In this document: one piece after another, positions 1 to 64,000 of the stretch | How the letters are laid out: each line of letters starts with the position of its first letter | Numbering within the stretch: position 1 is the stretch's first letter | Assembly (NCBI RefSeq): GCF_020297055.1 | Contig: NZ_JAIXCQ010000012.1 | Location: forward strand, 1 to 64,000 | DNA: 64,000 bases | Direction: 5' to 3' | From: Isoptericola luteus | Lineage (GTDB): Bacteria > Actinomycetota > Actinomycetes > Actinomycetales > Cellulomonadaceae | Made by a program: the position numbers and the translations under genes | Notes under the pieces: model-generated | The model's input: the letters and a program-made list of their open reading frames with translations, nothing else | Databases searched by the model: none | What the model was told of the DNA's origin: nothing

Positions 1-387
1 CGCCCTCGCCCGCTCCAACGCCCCCGACGTCTCGGCCTGCACCCGCTCCAACGCGGACGCATAATCCACCAACGCGCTCCCGGTGGCCTCATACCGCGCA
101 TACGCCCGCCGGATCTGGGAGACCGTGTCCTCCTTGGTCTCCATCAACGCATCCACCGCCAGGGAGACCGACCCCGCCACATCCAGACGCGACATCGCCC
201 CCGCCGCACCATCGATCGACTCCGCGACCTCCAGATAGTCCTGCCCCCCGGCAAGCACCAGCACCGGATCCCCCGGCGTCGGATCCGCATCCAACCCCAC
301 CGGCGACCAGTCCGACGGCCTCACACCGGCCCCCCAAGGACCCGTCGGGGACGCCGTGTCCCCCTGTCGCACCGTCGCCTCGGCCAC
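1..387 (-). CDS. Putative type VII-secreted protein, N-terminal part (cut by window edge)
   Basis: Only the first 129 codons are present; the 3' end lies left of the window. Reading upstream on the minus strand, an in-frame TGA at 421-423 leaves GTG at 387 as the first usable start (a second GTG lies at 372). The visible residues contain the pattern LDADPTPGDP (about 32-41) followed by helical segments such as YLEVAESIDGAAGAMSRLD and a long charged helix ending in ERVQAETSGALERARA. This matches what I recall of the N-terminal helical secretion-signal domain of actinobacterial T7SS/WXG100-type polymorphic toxins. The effector domain, if any, would be off-window, so the function of the whole protein cannot be named. 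Codon use is typical of the chromosome. Confidence 0.6.
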   Translation of the reverse strand, partial: MAEATVRQGDTASPTGPWGAGVRPSDWSPVGLDADPTPGDPVLVLAGGQDYLEVAESIDGAAGAMSRLDVAGSVSLAVDALMETKEDTVSQIRRAYARYEATGSALVDYASALERVQAETSGALERARA

Positions 388-546
388 GTCGTCATCACCC
401 CGTCGTCGTCGGTTCGCAGGTCAGGCGGCGTTTTCGTCTGACTCCTGTCCGATGAGAGAGTAACCGTGACCGGCGGTGCGTGACCATGGCAACGGCCGAG
501 CCGCGCGATCCGCTGAGTTCGGGGACCCGCGCCCGGGTACACCGAC

Positions 547-552
547 TAAACT
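547..552 (+). promoter_or_regulatory. -10 box of aspS promoter
   Basis: TAAACT is one of the few AT-rich hexamers in the 388-647 gap. It would start transcription near 559 and give a leader of about 90 bases. No convincing -35 box is seen. The rest of the gap holds nothing I can name. Confidence 0.5.
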
Positions 553-647
553 CGCCCACGTCGTGCCCAGCGGGCGCGACCGTCCCCCGGCCGGGCACCG
601 GGGCGGCGACACCACGAGCCCACCCACCCGTCACGAAAGGACCCTCC

Positions 648-2429
648 GTGCTCCGCACCCACACGGCCGGCTCACTGCGGGCCGAGCACATCGGCCAGAC
701 CGTCACCCTCACCGGGTGGGTCGATCGCCGGCGGGATCACGGGGGAGTGGCCTTCATCGACCTGCGGGACGCGTCGGGCATCGCCCAGGTCGTCATCCGG
801 GACGAGGCGGTCGCCCACCCGCTGCGCGCGGAGTTCGTGCTCCAGGTGACCGGTGAGGTCGGACGGCGTCCCGAGGGCAACGCGAACCCGAACCTCGCCA
901 CGGGTGAGGTCGAGCTCACGGCTACCGACGTCGTCGTGCTCAACGAGTCCGCCCCCCTGCCGTTCCAGGTCTCGACGGCGCTGGCGGACACCGAGACGAT
1001 CGGCGAGGAGGCGCGCCTCGCGCACCGCTACCTCGACATCCGCCGGCCGGCGCAGGCCGCTGCGCTGCGCCTGCGCTCCCAGGTCAACGCCGCCGCGCGC
1101 GGCGTCCTGGCCGCGCACGACTTCGTCGAGGTCGAGACGCCGACGCTGACCCGGTCGACGCCCGAGGGCGCCCGTGACTTCCTGGTCCCCGCACGGCTGG
1201 CCCCCGGCTCCTGGTACGCGCTGCCGCAGAGCCCGCAGCTGTTCAAGCAGCTGCTCATGGTGGGCGGTCTCGAGCGCTACTACCAGATCGCCCGCTGCTA
1301 CCGCGACGAGGACTTCCGCGCGGACCGCCAGCCGGAGTTCACGCAGCTCGACGTCGAGATGAGCTTCGTGGAGCAGGACGACGTCATCGCGCTCGCCGAG
1401 CAGGTCCTGGTCGCGCTGTGGAAGCTGGTCGACGTCGAGGTCCCGACGCCGATCGCCCGGATGACGTTCGCCGACGCCATGCGGCTGTACGGCACGGACA
1501 AGCCCGACCTGCGGTTCGGCAACCCGCTCGTCGAGCTCACGGACTACTTCGCGAGCACGCCGTTCCGGGTGTTCCAGGCCGAGTACGTGGGCGCCGTCGT
1601 GATGGCCGGCGGGGCCTCCCAGCCGCGCCGCCAGTTCGACGCCTGGCAGGAGTGGGCCAAGCAGCGCGGCGCCAAGGGCCTCGCGTACGTGACGTACGGC
1701 GAGGACGGCACGCTGGGCGGCCCGGTGGCCAAGAACCTGTCCGACGCCGAGCGGGACGGCCTCGCCGCCGCGACCGGCGCGCAGCCGGGCGACGCCGTGT
1801 TCTTCGCGGCGGGGAAGACGGCGGAGGCGCGTGCCCTGCTGGGCGCTGCGCGCATCGAGATCGCGCACCGCACCGGTCAGGTCGACGAGGACGCCTGGGC
1901 GTTCGTGTGGGTCGTGGACGCGCCGCTGTTCAAGCCCACGGGCGAGGCCGCCGACGAGGGTGATGTCGCGCTCGGCCACTCCGCCTGGACCGCCGTGCAC
2001 CACGCGTTCACGTCGCCCAAGCCGGAGTGGCTGGACCGCTTCGAGTCCGACCCCGGCAACGCGCTGGCGTACGCCTACGACATCGTGTGCAACGGCAACG
2101 AGATCGGCGGCGGCTCGATCCGTATCCACCGTCGCGACGTGCAGGAGCGGGTCTTCGACGTCATGGGCATCGGCCCGGCCGAGGCGCAGGAGAAGTTCGG
2201 GTTCCTGCTCGACGCGTTCAAGTTCGGTGCCCCGCCGCACGGCGGCATCGCGTTCGGCTGGGACCGCATCGTCGCGCTGCTGACGAAGTCGCCCTCGATC
2301 CGCGACGTCATCGCCTTCCCGAAGTCGGGCGGCGGCTACGACCCGCTGACGCAGGCGCCCGCCCCGATCACCCCGGAGCAGCGCGAGGAGGCCGGGGTCG
2401 ACGCGGTCCCGGAGCCCGTCGAGTCCTGA
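648..2429 (+). CDS. aspS: Aspartyl-tRNA synthetase
   Basis: Charges tRNA with aspartate in the cytoplasm. The 593-residue length is right for bacterial AspRS. Order: N-terminal anticodon-binding OB fold (about 1-105), class II catalytic core with [11 protein letters not shown] (194-204) and motif 2 region [13 protein letters not shown] (223-235), inserted GAD-type domain, and motif 3 [10 protein letters not shown] (532-541). The open frame runs upstream to 480, but homology begins at GTG 648, which has AAAGGA at 637-642 as ribosome site; the upstream extension is low-complexity and not family-like. Many actinobacterial AspRS enzymes are non-discriminating (Asp/Asn); I cannot decide this from sequence. 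A strong terminator follows directly, so it is probably a single-gene unit. Confidence 0.97.
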
Positions 2430-2443
2430 GCCCGAACAGCACC

Positions 2444-2485
2444 GACGCCGGGAGCGTCACCCCCGCGGGTGACGCTCCCGGCGTC
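2444..2485 (+). terminator. Perfect 19-bp hairpin after aspS
   Basis: GACGCCGGGAGCGTCACCC (2444-2462) pairs without mismatch with 2467-2485 around a CCGC loop. It begins 15 bases after the aspS stop. There is no long T-run, as is usual for high-GC actinobacterial terminators. Confidence 0.85.
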
Positions 2486-2688
2486 GTCTGCGCCCGGCCG
2501 CGGCCACCGTCCCGCAGGTGCCGCGATCGGACAGACGGGGAAAGGGTGACCTCTGGACCACCTCAAGTGCCTGTCGCCCGCAGCGTGGTGCCCGCCATGA
2601 TGACGGTGCAACGGCGACGTCGGGGGGTGTCGTCGTTCGCAACGGCCGCTCGGATCGGTCGGAGACGACGCGAGCAGAGGTGACGGCG

Positions 2689-3783
2689 ATGCGCATCCTG
2701 GTGACCGGTGGCGCAGGCTACCTCGGGTCACACGTGACGGTGGCGCTGACCGAGCGCGGACATGACGTCGTCGTGGTCGACGACCTCTCGGCCGGAAATC
2801 CCGCCGCGGTGTCGCGCGCGGAGGCCCTCACGGGAGCCAGGATCCCGCTGCACGCCGTCGACGTGGCCGACATCGACGCGTTGGAGCGCATCTTCGACAC
2901 CGAACGGGTCGAGGCCGTGGTGCACCTCGCGGGGCGTCGACCGTCCGGCGGGCGGGCGCACGGGCCGCTGGACTACTACGAGACGAACCTCGGTGCCACG
3001 TTCACCCTGCTGCGATGCATGGTCTGGTACGGCGTGGACCGGCTCGTGGCGGCGTCGACGGGGGCCGTCTACGGTTCGGACCCCGTGGTGCCCTCGCACG
3101 AGTCCGGCCCGCGGGCCGACTCCTCGTTCGGCCGGGCGGCGCTGATGGCCGAGCAGGTGCTGGCCGACGTCGCGCGTGCGAACCGGGGCCTGCGCACGGC
3201 GGCGCTGCGCTGCTTCAGCGTGGCGGGCGCGCACCCCTCGGGCACTATCGGTGAGCACGCCCCCCGGGGCGGGGGCCTCTTCTCGATGCTGGGGCAGGTC
3301 GCGCTCGGCCAGCGCGACGAGCTCGACGTCCATGGCGGCGACCACCCCACCCCCGACGGCACGCCCGTGCGCGACGTCGTGCACGTCGACGACGTCGCGG
3401 GGGCGTTCGTGGCGGCGCTGGACGCCCTGGGCCGGACCGACCGCCCGTTCTCGGCGTGGAACGCCGGGTCCGGGCGCCCGGCGAGCGTGCTGGAGCTCGT
3501 GCGTACCTTCGCCGAAGCCGTCGGGCAGCGGATCCCGTACCGGGTCGTCGACCGCCGCCCCGGTGACGTCGCGGTGTCGTGCGCCGACCCGACGCTCGCC
3601 GCGGAAGAGCTCGGCTGGCGCCCGCGCCGCACCCTCGAGGACGCGTGCGTCGACCACTGGCGCTGGCAGAGCCGCAACCCGGCCGGGTACCCCGGGCTCA
3701 TCGGCGGGGAACGACCCTGGCGCGGTGGAGTGGGGCACCGCCTGCGGGTGGTGCCGCCGCTGCGGGTGGGCCACGGGGCCTGA
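2689..3783 (+). CDS. GalE-like NAD-dependent epimerase/dehydratase family protein, catalytic pair missing
   Basis: Short-chain dehydrogenase-fold protein of 364 residues that aligns along its whole length with UDP-glucose 4-epimerase: NAD-binding GGAGYLGS (7-14), STGAVYG (123-129) keeping the active-site Ser, GAHPSG, RDVVHVDD, and a C-terminus WRWQSRNPAGYPG very close to that of GalE. The catalytic YxxxK is not conserved: where GalE has PYGKSKLM this protein has SFGRAALM, so Tyr is Phe147 and Lys is Ala151. Ordinary epimerisation is therefore unlikely; it may bind nucleotide sugar or NAD without turnover, or use another base. ATG 2689 has AGAGGTG 6-12 bases upstream; an upstream GTG at 2518 lacks homology. 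It follows the aspS terminator and converges with the TAXI gene. Confidence 0.85.
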   Translation: MRILVTGGAGYLGSHVTVALTERGHDVVVVDDLSAGNPAAVSRAEALTGARIPLHAVDVADIDALERIFDTERVEAVVHLAGRRPSGGRAHGPLDYYETNLGATFTLLRCMVWYGVDRLVAASTGAVYGSDPVVPSHESGPRADSSFGRAALMAEQVLADVARANRGLRTAALRCFSVAGAHPSGTIGEHAPRGGGLFSMLGQVALGQRDELDVHGGDHPTPDGTPVRDVVHVDDVAGAFVAALDALGRTDRPFSAWNAGSGRPASVLELVRTFAEAVGQRIPYRVVDRRPGDVAVSCADPTLAAEELGWRPRRTLEDACVDHWRWQSRNPAGYPGLIGGERPWRGGVGHRLRVVPPLRVGHGA

Positions 3784-3831
3784 GCCCGGCCCGGGGAGGC
3801 TGCCGGCGTGCAGGCTCGCCTTCCCCAGGGG

Positions 3832-4929
3832 TTACGTCTTGGTGTCCCGGAAGTACCGCAGGGCGCCCGGGTGCAGGGGGACCGGGTCGGTGAAGATGGC
3901 GCGGGCCCGGTCGAGCAGGGCGGCGGAGGGCACCGTCGCGGTGATCTGCGACCGGGCGTCGAACAGCGTCTCGACGAGCACCCGGACCACCGGCTCGGGC
4001 ATGTCCGTGCGGACCACGAGGAAGTTGGGCACCGCGAGCGTCGCCACGGGCTGAGCCCCGCCGTACATGCCCTGCGGCACGACGCCGTGGCGGTAGCCGC
4101 CGCCGTGCTGCACCCGGACGTCCTCGACGAGGTCCCCGAGCGGCACGAGCTGGATCGGGAGCTCGTCGGCCAGCTCCGTCAGTCCGGGCGTGCGCAGCCC
4201 GCCCGACCAGAAGAACGCGTCGATGTCCCCGGCCCGCAGGGAGTCGATCGACTCGGCGAGGCCCAGGGAACGGGTGTCGAGCTCGTCCTCGCCGACCTCG
4301 GCCGCGGCGAGCACGCGGTGCGCGATGAGGGCGGTGCCCGAGGCGGGCGCGCCGAGCGAGACCGTCCGCCCGCGCAGGTCGCCGATGGTCTCGACGGGGG
4401 ACTCGGCGCGCACGACGAGGTGCACGAAGTCGTCGTACACGCGGGCCAGCGCGCTGACGGGCACCGGCTCGGAGAAGTCGCCGCGCCCGGCCACGGCGTC
4501 GGCCACGGCATCGGCGGCGCTGAACCCGACCTGCGCGGTCCCGTCGGCCAGGCGCTGCAGGTTCTCGATCGACCCGCCGGACTCGGACTCGCTGACCGGC
4601 ACGCCGTAGCGGCGCTCCAGCACGTCACCGACCGCGGCCCCGTACCCGTGGTAGATGCCGGAGGCGCTGCCGGTCGTGATGACCAGCGACGACGGCCGCG
4701 CCCCGTCCCACGGGTCGGACGTGCGCACGCCGCCGAGCGCGCCGGTGAGGACCAGGACCACCCCGAGCGCGACGAGGACGCCGGCCACGACCGCGACGAG
4801 GTACGCCCGTCCGCGACGCCGCCCGCGACCCCGTCCACGAGCAGAGCCGGTCGAGGGCCGCTCGGACGGGGACCGCTCCGTCGTGCGCGGGTCGGTCGTG
4901 CGCCGGTCGTCCGGGGGCGTGGCAGGCAC
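3832..4929 (-). CDS. TAXI-family (TRAP-type) solute-binding protein, membrane-anchored
   Basis: A 365-residue extracytoplasmic binding protein. A basic, disordered N-terminus is followed by one hydrophobic helix (about 42-66, AYLVAVVAGVLVALGVVLVL) with no lipobox Cys, so it is probably a membrane-tethered binding protein. The TAXI domain starts at LVITTGSASGIYHGYG (about 82-97) and has typical NLQRL, VGFSAADA and GAPASGTALIAHRVL segments. No TRAP membrane subunits are present on either side; the neighbours are a histidine kinase, whose gene starts far upstream and ends 3 bases before this start, and a response regulator. TAXI proteins usually bind small carboxylates such as glutamate. Here a sensing partner for the kinase is more likely than a complete transporter (inference). 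Confidence 0.88.
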   Translation of the reverse strand: MPATPPDDRRTTDPRTTERSPSERPSTGSARGRGRGRRRGRAYLVAVVAGVLVALGVVLVLTGALGGVRTSDPWDGARPSSLVITTGSASGIYHGYGAAVGDVLERRYGVPVSESESGGSIENLQRLADGTAQVGFSAADAVADAVAGRGDFSEPVPVSALARVYDDFVHLVVRAESPVETIGDLRGRTVSLGAPASGTALIAHRVLAAAEVGEDELDTRSLGLAESIDSLRAGDIDAFFWSGGLRTPGLTELADELPIQLVPLGDLVEDVRVQHGGGYRHGVVPQGMYGGAQPVATLAVPNFLVVRTDMPEPVVRVLVETLFDARSQITATVPSAALLDRARAIFTDPVPLHPGALRYFRDTKT

Positions 4930-4932
4930 GGG

Positions 4933-6333
4933 TCAGACCCCCCTCGCGTCGGCCGGGTCGACGGCGTCGCACCGTGGCACCCGCAGGGCGACCCGCAGGC
5001 CGCCGTCGTCGGGCAGGGTCAGCGCCACCTGGCCGCCGCCGGTGGCGAGGATCTCGGCCGCGATGGCGAGCCCGAGCCCGGAGCCGGCGATCGAGCTGTG
5101 CCCGGGGCTGCGCCAGAACCGTTCGGTGAGCAGGGTGAGCTCGGCCGGCGGTACGCCCGGCCCGTGGTCGCGGACGGTGACCTCGATGGTCCCCTGTGAG
5201 TCGGGTCCGCCATCGCGCGAGCCGACGGAGACCTCCAGGGGCGCGTCCGGCGGGCCGTACTTCAGCGCGTTGTCCAGGACGGCGTCGAACGCGCACTCGA
5301 GGGCCGTGATGCCCGCGGTGCCCCACAGCGGTGCGGAGGGTGCGTCCAGCAGGATCGTCCGCTCCGGCGCGAGGCCGCGCCAGGAGTCGACTCGGCGCAC
5401 CACGAGCTCGCCGACGTCGAGCGGGTGGACCTCACCGCCTCGGTCCGCGTCGTCGGCCAGCAGCAGGAGGGCATCGAGGATCTGCTTCATGCGCACCGCC
5501 TCCGCGCGGACGTGCGCGACCTCCGTCGCGTGCTCCGGCGGGGTGGTCATCGCCAGGTCCTCGATCCGCAGCATCAGCGCGTTGAGCGGGTTGCGCAGCT
5601 CGTGCGAGGCATTCGAGACGAACTCCTGCTGGCGTCGCATCAGGTACTCCACCCGGGCCGCCATCTCGTTGAACCGCGTCACCACGGCACGCAGCTCCGG
5701 CGGGCCCGTCGACGACGGGATGCGTGCGTCGAGCCGGCCGGAACCGATCTGGGCCATGGCGCGGTCGACGGCGGCGACCGGCCGCATGACCCACCCGGCG
5801 GTGCGGTGTGCCAGGCCCGCGGCGAGCAGGCAGACCAGGGCGGCGCCGGCGAGCAGCATGGCCCAGCTCAGCCACACCCCCCGCGTCAGGTCGCCGGCGT
5901 GCGACACGGTGACGACCGCGCCCACGAGGTCGCCGCCGTCGAACACGGGCTCGGCCACCACGACGCGGCCCACGGTCCAGGGCAGCAGGCCCGGCTCGAG
6001 CTCGCTGCGGCGCCCGGCGAGCGCCGCGGTGCGCTGCTCGACCTCGGTGGCCTCGAGCCCGTTGGACGCCCACGTCCCGCCGGACTGGTCGAGCACCGCC
6101 GCGTCGATCCCGTACACGTCCCGGTACCGGTCGAGGTCTCCCTCGACGATCTCCGGGTTGTCGGCGAGCAGGGACTGACGGGCGGTGATGACGAGATACC
6201 CGGTGTCGGCGAGCCGGTCGAGGTAGACCGACTGCTGGTCCGCGCGCGCGACGCTCACGGCGTACGCGGTGCCCACGACCGCGAGCACGATCAGGAGCGG
6301 CACGAACAGGATGACGGCGAGACGGGTCCGCAA
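4933..6333 (-). CDS. Sensor histidine kinase
   Basis: Membrane kinase of 466 residues. TM1 is at about 7-27, an extracytoplasmic sensor loop runs about 30-152, TM2 about 155-175, then HAMP (178-232), HisKA with phospho-acceptor His244 in SNASHELRNPLNAL, and HATPase with N-box DNALKYG (Asn355), DHGPGVP and GSGLGLAI (417-424). All kinase motifs are intact. The response regulator lies just upstream in the same operon (10 bases apart) and the TAXI binding protein just downstream, so the three probably form one signal chain. The stimulus is unknown. Confidence 0.93.
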   Translation of the reverse strand: MRTRLAVILFVPLLIVLAVVGTAYAVSVARADQQSVYLDRLADTGYLVITARQSLLADNPEIVEGDLDRYRDVYGIDAAVLDQSGGTWASNGLEATEVEQRTAALAGRRSELEPGLLPWTVGRVVVAEPVFDGGDLVGAVVTVSHAGDLTRGVWLSWAMLLAGAALVCLLAAGLAHRTAGWVMRPVAAVDRAMAQIGSGRLDARIPSSTGPPELRAVVTRFNEMAARVEYLMRRQQEFVSNASHELRNPLNALMLRIEDLAMTTPPEHATEVAHVRAEAVRMKQILDALLLLADDADRGGEVHPLDVGELVVRRVDSWRGLAPERTILLDAPSAPLWGTAGITALECAFDAVLDNALKYGPPDAPLEVSVGSRDGGPDSQGTIEVTVRDHGPGVPPAELTLLTERFWRSPGHSSIAGSGLGLAIAAEILATGGGQVALTLPDDGGLRVALRVPRCDAVDPADARGV

Positions 6334-6343
6334 CCGACGCCCC

Positions 6344-7045
6344 TCAGTGCTTGCCGGGCACGCGGTAGCCCACCCCGCGCACGGTCTGGACGACGTCGGT
6401 GCCGCTGCCGTCGTCCGCGGCGGCCACGAGCTTGCGGCGCAGGGACGCGACGTGCACCTCGAGGGTGCGGCCCAGGCCCTTCCAGCTCGAGCCCCACACC
6501 TCCCGCAGGATGCGCTCGCGGTGCAGCGCCACGCCGGCGTGCCGCGCGAGCAGCGCCAGCAGGTCGAACTCCTTGCGCGACAGCGTCACCGGCTCGCCCT
6601 GCGGCCCGGTGACCTCGTGGGCCGCGAGGTCGATCGTGAACCCGCAGACGGCGATGCGGGCGACGTCCGCGCGCTCGTCCCACTCGCTGGGGCGGCCGCG
6701 GCGCAGCACGGCGTCGATGCGCGCCAGCACCTCCGGCACGTCGTAGGGCTTGGTGACGTAGTCGTCCGCGCCGAGGCGCAGCCCCTTGACCCGGGCGTCG
6801 AGCTCGGTGCGGGCGGTGACCATGATGATGGGCACCTGGGAGACGGCCCGCATGCGGCGGCACACCTCGAACCCGTCCGTGTCCGGCAGGGCGAGGTCGA
6901 GCAGCACGAGGTCGGTGCGCGGCCCGAGCGCGGCGAGCGCGGACGCACCGTCCGGGGCGTGCAGCACCTCGAAACCGTGCCGCGTCAGGACGGACACGAG
7001 CGCTGCTGCGACGTGCTGGTTGTCCTCCACCACCAGCAGCTGCAT
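6344..7045 (-). CDS. OmpR-family response regulator
   Basis: Two-domain regulator of 233 residues. The receiver has the acidic pair Glu7/Asp8, phospho-acceptor Asp50 in LVLLDLALP, Thr77 in IIMVTA and Lys99 in DDYVTKPYD. The C-terminal winged helix has the family pattern TLSRKEFDLLALLARHAG and the ending TVRGVGYRVPG. The start ATG at 7045 follows GAGGTGGG. The frame stays open further upstream into the monooxygenase gene, but receiver homology begins exactly at this ATG. It is the first gene of the operon that continues with the kinase and TAXI protein. Confidence 0.95.
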   Translation of the reverse strand: MQLLVVEDNQHVAAALVSVLTRHGFEVLHAPDGASALAALGPRTDLVLLDLALPDTDGFEVCRRMRAVSQVPIIMVTARTELDARVKGLRLGADDYVTKPYDVPEVLARIDAVLRRGRPSEWDERADVARIAVCGFTIDLAAHEVTGPQGEPVTLSRKEFDLLALLARHAGVALHRERILREVWGSSWKGLGRTLEVHVASLRRKLVAAADDGSGTDVVQTVRGVGYRVPGKH

Positions 7046-7055
7046 GTGTCCCACC

Positions 7056-8606
7056 TCACTCCCGGTCGCCCTGAGGGTAGCCGAGCCGGGACGCACGGGG
7101 AACGGCGTCCTGCTGCTCAGGCTCCCAGGCGTCCGAGAGGTAGCCGTCGGGACGGACCAGGAGCGTGCCGGCCCGCCCGTCCGCGCGGTGCACGACGACG
7201 CGGTCGCCGACGTCCGTCTCCCCGGGGTGGGGCGCGGGGCCGGGGTCGGGGGCACCGTCGGCGCCGCCGTGCGGGGCCGGCCGCACCAGCACGAACCGAC
7301 CGGCGTGCAGCGCCTCCGCGAGCCGTGCGGGGCCACCCGTGCCGTCCGCACCGCCTGCCAGCGGCAGGTCCGGGACCCGGCGTCCGGCGGCGCGGTGGGC
7401 GCCGGACGGGGGGTCGTAGCGGACACCGAGGGCGGAGATCGTCAGCGCGGCACGGCGCCGGACGGCCCCGAGCCGCGACAGCGCGAAGGTCACCAGTCCC
7501 CGCGCGGCTGCGACCAGCGGCCCTCGGCGGGTCGCGAGCCGCAGGATCGTGCCGCTGGCGCGGAGCACCTGGGTGCCCACCGGATGCCGCTCGTCCGCGT
7601 AGCCGTCGAGCAGCTCGTCCGGCGCGCCGCGGACCACGCCGGCCAGCCGCCAGGACAGGTTCGCGGCGTCCTGCATCCCGGTGTTCATGCCCAGGCCGCC
7701 GGCCGGGCTGTGCGCGTGGGCGGCGTCGCCCGCCAGCAGCACGCGCCCCGCCCGGTAGCGGGGCGCCTGGCGCTCGTCGGCGGCGAACCGGTCGGCGAAG
7801 CGGAGGTCGTGCATGCCGTGGTCGTCGCCGAGCGTGGCCCGGGCCACGGCACGGACCTCGTCCAGCGTGACCGGACGATCCACCTGCTCCTCGCCGGCCC
7901 ACCCGATGAACCGGTACCAGCCGTCGCCGAAGGGCACCATGAACCCGAGGGAGCCGCGCCGGGCCGCCACCGTCAGGACGTCCGGCGGCGGTGTCGTGAG
8001 CCGGACGTCCGCCAGGATCATCGCGCTGATGACGGTCTCGCCCGGGAACGGGATGCCCACGGCGGCGCGCACCGTCGATCGCACGCCGTCGGCACCGACC
8101 ACCCACCCGGCGCGCAGCGACGCCCGCCTCGAGGTCCCGGCCGCGCCACCGTCCGGCGTGCCGGACGTCGTGAGCGTCACCCCGTCCTCGTCCTGGCGCA
8201 GCCCCAGCACCCGCACGTCGTGGCGGAACGTGGCGCCCGCCGCCTCGGCCCGCCGCCGCAGCAGGCGCTCCACCTCGTACTGCGGCGTCGACAGGACGAA
8301 GCCGAACCGGCTGGGCAGGTCGTCGAGGCGCAGCGTGATCCGGTCGAACAGCCGCAGCGTCGTCACGCGTCGCCCGGTCGCGACGAGCTCGTCGGCGAGG
8401 CCACGGGCGTCCAGCACCTCCAGGCTGCGCGCGTGCACCGCGAAGGCGCGGGTGAGGTTGCTCAGCCCGGCCGGGCGGCGGTCCACCACCAGGACACGCA
8501 CCCCGGCCGTGGCCAGGTCGCCGGCGAGCAGGAGGCCGGTCGGCCCGGCCCCCACGACGACGACGTCGGCGTCCCGTGCGGTGCTCGGCGACTGCGGGAA
8601 GGGCAT
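7056..8606 (-). CDS. FAD-dependent aromatic monooxygenase (class A hydroxylase)
   Basis: Flavoprotein hydroxylase of about 516 residues in the PheA/TfdB/polyketide-hydroxylase family. It shows the FAD-binding GAGPTG near residues 19-24, the RAFAVHARSLEVLDARGL segment, the DG motif in VGADGVRSTVRAAVG, and the second FAD motif GRVLLAGDAAHAHSPAGG followed by NTGMQDAANLSWRLA. A short C-terminal thioredoxin-like domain is typical of the group. Expected reaction: NAD(P)H- and O2-dependent hydroxylation of a phenolic or polyketide-like substrate that cannot be named. ATG 8606 has AGGATGAGG upstream; GTG at 8621 is the other possible start. It ends 10 bases before the response-regulator start and may share a transcript with it. 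Confidence 0.88.
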   Translation of the reverse strand: MPFPQSPSTARDADVVVVGAGPTGLLLAGDLATAGVRVLVVDRRPAGLSNLTRAFAVHARSLEVLDARGLADELVATGRRVTTLRLFDRITLRLDDLPSRFGFVLSTPQYEVERLLRRRAEAAGATFRHDVRVLGLRQDEDGVTLTTSGTPDGGAAGTSRRASLRAGWVVGADGVRSTVRAAVGIPFPGETVISAMILADVRLTTPPPDVLTVAARRGSLGFMVPFGDGWYRFIGWAGEEQVDRPVTLDEVRAVARATLGDDHGMHDLRFADRFAADERQAPRYRAGRVLLAGDAAHAHSPAGGLGMNTGMQDAANLSWRLAGVVRGAPDELLDGYADERHPVGTQVLRASGTILRLATRRGPLVAAARGLVTFALSRLGAVRRRAALTISALGVRYDPPSGAHRAAGRRVPDLPLAGGADGTGGPARLAEALHAGRFVLVRPAPHGGADGAPDPGPAPHPGETDVGDRVVVHRADGRAGTLLVRPDGYLSDAWEPEQQDAVPRASRLGYPQGDRE

Positions 8607-8665
8607 GGCCTCATCCTGCACCCGGCGTCTCCGACGAGCGTGCCGGGGGTGTCGGCCCGGGTCCG

Positions 8666-8671
8666 TAGGCT
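8666..8671 (+). promoter_or_regulatory. -10 box of rarA, leaderless spacing
   Basis: TAGGCT ends 6 bases before the rarA ATG, so the transcript should begin at or next to the start codon. No Shine-Dalgarno sequence is present. Confidence 0.65.
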
Positions 8672-8677
8672 GGGTCC

Positions 8678-10063
8678 ATGGACCTGTTCGACACGGCGAC
8701 GACCGGAGAGCACGGCACCCCGGCGGTCGAGCGCCGGGGTCCGGGCGCCCCGCTGGCCGTGCGCATGCGCCCCGCCACCCTCGACGAGGTGGCCGGGCAG
8801 GCGCACCTGCTCGTCTCCGGCTCGCCGCTGCACCGCCTCGTGTCGCCGGCGGACGGCGCGGCCCGTCGGGCCGCCCCGGGGTCGGTGATCCTGTGGGGGC
8901 CGCCCGGTGTCGGCAAGACGACGCTGGCCTACCTCGTCGCCACGGTGTCCGGTCGCCGCTTCGTCGAGCTGTCGGCCGTCACCGCGGGGGTCAAGGACGT
9001 GCGGCAGGTGATCGAGGACGCCCGCCGGCGGCTCGCCACCAGCGGCGAGGAGACCGTGCTGTTCATCGACGAGGTGCACCGGTTCTCCAAGACGCAGCAG
9101 GACGCGCTCCTGCCCAGCGTCGAGAACCGGTGGGTGACCCTCGTGGCCGCCACCACCGAGAACCCGTCGTTCTCCGTGAACTCCCCGCTGCTGAGCCGCT
9201 CGCTGCTCCTGACCCTGCGGTCGCTGACCGACGACGACGTGCGCGCGCTCGTGCGCCGCGCCGTCGTCGACGAGCGCGGGCTGGGCGGCACGGTGCTGCT
9301 CGCCGACGACGCCGAGGACCAGCTCGTGCGTATGGCCGGGGGAGACGCCCGCAAGGCGCTGACCGTGCTCGAGGCGGCCGCGGGTGCGGCGCTCGCGGAC
9401 GCCGACCCGGGCCGTGCGCCCGACGCGCAGGTCGACGTGGACCTCGCCACGGTGGAGCGGGCCGTCGACGTCGCCGCCGTGCGCTACGACCGGGACGGCG
9501 ACCAGCACTACGACGTCGTCTCGGCGTTCATCAAGTCGATCCGTGGCTCCGACGTCGACGCGTCGCTGCACTACCTCGCGCGGATGGTCGCGGCCGGCGA
9601 GGACCCGCGGTTCATCGCGCGCCGGCTCGTGATCTCCGCGGCGGAGGACGTCGGGCTGGCCGACCCGTCGGCGCTGCAGACGGCGGTCGCTGCCGCGCAG
9701 GCCGTCCAGCTCATCGGGATGCCCGAGGGGCGGATCGTCCTCGCCGAGGCCGTGGTGCACCTGGCCACGGCGCCCAAGTCGAACGCCGCCTACCTCGGGG
9801 TCGACGCCGCGCTCGCCGACGTGCGCGCGGGCAGGGCGGGCGTCGTGCCCCCGCACCTGCGTGACGCGCACTACGCCGGGGCGCAGGGACTGGGCCACGG
9901 CAAGGGGTACCGGTACGCGCACGACGCCCCGCACGCCGTGGCGGCGCAGCAGTACCTGCCCGACGAGCTGGTCGGGCGCCGCTACTACACCCCGAGCGAC
10001 CGCGGGTTCGAGCGCCAGGTGACCGACCGCCTCGAGCGGATCCGCGAGATCCTCGAGGGCTGA
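8678..10063 (+). CDS. rarA: Replication-associated recombination protein A (RarA/MgsA AAA+ ATPase)
   Basis: DNA-dependent clamp-loader-like ATPase acting at stalled replication forks. The protein has 461 residues with Walker [10 protein letters not shown] (74-82), Walker [11 protein letters not shown] (127-136), sensor [17 protein letters not shown] (159-174) and the RarA C-terminal tetramerisation region ([11 protein letters not shown], then [13 protein letters not shown]). Length and motifs are complete. It has its own leaderless-type promoter and stands between the minus-strand monooxygenase and rpsD; aspS-rarA-rpsD-alaS is a familiar actinobacterial order. Confidence 0.95.
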
Positions 10064-10146
10064 CGGGCGCGACCGCGCCGGCCACCCTGCGCACGGAGAC
10101 CCGCGGACGTCGCCCTGCGGCCGCCGGGGCGCGGCTCCGGATGCGT

Positions 10147-10152
10147 TAGGAT
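10147..10152 (+). promoter_or_regulatory. -10 box of rpsD promoter
   Basis: TAGGAT would start transcription near 10159, right at the first hairpin of the rpsD leader, leaving about 142 untranslated bases. Confidence 0.6.
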
Positions 10153-10157
10153 GGTGC

Positions 10158-10266
10158 GGTTGCCGTTTCGGCGACCGCCTGGGACCTCGGCCCCGTGAGC
10201 TGCCCCCGCGGGTAGCTCCATCGGCTGGTCCCGCACCCGACCTTCCATCGCGGATCGTCTCGGGTG
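10158..10266 (+). promoter_or_regulatory. Structured 5' leader of rpsD (possible S4 autoregulatory RNA)
   Basis: Three strong helices are packed in the leader. GGTTGCCG / CGGCGACC (10158-10176) has an 8-bp stem with a TTT loop and one T-G pair. GAGCTGCCC / GGGTAGCTC (10197-10218) has a 9-bp stem with one wobble. CGCACCCGA (10232-10240) pairs with TCGGGTGTG (10260-10268), closing a larger loop. Ribosomal protein S4 controls its own mRNA in Bacillus and E. coli; whether this leader binds S4 is inference. Confidence 0.5.
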
Positions 10267-10300
10267 TGACCTCAACCATCACGACAGGACAGGAAGCCCA

Positions 10301-10927
10301 GTGACCTCTGTCACCAAGTCGCGCCGCCAGGTGCGCCTCAGCCGCAAGCTCGGCCTCGCGCTGACGCCGAAGGCCGTCCGGCACTTCGAGAAGCGCCCGT
10401 ACCCCCCGGGTGAGCACGGCCGCGCCCGTCGCCGCACCGAGTCGGACTACGCGGTCCGTCTGCGCGAGAAGCAGCGTCTGCGCGCCCAGTACATGCTGCG
10501 CGAGAAGCAGCTCGTCAAGGTCTACGAGACCGCCCGCAAGCACCCCGGCCTGACCGGTGAGGTCATGGTCGAGGACCTCGAGACCCGCCTCGACGCCCTC
10601 GTGCTGCGCGCCGGGTTCGGCCGCACCATGCTGCAGGCGCGCCAGGCCGTGACCCACCGTCACATCCTGGTCGACGGCAAGATCGTGGACCGCCCGTCGT
10701 TCCGCGTGAAGCCGGGGCAGACCATCCAGGTCAAGCCGAAGTCGCAGGCGACCACGCCGTTCCAGGTCGCCGCCGCCGGCGCGCACCGCGACGTGCTCCC
10801 GACCGTCCCGGGCTACCTGGACGTCTCGCTGGAGAAGCTCTCGGCCACGCTGACCCGTGCACCGAAGCGCTCCGAGGTCCCCGTGACCTGCGAGGTCCAG
10901 CTCGTCGTCGAGTTCTACGCGCGCTGA
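10301..10927 (+). CDS. rpsD: 30S ribosomal protein S4
   Basis: Primary 16S rRNA-binding protein of the small subunit body, 208 residues. N-terminal rRNA-binding arm, then the S4 RNA-binding domain (about 92-155) with LETRLDALVLRAGFG and the following TMLQARQAVTHRHILVDGKIV. The zinc-binding Cys residues of some S4 proteins are absent, so this is the Cys-free form. GTG start follows GACAGGAAG. It stands alone here rather than in the alpha operon, as is usual in many Micrococcales, and is bounded by a structured leader and a terminator. Confidence 0.97.
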   Translation: MTSVTKSRRQVRLSRKLGLALTPKAVRHFEKRPYPPGEHGRARRRTESDYAVRLREKQRLRAQYMLREKQLVKVYETARKHPGLTGEVMVEDLETRLDALVLRAGFGRTMLQARQAVTHRHILVDGKIVDRPSFRVKPGQTIQVKPKSQATTPFQVAAAGAHRDVLPTVPGYLDVSLEKLSATLTRAPKRSEVPVTCEVQLVVEFYAR

Positions 10928-10973
10928 CCCGTCGCAGACCTCCGTGCCGCAGCCTGTCTGCGGCTGCCGTACC

Positions 10974-11013
10974 GGACGCCCCGTCACCCGCCGCGCGCGG
11001 TGGCGGGGCGTCC
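10974..11013 (+). terminator. Terminator hairpin after rpsD
   Basis: GGACGCCCCGTCACC (10974-10988) pairs with GGTGGCGGGGCGTCC (10999-11013), 15 bp with one T-G wobble and a 10-base loop. Confidence 0.75.
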
Positions 11014-11038
11014 GCCGTACCACCGGGGCCTGCCGGGA

Positions 11039-11044
11039 TAGGGT
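11039..11044 (+). promoter_or_regulatory. -10 box upstream of the DUF948 gene
   Basis: TAGGGT, with a predicted start near 11051 and GAGGAGAG just before ATG 11084. It is probably the promoter for the DUF948-DUF6167-alaS group. Confidence 0.5.
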
Positions 11045-11083
11045 GACGACCGTCCGAGAAGAACCTGTGCGAGGAGAGATCTG

Positions 11084-11467
11084 ATGTCGGCTGGTGATGT
11101 GGCCGGGCTCATCGCGGCTGTCGCGTTCGTGCTGCTGGTGGGGTTGCTCGCGGTACCGCTGGTGAAGCTCGGGCGGGTCTTCGACGAGGCGACCCGGAGC
11201 ATCCGGGAGGTCACCGAGCACTCGGTGCCCATCCTGGACGAGGCCGCGACGACGGTCGCCTCCACGAACGACCAGCTGGTGAAGGTGGACACCATCACCA
11301 CCGCCGCCGCCCAGGTGAGCGAGAACGTCTCCGCGCTGACCGGCCTGTACGCCGCGACGCTGGGCCGTCCGCTGGTGAAGGTCGCCGCCTTCTCCTACGG
11401 CGTGCGGCAGGCCTTCGCCGGCGCCACGCGCAAGGCGCGCGGCGAGGACGCCGGAGCCGGCCGATGA
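11084..11467 (+). CDS. DUF948 membrane-anchored protein
   Basis: A 127-residue protein with one N-terminal membrane helix (about 5-24, VAGLIAAVAFVLLVGLLAVPL) followed by a helical, probably coiled-coil stretch (EATRSIREVTEHSVPILDEAATTV) and a C-terminal hydrophobic patch. This matches the DUF948 family of small envelope proteins found before alaS in actinobacteria. Function unknown. ATG is preceded by GAGGAGAG. Its stop overlaps the start of the next gene by 4 bases (ATGA), showing translational coupling. Confidence 0.85.
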   Translation: MSAGDVAGLIAAVAFVLLVGLLAVPLVKLGRVFDEATRSIREVTEHSVPILDEAATTVASTNDQLVKVDTITTAAAQVSENVSALTGLYAATLGRPLVKVAAFSYGVRQAFAGATRKARGEDAGAGR

Positions 11468-11847
11468 CGCGGCGCCTGTTCTGGGTCGGGGTCGGCGTCG
11501 TCGTCACGGTCGTCGTCATCCAGCGCGGCCGCAAGGTGGTCGCGCAGTACGCGCCGGAGGCGGTCGTGGAGCGGGCGGAGCGCGCCGCGCAGGACGCCGG
11601 GCGCCGCGCCGAGACGTTCCTGGGAGCGTTCCGTGGCGAGTTCACCGAGGCGCGCCGCCGCCGCGAGGCCGAGCTGACCGCCGCGCTGCTGGCCGAGGGC
11701 CAGCCGGACCCCGAGGACGTGCGCGCGAGCGGGCTCAGCCCGCGCGACGTCCGCGCAGGGACGCACCCGCGGCACGCCGCGAGGGCGCCGCGCGACCCGC
11801 AGGCCGAGATCGACGCCGACGAGGCGGAGCTCGGCTACTCGTTCTGA
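11464..11847 (+). CDS. Conserved hypothetical protein (DUF6167-like)
   Basis: A 127-residue protein starting with a membrane or signal helix (FWVGVGVVVTVVVI, about 5-18) and continuing as a charged helical protein rich in Arg, Glu and Ala. Genes of this kind sit between the DUF948 gene and alaS in many actinobacteria and are usually called DUF6167; that assignment is from context and memory. The ATG overlaps the upstream stop (ATGA) and the gene ends about 100 bases before alaS. No function can be proposed beyond a likely membrane-associated partner of the DUF948 protein. Confidence 0.75.
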   Translation: MTRRLFWVGVGVVVTVVVIQRGRKVVAQYAPEAVVERAERAAQDAGRRAETFLGAFRGEFTEARRRREAELTAALLAEGQPDPEDVRASGLSPRDVRAGTHPRHAARAPRDPQAEIDADEAELGYSF

Positions 11848-11948
11848 GCATTTTCGTTTCCGACCACCTCCCCGCTCGCGGGACAATGGGGCAGGGCCCA
11901 GCGCCGTCCGGTTCCCGCCCGCACCCGCCGCACCACACGAAGGACACC

Positions 11949-14642
11949 ATGCGCACCGCCGAGATCCGTCAGCGTTGGCTCGACTACTTCGGGTCGAAGG
12001 GGCACGAGATCGTGCCCAGCGTCCCCCTGGTCTCGCCCGACCCGTCGATCCTGTTCACGATCGCGGGCATGGTGCCCTTCATCCCGTACATCCTCGGCAC
12101 CGAGAAGGCGCCCTGGCCGCGCGCCGCGAGCGTGCAGAAGTGCATCCGCACCAACGACATCGAGAACGTCGGCCGCACCACGCGGCACGGCACGTTCTTC
12201 CAGATGAACGGCAACTTCTCGTTCGGCGACTACTTCAAGCGCGAGGCGATCGACTTCGCGTGGGAGCTGCTCACCACGGAGCAGGCCGCCGGCGGCTACG
12301 GCCTCGACGGCGACCGGATGTGGGTGACCATCTGGGACCAGGACGACGAGGCCTTCGACGCCCTGACCCGGGGGGTCGGCATCGACCCGCGGCACGTCGT
12401 GCGGCTGCCGCGCGAGGAGAACTTCTGGGACACGGGTCAGCCCGGTCCCGCCGGCCCGTGCGCCGAGTGGCACTACGACCGCGGCCCCGCCTACGGGCCG
12501 GACGCCGTCGGCGGCACCGTGGACCCGGGCGGTGACCGGTACCTGGAGATCTGGAACCTCGTGTTCGACCAGTTCGTGCGCGGCGAGGGGCAGGGCAAGA
12601 ACTACCCGCTGCTCGGCGAGCTCGAGCACAAGAGCATCGACACCGGCGCGGGCCTGGAGCGCATCGCCTACCTGCTGCAGGGCAAGGAGAACCTTTTCGA
12701 GATCGACGAGGTCTACCCCGTCATCGCCCGCGTGGAGGAGATGAGCGGCAAGCGCTACGGCGCCGACGCCGAGGACGACGTGCGCATGCGTGTCGTCGCC
12801 GACCACGTCCGCTCGGCGCTCATGGTCATCGGCGACGGCGTGCGGCCGTCGAACGAGGGCCGCGGGTACGTGCTGCGCCGCCTCATCCGCCGTGCGGTGC
12901 GCTCGGTGCGCCTGCTCGGCGTGGACGACGTCGCGCTGCCCTCGCTGCTGCCCGTGTCCAAGGACTCGATGAAGGCCTCCTACCCGGAGCTCGAGGCCGA
13001 GTTCGGGCGGATCAGCGACGTCGCCTACGCCGAGGAGGACGCGTTCCGGCGCACCCTCGCGGCCGGGACGACGATCCTCGACACGGCCGTGAGCCGCGTC
13101 AAGCAGGGCTCGGACGGCGTCACGCCCGTGCTCGGGGGCGCCGAGGCGTTCCAGCTGCACGACACCTACGGCTTCCCGATCGACCTCACGCTCGAGATGG
13201 CGGCCGAGCAGGGCGTGCAGGTCGACGAGAAGGCCTTCCGCGACCTCATGGCCGCTCAGAAGCAGCGCGCCCGTGCCGACGCGCTCGCCAAGAAGACCGG
13301 GCACGCGGACCTGCGCGCCTACGAGTCGCTGTCGAAGGAGCTGGCCGCCCCGGTCGAGTTCCTCGGGTACACCGACCGCGAGTCGGCCGTCACGGTGGCC
13401 GGCCTGCTGGTCGACGGGGTGCCCGCGCCGGCCGCGACCGCGCCCGCCGACGTCGAGGTGGTGCTCGACCGCACCCCCTTCTACGCCGAGGCCGGTGGCC
13501 AGCTCGCCGACCAGGGCACGATCGTGCTCGACGGTGGCGCCACGATCGAGGTCGACGACGTGCAGCGTCCCGTCGCGGGCCTGTCCGTGCACCGCGGCCG
13601 CCTCGTGGAGGGCACGGTCGCGCTCGGCGACCCGGGCCTGGCGACGATCGACCTCTCGCGGCGCGTGGCGATCAGCCGCGCCCACTCGGCCACGCACATG
13701 ATCCACAAGGCGCTGCACGAGCTCGTCGGCCAGGACCGCACGCAGGCCGGCTCGGAGAACGCCCCGAGCCGGGTGCGCTTCGACTTCCGCTCGCCGACCG
13801 CGGTGGACGCGGGCGCGCTCGGCGACATCGAGGCGCGCGTGAACGAGCGGCTCGTGGACAACCTCGAGGTGACCGACTCCGTGATGTCGCTGGCGCAGGC
13901 CCGCGAGCTCGGCGCGATGGCCCTGTTCGGCGAGAAGTACGGCGACCGGGTGCGCGTCGTGTCGATCGGCGGCGACTGGTCGCGCGAGCTCTGCGGCGGC
14001 ACCCACGTCAAGGCGTCGGGCGAGATCGGCCGCGTCGCGCTGCTGGGCGAGTCGTCCATCGGCTCGGGCGTGCGTCGCGTCGACGCGCTCGTCGGCGACG
14101 GCGCGTACGGCTTCCAGGCCAAGGAGCACGCGCTCGTCGGCCAGCTCACCGGGCTTCTCGGGGCGCGCCCCGACGAGCTGGCGGAGCGGGTGGGCTCGCT
14201 GCTGACACGCCTCAAGGAGACCGAGAAGGAGCTCACGGGGATGCGCCAGGCCCAGCTCCTGGGCGCCGCGGCCGGGCTCGCCGCCGGTGCGCGCCGCGTG
14301 GGCGAGGTGCGGGTCGTCTCGCACGACGCGGGTGAGGTCGCGTCCGCGGACGACCTGCGTGCCCTCGCGCTCGACGTGCGGGGACGTCTCGGTGACGGCG
14401 AGCCCGCCGTGGTCGCGGTGGGCGGTGTCGCCGGCGGACGCCCGCTGGTGGCGGTGGCCACGAACGCGGGCGCCCGTGAGGCGGGCCTGCGGGCGGGCGA
14501 CTTCGTCAAGGCCGCGGCGAAGACCCTCGGCGGCGGGGGTGGCGGCAAGCCGGACCTCGCGCAGGGCGGCGGCACCGACGCCTCGGCGCTGCCCGCGGCC
14601 CTCGAGGGCGTCGTGACGGCGGTCGCCGGCGCGGCGCGGTGA
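11949..14642 (+). CDS. alaS: Alanyl-tRNA synthetase
   Basis: Charges tRNA-Ala and edits mischarged Ser/Gly. 897 residues. The class II catalytic core at the N-terminus contains FTIAGMVPFIPYILG and RHGTFFQMNGNFSFGDYFK. The editing domain carries the zinc motif HSATH (His579, His583) with CGGTH (Cys682, His686). The C-Ala/DHHA1 domain ends in a Gly-rich GGGGGGKPDLAQGGG tract. ATG 11949 is chosen because homology (MRTAEIRQRWLDYFGSKGHE) begins there, although the frame opens at 11886. It overlaps ruvX by 4 bases. Confidence 0.98.
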   Translation: MRTAEIRQRWLDYFGSKGHEIVPSVPLVSPDPSILFTIAGMVPFIPYILGTEKAPWPRAASVQKCIRTNDIENVGRTTRHGTFFQMNGNFSFGDYFKREAIDFAWELLTTEQAAGGYGLDGDRMWVTIWDQDDEAFDALTRGVGIDPRHVVRLPREENFWDTGQPGPAGPCAEWHYDRGPAYGPDAVGGTVDPGGDRYLEIWNLVFDQFVRGEGQGKNYPLLGELEHKSIDTGAGLERIAYLLQGKENLFEIDEVYPVIARVEEMSGKRYGADAEDDVRMRVVADHVRSALMVIGDGVRPSNEGRGYVLRRLIRRAVRSVRLLGVDDVALPSLLPVSKDSMKASYPELEAEFGRISDVAYAEEDAFRRTLAAGTTILDTAVSRVKQGSDGVTPVLGGAEAFQLHDTYGFPIDLTLEMAAEQGVQVDEKAFRDLMAAQKQRARADALAKKTGHADLRAYESLSKELAAPVEFLGYTDRESAVTVAGLLVDGVPAPAATAPADVEVVLDRTPFYAEAGGQLADQGTIVLDGGATIEVDDVQRPVAGLSVHRGRLVEGTVALGDPGLATIDLSRRVAISRAHSATHMIHKALHELVGQDRTQAGSENAPSRVRFDFRSPTAVDAGALGDIEARVNERLVDNLEVTDSVMSLAQARELGAMALFGEKYGDRVRVVSIGGDWSRELCGGTHVKASGEIGRVALLGESSIGSGVRRVDALVGDGAYGFQAKEHALVGQLTGLLGARPDELAERVGSLLTRLKETEKELTGMRQAQLLGAAAGLAAGARRVGEVRVVSHDAGEVASADDLRALALDVRGRLGDGEPAVVAVGGVAGGRPLVAVATNAGAREAGLRAGDFVKAAAKTLGGGGGGKPDLAQGGGTDASALPAALEGVVTAVAGAAR

Positions 14643-15181
14643 GCCCGCAGCCCTCCGACGGCGTCCCCGGGGCACTTCCCCGGGGCGCCCGCCTGGGCGT
14701 GGACGTGGGCAAGGCCCGGATCGGCCTGGCGGGCAGCGACCCGGACGGCCTGGTCGCCACCCCCGTGGAGACCGTGCCGCGCGTGCTCGACGTCCCGGCC
14801 ACGCCTGACGACACGCCGGGTGTCACGGCAGACGTGGCCCGCATCGCGGCCGAGGTGGACGAGCGGCTCGCCGCCGTCGTCTACGTCGGCCTGCCGCGGC
14901 ACCTGTCCGGTGCGGAGGGCGCAGCGACCGAGGACGCGCGTGATTTCGCGGTCCGGCTCGCGACGGCGATCGCCCCGGTCGAGGTGCGGATGGTCGACGA
15001 GCGCATGACGACGGTGGCGGCCCACGCACAGCTGCGGTCAGCCGGACGCCGTACCAGAAATCACAGGTCTGTCATCGACCAGGCCGCAGCCGTTATCATT
15101 CTGCAATCTGCACTCGACGCGGAGCGGGCAGCCCAGAGGCGTGCCGGCGAGCACGTCGACGTGCGGGGCGCGGACGTGTGA
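14639..15181 (+). CDS. ruvX: Holliday junction resolvase-like RuvX (YqgF)
   Basis: RNase H-fold nuclease of 180 residues, involved in rRNA maturation and/or Holliday junction resolution in other bacteria. It shows LGVDVGKARIGLAGSDPDG (first catalytic Asp), the VYVGLPRHLSG segment, VRMVDERMTT (second acidic position) and the C-terminal NHRSVIDQAAAVIILQSAL, where family members read D-AAA-LIL. The GTG start overlaps the alaS stop (GTGA), and mltG follows, the standard alaS-ruvX-mltG-aroE order. Confidence 0.93.
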   Translation: MSPQPSDGVPGALPRGARLGVDVGKARIGLAGSDPDGLVATPVETVPRVLDVPATPDDTPGVTADVARIAAEVDERLAAVVYVGLPRHLSGAEGAATEDARDFAVRLATAIAPVEVRMVDERMTTVAAHAQLRSAGRRTRNHRSVIDQAAAVIILQSALDAERAAQRRAGEHVDVRGADV

Positions 15182-15239
15182 ACGCCGCGACAGCAGCGGA
15201 CCTGACCAGTACCGGCTCTCATCCAAGGAAGTTCTCGGC

Positions 15240-16391
15240 GTGACCGACCTCTTCGAGCACCCAGCCCTGCAGCAGCCCCCGGCGCCCTCGTCGCGCAGCC
15301 GCTCCTCGGCGGGCAAGCGCGCCGCGGCCAAGCGGCGGCGCCGTAGGCAGCAGCGCACGGCGGTCGTCCTGGTCGTCGTCCTGGGCGTCGTCGGCGCGGG
15401 CGGCTACCTGCTGTGGGACCAGGTGGACGACTTCGCCGGTGACCTGGCCTTCTGGAACTCCTCCGCGGAGGACTACCCCGGCCCCGGCGGGGAAGCGGTC
15501 GAGGTGGTGATCCCCGAGGGCGCGACCGGCGGTCAGATGGGCGGCGTGCTGCACGACGCGGGCGTCGTCGCCAGCGTCGACGCCTTCACGCAGGCGTTCG
15601 GCGCCAACCCGGCCGCGTCCGGCATCCAGCCGGGCACCTACCAGCTGCTGTCCCAGATGAAGGCGTCCGACGCCGTCGCGGCCCTGGTCAAGAACGAGAA
15701 GGTGCAGACGGACGTCACCATTCCCGAGGGATACACCGTCGCGCAGATCGTCGACCGCGTCGCGTCCGTCACGACGATCACGGCCGAGGAGCTCGAGGCC
15801 GCGCTCGAGGACTGGGAGTCGATCGGGCTGCCGAAGCAGGCGGACGGCAACGCCGAGGGCTGGCTGTTCCCGAAGACGTACACCGTGCAGCCGGACGACG
15901 ACGCCACGAGCCTGCTGTCGGCCATGGTCGAGCAGACGAAGGCGGAGCTTGAGGAAGCGGGCGTCGACAAGGCGGACTGGGAAGAGACGCTGATCATCGC
16001 GTCGCTCATCGAGCGTGAGGCCAAGCACGACGAGGACCGACCGAAGATGGTGCGCGCGATCCTGAACCGCATCGAACAGGGCATGCCGCTGCAGATCGAT
16101 GCGACGAGCGCCTACGGTCTGAACAAGCCCGGCACGGAGCTGTCGTCCGAGGACGTCCGCAATGCTGATGACCCCTACTCCACGTACGCCCACGTTGGGC
16201 TGCCGCCGACGCCGATCTCCAATCCCGGCGCCGCCTCGATCGATGCCGTCGGGCACCCGGCGGACGGCGACTGGTTGTTCTGGATCACCGTGAACCTGGA
16301 CACCGGAGAGACGAAGTTCTCCTCGACCAACGCTCAGCACGAGGAGTACAGGCAAGAGCTGAGGGCCTGGCAAGCAGAGAACGGCTCCTGA
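15240..16391 (+). CDS. mltG: Endolytic murein transglycosylase MltG
   Basis: Inner-membrane lytic transglycosylase that cuts nascent peptidoglycan strands. 383 residues: basic cytoplasmic N-terminus, one membrane helix (about 40-60, TAVVLVVVLGVVGAGGYLL), LysM-like region, then the YceG catalytic domain with the Glu in IASLIEREAKHDEDRPKM, followed by AILNRIEQGMPLQIDATSAYGL. GTG 15240 is preceded by AAGGAAG (15224-15230), which decides the start; the longer frame from 15141 lies in ruvX. It is next to aroE with only a 4-base gap. Confidence 0.95.
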   Translation: MTDLFEHPALQQPPAPSSRSRSSAGKRAAAKRRRRRQQRTAVVLVVVLGVVGAGGYLLWDQVDDFAGDLAFWNSSAEDYPGPGGEAVEVVIPEGATGGQMGGVLHDAGVVASVDAFTQAFGANPAASGIQPGTYQLLSQMKASDAVAALVKNEKVQTDVTIPEGYTVAQIVDRVASVTTITAEELEAALEDWESIGLPKQADGNAEGWLFPKTYTVQPDDDATSLLSAMVEQTKAELEEAGVDKADWEETLIIASLIEREAKHDEDRPKMVRAILNRIEQGMPLQIDATSAYGLNKPGTELSSEDVRNADDPYSTYAHVGLPPTPISNPGAASIDAVGHPADGDWLFWITVNLDTGETKFSSTNAQHEEYRQELRAWQAENGS

Positions 16392-16395
16392 GCCG

Positions 16396-17277
16396 GTGGT
16401 CACGATCCGACGGGCTGCGGTGCTCGGCCACCCCGTCGCACACTCCCTGTCGCCCGTGCTGCACCGGGCCGCGTACGAGGCGCTGGGCCTGGACGGCTGG
16501 CAGTACTCGGCGATCGACACGACCGTCGAGGACCTGCCCGCGTTCGTGCGCGAGCTCGACCTCGGCTGGGCCGGGCTCAGCCTCACCATGCCGCTCAAGC
16601 AGGCGATCATCGACCTGGTCGACCACGTCGACCCGTTGGCGGTCGCGGTCGGTGCGGTGAACACCGTCCTGGTGGCGCCGGCGCAGCGCGGGGTGATGCT
16701 GACCGGCACGAACACCGACGTGCACGGCCTGGTCGCCGCGTTGCGCGAGGGCTTCGCCGTCCAGGGTCTGGGCAGCGACGCGCGGGCGTCGTCCGCCGTG
16801 GTGCTCGGCGGGGGTGCGACCGCCGCCTCCACGCTGGCCGCTCTCGGGGAGCTCGGCTGCACCGAGCCCTTGGTGCTGGTGCGCTCGCTCGCGCGCACGG
16901 GTGCTCTGCAGGAGGCGGCCGCCCGCATGGGCGTCACGCCGCGCTTCGAGGTGCTCGGGCCCCAGGCGTCCCTCGGCGGCCTGCTCGAGGCCGACGTCGT
17001 CGTCTCGACCATGCCCGCCTACGCCGCGGACCCGGTCGGATCGGCCCTGACCGCGCACGGCGCGACGCCGTCGGGCGTCCTGCTCGACGTGGTCTACGAC
17101 CCGCGCCCCACCGCGCTGTCGCAGGCCTGGTCGGCCGCGGGCGGCACCGTCGTCGGCGGCGAGCGGATGCTGCTGCACCAGGCGGTGGAGCAGGTGCGGC
17201 TCATGACGGGCCGCCCGGCCCCGCTGGCCGCGATGGGTGCGGCCCTCGACGACGTGCTGGCGGCTACCGCCGCCTGA
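16396..17277 (+). CDS. aroE: Shikimate dehydrogenase
   Basis: NADPH-dependent reduction of 3-dehydroshikimate, step 4 of the shikimate pathway. 293 residues with the substrate site GHPVAHSLSPVLHRAAY (about 11-27), catalytic Lys in LSLTMPLKQAIIDLVD, VGAVNTVL, the NADP loop VLGGGATAAS and the C-terminal GERMLLHQAVEQ. GTG start 4 bases after the mltG stop, so it is probably cotranscribed with alaS-ruvX-mltG. The next genes aroC-aroK-aroB continue the pathway but have their own promoter. Confidence 0.95.
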   Translation: MVTIRRAAVLGHPVAHSLSPVLHRAAYEALGLDGWQYSAIDTTVEDLPAFVRELDLGWAGLSLTMPLKQAIIDLVDHVDPLAVAVGAVNTVLVAPAQRGVMLTGTNTDVHGLVAALREGFAVQGLGSDARASSAVVLGGGATAASTLAALGELGCTEPLVLVRSLARTGALQEAAARMGVTPRFEVLGPQASLGGLLEADVVVSTMPAYAADPVGSALTAHGATPSGVLLDVVYDPRPTALSQAWSAAGGTVVGGERMLLHQAVEQVRLMTGRPAPLAAMGAALDDVLAATAA

Positions 17278-17342
17278 GCCGAGCCCGGGTCGAGCCCGTC
17301 CCGAACCGTGACCGCGTGACCGGGTGGACACGCCGCCCGTGA

Positions 17343-17348
17343 AAGAAT
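17343..17348 (+). promoter_or_regulatory. -10 box of aroC, leaderless spacing
   Basis: AAGAAT ends 7 bases before the aroC ATG; no ribosome site is present. Confidence 0.5.
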
Positions 17349-17355
17349 CGGGCCC

Positions 17356-20233
<2,878 letters not shown>

Positions 20234-20236
<3 letters not shown>

Positions 20237-20252
20237 CCGCTCACAGCGGTCA
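20234..20252. terminator. Bidirectional hairpin made from two opposing stop codons
   Basis: TGACCGC (20234-20240) pairs perfectly with GCGGTCA (20246-20252) around TCACA. The left TGA is the aroB stop; the right TCA is the stop of the minus-strand phosphodiesterase. Confidence 0.6.
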
Positions 20253-21068
20253 GGCGGGCCAGAGGTCGCACTCGCGCAGGACGTCGCGCAGCAGGTCCGC
20301 ACGGTCGGTGACGATGCCGTCGACGCCGAGGTCGACGAGGCGCCGCATCTCCGCGGCGTCGTTGATGGTCCACACGTGCACGGCCTTGCCCGCGCGGTGC
20401 GCGGCCGCGACCGTCGTGCGGTCCACGACGGTGACCGAGCCGTCGGTGACCGGCACCTGCAGCGCGTCGGCGTCGCGCAGGGCCCGGCGGGCCAGCACGT
20501 CGACCCGCAGCCGCGCGGCCGCGAGGAACGGGATCACCTCGGCCCGTCCGGCCGACGTCGCGACCGGGCGCGACAACCGCTCGACGGTCGCGCGCCGGCG
20601 CCGCACGGAGAACGACGTCACGCACACCCGGTCGTGCGCCCCGGTGCGCTCGATCGCCGCGGCCACGGGTTCCACGCCGGAGTCGGCCTTGACGTCGACG
20701 TTGACGCGCAGCTCGGGCCAGCTGCCCAGCACGTCCTCGAGCAGCGGCACCGGTTCGACGCCCCCGATGCGCGCCCGCCGCACGCGCGACCACGGCAGGT
20801 CCGCCACCAGCCCGGAACCGTCGGTGGTGCGGTCCAGGGCGTCGTCGTGCAGCGCGACCGCGACGCCGTCGGCCGTGCCGTGGGCGTCCGTCTCGACGTA
20901 GCGGAAGCCCAGGCGGACGGCGTCGGCGAACGCGGTCATGGAGTTCTCCAGGCCCGAGTCCACCCCGCCCGCCCGCGCGAACCCCCGGTGCGCGAGGGCG
21001 GCGACCGCGCGGCGCGCCCCGTCCGGGCGCGGCGCCTCGAAGTACGGCGGCAGGTCCCGCGTGCTCAT
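20250..21068 (-). CDS. Glycerophosphodiester phosphodiesterase
   Basis: GDPD-family enzyme of 272 residues that hydrolyses glycerophosphodiesters to an alcohol and glycerol 3-phosphate. Signatures: AHRGF at about 27-31, SGLENSMTAF, FRYVETDAHGTADGVAVALHD with the catalytic acidic residues and His, and the C-terminal VHVWTIND and GVDGIVTDRADLL. No signal peptide is seen, so it is probably cytoplasmic. ATG at 21068 overlaps the stop of the upstream hydrolase (ATGA), so the pair is coupled. This suggests a small lipid-turnover operon. Confidence 0.92.
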   Translation of the reverse strand: MSTRDLPPYFEAPRPDGARRAVAALAHRGFARAGGVDSGLENSMTAFADAVRLGFRYVETDAHGTADGVAVALHDDALDRTTDGSGLVADLPWSRVRRARIGGVEPVPLLEDVLGSWPELRVNVDVKADSGVEPVAAAIERTGAHDRVCVTSFSVRRRRATVERLSRPVATSAGRAEVIPFLAAARLRVDVLARRALRDADALQVPVTDGSVTVVDRTTVAAAHRAGKAVHVWTINDAAEMRRLVDLGVDGIVTDRADLLRDVLRECDLWPA

Positions 21069-22096
21069 GCGTCCTCCGTCCGGCCCGGCACGGGCAGCCG
21101 CTCGGCGACCCAGCCCAGGGCGCTCTCCAGGTAGACGGCCCGCGGGCCGGACGCCGACAGCGTCAGGTCGTGCACGCCGTCGGGCACGACGAGCTCGGTC
21201 ACGTCGGCACCCAGGCGCCGGGAGAGCGTCGCGATGCGCGCGACGTCGAGCACCGTGTCCTGGGCGTCGAGCGACGGGTTCGCGGGGCTGTCCGGCCCGG
21301 ACCGCGCACTGCGGGCCACGAGCACCGGGCACCCGATCCCGAGGCCGCGCGCGACGCGCAGCTGCGCGTGCCGCACGGCACGGAGCCACGCCGCCCGGGC
21401 CGGCAGCCCGGCGGGCCGCTTGAGCTCCGTGTCGAAATCCCACCGACCACCCGAGCTCACGTGCTGGTACGTCGCGTACATCGACGGCGAGGCGCTGACC
21501 ACGGCCAGGGGCCGGCGTCGGCCGAGCACCTCCACGACCGAGGTCCGGGCGGCCCGCTGCAGCCACGGACCGTGGAGGTCGAGGAACGGCGAGTTCAGCA
21601 CCAGCAGGTCGGGGCGTGCCGTCGCGTCCTGACGCACCGCGAACGACCACAGAGCTGCGGTGAGCCCTCCCGTGGAGTGCGCGTGCACCACGAGCGGGAG
21701 CCCCGGCTCCAGGGCACGGACGGCGCGGGCGGCCGCGGTGAGGTCCTCGCCCGGCTCCCGCAGCGTCGTCATGAAGTGCGGCGGCGTGGGGTCGTCGGCG
21801 CTCCGTCGTGCGAGGGACCGCCCCGCCCGGCGCAGGTCGACGGCGTAGAACGCGTGGCCCGCGTCGCCGAACGCGTCGGCCAGGTGCCGCTGGAAGAAGT
21901 AGTCGTTGTAGCCGTGCACGTGCAGCACCGCGGCCCGGGGGCGCTCCGGGGGGTGCGGCCGGTCCGGGGGGCGGCGCAGCGGACGGACCAGGGTCGCGGG
22001 GCCCAGGGGCGCCTGCTCGGCGAAGCCCGGCAGGAGCGGGTCGTCCGCCCAGGCGAGCCCCGCAGGCGGACCGGCGGGCGGGGCGGACGACGACAC
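21065..22096 (-). CDS. Alpha/beta hydrolase, lysophospholipase-like
   Basis: Serine hydrolase of 343 residues: HVHGYNDYFFQRHLADAF near residues 57-74 (oxyanion region of the monoglyceride-lipase type), nucleophile elbow VVHAHSTGGLTAAL where family members have GHSMGG-like GxSxG (here HSTGG), and a C-terminal His in VPDGVHDLTLS. The substrate is unknown; the coupled phosphodiesterase downstream suggests sequential deacylation and cleavage of phospholipids (inference). It begins at ATG 22096, divergent from the MFS gene. Confidence 0.82.
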   Translation of the reverse strand: MSSSAPPAGPPAGLAWADDPLLPGFAEQAPLGPATLVRPLRRPPDRPHPPERPRAAVLHVHGYNDYFFQRHLADAFGDAGHAFYAVDLRRAGRSLARRSADDPTPPHFMTTLREPGEDLTAAARAVRALEPGLPLVVHAHSTGGLTAALWSFAVRQDATARPDLLVLNSPFLDLHGPWLQRAARTSVVEVLGRRRPLAVVSASPSMYATYQHVSSGGRWDFDTELKRPAGLPARAAWLRAVRHAQLRVARGLGIGCPVLVARSARSGPDSPANPSLDAQDTVLDVARIATLSRRLGADVTELVVPDGVHDLTLSASGPRAVYLESALGWVAERLPVPGRTEDA

Positions 22097-22178
22097 GCAC
22101 GGATCGTATGCCGCTTTCGTCGCCTGTGCGTCGCGGGCCGGCTACCTGGTGCTCGCCCCGGTGCGGCAGACTCCGGCC

Positions 22179-23639
22179 ATGAACGATGCGCATGCCGCGC
22201 CGACGCCGTCGTCGGACCAGGACCCCGTCACGCCCGGCGGCACTCCGCAGGTTGGACCCGGCCGCGTCCCACGTCGCCAGGTCGTCTCCTGGGCGCTGTG
22301 GGACTGGGCCACCCAACCGTTCAACACGGTCGTCACGACGTTCGTCTTCACGGCGTTGTACCTGACGACCGACGCGTTCCTCCAGCCGGAGGTGGCGGCG
22401 CTCGCCGACACCGACCCGGTCAAGGAACGCGCGCTGGCCGGCCTGACCAGCGGGCTCGGCGTCTGGATCGCGGTCGGCGGTCTGCTCATCGCGCTCCTCG
22501 CCCCGGTGCTCGGCCGGCGGGCCGACGTCGACGGACGCCGCAAGGCCTGGCTCGGCGGTGCGACGATCGTGCTCGTGGCCTGCATGTTCGGCCTGGGCCT
22601 GGTGCGGGCCGACCCGGCGTACTTCGTGCTCGGTGCCGCCCTCATCTCGGTGGGCAGCGTCGCGAGCGAGATCGCCGGGGTGAACTACAACGCGATGCTC
22701 GTCCAGGTCTCCACCCCGCGGACCGTCGGCAAGGTCTCCGGTCTCGGCTGGGGCCTCGGCTACGTGGGCGGCATCGTCGCGCTCGTGATCGTCGTCGTGG
22801 CCACGGCCTTCGACTGGTGGGGGATGCCCACCGACGACGGGCTGGCCTTCCGGGTCATCGCCGTGGGCTGCGGGGTGTGGGCCGTCGCGTTCGGCTGGCC
22901 GCTGTTCCGCGACGTGCCGGAGGCCCCCGCCGCCGCCGGCCGCGCGAAGGTGGGCTTCTTCGCCAGCTACGCCGAGCTCGTGCGCGACATCGTCGAGCTG
23001 TGGCGCACGTCGCGCGAGACCGTGGGGTTCCTGCTGGCCAGCGCGGTGTACCGCGACGGGCTCTCCGCGGTCTTCACCTTCGGCGCGGTGATCGCCGCCG
23101 CGTCGTTCGGGTTCGGCGACAACGCGGTGCTCGCCTTCGGCATCGTCGCCAACCTGCTCGCCGGGGTGAGCACCATCCTGGCGGGGCGGCTCGACGACCG
23201 GATCGGCCCGCGCGCGGTGATCATCGGCTCGCTGAGCGGGCTGATCCTGTGCGGCCTGGTCGTCGTCGCACTGCACGACGCCGGCCCCGTGGTCTTCTGG
23301 GTCGCCGGCCTCCTGCTGACGTGCTTCGTCGGGCCCGCCCAGGCAGCATCGCGCTCGTTGCTGGCCCGGGTGAGCCCGGCCGGGCGGGAGTCGGAGATCT
23401 TCGGCCTCTACGCCACCACCGGCCGCGCGGCGTCCTTCATGGCGCCGACGCTGTGGGCCGTGATCATCGCGGCCACCGGCGCCACGATCTGGGGCGTGCT
23501 CGGCATCATCGCCGTGCTCGTCGTGGGCCTGGTCCTCATGGTCGTGGTCACGGCTCCGCGACGGGTCCGCGGCCCTGCCGGTCGTGGTCCTGCCGGTCGT
23601 GGTCCTGCCCACCGCGGCGGCGCGGCGACGCGGCCTTGA
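22179..23639 (+). CDS. UMF1-family MFS transporter (Atg22-like)
   Basis: Polytopic membrane protein of 486 residues with about 12 helices. The N-terminal WALWDWATQPFNTVVTTFVF is the signature of the UMF1/Atg22-like branch, whose fungal relatives release amino acids from vacuoles; bacterial substrates are unknown. ATG 22179 is preferred because the sequence upstream (from GTG 22149) is not family-like; TACCTG at 22144 could serve as -10. The C-terminus ends in a short repeat GPAGRGPAGRGPAHRG that overlaps the convergent sigma-factor gene by 92 bases. Confidence 0.85.
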   Translation: MNDAHAAPTPSSDQDPVTPGGTPQVGPGRVPRRQVVSWALWDWATQPFNTVVTTFVFTALYLTTDAFLQPEVAALADTDPVKERALAGLTSGLGVWIAVGGLLIALLAPVLGRRADVDGRRKAWLGGATIVLVACMFGLGLVRADPAYFVLGAALISVGSVASEIAGVNYNAMLVQVSTPRTVGKVSGLGWGLGYVGGIVALVIVVVATAFDWWGMPTDDGLAFRVIAVGCGVWAVAFGWPLFRDVPEAPAAAGRAKVGFFASYAELVRDIVELWRTSRETVGFLLASAVYRDGLSAVFTFGAVIAAASFGFGDNAVLAFGIVANLLAGVSTILAGRLDDRIGPRAVIIGSLSGLILCGLVVVALHDAGPVVFWVAGLLLTCFVGPAQAASRSLLARVSPAGRESEIFGLYATTGRAASFMAPTLWAVIIAATGATIWGVLGIIAVLVVGLVLMVVVTAPRRVRGPAGRGPAGRGPAHRGGAATRP

Positions 23640-24624
23640 GGGCGGCCGCGACGGCGGTCAGGTCGGCCAGCGGCCCCAGGTGGCCGAGCTTCTCCGGGTT
23701 GATGACGCCGCGCACGGCGACGATCTGCCCGCCGGCGATGTCGATCGCGTAGGCCCCCAGGACGCCGCCCCCGACCGACGCGTCGGCGTGCACGAGCACG
23801 CCCGGCGCACCGTTGACGAGGGCCGCCTCCATGCGTGCGGGGGCACCGCGCCGCGTGAAGCCCAGGAGCAGCCGCGCGACGGCGACGCTCCCGCTGACGG
23901 CGCGGGACACCGACATCCCGGGCGGGACCTTGCCGCCACCGTCGCCGACGAGCTCGACATCGTCGGCGAGCAGCTCCAGCAACGACTCCAGGTCGCCCTC
24001 GGCGGTGGCCGCGATGAAGCGGTCCACCAGCTCCTGCGCGCGCGGGTCTCGCGGCGGGGCGGGCACGGGGCCGTCGCCGACGTGGCTCCCGCGGCGCTCG
24101 GCGACCCGGCGGCGGGCGCGCGACGCCAGCTGGCGGGCCGCGAGCTCCGTCGTGCCGATCACCTCCGCGGCCTGCCGGTGCGGGTAGCCGAGGACGTCGT
24201 GCAGCAGAAACGCCGCCCGCTCGCTCGGCGTGAGCGTCTCGAGCAGCACGAGGAACGCCGTGGACAGGTCGTCGGCGAGCTCGGCGTGCTCCGCGGCGTC
24301 CGCGGGGGCGCTCGCGGACGCCACGACGTCGCCCACGAGCGGTTCGGGCAGCCATTCGCCCACGTAGGTCTCCCGGCGCACCCGGGCCGAGCGCAGCACG
24401 TCCAGCGCGATCCGGGTGGCCACGGTGGTGGTGAACGCCTCGGGGTTGCGCACGTCGTCGGCGAGCGTGCCGTCCGGGGCGATCCGCAGGAGGCAGTCCT
24501 GTGCCACGTCCTCGGCCTCGGCCACGCTCCCGAGCATCCGGTACGCCGCCAGGAAGGCGACCCTGCGCAGCCGTTCCAGCAGGTCGTCGCCGCCGGCCCT
24601 GGCCGGCGTGCCGTGCACGGTCAT
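23548..24624 (-). CDS. ECF41-type RNA polymerase sigma factor (SigJ-like)
   Basis: 358 residues. Sigma region 2 RVAFLAAYRMLGSVAEAEDVAQD (about 21-43), the ECF41 linker hallmark YVGEWLPEPL (87-96), sigma region 4 with LTPSERAAFLLHDVLGY and an HTH, then a SnoaL/NTF2-like C-terminal domain ending in the group motif INPEKLGHL. In this group the fused domain controls activity in place of a separate anti-sigma factor. ATG 24624 has GAGG 8 bases upstream; ATG 24642 is an alternative. A 28-bp palindrome lies upstream. The tail DHDRQDHDRQ comes from a 15-bp repeat shared with the convergent MFS gene. No typical ECF41 partner (oxidoreductase or carboxymuconolactone decarboxylase) is adjacent. Confidence 0.9.
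   Translation of the reverse strand: MTVHGTPARAGGDDLLERLRRVAFLAAYRMLGSVAEAEDVAQDCLLRIAPDGTLADDVRNPEAFTTTVATRIALDVLRSARVRRETYVGEWLPEPLVGDVVASASAPADAAEHAELADDLSTAFLVLLETLTPSERAAFLLHDVLGYPHRQAAEVIGTTELAARQLASRARRRVAERRGSHVGDGPVPAPPRDPRAQELVDRFIAATAEGDLESLLELLADDVELVGDGGGKVPPGMSVSRAVSGSVAVARLLLGFTRRGAPARMEAALVNGAPGVLVHADASVGGGVLGAYAIDIAGGQIVAVRGVINPEKLGHLGPLADLTAVAAALKAASPRRRGGQDHDRQDHDRQGRGPVAEP
23574..23610. repeat. 15-bp tandem repeat read by two convergent genes
   Basis: CCTGCCGGTCGTGGT occurs at 23574-23588 and 23589-23603, followed by a partial third copy. It codes for GPAGR units in the MFS protein and DHDRQ units in the sigma factor. Confidence 0.85.
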
Positions 24625-24707
24625 GAAGCCATCCTCGCTCATGCTCCCTCGACGAGAGGGGCGTGCCGGACGTGACGCCGCGCGTCGGGCACCGGTCACG
24701 GCGCGCT

Positions 24708-24735
24708 GTGCGCGCTGTGCGCGCACAGCGCGCAC
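24708..24735. repeat. Perfect 28-bp palindrome between sigJ-like and DUF1801 genes
   Basis: GTGCGCGCTGTGCG (24708-24721) is followed directly by its exact reverse complement (24722-24735). An extra GCGCGCTGT copy lies just left. It sits 84 bp before the sigma ATG and 47 bp before the DUF1801 ATG. It could be an operator, a cruciform, or a strong RNA hairpin. Confidence 0.9.
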
Positions 24736-24782
24736 CGCGGACCCGGTCGCGCGCGCAGCCCGGGCAGGGCACGCTCGTGCCC

Positions 24783-25151
24783 ATGGCCGACGAGACCTCC
24801 GTCACCGACGAGATCGCGGCGCTCGCGGGCCCGCACCGCGATGCCGTCGCCCACGTCTACGCCCGCGCCCGAGCCCTCGTGCCCGACGCCGTCGAGGGCC
24901 GCAGCTACGGCATGCCCGCCCTGCGGTACCGGGGCAGCCCGCTCCTGAGCGTCCAGGTGACGAGGCGGCACATCGGGATCTACCCGTTCAGCCCTGCCGT
25001 CATCGAGGAGTACGCGGACGAGCTCGCCGACTACCGGGTCACCAAGGGCTCGATCGCGTTCCAGCCCGGCAGGCCGGTGCCGGACGACGTGCTCGACGGG
25101 ATCGTCGCGGCCCGCCGGGACGAGATCGACGCGATGACGCACCGCCACTGA
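24783..25151 (+). CDS. DUF1801/YdhG-type iron chaperone-like protein
   Basis: A 122-residue protein with the family pattern VEGRSYGMPALRYRGSPLLSVQVTRRHIGIYPFSPAVIEEY and KGSIAFQPGRPVPDDVLDGIVAARRDEI. It is related to the frataxin-like YdhG/Fra family (DUF1801), where an iron-chaperone role has been proposed for some members. ATG 24783 has no Shine-Dalgarno; CACGCT ends 7 bases upstream and could be a leaderless -10. Frames beginning further left are not conserved. It converges on the BBE flavoprotein gene with a 7-base gap. Confidence 0.85.
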   Translation: MADETSVTDEIAALAGPHRDAVAHVYARARALVPDAVEGRSYGMPALRYRGSPLLSVQVTRRHIGIYPFSPAVIEEYADELADYRVTKGSIAFQPGRPVPDDVLDGIVAARRDEIDAMTHRH

Positions 25152-25158
25152 CGCCGTC

Positions 25159-26544
25159 TCAGGCTGGGAGCACGTTGACGTTGCCGCGGAACACGTTGTC
25201 CGGGTCGTACGCGCGCTTGACCGCCGCCAGACGGTCCCACGTCGTGCCGGGATACGCGGCACGCGCGGTGTCGGGCCCGCCGTCGAGGGCGAAGTTGGCG
25301 TAGACCCCCTCGCGGCCCCCGCGGAGCCGGTCGGCGAGCGCCTCGACCCAGGGGGTGTATCCGGCCGCCGCGGAGGCGGTCGGCGCGACGGCCGCGACGT
25401 TGCCGAGCAGGCGGGCCCCGCGGTGGGCGTAGGCCGTGGCCTCGGGGGCCACGTCGGCGACGGCGCCGCCCAGGACACGCAGCTGTGCGGCGCGCATCAT
25501 CGCGTCGCACGACTCGAGCTCCGCCAGCAGGTGCGCGGCGGCGGACTCGTCGAGGCCGTCGGCGAAGAAGGTGCGGCCGGTGGCGACGGCGGTCCCGGAC
25601 GGCGGGCCACCCTCGAACAGCCCGGCGTAGGGGCCGGTACGGACCCCGTCCACGAGGGCACCGCCGGCGGCGGTCACGACGTCGCGCAGCGGCGCGAGCG
25701 CGGCGTCCGCGCCGGACGTCGTGCCGGACCAGCAAAGGTTCGCCATGAGCACGAGGCGGCCGTGCCACTCGGCGGGGATCATGGGCATCGGCGGCGCGGT
25801 CATGACCATGAGGATGACGGTGAGCTCGCGCGGGGCGGCGTCGGCGGCCGCGACGATGCCGGCGACGGAGGCCGGGGTCGCCGGGGCCAGCAGGGTGCCG
25901 CCGACGACGTCGGAGATCTCCCCGAGGGCGAACCGGAGCCGGGTCGCCACGCCGAAGTTGCCGCCGCCGCCGCGCACGGCCCAGAACAGGTCGGGATGCT
26001 CCTCGTCGTCGACCTGCAGCACCTCGCCGTCGGCCGTGACGATCTCGGCGCCGAGCAGGTTGTCGATGGTCATGCCGCGCGCCCGGGAGAGGAGGCCCAC
26101 GCCGCCGCCGAGCGTGATGCCTCCGATGCCGACGCCGCCGGTGTCGCCGAACGGGGTGGCCAGGCCGTGGGCGCCCGCGGCCCGGGTGTAGGCGCCGGCG
26201 GTGACGCCGCCGCCCGCGGTCGCGGTGCGTCCCGAGACGTCGAGGTCGAGGGAGTCGAGCCCGCGCAGGTCGAGGCCGAGGACGCCGTCGCGCGTCCCGA
26301 GCCCGAACACGGAGTGGCCGCCGGAACGGACGGCGACCTCCGCCCCGGCCTCGCGGGCGAAGCGCAGCGCCCGGACGACGCCGGCGGTGTCGGTGGGGCG
26401 CACGATCGCGGCCGGGCGGTGCTCGATGCCGCCGGGCTCGACCCGGCGTGCGTCCTCGTAGCCGTCGTCGTCCGGGACGACGAGGGGTGCCGTGCCGTCG
26501 AGCGCGGTGCGGAGGTCGGTGGGCGACCAGGTGAGGATGGACAT
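25159..26544 (-). CDS. FAD-linked oxidoreductase with BBE domain
   Basis: 461 residues of the berberine-bridge/glucooligosaccharide-oxidase family. The PCMH FAD domain has VRSGGHSVFG with His77, the usual covalent FAD anchor. The second anchor Cys of bicovalent members is not seen in the segment LLSRARGMTIDNLL, so FAD is probably attached once. The C-terminal BBE motif is YDPDNVFRGNVNVLP. No secretion signal. Start ATG 26544 has GGAGAG upstream. It lies 46 bases after the MFS exporter gene on the same strand, so it is probably the last gene of the SoxR-box operon. Its substrate may be a redox-active or aromatic compound (inference). Confidence 0.88.
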   Translation of the reverse strand: MSILTWSPTDLRTALDGTAPLVVPDDDGYEDARRVEPGGIEHRPAAIVRPTDTAGVVRALRFAREAGAEVAVRSGGHSVFGLGTRDGVLGLDLRGLDSLDLDVSGRTATAGGGVTAGAYTRAAGAHGLATPFGDTGGVGIGGITLGGGVGLLSRARGMTIDNLLGAEIVTADGEVLQVDDEEHPDLFWAVRGGGGNFGVATRLRFALGEISDVVGGTLLAPATPASVAGIVAAADAAPRELTVILMVMTAPPMPMIPAEWHGRLVLMANLCWSGTTSGADAALAPLRDVVTAAGGALVDGVRTGPYAGLFEGGPPSGTAVATGRTFFADGLDESAAAHLLAELESCDAMMRAAQLRVLGGAVADVAPEATAYAHRGARLLGNVAAVAPTASAAAGYTPWVEALADRLRGGREGVYANFALDGGPDTARAAYPGTTWDRLAAVKRAYDPDNVFRGNVNVLPA

Positions 26545-26590
26545 GCTCTCTCCACTTCGTCGGGGGTGCGTGGGTGGGGACGGCGTGCGC

Positions 26591-27892
26591 TCAGGTGGAC
26601 GCCGGGAGGGGCGCGGACTCATCGTCAGCCTCCTGCGACGACGGTGGGTGCGCGAGACTTTTTGTGACCCGGGGCCGGGTGCGTCCGGCGAGCACGGCGG
26701 CCGACGCGGCGAGGAGCGCACCCAGCGCGAGGCACACGGCGTACGCGCCCAGCCCGAGGTGGTCCCGCAGGGGCCACAGCACGGCGCCGGTGACGGAGAG
26801 GGCCGCGGCGGCCGCGGCGGTGTCGGCCACCTGGAGGGCGGACATGGTCGTGCCCTGCCCGTTCGTGGGCGCGAGCTCGAGCGCCAGCAGGCTGAGGGTC
26901 GGGTAGGACAGCCCCATGCCGAGGCCGGCCAGGGCCCAGGGGGCAGCCCCGACCGCCAGCGGGACGCCAGGCACCGTCACGAGCGCGACCCCCGCGACCC
27001 CGGCCGCGAGGCTGGCCCCGCCGAGGCGCAGGAAGCCGGCGTGGGACAGCCCGCGAGCGCCCCGGCCACGGAGCCAGGACCCGGTGGACCAGCCGAGGAC
27101 GTGCAGGGTCAGGACGGCACCCGCGACGGTGGGGGCCAGACCGCGCTCGTGCACGAGGGCCAGCGGCACCAGCACCTCGGCCCCGACGAACGCGGCCGAG
27201 AGGAGCACGCGGACCAGGACGACGGTGCCCAGCCCGCGGGCCCCGCGCAGGACCGGTCGCACGATGTCGCGCACGGGCACCGGAGCAGTGGGCTCTGCGG
27301 CGCCGGTGGGGTCGTCGGGACCCCGGGCGGCGTGGAGGCCGGGTCGCAGGGCGAGCAGCGCCGGGAGCGCCAGCACCGGCACCGCCAGGAACACCCACCG
27401 CCAGCCCAGGTGCTGCGTGACGAGGCCCGCGACCAGGGGGCCCACCACGCCGGGAACCACCCATGCGGCCGCGAACCAGGCGAAGACCTTCGGCCGGCGG
27501 GTCTCCGGGAAGACCTTGGCGACCAGGACGTACAGGGCGACGCCCTCCAGCCCGGAGCCGACCCCCTGCAGGACCCGGCCGGCCAGAAGCACCCCCATGT
27601 CGGGCGCGAGCCCGGCCATCAGCAGGCCGGTGAGGAACAGGGCGATCCCCGTCCAGAGCACCGGCGTGGGGCCGCGACGGTCGGTCCAGCGGCCCGCGAC
27701 GACGATGCCGGCCACCGCGGCGGCCGAGGTGGCGGCGAAGGCGTAGGTGTACAGGCGCAGGCCGTCGAGCTCGGCGGCCACGGCGGGCATCGCGGTGGCC
27801 ACGGCCAGGGCCTCGAACGCGCCCAGCGCGATGTACGCCACCATCCCGACCAGCACGGTCCGTTGTGCCCGGGGTCCCAGGACGGCGGTCAC
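26591..27892 (-). CDS. MFS drug-exporter-like transporter
   Basis: 433-residue major facilitator with about 12 membrane helices. TM1 AYIALGAFEALAVATAMPAV resembles DHA-type drug exporters; the A-motif appears as GRWTDRRGPTP after TM2, and the motif-C-like segment VVPGVVGPLVAG is consistent with antiporters. GTG 27892 overlaps the stop of the upstream reductase remnant (GTGTGA), so translation is probably coupled to that leader ORF. Expected role: export of a redox-cycling or toxic compound under SoxR control (inference from the box upstream). Confidence 0.86.
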   Translation of the reverse strand: MTAVLGPRAQRTVLVGMVAYIALGAFEALAVATAMPAVAAELDGLRLYTYAFAATSAAAVAGIVVAGRWTDRRGPTPVLWTGIALFLTGLLMAGLAPDMGVLLAGRVLQGVGSGLEGVALYVLVAKVFPETRRPKVFAWFAAAWVVPGVVGPLVAGLVTQHLGWRWVFLAVPVLALPALLALRPGLHAARGPDDPTGAAEPTAPVPVRDIVRPVLRGARGLGTVVLVRVLLSAAFVGAEVLVPLALVHERGLAPTVAGAVLTLHVLGWSTGSWLRGRGARGLSHAGFLRLGGASLAAGVAGVALVTVPGVPLAVGAAPWALAGLGMGLSYPTLSLLALELAPTNGQGTTMSALQVADTAAAAAALSVTGAVLWPLRDHLGLGAYAVCLALGALLAASAAVLAGRTRPRVTKSLAHPPSSQEADDESAPLPAST

Positions 27893-28020
27893 ACGAGCAC
27901 GACCTTGCCGGCGGTGCGATGCTCCTCGTCCTCGCGGTGCGCGCCCACGGCTCCGTCCGGGAGGCTCTCGACGAGGGAGCGCTGGAGCGGTCGGGCGGCA
28001 GGCCCGCAGACGGCGTTCAT
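27889..28020 (-). pseudogene. Remnant of a quinone oxidoreductase gene, now a 43-codon leader ORF
   Basis: This short ORF runs from ATG 28020 to TGA 27889. Its last 20 or so residues, GAHREDEEHRTAGKVVLV, match the usual C-terminal end of zinc-free NADPH:quinone reductases (AHR-x-ES-G-x-x-GKVVL), while the beginning MNAV resembles their N-terminus. About 270 codons in between are gone, and no NADPH-binding or catalytic domain remains. The ATG lies 6 bases after a -10 box within the SoxR-type promoter, so the mRNA starts at this codon. Its stop overlaps the start of the MFS gene, so the remnant may be retained as a translational lead-in for the operon (inference). It is too short for standard ORF lists. 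Confidence 0.65.
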
Positions 28021-28026
28021 GGGCCT

Positions 28027-28057
28027 ATCGTTGAACCTCGACTCCAGTTGAGGTCAA
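28027..28057 (-). promoter_or_regulatory. SoxR-type promoter of the remnant-MFS-BBE operon
   Basis: On the minus strand -35 TTGACC (28057-28052) and -10 AACGAT (28032-28027) are separated by 19 bp, the overlong spacing typical of MerR/SoxR-activated promoters. The start codon at 28020 follows the -10 by 6 bases. Confidence 0.7.
28036..28053. promoter_or_regulatory. SoxR box
   Basis: The 18-bp dyad CCTCGACTCCAGTTGAGG closely resembles the E. coli SoxR box CCTCAAGTTAACTTGAGG. It lies within the 19-bp spacer of the divergent promoter and 19 bp before the soxR ATG. Confidence 0.8.
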
Positions 28058-28071
28058 GGGGTGTGCGAAAG

Positions 28072-28551
28072 ATGTCGCCGAAAGGGGCCAACCCGGTGCC
28101 GTGGGACCACACCGAGCTGAGCGTGGGCGAGGTGGCGGCTCGCAGCGGGGTGTCGGTGTCCGCCCTGCACTTCTACGAGCGGCAGGGGCTCATCACCAGC
28201 CGGCGGACCGCGGGCAACCAGCGGCGCTACCGGCGCGACGTGCTGCGCCGGGTCGCGTTCGTGCGGGTGTCCCAGCGGGTCGGCGTCCCGCTCGCCCGGA
28301 TCGCCGAGGCACTGTCGACCCTGCCGGACGACCGTGCCCCCAGCGTGCGTGACTGGGAGCGCCTGTCGCGGACCTGGCGCACGGAGCTCGACGCGCGCAT
28401 CGCCCAGCTCCAGCGCCTGCGGGACGACCTCACCGACTGCATCGGCTGCGGCTGCCTCTCCCTGAGCCGGTGCGTGCTCGCCAACCCGCGCGACGAGATG
28501 GGCGAGGAGGGCCCGGGGCCCCGTCGGCTCCTGGTCGACGAGCCGGGCTGA
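28072..28551 (+). CDS. soxR: Redox-sensitive transcriptional activator SoxR
   Basis: MerR-family [2Fe-2S] regulator of 159 residues. Winged HTH ELSVGEVAARSGVSVSALHFYERQGL (15-40) with NQRRYRRDVLRRVAFVRVSQR, a dimerisation coiled coil about 92-121, and the cluster motif CIGCGCLSLSRC: Cys123, Cys126, Cys128, Cys134 in the SoxR spacing CX2CXCX5C. Oxidation of the cluster by redox-cycling compounds activates target promoters in other bacteria. ATG 28072 gives the usual length. It is divergent from the remnant-MFS-BBE operon and shares the SoxR box. No soxS is present, consistent with actinobacteria where SoxR acts directly on export and reductase genes. Confidence 0.95.
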   Translation: MSPKGANPVPWDHTELSVGEVAARSGVSVSALHFYERQGLITSRRTAGNQRRYRRDVLRRVAFVRVSQRVGVPLARIAEALSTLPDDRAPSVRDWERLSRTWRTELDARIAQLQRLRDDLTDCIGCGCLSLSRCVLANPRDEMGEEGPGPRRLLVDEPG

Positions 28552-28579
28552 GCGCCGTCCGCGGCTCGCCGCGCTGCCC

Positions 28580-28585
28580 TACCCT
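28580..28585 (+). promoter_or_regulatory. -10 box of aroQ, leaderless spacing
   Basis: TACCCT ends 6 bases before the aroQ ATG. Confidence 0.55.
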
Positions 28586-28591
28586 CGGGGC

Positions 28592-29038
28592 ATGACTCAG
28601 GTGCTGATCCTCAACGGACCCAACCTCGGCCGGCTCGGCGTGCGCGAGCCGGAGATCTACGGTCACCAGTCGATGGCGGAGCTCGAGCGCGCGGCGGCGC
28701 GGTGGGGTGCGGACCTGGGCCTCGAGATCGACGTGCGGCAGACCGACGACGAGGCGACGCTCGTGGGCTGGCTGCACGAGGCGGTCGACGCGCGCGCCCA
28801 CGTGATCCTCAACCCTGCAGCCTTTACCCATTACAGCTACGCGCTGCGGGACTCCGCCGCGCAGGTGACGTCGGCCGGCCTGCTGCTCGTGGAGGTACAC
28901 CTGTCGAACCCGGCTGCCCGCGAGTCCTTCCGCCACTACTCGGTGGTCGCAGGGATCGCCACGGGCACGATCGCGGGGTTCGGGTTCGGTTCCTACCGGC
29001 TGGCGGTCCAGGCGATCAGCGACAAGCTTGCAGACTAG
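28592..29038 (+). CDS. aroQ: Type II 3-dehydroquinate dehydratase
   Basis: Dehydrates 3-dehydroquinate, step 3 of the shikimate pathway. 148 residues, the usual length of the dodecameric type II enzyme. LILNGPNLGRLGVREPEIYG includes the catalytic Arg/Tyr loop; ILNPAAFTHYSYALRDS carries the Asn and the Thr-His-Ser/Tyr segment; VEVHLSNPAARESFRHYS includes the catalytic His. It has its own leaderless-type promoter and is separated from aroEC-KB by 8 kb of accessory genes. Confidence 0.96.
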   Translation: MTQVLILNGPNLGRLGVREPEIYGHQSMAELERAAARWGADLGLEIDVRQTDDEATLVGWLHEAVDARAHVILNPAAFTHYSYALRDSAAQVTSAGLLLVEVHLSNPAARESFRHYSVVAGIATGTIAGFGFGSYRLAVQAISDKLAD

Positions 29039-29059
29039 ATCTGGGAGATTCAAGGGAAG

Positions 29060-29097
29060 ATGCTTGAGCATTCTTGATCAAGGATCTATGCTTGAGC
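29060..29097 (+). promoter_or_regulatory. satD promoter with 10-bp direct repeats and a central palindrome
   Basis: ATGCTTGAGC occurs at 29060-29069 and 29088-29097, with the palindrome CTTGATCAAG (29073-29082) between. The first repeat supplies -35 TTGAGC (29064-29069), then a 17-bp spacer and -10 TATGCT (29087-29092), 6 bases before GTG 29099. This is the most AT-rich spot of the region and looks like a regulator-bound leaderless promoter. Confidence 0.75.
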
Positions 29098-29098
29098 G

Positions 29099-29797
29099 GT
29101 GATCGTCATTACCGCGGACCAGCGGGGGAGCACCGGGAACGCCGACCGTGTCCCCGAGGTGCTCGACGCGCTCGCCCGGCGCACGGCCGGCCACGCCGGA
29201 GTCGTGCTCGGCTTCGAGCGCACGGTCGGCGACGAGGTCCAGGGCGTGCTCGACGCCGACGAGGGCGCCGCGCTCGCCGTCGACCTCGTGCTCGACCTGG
29301 TCCGGGACGGCGGGTGGTCGGTCGGTGTCGGTCTCGGCGCCGTCGACGAGCCCCTGCCCGAGGTGTCGCGCGCAGCGTCCGGGGCGGCGTTCGTCCGGGC
29401 TCGTCGAGCCGTTGAGCGGGCCAAGGGGCGAGGCAGTGCGGTACCGGTCGCCGTCGCGGGCTCCCCGCGGGAGCCGTACGCGACCGTGGCGTCGGACGCC
29501 GAGGCGCTGCTCCGCCTGTTGGGGGCCGTGGTGGCGCGTCGCACCGAGCCCGGGTGGGAGGCGGTCGATACGCTCGCCGGGCACGCAGGGGAGCCGGGGC
29601 CGCAGCGCGCGACCGCGGCGTCGCTCGGCGTCAGCGAGCAGGCGGTGAGCCAGCGGCTGCGCGCGGCACTGTGGGCGGAGGACGCAGCGGTGCGGCCGCT
29701 GGCCGCCCGGCTCCTGCGGGCCGGCGCCGGCGAGCGGCCCGACGACAAGACCGACGACGAGACCGACGACGAGACCGACGAGGGAGTCCAGGGATGA
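29099..29797 (+). CDS. SatD-family protein with C-terminal helix-turn-helix
   Basis: 232 residues. The N-terminal part has the SatD pattern VITADQRGSTG (3-13, Asp7 and Ser11), RTVGDEVQG (41-49) and WSVGVGLGAVDEP (73-85), which resembles the metal- and nucleotide-binding layout of GGDEF/class III cyclase folds; that likeness is my inference. Residues 168-190 (PQRATAASLGVSEQAVSQRLRAA) form a helix-turn-helix. The C-terminus is an acidic repeat DDKTDDETDDETDE. SatD was named from a Streptococcus mutans acid-tolerance locus; its biochemical role is unsettled. Leaderless GTG start; overlaps the next gene by 4 bases. It could bind its own promoter repeats. Confidence 0.8.
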   Translation: MIVITADQRGSTGNADRVPEVLDALARRTAGHAGVVLGFERTVGDEVQGVLDADEGAALAVDLVLDLVRDGGWSVGVGLGAVDEPLPEVSRAASGAAFVRARRAVERAKGRGSAVPVAVAGSPREPYATVASDAEALLRLLGAVVARRTEPGWEAVDTLAGHAGEPGPQRATAASLGVSEQAVSQRLRAALWAEDAAVRPLAARLLRAGAGERPDDKTDDETDDETDEGVQG

Positions 29798-30201
29798 GCG
29801 GAGCGACGATCGCGTGGGTCGCCGTCGTGTGGGTCGTCGTGCCGGCGCTGAGTGTCGGCCTCGGGGCGTGGGTGGTGCCGTGGGTGCTGCGGCACGCCGA
29901 GAGCGAGCCCCGCGTGGAGGCCGAGGCGATGACGGTCCTGCAGGGCGGCACGTGGATCGGCCTGCTCGAACGGCTCTCGGTCACCGGGACGCTGCTCGCC
30001 GGCTACCCGGAGGGCGTCGCGATCGTCGTCGCCGTCAAGGGGCTGGGCCGGTTCCCGGAGCTGCGGGAGCACCCGGTCGCGAGCGAGCGGTTCGTGGTCG
30101 GCACGCTGGCGTCGCTCGTGTGGGCCGTCGGGCTGGGGCTCGCGGGTCGCCTGCTGATCGGCATCCTGGTCACCGGTGAGGTCCCGACCCCGCCGGGCTG
30201 A
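29794..30201 (+). CDS. Small membrane protein coupled to SatD
   Basis: 135 residues with three predicted membrane helices (about 7-30, 60-82, 104-127). The core WIGLLERLSVTGTLLAG followed by VAVKGLGRFPELRE and ASERFVVGTLASLVWA resembles the C-terminal half of DUF3307/SatE-type membrane proteins that accompany satD elsewhere; this is from memory. ATG overlaps the satD stop (ATGA), so the two are translationally coupled and probably work together at the membrane. No enzymatic motif is seen. Confidence 0.72.
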   Translation: MSGATIAWVAVVWVVVPALSVGLGAWVVPWVLRHAESEPRVEAEAMTVLQGGTWIGLLERLSVTGTLLAGYPEGVAIVVAVKGLGRFPELREHPVASERFVVGTLASLVWAVGLGLAGRLLIGILVTGEVPTPPG

Positions 30202-30244
30202 GCGTCCCGCCCGCGGGGTGGGAGCCGGGGGCCGGCCGGACGAG

Positions 30245-30250
30245 TAGACT
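30245..30250 (+). promoter_or_regulatory. -10 box of the efp promoter
   Basis: TAGACT, overlapping the palindrome GACTAGTC (30247-30254) and followed by a GGGCCC/GGGCCC hairpin (30256-30272) at the expected 5' end of the mRNA. Leader about 100 bases. Confidence 0.5.
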
Positions 30251-30357
30251 AGTCCGGGCCCTCTGCGGGCCCCCGCCTGTGACTATTCGATTGTGACGAC
30301 GCGTCCGGACGCCGGTCCGACGCGAGACCCCGCCCCCGATCCTGAGGACTTCAGAAC

Positions 30358-30921
30358 GTGGCTACCACCAACGACATCAAGAACGGCACCGTGCTCCGCA
30401 TCGACGGTCAGCTCTGGTCGATCATCGAGTTCCAGCACGTCAAGCCGGGCAAGGGTGGGGCGTTCGTCCGCACGAAGATGAAGAACGTGGTGTCGGGCAA
30501 GACCGTCGACAAGACGTTCAACGCAGGGCTCAAGATCGAGACCGCGAACGTGGACCGCCGCGACTTCCAGTACCTGTACATGGACGGCGACGACTACGTG
30601 TTCATGGACACCGCCACGTACGACCAGATCACGGTCCCGGCCGCCACCGTCGGCGACGCCAAGGACTACATGCTCGAGGGCATGAACATCATGGTCGCGT
30701 CGAACGAGGGCACCCCGCTCTACGTCGAGCTGCCGTCGTCGGTCGTCCTCGAGATCACCTACACCGAGCCCGGCCTGCAGGGCGACCGCTCCACCGGCGG
30801 CACCAAGCCCGCCACCGTGGAGACGGGCGCCGAGATCCAGGTCCCGCTGTTCCTCGAGCAGGGCACCAAGGTCAAGGTCGACACGCGTGACGGGTCGTAC
30901 CTCGGCCGTGTGAACGACTGA
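30358..30921 (+). CDS. efp: Elongation factor P
   Basis: Relieves ribosome stalling at polyproline stretches. 187 residues in three beta-barrel domains. The domain I loop reads [16 protein letters not shown], with the exposed Lys that is modified in some bacteria; no modifying enzyme genes are nearby. The C-terminal signature is [20 protein letters not shown] start. nusB follows after 14 bases in the conserved efp-nusB arrangement. Confidence 0.97.
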
Positions 30922-30935
30922 GGCCACGCAGCGAC

Positions 30936-31352
30936 ATGGGAGCACGGACCAAGGCGCGCAAGCGCGCCGTCGACATCCTCTTCGAGGCCGAGCAGCGCGG
31001 CGTCGACCCGCAGGTGCTGCTGGCCGACCGCGTGATCGAGCCGCACACGGAGGCCGCGGTGCCGCAGTACTCGGTCGAGCTCGTGGAGGGCGTCCTCGCG
31101 CACGCGGAGCGGATCGACGAGCTGCTCGCGACGTACTCCCACGGGTGGACGGTCGAGCGCATGCCCGCCGTGGACCGCGCCCTGCTGCGGGTCGGGACGT
31201 GGGAGCTGCTCTACAACGACGACGTCCCGGACGCCGTCGCGGTGGACGAGGCCGTGGACCTGGCCCGCCAGCTCTCGACGGACGAGTCGCCCAGCTTCGT
31301 CAACGGGCTGCTCGGCCGGCTGGTCGACATCAAGCCGACGCTTCTCGCCTGA
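30936..31352 (+). CDS. nusB: Transcription antitermination factor NusB
   Basis: All-helical RNA-binding factor of 138 residues, used with NusE/S10 for rRNA antitermination. The N-terminal RTKARKRAVDILFEAEQRG, the middle ERMPAVDRALLRVGTWELL and the C-terminal VNGLLGRLVD are typical. Cotranscribed with efp; a hairpin follows and separates it from the pyr operon. Confidence 0.95.
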   Translation: MGARTKARKRAVDILFEAEQRGVDPQVLLADRVIEPHTEAAVPQYSVELVEGVLAHAERIDELLATYSHGWTVERMPAVDRALLRVGTWELLYNDDVPDAVAVDEAVDLARQLSTDESPSFVNGLLGRLVDIKPTLLA

Positions 31353-31369
31353 CGACACCGCACGCCGCA

Positions 31370-31425
31370 CAGGCGGCTGCTCGCGCACCCACGGCCCCCG
31401 GCCGGGTCGCCCGAGCGGCCGCCTG
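31370..31425 (+). terminator. Terminator-like hairpin between nusB and pyr operon
   Basis: CAGGCGGCTGCTCG (31370-31383) pairs with CGAGCGGCCGCCTG (31412-31425), 14 bp with one wobble; the 28-base loop is itself GC-rich and can fold. Confidence 0.5.
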
Positions 31426-31544
31426 TCGTGCGTCCGGGGCCGTCCGGGACGGGGCTCCCCGTGCAGCATCGGGGGCAGAGGCGGGTGTGACGCACGCCGC
31501 GCCCGGATGGTGGGCACCTCGGGGCCGCGCCCCGGTCGCGGGGC

Positions 31545-31550
31545 TAGGCT
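31545..31550 (+). promoter_or_regulatory. -10 box of pyr operon
   Basis: TAGGCT; the transcript would start near 31557 and carry the PyrR-binding hairpin and ribosome site within about 55 bases. Confidence 0.6.
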
Positions 31551-31571
31551 GGGGCCCGTCCACGACAGACA

Positions 31572-33233
<1,662 letters not shown>

Positions 33234-33237
<4 letters not shown>

Positions 33238-34571
33238 CCACCACCTACGTGCTGCGCGGAGCGCGGCCGCTCGGGGGCGAGGCCGCCGACGTCGTGCTCG
33301 CCGACGGGATCGTGCACGAGATCACCGCGCCCGGCGCGGCGGGGGTGCCCGACGGCGCCGTCGTCGTCGACGCGATCGACCACGTTCTCCTGCCCGGCCT
33401 GGTGGACCTGCACACGCACCTGCGCGAGCCGGGCCGCGAGGACGCCGAGACCGTCGCGTCAGGCACCCGGGCCGCGGCCGCGGGCGGCTTCACCGCCGTG
33501 CACGCCATGGCGAACACCTCACCGGTCGCGGACACCGCGGGTGTCGTGGAGCAGGTGTGGCGCCTGGGCCGCCAGGCCGGCTGGGTGGACGTCCACCCCG
33601 TCGGTGCCGTCACCGTCGGCCTCGGCGGCGACCGGCTCGCCGAGCTCGGCGCGATGGCGGACTCGCCCGCCCGCGTGCGGGTGTTCTCCGACGACGGCAG
33701 GTGCGTGCACGACCCGATCCTGATGCGCCGTGCCCTGGAGTACGTCAAGGCGTTCGACGGGGTCGTGGCCCAGCACGCCCAGGAGCCGCGCCTCACCGAG
33801 GGCGCGCAGATGAACGAGGGCGTCGTCTCCGCCGAGATCGGCCTCGCGGGCTGGCCCGCCGTCGCCGAGGAGGCGATCATCGCCCGTGACGTGCTGCTCG
33901 CCGAGCACGTCGGGTCCCGCCTGCACGTGTGCCACCTCTCGACCGCCGGGTCCGTGGAGATCGTGCGCTGGGCCAAGGGCCGGGGCATCGACGTGACCGC
34001 CGAGGTGACGCCGCACCACCTGGTCCTCACCGACGAGCTCGCGCGCAGCTACGACCCGGCGTTCAAGGTCAACCCGCCGCTGCGCACCGCGGCCGACGTC
34101 GAGGCGGTCCGTGCCGGCCTGGCCGACGGCACCATCGACATCGTCGCCACCGACCACGCCCCCCACACCCGCGAGGACAAGGACTGCGAGTGGGGCGCGG
34201 CCGCGTTCGGCATGACCGGGCTGGAGACGGCGCTGAGCGTCGTCCAGCAGACCATGGTCGATTCCGGCCGCCTCACGTGGGCCGACGTCGCGCGCGTGCT
34301 GTCCACCACCCCGGCCCGGATCGGCCGCGTCGACGCCGAGCACGGCCGCCCGATCGCCGTCGGCGAGCCCGCGAACCTCACCCTGGTCGACCCGGCGGCG
34401 CGCCGCACCGTCGACGGCGCGGCCCAGGCGACCGCGAGCGCCAACACGCCCTTCGCGGGGTACGAGCTGCCCGGGCGCGTCGTCGCGACGTTCCTGCGCG
34501 GCCGCGCCACCGTGCTCGACGGTGCCCCCGTCGAGCGCACCGACCTTGCCATCGAGGGAGCTGCACGATGA
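33234..34571 (+). CDS. pyrC: Dihydroorotase
   Basis: Zinc amidohydrolase (type I, 445 residues) closing the dihydroorotate ring. Metal-binding [41 protein letters not shown] and [14 protein letters not shown] are all present. GTG 33234 overlaps the pyrB stop (GTGA); frames running from further left belong to pyrB shadows. Overlaps the next gene by 4 bases. Confidence 0.96.
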
Positions 34572-35104
34572 CCATGCCCGTCGCCGTCGGGATCTGGGTC
34601 GCGCTCGGCGTGGTCCTGCTGCTCCTGGTGCTCACCGGACGCCGCCGCCTCGCCGCCCGCACGCGGCAGACGGTCCCGCCGCCGCCCGCGGTGCCCGCCG
34701 GCCTCGGCGCGCTGCGCCTCGGTCCGGTGGCGGCCACCTACGTCTCCAGCACCCTGTCGGGCGACTGGCTCGCCCGTGTCGGGGCGCACTCGCTCGGCGA
34801 CCGTGCCGCCGGCCAGGTGTCCGTGCACGACGCCGGCGTGCTCGTCGAGCGCGACGGCGCCCCCGACGTCTTCGTGCCGACCGCCGCGCTGCGCGACGTC
34901 GGGCTCGCACCCGGCATGGCGGGCAAGTTCGTGGGCACCGACGGGCTCGTCGTCGTGACGTGGGAGGACCCCGCCGCCGACGACGTGCCCGCCGTGGTCC
35001 TCGACACCGGGCTGCGCACCCGGCTGGCCACGGACCGGGCCCGCCTGGTCGACGCCGTGCGCCACCTCATGACCTCCGCCCCCGCACCGAAGGACCCCCA
35101 GTGA
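34568..35104 (+). CDS. Membrane-anchored PH-like protein of the pyr operon
   Basis: 178 residues: an N-terminal membrane helix ([20 protein letters not shown], 5-24), then a globular domain ([29 protein letters not shown], later [24 protein letters not shown]) of the PH-like type found in this operon position in actinobacteria; Mycobacterium tuberculosis Rv1382 sits in the same place between pyrC and carA. Its role in pyrimidine synthesis is unknown. Both ends overlap neighbours (ATGA with pyrC, GTGA with carA), so it is made in fixed proportion to the pathway enzymes. Confidence 0.85.
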
Positions 35105-36377
35105 CCTCCACCACCGCCCCCACCGCCGGCCCGGCCGTCCTGGTCCTCGAGGACGGCACGGTCGTGCGCGGCCGCGCCTACGGCGCGCGCGGCGTCACCT
35201 TCGGCGAGATCGTGTTCTCCACCGGCATGACCGGGTACCAGGAGACCCTCACCGACCCCTCCTACCACCGCCAGATCGTGGTGATGACGGCCCCGCACGT
35301 GGGCAACACCGGCATCAACGACGAGGACCCGGAGTCGGGCAAGATCTGGGTGGCCGGCTACGTGCTGCGCGACCCCGCGCGGCGGGTGTCCTCCTGGCGC
35401 GCCGACCGCTCCCTCGAGGACGAGCTCGTCGCCCAGGGCGTCGTGGGCATCAGCGAGGTCGACACCCGCTTCCTCACCCGCCACCTGCGCGAGCTCGGCG
35501 TGATGCGCGCCGGCGTCTTCTCCGGCGACGCGCTGCTCGGCGCCACCGGGCTCGAGCGCCCCGTCGCGGAGCTCGTCGCGCAGGTGCAGGGCTCGCCGCA
35601 GATGGCGGGCGCCAACCTCGCGCCCGAGGTGACGACCGCCGAGGCGTACGTCGTCGAGCCCGCCGGGCGGTTCGCCGGGGCCGAGCCGCTCGCGACCGTC
35701 GTCGCCCTGGACCTGGGCATCAAGGCCATGACGCCGCAGCGGCTGTCCGAGCGCGGCGTGCGGGTGCACGTCCTGCCGCAGTCCGCGTCCATCGAGGACG
35801 TCACCTCGCGGCTGCCCGGCGACGGCTCGCCGGTCGGCGTGTTCTTCTCCAACGGCCCCGGCGACCCGTCGTCGGCCGAGCACGAGATCGACCTGCTGCG
35901 CGGCGTGCTGGACCGCGGCATCCCGTTCTTCGGGATCTGCTTCGGCAACCAGCTCCTGGGCCGTGCCCTGGGGTACGGCACCTACAAGCTCGGCTACGGG
36001 CACCGCGGCATCAACCAGCCGGTGATGGACCGCACCACGGGCAAGGTCGAGGTCACCGCGCACAACCACGGCTTCGCCGTCGACGCCCCGCTCGACGCCG
36101 TGAGCACCGCGCCGTACGACGCCGAGCGGGCCGACGAGGGGCGCTACGGGCGCGTCATCGTCTCGCACGTGGGCCTCAACGACCAGGTGGTCGAGGGCCT
36201 CACCGCGCTCGACGTGCCGGCGTTCTCCGTGCAGTACCACCCCGAGGCCGCCGCCGGCCCGCACGACAGCGCGTACCTCTTCGACCGCTTCGTCACCCTC
36301 ATGACCACCCGCCAGCCCGTGACCGTGCCCGACAGCGCCCTCGCCGCGCTGGCCGCCACCGGCGAGAAGGAGAACTG

Positions 36378-36378
<1 letters not shown>
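35101..36378 (+). CDS. carA: Carbamoyl-phosphate synthase small chain
   Basis: Glutamine amidotransferase subunit that feeds ammonia to CarB. 425 residues. The N-terminal domain has [21 protein letters not shown]; the class I amidotransferase domain has SNGPGDPSS, nucleophile Cys in [16 protein letters not shown], and HNHGFAV and [12 protein letters not shown] containing the His/Glu of the triad. GTG 35101 overlaps the previous stop; carB begins at the last base of its stop codon. Confidence 0.97.
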
Positions 36379-39751
<3,373 letters not shown>

Positions 39752-39755
<4 letters not shown>

Positions 39756-40618
39756 GCGCCGTGGCGCCCTTCGGGGCGCGCCTGGCCGCGGCCATGGACG
39801 CGCACGGTCCGCTGTGCGTGGGCATCGACCCGCACGTGCCGCTCCTGCACGACTGGGGCCTGTCCGACGACGCGGCGGGGGTGCGGGAGTTCGGCCTGCG
39901 CGTGGTGGAGGCCCTGGGCGGCCGCGTGGCGGCCCTCAAGCCGCAGGCGGCGTTCTTCGAGCGGCACGGGTCCGCCGGCGTCGCGGCCCTGGAGGACGTG
40001 CTCGCGGCCGCCCGCGCGGCGGGCACGCTGACGATCGTCGACGCCAAGCGCGGCGACATCGGCTCGACCATGGGCGCGTACGCCGACGCCTTCCTCGCGG
40101 ACGGATCTCCGCTGGCGGGCGACGCGGTGACCCTGTCCCCGTACCTCGGTTTCGGCTCCCTCGCACCGGCCGCGGACCTGGCCGCCCGCACCGGGCGGGG
40201 CATCTTCGTGCTGTGCCTCACGTCGAACTCCGAGGGCCACGAGGTGCAGCATGCCGTCGGGCCCGACGGCGTGAGCGTCGCCGCCTCGATCGCCGCCCAG
40301 GCGGCGGTCCTCAACTCGGGCGCCGCGTCGCACGGGCTGGCGATGGGATCGGTGGGTCTGGTCGTGGGCGCGACGGTCGGCGACGCCGCCCGCGCCACGG
40401 GCACGGACCTGCAGGCCGTGCACGGCCCGCTGCTCGCCCCGGGCGTCGGGGCGCAGGGAGCGGGGGAGCGCGAGCTCGCCGCCGTCTTCGGCCCGGCGCG
40501 GCGCCAGGTCCTGGCGTCGTCGTCGCGCGGCGTGCTCTCGGCCGGGCCGGCGGCGGCGGGCCTGCGGGACGCCGCCGCGCGGGCCGCTGAGCAGGCCACG
40601 AGCGCGCTGCGCGGCTGA
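39752..40618 (+). CDS. pyrF: Orotidine 5'-phosphate decarboxylase (actinobacterial type)
   Basis: Converts OMP to UMP. 288 residues, longer than the E. coli enzyme and typical of the PyrF type 2 subfamily. [17 protein letters not shown] at the N-terminus, the catalytic Lys/Asp segment [22 protein letters not shown], and [12 protein letters not shown] near the end. GTG overlaps the carB stop (GTGA). Last gene of the operon; pyrD and pyrE are not in the window. Confidence 0.95.
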
Positions 40619-40699
40619 CGGGGCGGCCGGCCGCGTCCGTCTTGGCCCGGATTGGCCGGATCTTGCCGCCGGGACGGGCGCGCCGGGCACCTCCCCCGA

Positions 40700-40728
40700 T
40701 TGCCGACGGTGCAGGTCGTGGCTACTTT
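40700..40728 (+). promoter_or_regulatory. mihF promoter
   Basis: -35 TTGCCG (40700-40705), 17-bp spacer, -10 TACTTT (40723-40728). Predicted start near 40735, about 44 bases before the mihF GTG. Confidence 0.65.
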
Positions 40729-40778
40729 CGAGAATGAAGTTCACACGTCCAGCGGCTCGACAAGAGTAGGTGACTTGC

Positions 40779-41090
40779 GTGGCTCTCCCCCCACTCACCC
40801 CGGAACAGCGTGCAGCGGCCCTCGAGAAGGCGGCCGAGGCGCGGCGCGTCCGCGCGGAGATCAAGAACCGGTTGAAGTACTCGCAGGGCTCGCTCGAGGA
40901 GGTGATCACCCAGGGGCAGACCGACGACGTCGTGGGCAAGCTCAAGGTCGTCTCGCTGCTGGAGTCGCTCCCGGGTGTCGGTAAGGTGAAGGCTCGGGCG
41001 ATCATGGAAGAGATCGGGATCGCCGAGACCCGTCGCGTGCGTGGCCTGGGGCCGCACCAGAGGCACGCGCTCATCGAGAGGTTTGGCTGA
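40779..41090 (+). CDS. mihF: Integration host factor, actinobacterial type (mIHF)
   Basis: Nucleoid protein of 103 residues, unrelated in fold to E. coli IHF. It begins [20 protein letters not shown] as in other actinobacteria and carries the DNA-binding H2TH/HhH region [21 protein letters not shown] (about 60-80). GTG 40779 is preferred over GTG 40770 by this homology. mihF-gmk-rpoZ is a fixed actinobacterial order. The end overlaps the likely TTG start of gmk by 8 bases. Confidence 0.93.
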
Positions 41091-41784
41091 CATCTCCGCA
41101 CCACCGGCCGGTCGCCCGGCATCGCAGGACTCGTACGACGGCACCGTCGCGGCGGCGCCGGACACCGCCCCCGACGGCGTGGAGCGGACGCCGGCGCGCA
41201 CCCGCCTGACGGTGCTGGCCGGGCCGACGGCGGTGGGCAAGGGCACGGTGTCCGCCGACATCCGCGCCCGCTACCCGCAGGTGTGGCTGTCGGTGTCGGC
41301 GACGACCCGGCCGCCGCGCCCCGGCGAGGTGCACGGTGTGCACTACCTGTTCGTCGAGCCCGAGGAGTTCGACCAGATGGTCGCCGCGGGCGACATGCTC
41401 GAGTGGGCGGTCGTGCACGGACGCCACCGCTACGGCACGCCGCGGGGGCCGGTCGAGGCGCACCTGGCGCGGGGCATCCCGACGCTGCTCGAGATCGACC
41501 TGCAGGGCGCCCGCCAGGTGCGGGAGGCCGCGAGCGTGCGCGGGCTGGACGCGCAGTTCGTCTTCCTGTCCCCGCCGAGCTTCGACGAGCTCGTGCGACG
41601 GCTGGTGGGGCGCGGCACGGAGAGCGCCGAGGAGCGTGAGCGGCGGCTGCGCACGGCGCGCACCGAGCTGGCCGCCGAGTCCGAGTTCGACGTGACGATC
41701 GTCAACGACGACGTCACGCACGCCACGGACGAGCTCGCCCGCGTGATGGGTGTGACGACCGTGACACCGCAGGTCGCCCGCTGA
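41083..41784 (+). CDS. gmk: Guanylate kinase
   Basis: Phosphorylates GMP to GDP. P-loop [16 protein letters not shown]-binding [40 protein letters not shown] and [12 protein letters not shown] are all present. No ATG fits. TTG 41083 inside the end of mihF, with GAGAGG upstream, gives 233 residues with a 43-residue disordered lead; GTG 41179 would give about 201 residues. I favour TTG because of the overlap with mihF but the start is uncertain. rpoZ follows with its own promoter. Confidence 0.93.
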
Positions 41785-41808
41785 CAACGGGTGGACAACG
41801 GGTAGAGT
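41781..41808 (+). promoter_or_regulatory. rpoZ promoter
   Basis: -35 CTGACA (41781-41786, overlapping the gmk stop), 16-bp spacer, -10 TAGAGT (41803-41808). GACAACGGGT occurs twice in the area. GGAGAG precedes ATG 41844. Confidence 0.6.
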
Positions 41809-41843
41809 GGTGCGTTGACCCCCGACTTTTTGGAGAGTGACCC

Positions 41844-42185
41844 ATGGCCGGAACCGTGGCCCAGCCGATCGGCATCACCGACCCGCCCATCGACGAGCTG
41901 CTGCAGCGCACCGACTCCAAGTACGGGCTGGTGCTCTACGCCGCGCAGCGTGCGCGCCAGATCAACGCCTACTACTCGCAGCTCAACGAGGGCCTGCTGG
42001 AGAACGTCGGCCCCCTCGTGGAGACGCGCAACCAGGAGAAGCCGCTGTCGATCGCGATGCGCGAGATCAACGACGGCCTGCTGACCTCCACCCCGGTGGA
42101 GGAGAAGCCCGAGGACGCCACCGTCGCCGAGCCGGTCATCGACTTCGGCGACCCGGACGTCCTCGGCGACACGTCGTCCCTCTGA
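41844..42185 (+). CDS. rpoZ: RNA polymerase omega subunit
   Basis: Small assembly subunit of RNA polymerase, 113 residues. [31 protein letters not shown] is the conserved core, followed by [15 protein letters not shown] and an acidic C-terminal tail typical of actinobacteria. ATG has GGAGAG 7 bases upstream. coaBC begins 16 bases after its stop, so they are probably cotranscribed. Confidence 0.96.
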
Positions 42186-42201
42186 GCACCCCGCCGCGCC
42201 G

Positions 42202-43479
42202 ATGAGGATCCTGCTCGGGGTCAGCGGGGGCATCGCCGCGTACAAGTCCGTGCTCCTGCTCCGCCTCCTGCGTGAGCAGGGGCACGCGGTGCGCGTGCTG
42301 CCCACCGCCTCGGCGCTGCAGTTCGTCGGCGCCCCCACGTTCGAGGCGCTGTCGGGCGAGCCGGTGACCCCGGAGGTCTTCGAGGACGTCGCCCACGTGC
42401 CCCACGTGGCGCTCGGTCAGGGCGCCGACCTCGTCGTCGTGGCCCCGGCCACCGCGGACCTCATGGCACGCGCCGCCACCGGCCGCGCGGACGACCTGCT
42501 CACCTCGACGCTGCTGACGGCGCGCTGCCCCGTGGTCATGGCCCCGGCCATGCACACCGAGATGTGGGAGCACCCCGCCACCCGCGCCAACGTCGCCACG
42601 CTGCGCGCCCGCGGCGTGGTCGTCGTCGAGCCGGCCAGCGGGCGGCTCACCGGCGCCGACACGGGTCCCGGGCGCCTGCCCGAGCCCGAGGAGATCGCGC
42701 GGGTGGCCCTGGCACTGGTCGGCGCCGCCCCTGGTGGGCCCGGAGCGCCCGCGGCCACGGATGACGGCGCGGCCACGGACGACGGAGCCGGTGACCTCGC
42801 CGCACGGCGCGTCGTGGTGTCGGCCGGCGGCACCCGCGAGCCGATCGACCCGGTCCGGTTCATCGGGAACCGGTCCAGCGGCCGCCAGGGCGTCGCCCTC
42901 GCCCTTGCCGCGCGGGCACGCGGCGCGCAGGTGACCCTCGTCGCCGCGAACCTGGACGTGGCCCTCACGGCTCAGGCGCGGGCCGTCGGCATCGACGTGG
43001 CCGACGTCGAGACCGCCGCGCAGCTGCGCTCCGCGGTCCGCGAGGCCGCGGGCGCCGCGGACGTCGTCGTCATGGCCGCCGCCGTCGCGGACTTCCGCCC
43101 GGCCGCCGTGCCCGACGCGAAGATCAAGAAGGTGCCGGGCGAGGGCCCCGCGCCCATCGAGCTGGTCCAGAACCCCGACGTCCTCGCCGAGCTCGCGCAC
43201 CAGCGGCTGCGCGCCGGGCAGGTGGTGGTGGGCTTCGCCGCCGAGACCGGGGACGCCGAGGGCACCGTGCTGGAGCACGGGCGCGCCAAGGCCCGGCGCA
43301 AGGGGGCCGACCTGCTGGCCGTCAACGCCGTCGGGGGCGGTCGCGGTTTCGCGGTGGACACCAACGAGGTGACGATCCTGGACGGCTCCGGCGAGGAGGT
43401 CGCGCGGGCGTCCGGGACAAAGCGCGCGGTCGCCGACGGCATCTGGGACGCCGTGGCCGACATCCTCCCGGCGACCTGA
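42202..43479 (+). CDS. coaBC: Bifunctional phosphopantothenoylcysteine decarboxylase/synthase
   Basis: Coenzyme A synthesis steps 2 and 3. 425 residues. The FMN-binding CoaC half starts ILLGVSGGIAAYKSVLLLRLL and has catalytic His in HVPHVALGQGADLVVVAPAT and the PASGRLTGADTGPGRL clamp. The CoaB half (from about 195) has VVVSAGGTREPIDPVRFIGN, SSGRQG and the Lys-rich AKIKK. The linker contains a short duplicated ATDDGA. A strong terminator follows the gene. Confidence 0.96.
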   Translation: MRILLGVSGGIAAYKSVLLLRLLREQGHAVRVLPTASALQFVGAPTFEALSGEPVTPEVFEDVAHVPHVALGQGADLVVVAPATADLMARAATGRADDLLTSTLLTARCPVVMAPAMHTEMWEHPATRANVATLRARGVVVVEPASGRLTGADTGPGRLPEPEEIARVALALVGAAPGGPGAPAATDDGAATDDGAGDLAARRVVVSAGGTREPIDPVRFIGNRSSGRQGVALALAARARGAQVTLVAANLDVALTAQARAVGIDVADVETAAQLRSAVREAAGAADVVVMAAAVADFRPAAVPDAKIKKVPGEGPAPIELVQNPDVLAELAHQRLRAGQVVVGFAAETGDAEGTVLEHGRAKARRKGADLLAVNAVGGGRGFAVDTNEVTILDGSGEEVARASGTKRAVADGIWDAVADILPAT

Positions 43480-43509
43480 CGTCCCCGACATCCCGAACAT
43501 CCACGGAGA

Positions 43510-43548
43510 CGCCCGCATCCTGAGACAGATCCCAGGATGCGGGCGTTT
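43510..43548 (+). terminator. Terminator after coaBC
   Basis: CGCCCGCATCCTG (43510-43522) pairs perfectly with CAGGATGCGGGCG (43533-43545), 10-base loop, then TTT. It ends 39 bases before the metK -10 box, so it closes the rpoZ-coaBC unit rather than acting as a metK riboswitch. Confidence 0.85.
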
Positions 43549-43586
43549 CGCCCGTTGTCGACGCAGAGATTCCGGCCCTGCGCCCG

Positions 43587-43592
43587 TAGGCT
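43587..43592 (+). promoter_or_regulatory. -10 box of metK, leaderless spacing
   Basis: TAGGCT ends 7 bases before the metK ATG. Confidence 0.6.
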
Positions 43593-43599
43593 GTCCGCC

Positions 43600-44817
43600 A
43601 TGACCGATGCGCTGCGTCTCTTCACGTCCGAGTCCGTGACCGAGGGACACCCGGACAAGGTGTGCGACCAGATCTCCGACGCCATCCTCGACGCCCTGCT
43701 CACCCAGGACCCGCGGTCGCGCGTCGCGGTGGAGACCATGGTCACCACGGGCCTCGTGCACGTCGCCGGAGAGGTGACGACGGACGCCTACGTCGAGATC
43801 CCGCAGATCGTGCGCGAGGTCGTGCGCAGCATCGGCTACACGTCGTCGGCCATCGGCTTTGACGGCGACTCCTGCGGGGTGTCGGTCTCGATCGGCCAGC
43901 AGTCGCCGGACATCGCGCAGGGCGTCGACAAGAGCATCGAGGAGCGTGACGACTCCGCCGGGCCGAGCAGCACGCGCGACCCGCTCGACGCGCAGGGGGC
44001 GGGCGACCAGGGCCTGATGTTCGGCTACGCCAGCGACGAGACGCCGTCCCTGATGCCGGTACCGATCTGGACGGCGCACCGCCTCGCCGAGCGCCTCGCC
44101 TCCGTGCGGCGCACGGGGGAGCTGCCCGGCCTGCGGCCCGACGGCAAGACCCAGGTGACGGTCGGCTACGACGGCGACCGTCCGGTGCGCATCGACACGG
44201 TCGTGCTCTCGACGCAGCACGACGCGGACGTCGTGCAGGACAAGCTCGAGCGCGAGGTCGCCGAGCACGTCATCGCCCCCGTGCTGGCCGACGTCGCGGA
44301 GCTGGTCGGGCTCGACACCGGCGGCGCCCGCCTCATCGTGAACCCGACCGGCAAGTTCGTCGTCGGAGGCCCGCAGGGAGACGCCGGCCTCACCGGACGC
44401 AAGATCATCGTCGACACCTACGGCGGCATGGCCCGGCACGGCGGCGGGGCGTTCTCCGGCAAGGACCCGTCGAAGGTGGACCGGTCGGCCGCGTACGCGA
44501 TGCGGTGGGTGGCCAAGAACGTGGTCGCGGCGGGCCTGGCGCGCCGGTGCGAGGTGCAGGTGGCCTACGCCATCGGCAAGGCCCACCCCGTAGGCCTGTA
44601 CGTGGAGACGTTCGGCACCGAGACCGTGCCCGTCGAGCGTATCGGCGCGGCGATCGACACGGTGTTCGACCTGCGCCCGGCCGCCATCGTGCGTGACCTG
44701 GACCTGCTGCGGCCCGTGTACGCCAAGACCGCCACGTACGGTCACTTCGGCCGCGAGCTGCCCGGCTTCACCTGGGAGCGCACCGACCGGACCGACGCCC
44801 TGCGTGCGGCGGTCTGA
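43600..44817 (+). CDS. metK: S-adenosylmethionine synthetase
   Basis: Makes SAM from methionine and ATP. 405 residues with [25 protein letters not shown] at the N-terminus, the hexapeptide-like GAGDQG, and the P-loop-like [16 protein letters not shown] near the C-terminus. ATG 43600 fits both homology and the leaderless -10; the frame from 43537 crosses the terminator region. No SAM riboswitch is visible. A hairpin (44826-44856) follows. Confidence 0.97.
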
Positions 44818-44825
44818 GCACCTGA

Positions 44826-44856
44826 CCCGCTCCCGCCCGCCGCTCGCAGGAGCGGG
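44826..44856 (+). terminator. Possible terminator after metK
   Basis: CCCGCTCC (44826-44833) pairs with GGAGCGGG (44849-44856) around a 15-base GC-rich loop. Confidence 0.45.
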
Positions 44857-44912
44857 CCGCGCATGTCGGTCGCGTGGCTCCGGTGTCCCCGGGGCGTGAT
44901 GGGATGGTGCCC

Positions 44913-47225
44913 GTGACCGACGTCGACGAGCCCGAGCAGCCCGCGCTGCTCGGGCTCGACGACGTCCAGGGGCCGGCCCGCGGGCGCAAGGACAAGGGCA
45001 AGGCCCGCAGGACGCCCCTCGGGGCGCAGGAGATGGCCACGGAGCTGCCGGTGGCCCGGGTCGTGCTCGACCTGCAGCCCGCGCACCTGGACCGCGAGTA
45101 CGACTACCTCGTGCCCGCCGTGATGTCCGACGCGGCGCGCCCGGGCGTGCGCGTCCGCGCCCGGTTCGGCCCCCAGGAGGTGTCCGGGTACGTCGTCGGG
45201 CGCGCTGAGACGTCCGAGCACACGGGGCGCCTGGTGCCTCTCAAGCGGCTCGTCTCGCCCGACCCCGTCCTCAGCGCACCGGTGCTGCGGCTCGCACGCG
45301 CCGTCGCCGAGCGGTACGCCGGCACCCTCGCGGACGTGCTGCGGCTCGCCGTCCCCCCGCGGCACGCGCGGGTGGAGAAGGAGATCCTCGCGGTGCTCGC
45401 CGAGCAGCACGAAGATCCCGTCGACGGTGCCGAGGCACACGACGGGGCGAGGACCGGCCGCGCCGGTGATGGCGGCGACGACCCGGCGCGGCCGGGGCCG
45501 CCGCCCGGCGACGGCCCTCAGGAGGACCCCTGGGCGGCGTACCGGGGCGGTGCGGCGTTCTGCCGGCACCTGCTGGCCGGCGGTGCCCCCAGGGCCGTCT
45601 GGACGCCCCTGCCGGGCCTCGCGCCCCCCGGGGGCCCCGCCGGTCGCCGTGACGGCTCTGACGGACCGGGCGCACCGACCGCCGCGGGCGGCGCCACCTC
45701 CGCGGGGGTGCCCGTGCCGCAGCCGGTGCCGCAGACCGTGCCGCACTGGGCGGCGGGGATCGCGCAGGCCGTGCGCGCCACCCTCGCCGGCGGGCGCCGC
45801 ACGCTGGTGGTGGCGCCCGACGCCCGGGACGTGGACCGGGTCTGCGCGGCCCTGGACGCCGCCGGGGTGAGCGACCACGTGCGCCTGCTCGCCGACGACG
45901 GCCCGGCGCCCCGCTACCGCGCGTTCCTGCGTGCCCGGCACGGCCTGGCGTCCGTCGTCGTGGGGACCCGCGCGGCGATGTTCGCCCCCGTGCCGCACCT
46001 GGGGCTCGTGGTGCTGTGGGGGGACGGGGAGGACACCCTCGCCGAGCCGCACGCCCCGTACCCCCACGTGCGCGAGGTGCTGGCACTGCGCAGCGAGCTC
46101 GAGAGCGCGGCCTACCTGCTCGCGTCGCCCGGCCGCACCGTCCAGGCGCAGGCGCTGCTCGCGGCCGGGTGGGCGCACGAGATCGCGGCCACCCGCGACG
46201 TGCTGCGGGCGCGCGCCCCCCGCGTGCGGGCGCTGACCTCCACCGAGCTGGCGTCGGAGGGCCCGGGCGCCGCCGCCCGCCTGCCCACGGCCGCCTGGCG
46301 GGTGGCGCGCGCCGCCCTGGAGCACGGGCCCGTGCTCGTCCAGGTGCCGCGCACCGGCTACCTGCCCGTGGTGGCGTGCGGGCGCTGCCGCACGGCCGCA
46401 CGCTGCGGCGCCTGCCACGGCCCCCTCGGGCTGCCCGGCACGGCCGCCGCCCCCCAGTGCGCCTGGTGCGGGCGCCTCGCCGGGGGCTGGCGCTGCGACG
46501 AGTGCGGCGACACCCGGCTCCGGGCCGTGCGGGTCGGCTCCGACCGCACCGCCGAGGAGCTCGGCCGCGCGTTCCCCGGCACCACGGTGCGCCTGTCCGC
46601 GTCGACGGCGCCCGGAGGAGTCCTCGACCACGTGCCCGCCGCGCCCGCGCTCGTCGTCAGCACGCCCGGTGCCGAGCCCGTGGCCGCCGGCGGGTACGCG
46701 GCAGCGCTGCTGCTCGACGCCGCCGTCGCGACGTCGGGCACCGGCCTGGCCACCGCCACCGACGCCCTGCACCGATGGCTCGCGGCCGCCTCCCTGGTGC
46801 GCGCCGCCTCCGACGGCGGGCAGGTGCTGCTCGTCGGGGACGCCGCACCCGCGCCCACGGGCGCGCTCGTGCGGTTCGACCCCGGTGGCCTCGCCGACCG
46901 TGAGCTCGCCGAGCGTCACGAGCTCGGGCTCCCGCCAGCGGTGCGGGTCGCGGCCGTGACGGGGGAGCGCCAGGCCGTCGCGGCGGTCGTCGGGCGGGTG
47001 CCGCTCGCGGCCGGCGACGCCCTGCTGGGCCCCGTCGAGCAGCCGGCGCCCGGCGGTGCCGCCCGCGACGTCACGCTCGACCCGGGGGTGCGGGTGGTCC
47101 TGCGCGTCCCGCTGGCCCGCGGCGCCGAGCTCGCGGCACAGCTGCGCGCGTCCCTCGCGGTGCGGTCCGCCCGGCGCGAGGGCGGTACCGTCCGCGTCCA
47201 GCTCGACCCCAAGGAGATGCTCTGA
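44913..47225 (+). CDS. priA: Primosomal protein N' (PriA-like), helicase motifs lost
   Basis: 770-residue relative of the replication-restart factor PriA. The N-terminal 3'BD domain (ARVVLDLQPAHLDREYDYLVPAVM) and the zinc-binding Cys pairs (CGRCRTAARCGAC, later CAWCGR and CDECGDTRLR) are kept. The Walker A that should stand after the linker is missing: the segment reads LAGGRRTLVVAPDARDVDR, without GKT/S. This loss is known for actinobacterial PriA, so it probably acts in primosome assembly without unwinding. GTG 44913 is chosen: TGGGAT ends 7 bases upstream and the family-like MTDVDEPEQPALLG starts there; ATG 44904 is an alternative. Confidence 0.88.
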   Translation: MTDVDEPEQPALLGLDDVQGPARGRKDKGKARRTPLGAQEMATELPVARVVLDLQPAHLDREYDYLVPAVMSDAARPGVRVRARFGPQEVSGYVVGRAETSEHTGRLVPLKRLVSPDPVLSAPVLRLARAVAERYAGTLADVLRLAVPPRHARVEKEILAVLAEQHEDPVDGAEAHDGARTGRAGDGGDDPARPGPPPGDGPQEDPWAAYRGGAAFCRHLLAGGAPRAVWTPLPGLAPPGGPAGRRDGSDGPGAPTAAGGATSAGVPVPQPVPQTVPHWAAGIAQAVRATLAGGRRTLVVAPDARDVDRVCAALDAAGVSDHVRLLADDGPAPRYRAFLRARHGLASVVVGTRAAMFAPVPHLGLVVLWGDGEDTLAEPHAPYPHVREVLALRSELESAAYLLASPGRTVQAQALLAAGWAHEIAATRDVLRARAPRVRALTSTELASEGPGAAARLPTAAWRVARAALEHGPVLVQVPRTGYLPVVACGRCRTAARCGACHGPLGLPGTAAAPQCAWCGRLAGGWRCDECGDTRLRAVRVGSDRTAEELGRAFPGTTVRLSASTAPGGVLDHVPAAPALVVSTPGAEPVAAGGYAAALLLDAAVATSGTGLATATDALHRWLAAASLVRAASDGGQVLLVGDAAPAPTGALVRFDPGGLADRELAERHELGLPPAVRVAAVTGERQAVAAVVGRVPLAAGDALLGPVEQPAPGGAARDVTLDPGVRVVLRVPLARGAELAAQLRASLAVRSARREGGTVRVQLDPKEML

Positions 47226-47227
47226 GG

Positions 47228-47899
47228 ATGCAGCCCGACCCTCCGCCCGGTCCCGACCCCCGGAACGATCCTGAGGACGGCCCGACGAGCGGAACCGTGA
47301 TCGACACCGTCGTCTACGACTTCGGCAACGTCCTGGTCGGATGGGACCCCTACGGCGCGTTCCGCGGCCGTCCCCGCGCCGAGGTGGACGCCTGGATGGC
47401 CGAGATCGACTTCCCGGCCTTCAACCTCGCCCAGGACGCCGGCCGCTCCTGGGCGCGGGCGCGCGCGGCGCTCGCGGACCGCCCGCACCTGCTGCCGCTG
47501 CTCGACGAGTACGTGGCGCAGTTCGCCGCGACCCTCACCGGCCCCGTCCCCGGCTCGGCGGAGCTCGTGGAGGAGCTCCGCGGGTCCGGTTTGCGCCTGC
47601 TCGGCCTGACGAACTGGTCCGCCGAGCTCTTCGTGCACGCCGCGCGGTCCGCACCCGCGACGACGCTCATGGACGACGTCGTGGTCTCCGGGCGGGTGGG
47701 GCTCGCCAAGCCCGACCCGGCGATCTTCGCCCACCTCGTCGCCGTGCACGCCGTCGAGCCCGCCCGCGCGGTGTTCGTGGACGACAGCCCGGTCAACGTC
47801 GCCGCGGCCCGCGACGCGGGACTGCACGCCCTGCACTTCACCGGCACGCCCGGGCTGCGGCGCGACCTGCGGGCCCTCGGCGTGCCGGTGAGCGCCTAG
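47228..47899 (+). CDS. HAD-superfamily hydrolase (HAD-IA)
   Basis: 223 residues. A disordered Pro/Asp-rich lead precedes motif I VVYDFGNVLVGWD (about 28-40), where the nucleophile Asp is followed by Phe-Gly, as in YihX-like HAD phosphatases; motif II is LGLTNWS, motif III Lys in GLAKPDPAIF, and motif IV VFVDDSPVNV. It is a probable sugar-phosphate or nucleotide phosphatase; the substrate cannot be told. ATG begins 2 bases after the priA stop, so the two are cotranscribed. Confidence 0.9.
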   Translation: MQPDPPPGPDPRNDPEDGPTSGTVIDTVVYDFGNVLVGWDPYGAFRGRPRAEVDAWMAEIDFPAFNLAQDAGRSWARARAALADRPHLLPLLDEYVAQFAATLTGPVPGSAELVEELRGSGLRLLGLTNWSAELFVHAARSAPATTLMDDVVVSGRVGLAKPDPAIFAHLVAVHAVEPARAVFVDDSPVNVAAARDAGLHALHFTGTPGLRRDLRALGVPVSA

Positions 47900-48050
47900 G
47901 GCAGCTCTGCGGGCCGGGGCGCGGACTCCGACGCCGTCGGGCCCCAGCCACCGAGGGCACCTGACGCAAGGACCCGGTCGTGCCGGGACCGCAGGTCCGG
48001 GGCACGTCGAGGTGCGGTCATCGTCACAGCCCCGGCCCCGGCGCCGCCAC

Positions 48051-48056
48051 TAGGAT
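48051..48056 (+). promoter_or_regulatory. -10 box of fmt, leaderless spacing
   Basis: TAGGAT; GTG 48063 lies 6 bases after it and GTG 48060 only 3, which supports 48063 as the start. Confidence 0.65.
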
Positions 48057-48062
48057 CGGGTG

Positions 48063-49010
48063 GTGCGCCTGCTCTTCGCCGGTACCCCCGAGCCCGCCGT
48101 CCCGTCCCTTCGCGCCCTGCTCGCCTCGCGCCACGAGGTCGTCGCCGTCCTGACCCGTGCGGACGCCCGTGCCGGCCGCGGGCGCCACCTCGTGCCGAGC
48201 CCGGTGCGCGTCGCCGCCGAGGAAGCGGGCATCCCGGTGCTCACCGACGTGCCCCGGGGGGAGGAGTTCGTCGCCACCCTGCACGACCTCGACGTCGACG
48301 CCGCCCCCGTGGTCGCGTACGGGCACCTGCTGCGCCCCGAGGTGCTCGCCGTCCCCCGCCTCGGGTGGATCAACCTGCACTTCTCCGTGCTGCCCGCCTG
48401 GCGGGGCGCGGCGCCCGTGCAGCACGCCGTCCTCGCCGGCGACGAGGTCACCGGCGCCACCACGTTCCTCCTCGACGAGGGGATGGACACCGGGCCGGTC
48501 CTCGGCACCGCCACCGAGACCGTCCGCCCCCGGGACACCTCCGGCGACCTGCTGGGCAGGCTCGCCGACAGCGGCTCCGGCCTGCTCGTCGCCACCCTCG
48601 ACGCGCTCGAGGACGGCGAGCTGCGACCGCAGCCGCAGCCGACCGACGGCGTGAGCCTCGCCCCGAAGATCAGCACCGACGACGCCCGCGTGCGCTGGGA
48701 GGACCCGGCCCTCGCCGTCGACCGGCGGGTGCGGGCGGTCACTCCCGCCCCCGGGGCATGGACAGCCCTGCCCGACGGCGCCCGCCTCGGCCTGGGCCCC
48801 GTGACGCCGCGCCCCGACGTCACCGACCTGGGCCCCGGCCAGGTGCGTGCCGGCAAGCGGGAGGTGCTCGTCGGTACAGCCACCCACGCCGTGCAGCTCG
48901 GCGAGGTCAAGCCCGTCGGCAAGACGTTCATGGCCGCCCCCGACTGGGCCCGCGGGGCAGGCCGCGCCGTCCTGGAGGCACACCCGGTCCTCGGCGCCCC
49001 CTCGTCGTAG
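48063..49010 (+). CDS. fmt: Methionyl-tRNA formyltransferase
   Basis: Formylates initiator Met-tRNA from 10-formyl-THF. 315 residues: [19 protein letters not shown] at the N-terminus, the catalytic segment [26 protein letters not shown], the Asp in [10 protein letters not shown], and a C-terminal tRNA-binding barrel. GTG start by family length and promoter spacing. It is followed closely by rsmB, which has its own leaderless -10 box; fmt-rsmB-rpe is a conserved order, interrupted here by a minus-strand acetyltransferase. Confidence 0.96.
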
Positions 49011-49039
49011 GGGTCAGGCACCCCCGGGGCAGGGCACCG

Positions 49040-49045
49040 TAGGAT
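49040..49045 (+). promoter_or_regulatory. -10 box of rsmB, leaderless spacing
   Basis: TAGGAT ends 6 bases before GTG 49052. Confidence 0.6.
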
Positions 49046-49051
49046 CTCGGG

Positions 49052-50635
49052 GTGAACGAACGCTCCGGACCGTCCGACCGCCGCGACTCCAGCGGCCGCC
49101 AGCGCGGGGCCGCGCGCCACCGCGGGGATCGGCACCGCACCGCGCAGGCCCCCGCCGAGCGCCGTCGCCGTACCGACCCCGCGCGGACCGCGGCCTTCGA
49201 CGTCCTGCGACAGGTGGACGGGTCCGACGCGTACGCCAACCTCGTGCTGCCGCCGCTGCTGCGCGAACGCCACCTCACCGGCCGGGACGCCGCCTTCGCC
49301 ACCGAGCTCGCCTACGGCACGCTGCGCCTGCGCGGGCGCTACGACGCCATCCTCTCCCGGTGCGTCAGCCGCCCCCTGGACCGACTCGACCCCGAGGTGC
49401 TCGACGTGCTGCGCCTCGGCGCCCACCAGGTCCTCGGCATGCGGGTGCCCCCGCACGCCGCGGTGTCCGAGACCGTCGCCCTCGCGCGCGACCGCGTCGG
49501 CGCCGGACCCGCTCAGATGGTCAACGCCGTCCTGCGGGCCGTCGGGCGCACCTCGCTCGACGACTGGCTCGAGCGGCTGCGCACCGAGGCGCCTGACGCC
49601 GTCAGCGGGCTCGCCGACACCGGCTCCCACCCCGCGTGGGTCGTGCGCGCCCTGCGGGAGGCCCTCGTCGGGCACGGCCGCACCCCCGACGAGATCACCG
49701 ACCTGCTCGAGGCGGACAACGCTGCCCCCCGCGTCACGCTCGTCGCCCGGCCGGGCCTCGTCAGCCCCGAGCAGCTCGACGACGACGCCCGCGACGCCGG
49801 GGTGCGCCTCGAGCCCGGGCGCTGGGCGCCCACCGCCGGCATCCTCGCCGGCGGCTCGGACCCCGCGGGCCTGCCAGCCGTCGCGGACGGCCTCGCCGGG
49901 GTGCAGGACGAGGGCTCCCAGCTCGTCACGCTGGCGCTCGCGGCCGTGGGCCTGTCGGGTGCCAACGGTGCCGACGGTGCCGACGGTGCCGACGGTGCCG
50001 ACGGGGGTGCTCCCGAGCGCTGGCTCGACCTGTGCGCCGGCCCCGGGGGCAAGGCGGCGCTGCTCGCGGCGCTCGCGGACTCCCACGGCGCGACCCTCGT
50101 GGCCAACGAGGTCGCGCCGCACCGGTCACGGCTCGTGGAGCGGGCCCTGCGCGCCGTCCCGGCGGACCTCGTCGAGCGCGTGCGCACCGGTGACGGCCGG
50201 GAGATCGGCGCCGACGAGCCGGGCGCCTACGACCGGGTCCTCGTCGACGCGCCCTGCACGGGCCTCGGGGCGCTGCGCCGTCGGCCCGAGTCGCGCTGGC
50301 GCCGCACGCCCGCCGACCTGGCCGGGCTCACGACGCTCCAGCGCGAGCTGCTCGGGTCGGCGCTCGACGCCGTGCGTCCCGGGGGAGTGGTCGCCTACGT
50401 GACGTGCTCCCCGCACCTGGCCGAGACGCGGCTCGCCGTGGACGACGTGCTGCGCCACCGTGACGACGTCGAGCGCATCGACGCGCGCGCCGCCGTGCGT
50501 GCGGTGCTGGTGCCCGGTGCGCAGATCGACCTCGGGGCGGACGACGGCGGAGCCGACGGTCTCGACGTGCAGCTGTGGCCGCACGTGCACGGCACTGACG
50601 CGATGCACCTGACGCTGCTGCGCCGCACGGCATAG
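49052..50635 (+). CDS. rsmB: 16S rRNA (cytosine-967-C5) methyltransferase
   Basis: 527 residues: NusB-like RNA-binding domain (about 40-170) and a SAM-dependent methyltransferase domain with motif [40 protein letters not shown] containing one catalytic Cys, and [11 protein letters not shown] containing the second. Just before motif I lies a repeat-coded loop [18 protein letters not shown] start from the leaderless promoter. It ends convergently with the acetyltransferase gene. Confidence 0.95.
49958..50002 (+). repeat. Five 9-bp tandem repeats inside rsmB
   Basis: GGTGCCGAC units (the first reads GGTGCCAAC) from 49958 to 50002, in frame, coding Gly-Ala-Asp/Asn repeats between the RNA-binding and SAM domains. 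Copy-number changes would not shift the frame. Confidence 0.92.
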
Positions 50636-50718
50636 CCCGCCTCCACGAGGTGTCAGGGCCATGTGCACGTCCCCGTGCCCCGGTACCTGACGACTGGTGG
50701 GCGGCGGGGCGCCCCGGC

Positions 50719-51285
50719 TCAGGCGAGGGAGCGCTGGAGCAGCATGGTGCTCACGCTGCGGCCGTGCTTCACCCCGACGTCCCGCAGGACGCCGACGACC
50801 TCGAAGCCGAAGCGCCGGTGCAGGGGGAGGGAGCCGGCGGCGGCCGGGTCCTCCGCGACGACGGCGACGACCTGCCGCACGCCCGCCAGGGAGCAGGCGT
50901 CGAGCAGCGCGGAGAGCAGCCGGGTCCCCACCCCGCGGCCCTGGGCCTCGGGGGCGAGGTAGACGGTGTCCTCCACCGTGTACCGGTAGGCGGCCTTGGG
51001 GCGCCACGGGGTGGCGTACGCGTAGCCGACGACGGCGCCCTCCTCCTCGGCAACGAGGAACGGCAGGCCGCGCGCCGAGAGGTCCGCGAACCGGCTCGCC
51101 CAGGCGTCCAGGGACGGCGGGTCCTCGTCGAAGGTCACGGCCGTGCCGGTGACGTACGGCTCGAGGATCGCCGCGACGGCCGGCAGGTCTCCGGGCAGGG
51201 CAGGGCGGACCGTGGTCCTGGGGCGCGGCACGTCGTCGTGCGGCTCGCCGGGGGGAGGTCCGGCGGGGGAGTGGAGCGGGAGCAC
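50719..51285 (-). CDS. GNAT acetyltransferase, phosphinothricin-acetyltransferase-like
   Basis: 188-residue N-acetyltransferase. [37 protein letters not shown] matches the PAT/MnaT group; the acetyl-CoA motif is [15 protein letters not shown], and [22 protein letters not shown] closes the fold. GTG 51285 is fixed by a minus-strand -10 box TACGCT (51297-51292) with exactly 6 bases between. It may detoxify an amino-acid-like compound such as methionine sulfoximine (family knowledge, not shown here). It stands between rsmB and rpe on the opposite strand. Confidence 0.9.
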
Positions 51286-51291
51286 GGGGCG

Positions 51292-51297
51292 AGCGTA
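51292..51297 (-). promoter_or_regulatory. -10 box of the GNAT gene, leaderless spacing
   Basis: TACGCT on the minus strand, 6 bases before the GTG at 51285. Confidence 0.6.
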
Positions 51298-51360
51298 GTG
51301 GATCGCAGCGGGCAGGGCGTGCGCCGCTCCTCCGCTCCTCGCCGGCAGGGCGCGGCGGCC

Positions 51361-51366
51361 TACGCT
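51361..51366 (+). promoter_or_regulatory. -10 box of rpe, leaderless spacing
   Basis: TACGCT ends 6 bases before ATG 51373. Confidence 0.6.
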
Positions 51367-51372
51367 GTGTCC

Positions 51373-52035
51373 ATGCCTGCGCTGATCAACCCGAGCATCC
51401 TGTCCGCCGACTTCGCGAACCTCGAGCGCGACCTCGGGAAGATCTCGACGGCGGACTACGCGCACGTCGACGTGATGGACAACCACTTCGTGCCCAACCT
51501 GACGCTGGGGCTGCCGGTGTTCGAGCGCCTGGCGCAGGTGTCGCCGGTCCCGCTGGACGCGCACCTGATGATCGAGGACCCCGACCGCTGGGCACCGCAG
51601 TACGCGGAGGCAGGGGCGGCGTCGGTGACCTTCCACGCGGAGGCCGCGTCGGCCCCGGTGCGACTGGCGCGCGAGCTGCGCCGGCTCGGTGCGCGGGCGG
51701 GGGTGGCGCTGCGGCCCGCGACGCCGGTGGAGCCCTATCTCGACCTGTTGTCGGAGGTCGACCTGATCCTCGTGATGACGGTCGAGCCGGGCTTCGGCGG
51801 CCAGTCGTTCATCGAGGGGACCCTGCCCAAGATCCGCCGGGCGCGCCAGGCGGTGAGCGAGGCGGGTCTGGACGTGTGGATCCAGGTCGACGGGGGAGTG
51901 TCGCGCTCGACGATCGAGCGGGCTGCGGACGCGGGGGCGAACGTCTTCGTCGCCGGGTCGGCGGTGTACGGGGCGGACGACGTGCCGGCGGAGATCGCGG
52001 CGCTGCGGGAGCTCGCCGGGGCCCACGTCCACTGA
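51373..52035 (+). CDS. rpe: Ribulose-phosphate 3-epimerase
   Basis: Interconverts ribulose 5-phosphate and xylulose 5-phosphate in the pentose phosphate pathway. 220 residues, TIM barrel: [17 protein letters not shown], metal-binding [35 protein letters not shown], and [16 protein letters not shown] with the catalytic Asp later in [12 protein letters not shown] is fixed by the leaderless promoter; the frame from 50650 is a shadow. Confidence 0.97.
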
Positions 52036-52165
52036 CGGGCAGCTCCTCCGCTTCGAGGGACACGCCACGTTCTCGCTCCTGAAAATAGTATGCCAAGCGG
52101 GGTGTACCCCCTGTGACCTCCATCCCGGAAAGCGGAACCGAGCCCGGAGCCGGGGGGCCGGCGTC

Positions 52166-52171
52166 TACGCT
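52166..52171 (+). promoter_or_regulatory. -10 box of hisE, leaderless spacing
   Basis: TACGCT ends 6 bases before GTG 52178. A second AT-rich box, TAGTAT (52086-52091), lies further upstream and could give a longer transcript. Confidence 0.55.
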
Positions 52172-52177
52172 GATCGG

Positions 52178-52441
52178 GTGAAGACCTTCGACTCTCTGTT
52201 CGCCGAGCTCTCCGAGAAGGCCGTGACCCGTCCCGCTGGGTCGGGGACCGTGGCCGAGCTGGACGCCGGTGTGCATGCGATCGGCAAGAAGATCGTGGAG
52301 GAGGCCGCCGAGGTCTGGATGGCCGCCGAGCACGAGACGCAGGAGGCCGCCGCCGAGGAGATCTCCCAGCTGCTCTACCACGTGCAGGTGCTGATGCTGG
52401 CCAAGGGGATGACGCTGGAGGACGTGTACACGCATCTGTGA
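52178..52441 (+). CDS. hisE: Phosphoribosyl-ATP pyrophosphatase
   Basis: Second step of histidine synthesis, removing pyrophosphate from PR-ATP. 87 residues, all-helical MazG-like fold with [22 protein letters not shown] and the [16 protein letters not shown] helix holding the metal-binding acidic residues. A separate gene rather than a HisIE fusion, as in most actinobacteria. GTG start with leaderless -10. hisG follows after 108 bases. Confidence 0.96.
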
Positions 52442-52549
52442 GCGCCCGGTCGAGCCGGCCACGCCCGGCCGCGACCGTCGAGCGCGCTCTGCGTCCACAC
52501 GTCACCCACGTCCGTCCCACCCACGCCTGACCACCGAACGAGGTTTCCC

Positions 52550-53398
52550 GTGCTCCGTATCGCCGTCCCCAACAAGGGTTCCCTGTCCGGCCCCGCCAGC
52601 GACATGCTGCGCGAGGCCGGCTACCGCCAGCGCCGAGACACCCGCGAGCTCGTGCTCGCCGACCCGGACAACGGCGTGGAGTTCTTCTTCCTGCGCCCTC
52701 GCGACGTCGCGGTCTACGTCGGCTCCGGCACGGTCGACGCCGGCATCACCGGCCGCGACCTGCTCCTCGACTCGGGAGCGGACGCGGTCGAGCACCTGCC
52801 GCTGAGGTTCGCCGGTTCGACGTTCCGGTTCGCGGCGCCGGCCGGGACCGTGACCGAGGTGTCGCAGCTCGCGGGGAAGCGGATCGCGTCGTCGTACACC
52901 ACGCTGGTGCGCGCCCACCTGGCCACGAAGGGGATCGAGCCGGCGGCCGTGGTGCACCTGGACGGCGCCGTCGAGAGCTCGGTGCGTCTCGGCGTCGCGG
53001 ACGTCATCGCCGACGTCGTGGAGACGGGCACGACCCTGCGCGCCGCGGGGCTGGAGATCTTCGGGGAGCCGATCCTGCGGTCGGAGGCCGTGCTGGTCCG
53101 CCGGACGGGGGAGGAGCCCCCCGCGGGGCTCGAGGTCGTCACGCGCCGCCTGCAGGGCGTCATCACGGCGCACGAGTACGTGCTCATGGACTACGACGTC
53201 CCCGTCGAGCTGGTCGACGCGGCGGTGGCGGTGACGCCGGGGTTCGAGTCGCCGACGGTCTCGCCGCTGCACAACGGAGAGTCGGCGGCGGTGCGCGCCA
53301 TGGTGCGACGCGGTGACACCAACCGGGTCATGGACGCGCTGTACGAGGTGGGTGCACGCGGGATCATCGTGACCTCGATCCACGCCTGCCGGCTCTGA
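52550..53398 (+). CDS. hisG: ATP phosphoribosyltransferase, long form
   Basis: First, feedback-inhibited step of histidine synthesis. 282 residues with a C-terminal ACT-like regulatory domain, so no HisZ is needed. [23 protein letters not shown] at the start, the [18 protein letters not shown] region, and the PRPP loop in [22 protein letters not shown] 52550 has GAGG 7-10 bases upstream. hisE-hisG is the normal actinobacterial pair. Confidence 0.97.
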
Positions 53399-53449
53399 CC
53401 TTGGCCGAGAGGACTGTCGAGCACGGCACCGACATGGCAACGTGACGGC

Positions 53450-53956
53450 ATGAGCACCGCCGACGACCGGGACACGCCCTCCGGGCGGCCGCCCGCGGGC
53501 ACGTCCCGCTGGCGCCCGTTCCGGCCGCTGTGGGGTCAGGTGTCCGCCTGGTTCGTGGGGGTCGTCACGGTGGGCGGGAGCCTCTTCGTCGGGCTGGTCT
53601 CCGACGGACCTCTCGGAGCCCTCCCGGCGACCAAGGTGTCCTTCGTCCTCTTCGCCGCCGCGGCCGCCGTGCTGCTCTGGCGCCTCGGCGGCGTCCATGC
53701 CGTCCCGGACGCGGACGGGCTCACCGTGCGCAACGTCGTGCGCAGGCGCCGGCTGGGCTGGGCGGAGGTGGTCGAGGTCCGGCTCGGGCCGAACGACCCC
53801 TGGGTGCGGCTCGACCTGGCCGACGGCGACACCCTGGCCGTCATGGGCGTCCAGCGCGCCGACGGCGAGCGGGGGATGGCCGAGGCCCGGCGTCTGCGAG
53901 CTCTCGTCATCGAGCTGGGCGAGGCGCCGGACCCGACCGTCCCGGGAGCGCACTAG
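53450..53956 (+). CDS. PH domain-containing membrane protein
   Basis: 168 residues: two membrane helices (about 33-51 and 61-80, separated by a short loop) and then a bacterial PH-like domain (bPH_6 type) with HAVPDADGLTVRNVVRRRRLGWAEVVEVRLG and WVRLDLADGDTLAVMGVQ. Proteins of this type follow hisG in many actinobacteria; function unknown. ATG 52 bases after hisG, so probably the same transcript. It converges on the epoxide hydrolase gene. Confidence 0.85.
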   Translation: MSTADDRDTPSGRPPAGTSRWRPFRPLWGQVSAWFVGVVTVGGSLFVGLVSDGPLGALPATKVSFVLFAAAAAVLLWRLGGVHAVPDADGLTVRNVVRRRRLGWAEVVEVRLGPNDPWVRLDLADGDTLAVMGVQRADGERGMAEARRLRALVIELGEAPDPTVPGAH

Positions 53957-54001
53957 GCGTTCCTCCTCATGAGGGCGGGTGTCGACACCCGCCGGATCCG
54001 G

Positions 54002-54955
54002 TCACGACCTGTCGGCGCCCTCCTGCAGGTGGAGCCACTCGAGAATCAGGTTCGTGGCCTCCTCCGGCAGCTCCTGCTGGATCCAGTGGCCGCAGTCCAG
54101 CTCCACGACCTCCACGCGCGGGACGAACGCCTCGAGGTTCGGCGCCTTCATGACCGTGTCACGGGAGCCGTAGATCATCAGTGCCGGCTGGCGGACGACC
54201 GGGTCGACGTCCCGCATCAGCTCCCAGTTGCGGTCCACGTTGCGGTACCAGTTCACGCTCGGGGTGAAGCCCGACGCCTCGAACGCGTCGACGAACACCG
54301 CCAGCTCGCCGTCGCTCATCACGGGCTCCCCGCGCGGGGTCTCGGCCTGGGCGAGGTTGAGGAGCGGCATGCCCGGCTCCGGGTCGGCCGCGGGCTCGTT
54401 CTTGCGGTACAGGTTGCGCAGGAACTGGCGGGTGTTCGCGTCGAACACGGCGTCCGCCACCCCGGGCCGGCGGTTGAAGTGGACGAAGTACGAGTCGGGG
54501 CCGACGACCGCCTCGATGAACGCGACGGGCGGGATCTCGCCGCGCTCCATGTACGGCACACTGAGCGCGACCACCTTGCTCACCCGGGTCGGATGCAGCA
54601 CGGCGGTGTTCCACACCACGTTCGCGCCCCAGTCGTGGCCCACGAACGTGGCGTCCTCGTATCCGAAGTGGTCCAGGAGGCCGACGAGGTCGCCGGACAG
54701 GTGCACGATGTCGTAGTCGGAGACCGTGGCGGGGCGCGACGAGCTGCCGTACCCGCGCTGGTTGGGTGCGATGACGTGGTAGCCGGCGGCCGCGAGCGCC
54801 GCCATCTGACGGCGCCACGAGAAGGCCAGCTCCGGCCAGCCGTGGCAGAGGACGAGGGGGTGGCCGACGTTCTCCTGTCCGGCCTCGAAGGCCTCGAGCT
54901 CGATGCCGTTGACGGCGATCATGCTCGGCTGGGGGAAGTCGAGGGGGTCTGACAT
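54002..54955 (-). CDS. Epoxide hydrolase-like alpha/beta hydrolase
   Basis: 317 residues. Oxyanion motif HGWP (38-41), nucleophile Asp108 in VGHDWGANVVW, lid segment SVNWYRN with a candidate proton-donor Tyr, and catalytic His290 in DCGHWIQQELPEE. The Asp nucleophile and HGWP separate epoxide hydrolases and haloalkane dehalogenases from serine esterases; the WIQQE ending favours epoxide hydrolase. Substrate unknown. It diverges from a WYL regulator, whose probable operators overlap its promoter region. Confidence 0.9.
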   Translation of the reverse strand: MSDPLDFPQPSMIAVNGIELEAFEAGQENVGHPLVLCHGWPELAFSWRRQMAALAAAGYHVIAPNQRGYGSSSRPATVSDYDIVHLSGDLVGLLDHFGYEDATFVGHDWGANVVWNTAVLHPTRVSKVVALSVPYMERGEIPPVAFIEAVVGPDSYFVHFNRRPGVADAVFDANTRQFLRNLYRKNEPAADPEPGMPLLNLAQAETPRGEPVMSDGELAVFVDAFEASGFTPSVNWYRNVDRNWELMRDVDPVVRQPALMIYGSRDTVMKAPNLEAFVPRVEVVELDCGHWIQQELPEEATNLILEWLHLQEGADRS

Positions 54956-54999
54956 GGCGTGTCCTCTCAGCGACGGGGCCGATGCGCGGGTGCGGCGAT

Positions 55000-55042
55000 C
55001 GGTCGGTGCGACCGTAGAACCGGTCGCGGACAGGAGCTGTCC
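55000..55042. promoter_or_regulatory. Two inverted repeats between epoxide hydrolase and WYL regulator
   Basis: CGGTCG-GTG-CGACCG (55000-55014) and GGACAG-GAG-CTGTCC (55028-55042), both with perfect 6-bp arms and 3-base centres. A minus-strand -10-like TACGGT (55016-55011) overlaps the first. They are likely operators. Confidence 0.55.
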
Positions 55043-55065
55043 TCGATGCCTGGCAGCCTGGGGAC

Positions 55066-56034
55066 ATGTCGGCAGACCCCACGGGGCGGGCGCTCACGCT
55101 GCTCTCGTTGCTCCAGACCCACCGGTTCTGGAGCTGCACGGAGCTCGCTGCCCGCCTCGACGTGACCGAGCGGACGGTGCGCCGCGACGTGGACCGCCTG
55201 CGGGGGCTCGGCTATCCCGTCGCCGCCACCTCGGGCAGGTACGGGGGCTATCGACTCGAGTCCGGAGCGCACATGCCGCCGCTCATGGTCGACGACGAGG
55301 AGGCCGTCGCGCTCGCCGTGGGGCTCCGCTACGCGGCCGCCGCTGCCGTCGAGGGGATGGAGGAGACGTCGCTGCGGGCCCTCACCAAGATCGAGGGTCT
55401 GCTGCCGCACCGTCTTCGTCGGCGGGTGGCGGCACTGCACTCCAGCGTCACGTCCGTGCCTTCACCCCCCGGCGGGGAGCTGGTCGACCCGGAGCTGCTC
55501 AGCGTGCTCGCGGCGGCGTGCCGCGACCATGAGCTCGCGCGCTTCGGCTACCGGTCTGGGGAGGGCGGCGAAACCCGGCGCCTGGTCGAGCCGCACCGGC
55601 TCGTCACCGCCGGACGCCGGTGGTACCTCGTCGCGTGGGACCGGGACCGTGAGGACTGGCGCACCTTCCGGCTCGACCGGCTCACGCGCCCGTGGGCGAC
55701 GGGGGGTCGCTTCACCCCTCGCGGGGTCCCTGGCGGGGCGGCGGCGTACGTCGCGCGCGCCGTCGGTCCGATCCCCCGTGAGGGGGTCGCCACCCTCTCG
55801 CTGGGCGCCGGGGTCGGCGACCTCGCCGAGGTGCTCCGGTGGGTGGACCACGACGTGGTCGAGGCCACGGCGAGGACCACGGTGATCCGGATCCGTGGTG
55901 AGGACGAGGGTCGGCTGGCCATGACGGTCGCCCGCATCGCTCTCGCCGCCCCCGTGCGGGTGGTCGAGCCCGGCGCACTCGCGCGCGCCGTCGAGCGCCT
56001 GGGTGCCCACCTGACGCCCGGGCATCGGCCATGA
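55066..56034 (+). CDS. YafY-type transcriptional regulator (HTH + WYL)
   Basis: 322 residues. DeoR-like winged HTH at the N-terminus (RALTLLSLLQTHRFWSCTELAARLDVTERTVRRDVDRLRGLGYPV, about 8-52), a linker GRYGGYRLESG, and a C-terminal WYL ligand-sensing domain with RRWYLVAWDRDREDWRTFRLDR. WYL domains bind small or nucleic-acid ligands. ATG 55066 with a weak CAGCCT 6 bases upstream. Divergent from the epoxide hydrolase, which it probably controls along with itself. A very GC-rich spacer follows. Confidence 0.9.
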   Translation: MSADPTGRALTLLSLLQTHRFWSCTELAARLDVTERTVRRDVDRLRGLGYPVAATSGRYGGYRLESGAHMPPLMVDDEEAVALAVGLRYAAAAAVEGMEETSLRALTKIEGLLPHRLRRRVAALHSSVTSVPSPPGGELVDPELLSVLAAACRDHELARFGYRSGEGGETRRLVEPHRLVTAGRRWYLVAWDRDREDWRTFRLDRLTRPWATGGRFTPRGVPGGAAAYVARAVGPIPREGVATLSLGAGVGDLAEVLRWVDHDVVEATARTTVIRIRGEDEGRLAMTVARIALAAPVRVVEPGALARAVERLGAHLTPGHRP

Positions 56035-56167
56035 CCGCGATGCCGCCGGACGGATGACCGCGCCGGGTCGCGGACCCGCGGACGACGAAGCGGGGGGCGG
56101 GGCGCGCGGGGCCCCGCGGGCGGGCGCGGCGGGGGGGGGCGGGCCCGCGCGGCCGCCCCCCCCGGCC

Positions 56168-56191
56168 CCGCCCTCGGTCTCCCGAGGGCGG
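56168..56191. terminator. Hairpin between the WYL regulator and the helicase gene
   Basis: CCGCCCTCGG (56168-56177) pairs perfectly with CCGAGGGCGG (56182-56191) around TCTC. It lies between two convergent genes and may serve both. Confidence 0.65.
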
Positions 56192-56223
56192 CGCGCGCTT
56201 CGTGGTGTCAGCCGGTCAGCCGG

Positions 56224-58095
56224 TCAGCGGGCGTTCGCCGGGTGACGCTCCGTGCGCGGTGCACGACGCTCGGGCGCGCCCTTGTCGACCGAGATCCGCA
56301 GCGCCTTGCCCGCGACGTGCGCGCGGCCGATGCGGTCCATGGTGGCGCCGTCGAGCGGCCGCGTGATGTCGACGAGGGAGAAGTTCCCGAAGATGTCGAT
56401 CTTGCCGATGTCGCTGCCGGACAGGCCGCCCTCGTGGGTGAGGGCGCCGACGATGCCGCGCGGCTGGGCGCCGTGCGAGTGGCCGACGGAGATGCGGTAC
56501 CGGGTGCCGTCCGCCGGACGGCGGATGCCGCGGCCACGGTCGTCCCGGTCGGCGCGGGGGTGGCGGCCGGTCCGGTCGCCGTCCCGCTCGGTGCGCTCGG
56601 CGCGGTGCGTCTCGCGGGTGCGCCCGCCCTTCGCCTCGGCCCGCTCCCGGTCGTGCTCCTCCTGCGCGGCACGCTGCTGGGGGCCGTCGTCGCCGACCGC
56701 GAGCGCCAGGAGGGCGGCCGCGACCTGCAGGACGTCGGCGTCGGGGGCGGTGGTGACGGTGTCACCGGCCTCCGTGGTGGTGGTCTCCGGAGCGGCGTCC
56801 TGCGCGGCGGCCCGCTCCTGCAGCATCTGCGCGTACATGTCGAGACGCCCGGACTCGATGCGGGTGCTGACGGCGTCGAGCAGTCGGCGGGCGCGGTGCT
56901 GGGAGACGTCCCGCGGGGACGGGACCTCGACCTCGACGAGCTGGGCGCGGATGGTGCGCTCGATGTGCTTGAGCTTGCCGCGCTCGTGCGGGGTGACGAA
57001 CGACAGGGCGCGGCCGGTGCGGCCGGCGCGGCCCGTTCGGCCGATGCGGTGCACGTAGGCCTCGGCCTCGCGGGGGATGTCGAAGTTGACGACGAGGCCG
57101 ATGCGGTCGACGTCGAGGCCTCGGGCGGCGACGTCGGTGGCGACGAGGACGTCGACGGAGCCGGAGCGGAGGCGCTCGACGATCTTCTCGCGCTCCTTCT
57201 GGGCGACGTCGCCGGAGATGGTGGCGGCGGAGATGCCGCGCTCCACCAGGGCGGCGCCGACCTCTTCGGCGTCCTTGCGGGTGCGCGTGAAGACGATCGT
57301 CGCGTCGGCGTCGGAGGTGGCGAGGACGCGCACGAGGGAGCCGACCTTGTGGCGGAACGGCACGACGGCGTACGTCTGCTCGACGGTGGAGACCGTGGAG
57401 GACTGCCGTGAGACGGCGATCGCGACGGGGTCGTTGAGGTGCGTCGCGGCGACGGAGCGGATCGCGGGCGGCATGGTCGCGGAGAAGAGCGCGACCTGGC
57501 GCTGGGTGGGCGCCTGGCCGAAGATCGTCTCGACGTCCTCGGCGAAGCCCATGCGCAGCATCTCGTCGGCCTCGTCGAGCACGAGGAACTTCACGCCGTC
57601 GAGCGACATCGAGCCGCGCTCGAGGTGGTCCATGACGCGGCCGGGGGTGCCGACGACGACGTGGACGCCCTCGCGCAGGGCGCGCTGCTGCGGGCCGTAG
57701 GGGGAACCGCCGTACACGGAGGTGACGCGGACGCCGGGCAGGTGGGTGGCGAAGGACTCGACGGCCTCGGAGACCTGGAGCGCGAGCTCGCGGGTCGGGG
57801 TGAGGACGAGGGCCTGGACGTGGCCGCCGGTGACGCTGGCGGCGGGGTCCATGGCGGCGAGGAGCGGCAGCGCGAACGCGGCGGTCTTGCCGGTGCCCGT
57901 CTGGGCCACGCCGGTGATGTCACGGCCGGACAGGAGCTCCGGGATGGCGCGCGCCTGGATGGGGGAGGGCGTCGTGAAGCCCTGGTCGTCGACCGCGGCC
58001 TGCAGGGCAGCAGGGAGCTTGAGGTCGGCGAAGGTGGGGCCGGTCGCCTCGGGGGTGGTGGAGGCGTCGGTGGGCAGGGTCGAGTCAGTGCTCAA
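56224..58095 (-). CDS. DEAD-box ATP-dependent RNA helicase (DeaD/CsdA-like)
   Basis: 623 residues. Q motif FTTPSPIQARAIPELL, motif I AQTGTGKT (64-71), PTRELALQV, TPGR, DEAD (174-177), SAT, and motif VI HRIGRTGRAGR are complete. A long linker rich in Arg, Asp and Thr leads to a DbpA/CsdA-type RNA-binding domain (YRISVGHSHGAQPRGIVGALTHEGG, about 535-615). It probably remodels ribosome-assembly or structured mRNAs, especially in the cold. No ATG or GTG fits; TTG 58095 is the likely start, 4 bases after a 13-codon upstream ORF. The promoter lies about 140 bases upstream. Confidence 0.92.
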   Translation of the reverse strand: MSTDSTLPTDASTTPEATGPTFADLKLPAALQAAVDDQGFTTPSPIQARAIPELLSGRDITGVAQTGTGKTAAFALPLLAAMDPAASVTGGHVQALVLTPTRELALQVSEAVESFATHLPGVRVTSVYGGSPYGPQQRALREGVHVVVGTPGRVMDHLERGSMSLDGVKFLVLDEADEMLRMGFAEDVETIFGQAPTQRQVALFSATMPPAIRSVAATHLNDPVAIAVSRQSSTVSTVEQTYAVVPFRHKVGSLVRVLATSDADATIVFTRTRKDAEEVGAALVERGISAATISGDVAQKEREKIVERLRSGSVDVLVATDVAARGLDVDRIGLVVNFDIPREAEAYVHRIGRTGRAGRTGRALSFVTPHERGKLKHIERTIRAQLVEVEVPSPRDVSQHRARRLLDAVSTRIESGRLDMYAQMLQERAAAQDAAPETTTTEAGDTVTTAPDADVLQVAAALLALAVGDDGPQQRAAQEEHDRERAEAKGGRTRETHRAERTERDGDRTGRHPRADRDDRGRGIRRPADGTRYRISVGHSHGAQPRGIVGALTHEGGLSGSDIGKIDIFGNFSLVDITRPLDGATMDRIGRAHVAGKALRISVDKGAPERRAPRTERHPANAR

Positions 58096-58099
58096 GGAG

Positions 58100-58141
58100 T
58101 CAGCCGTTCGTCGGTGGGAAACAGGAGTCCTGCGTCGCCAT
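58100..58141 (-). CDS. 13-codon upstream ORF in the helicase leader
   Basis: ATG 58141 to TGA 58100 codes MATQDSCFPPTNG. It ends 4 bases before the TTG start of the helicase and lies within the long 5' leader. It could couple or restrict helicase translation; there is no homology evidence that it is a real peptide. Confidence 0.3.
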   Translation of the reverse strand: MATQDSCFPPTNG

Positions 58142-58243
58142 GGGGCGAGGCGGTCGCTGTTTCCCGGACACACACCTGACCTGGCTCGGTGGCCGAGGTC
58201 GCACGAACACGCGGGAGGGCACGACGAACTCCGATGAGCCTCC

Positions 58244-58249
58244 ATCGTA
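58244..58249 (-). promoter_or_regulatory. -10 box of the helicase gene
   Basis: TACGAT on the minus strand; start predicted near 58237, giving about a 140-base leader, as is common for cold-inducible DEAD-box genes. Confidence 0.5.
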
Positions 58250-58330
58250 CGCTGACCGCGCCCGTGGTCGTTCGGGGGACCGCGGTGAGTTCGGCCACTG
58301 TCGGTCTCCCGCCGCCAGGGCGGGGCTGCG

Positions 58331-58336
58331 TAGGAT
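58331..58336 (+). promoter_or_regulatory. -10 box of the pgsA-like gene, leaderless spacing
   Basis: TAGGAT ends 6 bases before GTG 58343, which favours this start over GTG 58337, the base right after the box. Confidence 0.65.
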
Positions 58337-58342
58337 GTGCGC

Positions 58343-58963
58343 GTGCAGCCAGGCCCTGAGATCAGTACGGCGGTCTTCACCGTCCCGAACCTGATCAGCA
58401 TGGTGCGTCTGGCGCTGGTGCCGGTCTTCGCCGTGCTGATCGTGGTCGGGCACGACGTGTGGGCCCTCGCCGTGCTGGCGTTCTCCGGGTTCACGGACTG
58501 GCTCGACGGCGTCCTCGCCCGTCGCCTGAACCAGGTGAGCAAGCTGGGCCAGGTGCTCGACCCCGCGGCGGACCGCCTCTTCATCTTCGTGACCCTCATC
58601 GGCCTGGCCTGGCGCGACATCGTGCCGGTGTGGCTCCTCGCGGTGATCGTCGCCCGTGACGTGATGCTCGTGTGCCTGATGCCGGTGCTGGCGCGGCACG
58701 GCTACGGCACGCTCGAGGTGAACTTCGTCGGCAAGGCGGCCACGTTCGCGCTGCTGTACGCGTTCCCGCTCCTGCTGCTCGCGACGGCCGACGGTGCCCT
58801 CGGCACGACCGCCCACGTCGTGGGCTGGGCGTTCACCTGGTGGGGGGTGGGCCTGTACTGGATTGCAGGGCTGCAGTACGTGAGCCAGACGCGCGCCCTG
58901 GTCGTCGCCGACCGCGTGGACGGGAGCGGGGCGACGGGCGCGGGCGTCGAGGAGCGGCCGTGA
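58343..58963 (+). CDS. CDP-alcohol phosphatidyltransferase (PgsA2-like)
   Basis: Integral membrane phospholipid synthase of 206 residues with about 5-6 helices. The CDP-alcohol motif DG-x2-AR-x8-G-x3-D-x3-D is complete in WLDGVLARRLNQVSKLGQ followed by VLDPAADR (about 50-75). M. tuberculosis pgsA2 (Rv1822) occupies the same place in this cluster; the exact product (phosphatidylglycerophosphate or cardiolipin) is not decided by sequence. It overlaps the DUF881 gene by 4 bases and so heads the operon. Confidence 0.9.
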   Translation: MQPGPEISTAVFTVPNLISMVRLALVPVFAVLIVVGHDVWALAVLAFSGFTDWLDGVLARRLNQVSKLGQVLDPAADRLFIFVTLIGLAWRDIVPVWLLAVIVARDVMLVCLMPVLARHGYGTLEVNFVGKAATFALLYAFPLLLLATADGALGTTAHVVGWAFTWWGVGLYWIAGLQYVSQTRALVVADRVDGSGATGAGVEERP

Positions 58964-59898
58964 GCGCACGACCCGGGACGAAGACGGACCGCGCCGCGGA
59001 CGACGGCGTGCCCGAGGGGCAGCGGCGTCGTCGTCCCGACGAGTCGATGACGCTGCTCGTCGAGGTGATGGAGCGGCCCCTGGACCCGGGGTACGCCGAC
59101 GCGGCCGCGCGGCGGAAGGCAGCGAGCGCCGCCGGCTCCACCCCCCGCCGGGGGTGGGCCGGTGCGGCGGCTCTCGCCGTCCTGGCGGGGGTTCTCGGTC
59201 TGGTGACGGTGGCCGCCGCCCAGCAGCTGCGAGCGCCGCAGGCGGAGATCGCCGAGGCGCGGCAGCTGCTCGAGGACCAGATCGTCGAGCGCCAGGCGGT
59301 GGCGGACGGGCTGCGGGACCGCTCGGGCGAGCTGAGCGCCGAGATCGACGAGCTGCAGCACGAGACGCTCGCCAGCCAGGACCCCGCGCTGCTGCGGACC
59401 CTGCGGGTGGACTCGGCGGTCAACGGGACGTCCCCGGTCGCCGGGCCCGGCCTGGTGGTGACTCTCGCGGACGGCGGCGGCGGTCTGTCGGACACGGAGT
59501 CCGAACCGGGGGCGCGCGTGCGCGACGTGGACGTCCAGACGGTCGTCAACGCCCTGTGGTCCTCGGGAGCCGAGGCGATCGAGGTCGACGGCCAGCGACT
59601 GACGACGATGTCCGCGATCCGGAACGCGGGGGACGCCATCCTGGTGGACCTCGTGCCGCTCCCGGGGCCCTCCTATGTCATCCGTGCGGTGGGCGACCCC
59701 GAGGGGATGCAGACCGCGTACGCTCGGACCGGCGCGCCCGCCTACCTGCAGCTCCTGGGCTCGCGATACGGGGTCTCCTCGAGCGTGGTCCCGCAGAGCG
59801 AGCTGGAGCTCAGTGGTGTCGGGACGCAGACCCTGCGCCACGCCCAGCCGACGGATGATGACGTGACGCAGGACGAGACCCAGGAGGAACGCCCATGA
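58960..59898 (+). CDS. DUF881 membrane protein (first copy)
   Basis: 312 residues: basic cytoplasmic lead, one membrane helix (about 66-86), an extracytoplasmic coiled coil (92-135, AEARQLLEDQIVERQAVADGL) and the DUF881 domain with GPGLVVTLADGGG, VVNALWSSGAEAIEVDGQRL and PSYVIRAVGDP. Function unknown; DUF881 proteins are found next to sbp and division genes. GTG overlaps the pgsA stop, and its own stop overlaps the sbp ATG. Rv1823 is the positional counterpart. Confidence 0.9.
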   Translation: MSARPGTKTDRAADDGVPEGQRRRRPDESMTLLVEVMERPLDPGYADAAARRKAASAAGSTPRRGWAGAAALAVLAGVLGLVTVAAAQQLRAPQAEIAEARQLLEDQIVERQAVADGLRDRSGELSAEIDELQHETLASQDPALLRTLRVDSAVNGTSPVAGPGLVVTLADGGGGLSDTESEPGARVRDVDVQTVVNALWSSGAEAIEVDGQRLTTMSAIRNAGDAILVDLVPLPGPSYVIRAVGDPEGMQTAYARTGAPAYLQLLGSRYGVSSSVVPQSELELSGVGTQTLRHAQPTDDDVTQDETQEERP

Positions 59899-60227
59899 TC
59901 GCCGTGGTCGGGCTCGTGGTCGGCGTGGTCGCCGGCCTGGTGTTGCAGCCCACCGTGCCCGTCGCTCTGCAGCCGTACCTGCCGATCGCCGTCGTGGCCG
60001 CGCTCGACGCGTTGTTCGGCGGCCTGCGCGCCAAGCTGGACGGGCTCTTCGACGACAGGGTCTTCCTGGTGTCGTTCCTGTCGAACGTCGTCGTCGCCGC
60101 GTTCATCGTCTTCCTCGGTGACCAGCTCGGGGTCGGCTCGCAGCTGTCCACGGCGGTCGTCGTCGTGCTCGGCATCCGGATCTTCTCGAACGCCGCCGCG
60201 ATCCGGCGGCACCTGTTCAAGGCATGA
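59895..60227 (+). CDS. sbp: Small basic protein, DUF1290 membrane protein
   Basis: 110 residues, mostly membrane: IAVVGLVVGVVAGLVLQPTVP (2-22), IAVVAALDALFGGLRAKLDG, and FVVSFLSN-like VFLVSFLSNVVVAAFIVFLG with VVVVLGIRIFSNAAAIRRHLF at the end. This is the Sbp/DUF1290 family named in Bacillus beside ftsAZ. It is sandwiched between two DUF881 genes with 4-base overlaps on both sides, so the three are made together, perhaps as one membrane complex. Confidence 0.92.
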   Translation: MIAVVGLVVGVVAGLVLQPTVPVALQPYLPIAVVAALDALFGGLRAKLDGLFDDRVFLVSFLSNVVVAAFIVFLGDQLGVGSQLSTAVVVVLGIRIFSNAAAIRRHLFKA

Positions 60228-61426
60228 GCACCACACCGACGTCCGGGCCCTCCGCGGGCGACCACGAGCCGGACGCACCGAGCACGCCCACCGAGGACGT
60301 CAACCCTGCCGGCCACATCGCCGGGGACGACGCCGTGGTCGAGGACGACGCCGCCGGCGGTGCGGACCGGGGGGACGAGACGGACGGCATCTCGTCGCCC
60401 GTGGAGCGCGGACACCACGACGAGCCCGGGGACACCAGCGACGCGGGCGACGCGAACGGTGCGAACGGTGCGGACGCCTCCGACGACGACCAGCCGCCCG
60501 GTACGTGGGACGGTTCGTGGGACGGTCAGGACGACGTCGTCCTGACCGCCGCGGGCCGTCCGGCCCCCGGGGAGCACCCTGGCGCGGACCGGCCCGGCGA
60601 GGCAGCCCAGGACGAGGCAGTCCGGGACGAGGCCGCACCGGAGGGCCCCCCGTCCGTACCGGTGCCCGCGAGCGCTGACCACGACCTGCCCGCCGTGCCC
60701 GCGGGACGAGGAGGCTGGAAGCGCCTGGGTGCCGCGCTGAGGCCCCGGTTGTCGCGGTCGCAGCTGCTGGCGGGCCTGCTGTGCGCCGCGCTCGGGTTCG
60801 CCCTGGTGGTGCAGGTGCAGCAGTCCGCGTCGGACCAGCTCTCCACCGCGCGCCAGGAGGACCTGGTGCGCCTGCTGGACGAGGTCACGGACCGCTCCGA
60901 GCAGCTCGCCGAGGAGGTCTCCGGGCTGGAGGCCACCCGCGACGAGCTCGCCTCGGGCTCGGGTCAGGCCCAGTCGGCGCTCGAGCTGGCACGCCAGCGC
61001 GCCGAGTCGGAGGGGATCTTGTCCGGGCGGCTGCCTGCCGAGGGCCCCGGGGCGCGCGTCCTGATCGCCGACCCCACCGGCCTTCTGGAGGCGTCGCAGC
61101 TGTTCAACGTGCTCGAGGAGCTGCGCAACGCCGGGGCCGAGGTCGTCGAGCTCAACGGGGTGCGACTCGTCACGTCGACGTGGTTCACCGACGAGAACGA
61201 CACGATCGTCGTCGACGGGCAGGCGCTCTCCTCGCCGTACGAGTGGACGGTGATCGGTGACCCCGAGACGATGGACCGCGCGCTGGAGATCCCCGGCGGG
61301 GCCCTCGCCACGGTCCGGACTGCGGGCGCCCAGGCAACCACGACTCGACGCGACCACGTCGAGATCACGGCCGTGCGTGAGCCGTCCGAGCCGGAGTACG
61401 CGACGCCTCAGCCGCGCGACGAGTGA
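60224..61426 (+). CDS. DUF881 membrane protein (second copy) with acidic extension
   Basis: 400 residues. The first 160 are acidic and disordered (many Asp, Gly and Ala, with DDQPPGTWDGSWDGQDD), then one membrane helix (about 181-198, LLAGLLCAALGFALVVQV), coiled coil (200-250) and the DUF881 domain with GPGARVLIADPTG, VLEELRNAGAEVVELNGVRL and YEWTVIGDPETM. The cytoplasmic acidic tail is much longer than in the first copy. Positional counterpart of Rv1825. The next gene, garA, follows after about 100 bases; gcvH, which lies between them in mycobacteria, is absent. Confidence 0.9.
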   Translation: MSTTPTSGPSAGDHEPDAPSTPTEDVNPAGHIAGDDAVVEDDAAGGADRGDETDGISSPVERGHHDEPGDTSDAGDANGANGADASDDDQPPGTWDGSWDGQDDVVLTAAGRPAPGEHPGADRPGEAAQDEAVRDEAAPEGPPSVPVPASADHDLPAVPAGRGGWKRLGAALRPRLSRSQLLAGLLCAALGFALVVQVQQSASDQLSTARQEDLVRLLDEVTDRSEQLAEEVSGLEATRDELASGSGQAQSALELARQRAESEGILSGRLPAEGPGARVLIADPTGLLEASQLFNVLEELRNAGAEVVELNGVRLVTSTWFTDENDTIVVDGQALSSPYEWTVIGDPETMDRALEIPGGALATVRTAGAQATTTRRDHVEITAVREPSEPEYATPQPRDE

Positions 61427-61530
61427 GCCCTCGCGGCTTCCCGCTCGCCGCAGGTACGGGGTAGGTTGAGCGGACGACGGCGCACGTCGGACACGTGACC
61501 GACCCCCGGCCCGACCTCGATGGAGGACAG

Positions 61531-62007
61531 ATGACCGACCCCCGCGCACTGCCGCCGCACCAGGCGGCCGCCGACACGACGGCTCACCTGGGCCGGGTCG
61601 GTATGCCCGCGGAGGAGCAGGCGTTCCGTATCCCGCTGACGGCGGAGGAGGCGGCCGCCGTGGCCGCGCTGCCGAGGCACTCGGCGCTCCTCGTGGTGCA
61701 GTACGGCTCGGGAGCCGTGGGGGAGCGTTTCCTGCTGGACACGGACCGTGCGGTGGCGGGGCGCAGCGAGCGCGCGGACATCTTCCTGGACGACGTGACC
61801 GTCTCGCGCAAGCACGCGGAGTTCGTCCGCGAGGGTGACCGGTTCGCCGTGCGCGACATCGGCTCGCTCAACGGCACCTACGTCAACCGCGAGCGCATCG
61901 ACGCCGCACAGCTGTCCACGGGCGACGAGGTGCAGATCGGCAAGTTCCGCATGTCCTTCCACGCCAGCCCGCAGGCGCCGCGGGACCCGCAGGCGCCCGC
62001 GTCGTGA
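61531..62007 (+). CDS. garA: FHA-domain signalling protein GarA/OdhI
   Basis: 158 residues. N-terminal phospho-switch candidate DTTAHLGRV (Thr16/Thr17) where M. tuberculosis GarA has ETTSVF; the FHA domain (about 75-145) holds VAGRSERADIFLDDVTVSRKHAEF and GSLNGTYVNRE, complete for phospho-Thr binding. GarA/OdhI inhibits 2-oxoglutarate dehydrogenase and adjusts glutamate metabolism when unphosphorylated by Ser/Thr kinases. ATG 61531 has GGAGG upstream (GATGGAGGACAG), which decides the start over GTG 61495. Overlaps ftsR by 4 bases. Confidence 0.92.
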   Translation: MTDPRALPPHQAAADTTAHLGRVGMPAEEQAFRIPLTAEEAAAVAALPRHSALLVVQYGSGAVGERFLLDTDRAVAGRSERADIFLDDVTVSRKHAEFVREGDRFAVRDIGSLNGTYVNRERIDAAQLSTGDEVQIGKFRMSFHASPQAPRDPQAPAS

Positions 62008-62750
62008 GCGGAGCGCGGGCAGCGCAGGGCGACCGGTTCGAGGACGACGCCCCGCGCCGATGGCCCCACGGCATCTCGCGGCAGGCGTCGATGCGGATCT
62101 CCGACGTGCTCGCGCAGCTCGGGCCAGAGTTCCCGTCGGTGTCCCACTCGAAGCTGCGCTTCCTCGAGGACCAGGGCCTCATCGAGCCGGTGCGGACCCC
62201 GTCGGGCTACCGGCAGTACAGCCCCGCCGACGTCGAGCGGCTGCGTTTCGTGCTCACCGAGCAGCGTGACTCGTACCTGCCGCTGAAGGTCATCAAGGAG
62301 CGGCTGGCGGAGATGGACGCCGGGGAGCCGGCCCCCGGCCCCGCCCCGCGGCTGGCCGACAGCAGCGCCCCCGCCACGCCGGCGCGCCGGCGGTGGGACA
62401 CCCAGAGCGTGGCCGAGGCCACCGGCACGTCGCCGGCCTTCGTGCAGCAGCTCGTGTCCGCGGGCATCGTGCGCGAGATCGCGGGCGGGCGCCTGGACGC
62501 GGGTGCGCCCGAGGTCGTGCGCATCGCCGCCAGGCTCGCGGAGCACGGGATCGAGCCTCGTCACCTGCGGTCGCTGCGCACCTCCGCGGACCGGCACGTC
62601 GGCCTGGTGGACCAGCTCGTGGCGCCGTACCGCAGCCAGCAGACCCCGTCGGCACGGGCCCAGGCGGCAGAGCTCGCCAGCGAGATCGGCGAGCTGCTGG
62701 CCCGGCTGCACACCGGATGGGTCCGCCAGGGCACGAACGACCTGGTCTGA
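62004..62750 (+). CDS. ftsR: MerR-family regulator FtsR
   Basis: 248 residues. MerR-type winged HTH (about 28-95) with MRISDVLAQLGPEF, SKLRFLEDQGLIEPVRTPSGYRQY and LRFVLTEQRD, then a second HTH-like region and a helical C-terminus. This is the Rv1828/FtsR group; the Corynebacterium member activates ftsZ. The start GTG overlaps the garA stop, so its level is coupled to garA. No Cys-based metal site is visible. Confidence 0.9.
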   Translation: MSGARAAQGDRFEDDAPRRWPHGISRQASMRISDVLAQLGPEFPSVSHSKLRFLEDQGLIEPVRTPSGYRQYSPADVERLRFVLTEQRDSYLPLKVIKERLAEMDAGEPAPGPAPRLADSSAPATPARRRWDTQSVAEATGTSPAFVQQLVSAGIVREIAGGRLDAGAPEVVRIAARLAEHGIEPRHLRSLRTSADRHVGLVDQLVAPYRSQQTPSARAQAAELASEIGELLARLHTGWVRQGTNDLV

Positions 62751-62836
62751 ACCGTCCGTCGTCGCGCCGGGCCACGCGAGCGACGCGAGCCACTCCGGGG
62801 TGGGCGCCCCACGCGACGGACGACGCCGCGGCGTCG

Positions 62837-62842
62837 TACCGT
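62837..62842 (+). promoter_or_regulatory. -10 box of the DUF151 gene, leaderless spacing
   Basis: TACCGT ends 6 bases before GTG 62849. Confidence 0.5.
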
Positions 62843-62848
62843 GGATCG

Positions 62849-63412
62849 GTGGAAGGCAACGAGCCGGCCGACGCGCCCCTGGTCCCCGTGGAGGTCATGG
62901 GCGTGCGCCAGCAGGAGCGCGATCAGGAGATCGTCGTGCTGCTCCTGGACGCCGCGGCCAACCTGGCCGTCCCGATCGTCATCGGTGCCCGCGAGGCGTC
63001 CGCGATCGCGATGGCGCAGGCGGGCCTCGTGACGCCGCGACCCATGACGCACGATCTGCTGCGCGACCTGCTCGGCGCCGTCGGCGTCGACCTGGAGCGG
63101 GTCGAGATCGTCGCGCTCGACGGGGGGATCTTCTTCGCGGAGCTCGTCCTGTCGAACGGTTCACGGCTCGACTCCCGGGCTTCCGACGCGATCGCGCTGG
63201 CGGTCCGGACGGACAGCCCCGTGCTGTGCTCGGCGGAGATCGTCGCCGTGGCGGGGGTGGAGGTGGTCGACGTCGAGCAGCAGCGCGAGGTGGAACGGTT
63301 CCGCGACTTCCTCGACCACGCCACGGCCGCCGACTTCACGGCACCGGGCGGCCCGCACGAGCCCGGGGCCCCGCCCGACGCCGGCGGGCAGCCGGACGAC
63401 TCGCCGCCATGA
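62849..63412 (+). CDS. Bifunctional nuclease-family protein (DUF151)
   Basis: 187 residues. DUF151 core VEVMGVRQQERDQEIVVLLLDAAANLAVPIVIGAREA, then TPRPMTHDLLRDLLGAVG, and RLDSRASDAIALAVRTDSPVLCS. Relatives include the plant/bacterial bifunctional DNase/RNase BFN1-like proteins; the mycobacterial counterpart is Rv1829. The C-terminal 25 residues are Pro/Gly-rich and disordered. GTG fixed by the leaderless promoter; the longer frame from 62393 is a shadow of ftsR. Confidence 0.9.
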   Translation: MEGNEPADAPLVPVEVMGVRQQERDQEIVVLLLDAAANLAVPIVIGAREASAIAMAQAGLVTPRPMTHDLLRDLLGAVGVDLERVEIVALDGGIFFAELVLSNGSRLDSRASDAIALAVRTDSPVLCSAEIVAVAGVEVVDVEQQREVERFRDFLDHATAADFTAPGGPHEPGAPPDAGGQPDDSPP

Positions 63413-63437
63413 GGCGCCCGCCACGCCGGGAGACCAT

Positions 63438-63501
63438 CAACCTCCGGTCGAGGGTTGTGGTCGGTTAGCGTGGGACCCGAACCCTCGAGCGTCGGTCGAG
63501 G
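63438..63501. promoter_or_regulatory. Repeat-rich operator candidate before the last merR gene
   Basis: CAACCTC-CGGTC-GAGGGTTG (63438-63457) and CCTCGA-GCGTCGG-TCGAGG (63483-63501) are inverted repeats, and CGGTCGAGG appears in both. They lie 100-160 bases upstream of the merR start, around a possible -10 TAGCGT (63466-63471). Confidence 0.4.
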
Positions 63502-63547
63502 CTTTCCCGGGCGGCGCGACACGCCGAACCGTTCGGGCCACACATCG

Positions 63548-63576
63548 TTGACGGCCCCGGGCCGCCGACCTAGCGT
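63548..63576 (+). promoter_or_regulatory. Promoter of the last merR gene
   Basis: -35 TTGACG (63548-63553), 17-bp spacer, -10 TAGCGT (63571-63576), start near 63583; AGGAGG precedes GTG 63601. Confidence 0.75.
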
Positions 63577-63600
63577 GGTGAACACATCTCAGGAGGCACA

Positions 63601-64000
63601 GTGAACAACAGTGGTGAGGCAAGCGTCCCCACGGGTGCCACCGTGCCGCACGGCGCTCAGGGCCTCCTGTTCGGTGAGGACCTCACGGAACAGGACTCCG
63701 GCACGGGCTATCGCGGTACGACGGCGTGCGGGGTCGCCGGGATCACCTACCGTCAGCTCGACTACTGGGCCCGCACCGGGCTGGTCGAGCCGTCGATCCG
63801 CCCCGCGACGGGCTCGGGCACGCACCGCCTGTACAGCTTCCGCGACATCCTGGTGCTCAAGGTGGTCAAGCGACTCCTGGACACCGGGGTCTCGCTGCAC
63901 CAGATCCGTTCCGCCGTGACGCACCTGCGCGAGCGCGGGGTGGAGGACCTGGCGCAGATCACCCTGATGAGCGACGGGGCGTCGGTCTACGAGTGCACGT
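63601..64000 (+). CDS. MerR-family regulator (Rv1830-like), 3' end cut by window
   Basis: 133 codons visible. A disordered lead (about 1-35) ends in GEDLTEQDSG, then the MerR HTH: GITYRQLDYWARTGLVEPSIRPATGSGTHRLYSFRDILVLKVVKRLLDTGVSLHQIR (about 50-105). It starts at GTG with AGGAGG 6 bases upstream. In mycobacteria the equivalent gene Rv1830 follows the DUF151 gene and has been linked to cell-cycle and drug-tolerance control; that role is from family knowledge. Its own promoter with strong boxes and nearby dyads suggests autoregulation. Confidence 0.88.
   Translation, partial: MNNSGEASVPTGATVPHGAQGLLFGEDLTEQDSGTGYRGTTACGVAGITYRQLDYWARTGLVEPSIRPATGSGTHRLYSFRDILVLKVVKRLLDTGVSLHQIRSAVTHLRERGVEDLAQITLMSDGASVYECT

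Follow-up and report, generated by a model that had tools for sequence, protein, structure and literature searches.

We identify, in the 64,000-nt stretch of DNA analyzed here (the window), a soxR locus that appears to form a one-component switch: SoxR would control a divergent operon consisting of a quinone oxidoreductase (QOR) remnant, an MFS exporter and an EncM-like flavoprotein. We put the probability of this reading at roughly 85%. The switch is a genuine but largely familiar device of chemical defense.

The soxR gene and its divergent promoter

The soxR gene lies on the plus strand at 28072..28551, from an ATG at 28072 to a stop codon ending at 28551, and encodes a 159-aa MerR-family [2Fe-2S] redox sensor. 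The protein scores 225 bits against the TIGR01950 SoxR equivalog profile (cut-off 116.9); the SoxR structure 2zhg is its top-scoring solved structure (182 bits); and the C-terminal cluster motif CX2CXCX5C is complete (CIGCGCLSLSRC, with cysteines at positions 123, 126, 128 and 134), as had been claimed from the original reading of the locus. The motif is present in all 28 SoxRs examined, although only its last cysteine is an independent test in this count because the rows were picked by means of the motif C[IV]GCGC. The sole other match in the same genome at 1e-10 (C25:40323, residues 14-124 at 35%) was rejected as a second SoxR because it stops where the cluster cysteines (123-134) begin. Next after soxR comes a same-strand gene at 28592-29038 that we take to be type II dehydroquinase-like and, further on, a presumably EF-P-like gene at 30358-30921.

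The divergent promoter occupies 28027..28057 on the minus strand, with a −35 element TTGACC at 28057-28052 and a −10 element AACGAT, which resembles TATAAT only roughly, at 28032-28027. Its 19-bp spacer contains the candidate SoxR box (28036..28053; CCTCGACTCCAGTTGAGG on the plus strand), an 18-bp imperfect dyad in which 7 of 9 pairs are symmetric and whose end is 18 nt from the soxR start. The order on the minus strand is thus TTGACC, 19 bp, AACGAT, 6 nt and an ATG at 28020; since the ATG follows the −10 element by only 6 nt, transcription is expected to begin at the start codon itself or right beside it, and the operon mRNA is probably leaderless. The original prediction had placed the dyad between these two hexamers, in a 19-bp spacer of a minus-strand promoter, and all of these positions are confirmed. 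It had also described the dyad as very close to the E. coli SoxR box: an 18-bp dyad of the CCTCAA...TTGAGG type is indeed present, but "very close" was too strong, as the identity to the E. coli box is 13 of 18 bases, compared with 16 of 18 for the Stenotrophomonas maltophilia mfsA box (both boxes as printed in PMC4411124, in the portion of that paper we draw on, where the mfsA box binds SoxR). An E. coli-type box at up to three mismatches occurs once in the window against a mean of 1.73 in shuffled sequences, so the dyad by itself proves nothing; the case for the box comes from its conservation at orthologous operons and its co-occurrence with SoxR.

The minus-strand operon

The operon begins with an in-frame ORF of 43 codons (27889..28020, minus strand), a remnant of a quinone oxidoreductase of the zinc-type alcohol dehydrogenase superfamily. 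It retains the first QOR codons and C-terminal pieces, and about three deletions have left its start and stop in the QOR frame; the breakpoints of these deletions are uncertain because the similarity is weak. Original and present readings agree in calling it a remnant: it is a shrunken gene that relatives retain whole, and at 43 codons, against 331-374 aa in those relatives, it does not amount to a functional first gene. The rest of the genome yielded no QOR orthologue (best match 39%), and the remnant has no Pfam or NCBIfam match at 0.001. We also considered a structured leader RNA within it and discarded the idea, since 195 of 200 shuffled sequences fold as well or better (z +1.85).

The remnant's stop overlaps the GTG start of the MFS exporter by 4 nt (GTGA). 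This exporter (P0003; 26594..27892, minus strand; 433 aa) matches Pfam MFS_1 at 135 bits and stays under the cut-off in all NCBIfam models examined, the best 25 of the 44 matched. The third gene (P0004; 25162..26544, minus strand) encodes a 461-aa BBE-type FAD oxidoreductase with Pfam FAD_binding_4 and BBE domains and an RSGGHS motif (His77), which in such enzymes bears covalent flavin. Among solved structures it matches EncM (273 bits; residues 20-460) and mitomycin radical oxidase (150 bits; residues 23-461) over nearly its full length, a likeness of sequence within a common BBE/FAD superfamily; the match to 6-hydroxy-D-nicotine oxidase is confined to its N-terminal half. Kinship to these three enzymes fits a redox-drug role, and it is plausible that the flavoprotein re-oxidizes a reduced quinone drug to a less reactive form.

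Orthologous operons in relatives

The operon predicted in relatives consists of genes for a quinone oxidoreductase, an MFS exporter and an EncM-like flavoprotein. A full-length QOR (331-374 aa; zinc-type alcohol dehydrogenase superfamily in the one member tested) stands behind the soxR-side box in eight relatives; in seven of them the gene starts 6-7 nt past the −10 element, and in the eighth (L042) its start lies 85 nt away from that of the box. P0003 matches 9 and P0004 matches 5 of the 27 soxR stretches, counts in which some genes may lie outside a stretch; L036 has the BBE gene and no MFS match in its soxR stretch.

A protein search made independently of the box found the MFS orthologue in 7 of 18 genomes of the genus (64-77% identity in the six besides that of the window), and the box precedes either the MFS gene or a QOR gene preceding it in all seven (G000, G003, G010, G011, G013, G014 and G015). 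The check set beforehand, which was to look for the box before related MFS/BBE genes, therefore came out positive in every genus genome with an MFS orthologue. Together with the relatives of the BBE protein, these boxed orthologous operons support, at the level of sequence, the earlier reading of the operon as a redox-drug defense unit.

In all seven relatives with adjacent QOR and MFS genes, the QOR stop shares 4 nt with the earliest possible start of MFS; in some relatives (L040, L041), the similarity to MFS starts some 120-135 nt into the ORF, which makes the overlapping start uncertain there. In G011 the QOR gene is gone, and the box is followed by the MFS gene, with its ATG 7 nt past the −10 element, and then by the BBE gene. 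In G014 (L218) and G015 (L216) the QOR-MFS-BBE operon is boxed and soxR is absent within the 9 kb stretch; regulation there would need to act in trans.

In a scan of a wider collection, 80 of 113 loci with MFS relatives were examined. Five combine 57-76% MFS identity with a box, but they come from genomes already considered (G003, G013, G014, G015 and G028) and are not independent. Of the 75 distant MFS relatives (34-44%), two have a box upstream of the MFS gene: L251, from a Microbacteriaceae MAG, and L292, from Actinocorallia, which also has soxR and a QOR at 50%. A third, L233, has a stray one-mismatch box match elsewhere than before the MFS gene, and the remaining 72 show no box match and no soxR match of 90 bits.

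Co-occurrence of boxes with SoxR

SoxR was sought in 58 genomes, 27 of which have a close match (at least 150 bits), with one close SoxR in each. The soxR neighborhoods of 26 relatives (8.0-8.5 kb each) were compared, and in 24 there is, at or near soxR, a box (at most three mismatches) with a TTGACC-like −35 element (at most one mismatch); no box was recognized beside soxR in the other two, G031 (L038) and G051 (L052). The box faces soxR itself in G025 (L051) and lies about 0.5 kb from soxR in G019 (L040). The hexamers at the fixed 19-bp distance are mostly −10-like (CAGGCT, CAGGAT, CACGAT), and a few are poor (TGGAGT in L050).

A wider box pattern, TTGACCTSRASNNNNSTTSARS with one mismatch allowed, was written after the soxR-side boxes had been viewed, and its co-occurrence counts are partly circular because it was shaped on known boxes. 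It gave 92 strand-hits across the 58 genomes, against 7 for a reversed control (palindromic sites can score twice). Exact-pattern sites are present in 22 of the 27 SoxR-bearing genomes and in 1 of the 31 without a detected SoxR (Fisher 2.9e-10); when only sites away from soxR are counted, which is fairer given that the pattern derives from soxR-side boxes, the numbers are 13 of 27 and 1 of 31 (Fisher 9e-5). As the genomes are related, both p-values overstate independence. The single exception without a detected SoxR is G005, a 440-contig assembly. Boxes in G005 (L103, L104) precede sodA and a transketolase gene although its fragmented assembly yielded no SoxR. One-mismatch sites in other SoxR-less genomes (G018, G024, G027, G032, G034, G043, G045 and G049) look like chance or relics.

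Proposed mechanism and alternative explanations

We propose that the predicted box, lying in a divergent-promoter spacer that is over-long at 19 bp, is bound by SoxR dimers. The genes, box, geometry, conservation and co-occurrence described above are features of the sequences; redox activation, autorepression and substrates are taken from known SoxR biology. By that analogy, the promoter would stay off with reduced SoxR; redox-cycling compounds would oxidize the [2Fe-2S] cluster, the DNA would be distorted, and the probably leaderless operon transcript would be switched on; the exporter would then remove the compound, and the flavoprotein would oxidize or modify it. As the box ends so close upstream of its own gene, SoxR may also limit its own synthesis.

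One doubt about the locus arises from its first gene. Destruction of this gene means that the unit could be decaying, with QOR lost, promoter and box drifting, and MFS and BBE outside meaningful SoxR control; besides the reduction of QOR to 43 codons and the want of an orthologue elsewhere in the genome (best match 39%), the box differs from the wider pattern by one half-site change, and it is the weakest of the three boxes in its own genome (one mismatch to the wider pattern vs. none in the other two). We nevertheless consider decay improbable: both MFS and BBE are intact reading frames, the remnant still shares the GTGA overlap with MFS, G011 keeps box, MFS and BBE although it has no QOR, and the window's dyad shares 16 of 18 bases with the S. 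maltophilia box, for which binding is reported in the sections of PMC4411124 used here. That the dyad is a chance palindrome in an unregulated promoter is in our judgment very improbable indeed. A single match to the E. coli box at up to three mismatches in the window, where shuffles average 1.73, is in keeping with such an accident, but box, spacing and distance to the start codon are conserved at orthologous loci, and boxes co-occur with SoxR.

A further proposal is compatible with the SoxR switch. The 43-codon ORF may have been kept on purpose, either as a leaderless leader that feeds ribosomes to the MFS start or as a small protein, and we entertain this only tentatively. The start, the stop and all alignable pieces have stayed in the QOR frame through about three deletions (though the similarity is weak), and the 4-nt overlap between QOR stop and MFS start is present in the window as in all seven relatives with adjacent genes. 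The ORF, however, is known from one genome only, has no Pfam or NCBIfam match at 0.001, and encodes a leader RNA that is not unusually structured (z +1.85); the overlapping MFS start is uncertain in L040 and L041; and G011 has arrived at a simpler solution, in which MFS starts directly past the promoter.

Comparison with known SoxR systems

In E. coli soxRS, a divergent soxR, an 18-bp dyad in a 19-bp spacer and a [2Fe-2S] motif are found, all of which are common to the window. The E. coli SoxRS system works in two steps, whereas there is no soxS among the divergent genes of the window (remnant, MFS and BBE); SoxR would here act directly on effector genes.

The likeness to S. maltophilia soxR-mfsA is closer. 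According to the portion of PMC4411124 considered here, soxR stands head-to-head with an MFS gene, and the box, sharing 16 of 18 bases with ours, lies between the −35 and −10 elements of the exporter promoter and close to the soxR start; SoxR binding, soxR autorepression and a paraquat phenotype are reported, and reports of SoxR roles in sod regulation are mentioned. The binding and the paraquat phenotype are those of S. maltophilia; the system in the window is known from its sequence. In contrast to mfsA, the window has a QOR remnant before the MFS gene, a BBE flavoprotein after it and a probable leaderless start, and it belongs to an actinobacterium. For Streptomyces coelicolor, the portion of PMC4146615 considered here describes a six-gene SoxR regulon that includes a quinone oxidoreductase, SCO0320ext, bound in vitro, and states that soxR is not autoregulated; in S. 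avermitilis, a SoxR site precedes a putative transketolase gene, SAV_1623. SoxR directly targets effector genes there too, a quinone oxidoreductase among them, but the S. coelicolor targets are scattered and include an ABC transporter, with no MFS gene named in that portion (PMC4146615), whereas the window has one operon with an MFS gene. The terms "superoxide dismutase" and "leaderless" have no occurrences in the main text of PMC4146615. Among the matches listed for open-licence literature on SoxR with Cellulomonas, Isoptericola, leaderless or transketolase, there was no title on this regulon.

A divergent soxR-MFS pair has already been published, as have links of SoxR to quinone oxidoreductase and transketolase genes; the arrangement is of a known kind, closest to soxR-mfsA, and the discovery at this locus is modest. 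If the proposed switch is real, direct control by SoxR in actinobacteria reaches past Streptomyces and includes a concrete operon, in which an exporter combined with a flavoprotein resembling EncM and mitomycin radical oxidase suggests a way of disarming redox-cycling drugs.

Probable remote targets and two SoxR lineages

The exact pattern occurs at two more places in the genome of the window: C1:199925, ahead of a split transketolase, and C25:206636, ahead of sodA. The same SoxR probably drives both the split transketolase operon and this second sodA copy in trans. P0005 is the N-terminal transketolase subunit, and the ORF that follows it, judged by its match to Transket_pyr, is the other half. 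The box and a probable leaderless start before the split transketolase lie at C1:199925-200669 (L033:4026-4773), and the divergent gene across this box is presumably a PoxB-like thiamine-diphosphate enzyme. A close transketolase orthologue (at least 66% identity) is boxed and has its ATG 6 nt past the −10 position in 17 of 17 genomes (12 and 5 in two locus sets), with some of the boxes at 2-3 mismatches to the symmetric motif.

Boxed sodA genes, with the box 19-50 nt upstream of the start and carrying no more than one mismatch, were read in 12 genomes and, in a thirteenth (G028), taken from coordinates. Of 24 distinct unboxed copies read, 23 have at least four mismatches, and that of G024 has two; sodA loci without a start or a recognized start were left out (10 of 30 in one set and 8 of 18 in the other). 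The 5′ end of sodA occurs twice in the genome of the window, at C25:206636 (L090:2237) and at C24:2-145 (L194), with 138 of 142 bases identical; one copy has a SoxR-box promoter and lies at a contig end, and the other is unboxed and stands at a place conserved in the genus. Several assemblies have contig breaks within sodA, which is what a repeat would produce. Both copies are intact in G010, G016 and G017; there, the two coding sequences of each genome share 97.4-98.4% identity, compared with 53-65% for the flanks. Upstream flanks place the unboxed sodA at one conserved position in 10 of 10 genus genomes compared, while among eight boxed copies only those of G003 and G010 share a location. 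Gene conversion and repeated re-copying both fit the near-identity of the pair.

In a SoxR tree, the window protein groups with those of G003, G004, G010 and G013 and of five other genera (local support 0.99), and soxR adjoins the QOR operon in the genome of the window and in these four. The other 11 SoxRs of the genus form a separate group, in which soxR adjoins the transketolase gene in 10 of 11 genomes, G014 having lost the transketolase. Each genome has one close SoxR, yet the remote targets keep their boxes, and this single protein tree suggests that SoxR was replaced within the genus while the regulon was retained. The idea that the SoxR lineage sets the type of box, several transketolase boxes of lineage B ending in GAAC rather than GAGG, was considered; as the boxes examined before sodA and QOR in genomes of this sort end in GAGG, the ending looks promoter-specific.

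Taken jointly, these observations could be read as follows, and on this larger picture we are evenly divided. In this genus, Isoptericola to judge by the named relatives, SoxR would directly run drug export and flavin oxidation, a leaderless split transketolase and an extra sodA; the latter, whose coding sequence gene conversion or repeated re-copying would keep nearly the same as that of the housekeeping copy and whose promoter differs, would provide a constant and a redox-inducible gene for one enzyme; and two SoxR lineages, each lying by a different target, would have been swapped with the remote boxes kept. The genome-wide boxes predict direct SoxR control of superoxide dismutase and transketolase, and such control would unite the drug-processing and superoxide-defense versions of the SoxR response.

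Two loci of the genus depart from these arrangements. In G014 (L047:4474-4560), soxR still has the box and start codon beside it, but what follows is an ORF of only 17 codons and no transketolase; here too, a SoxR promoter may have been retained after the loss of its target. In G013, the boxed sodA (L101) follows its relatives for about 22 codons, then departs from them and is apparently broken.
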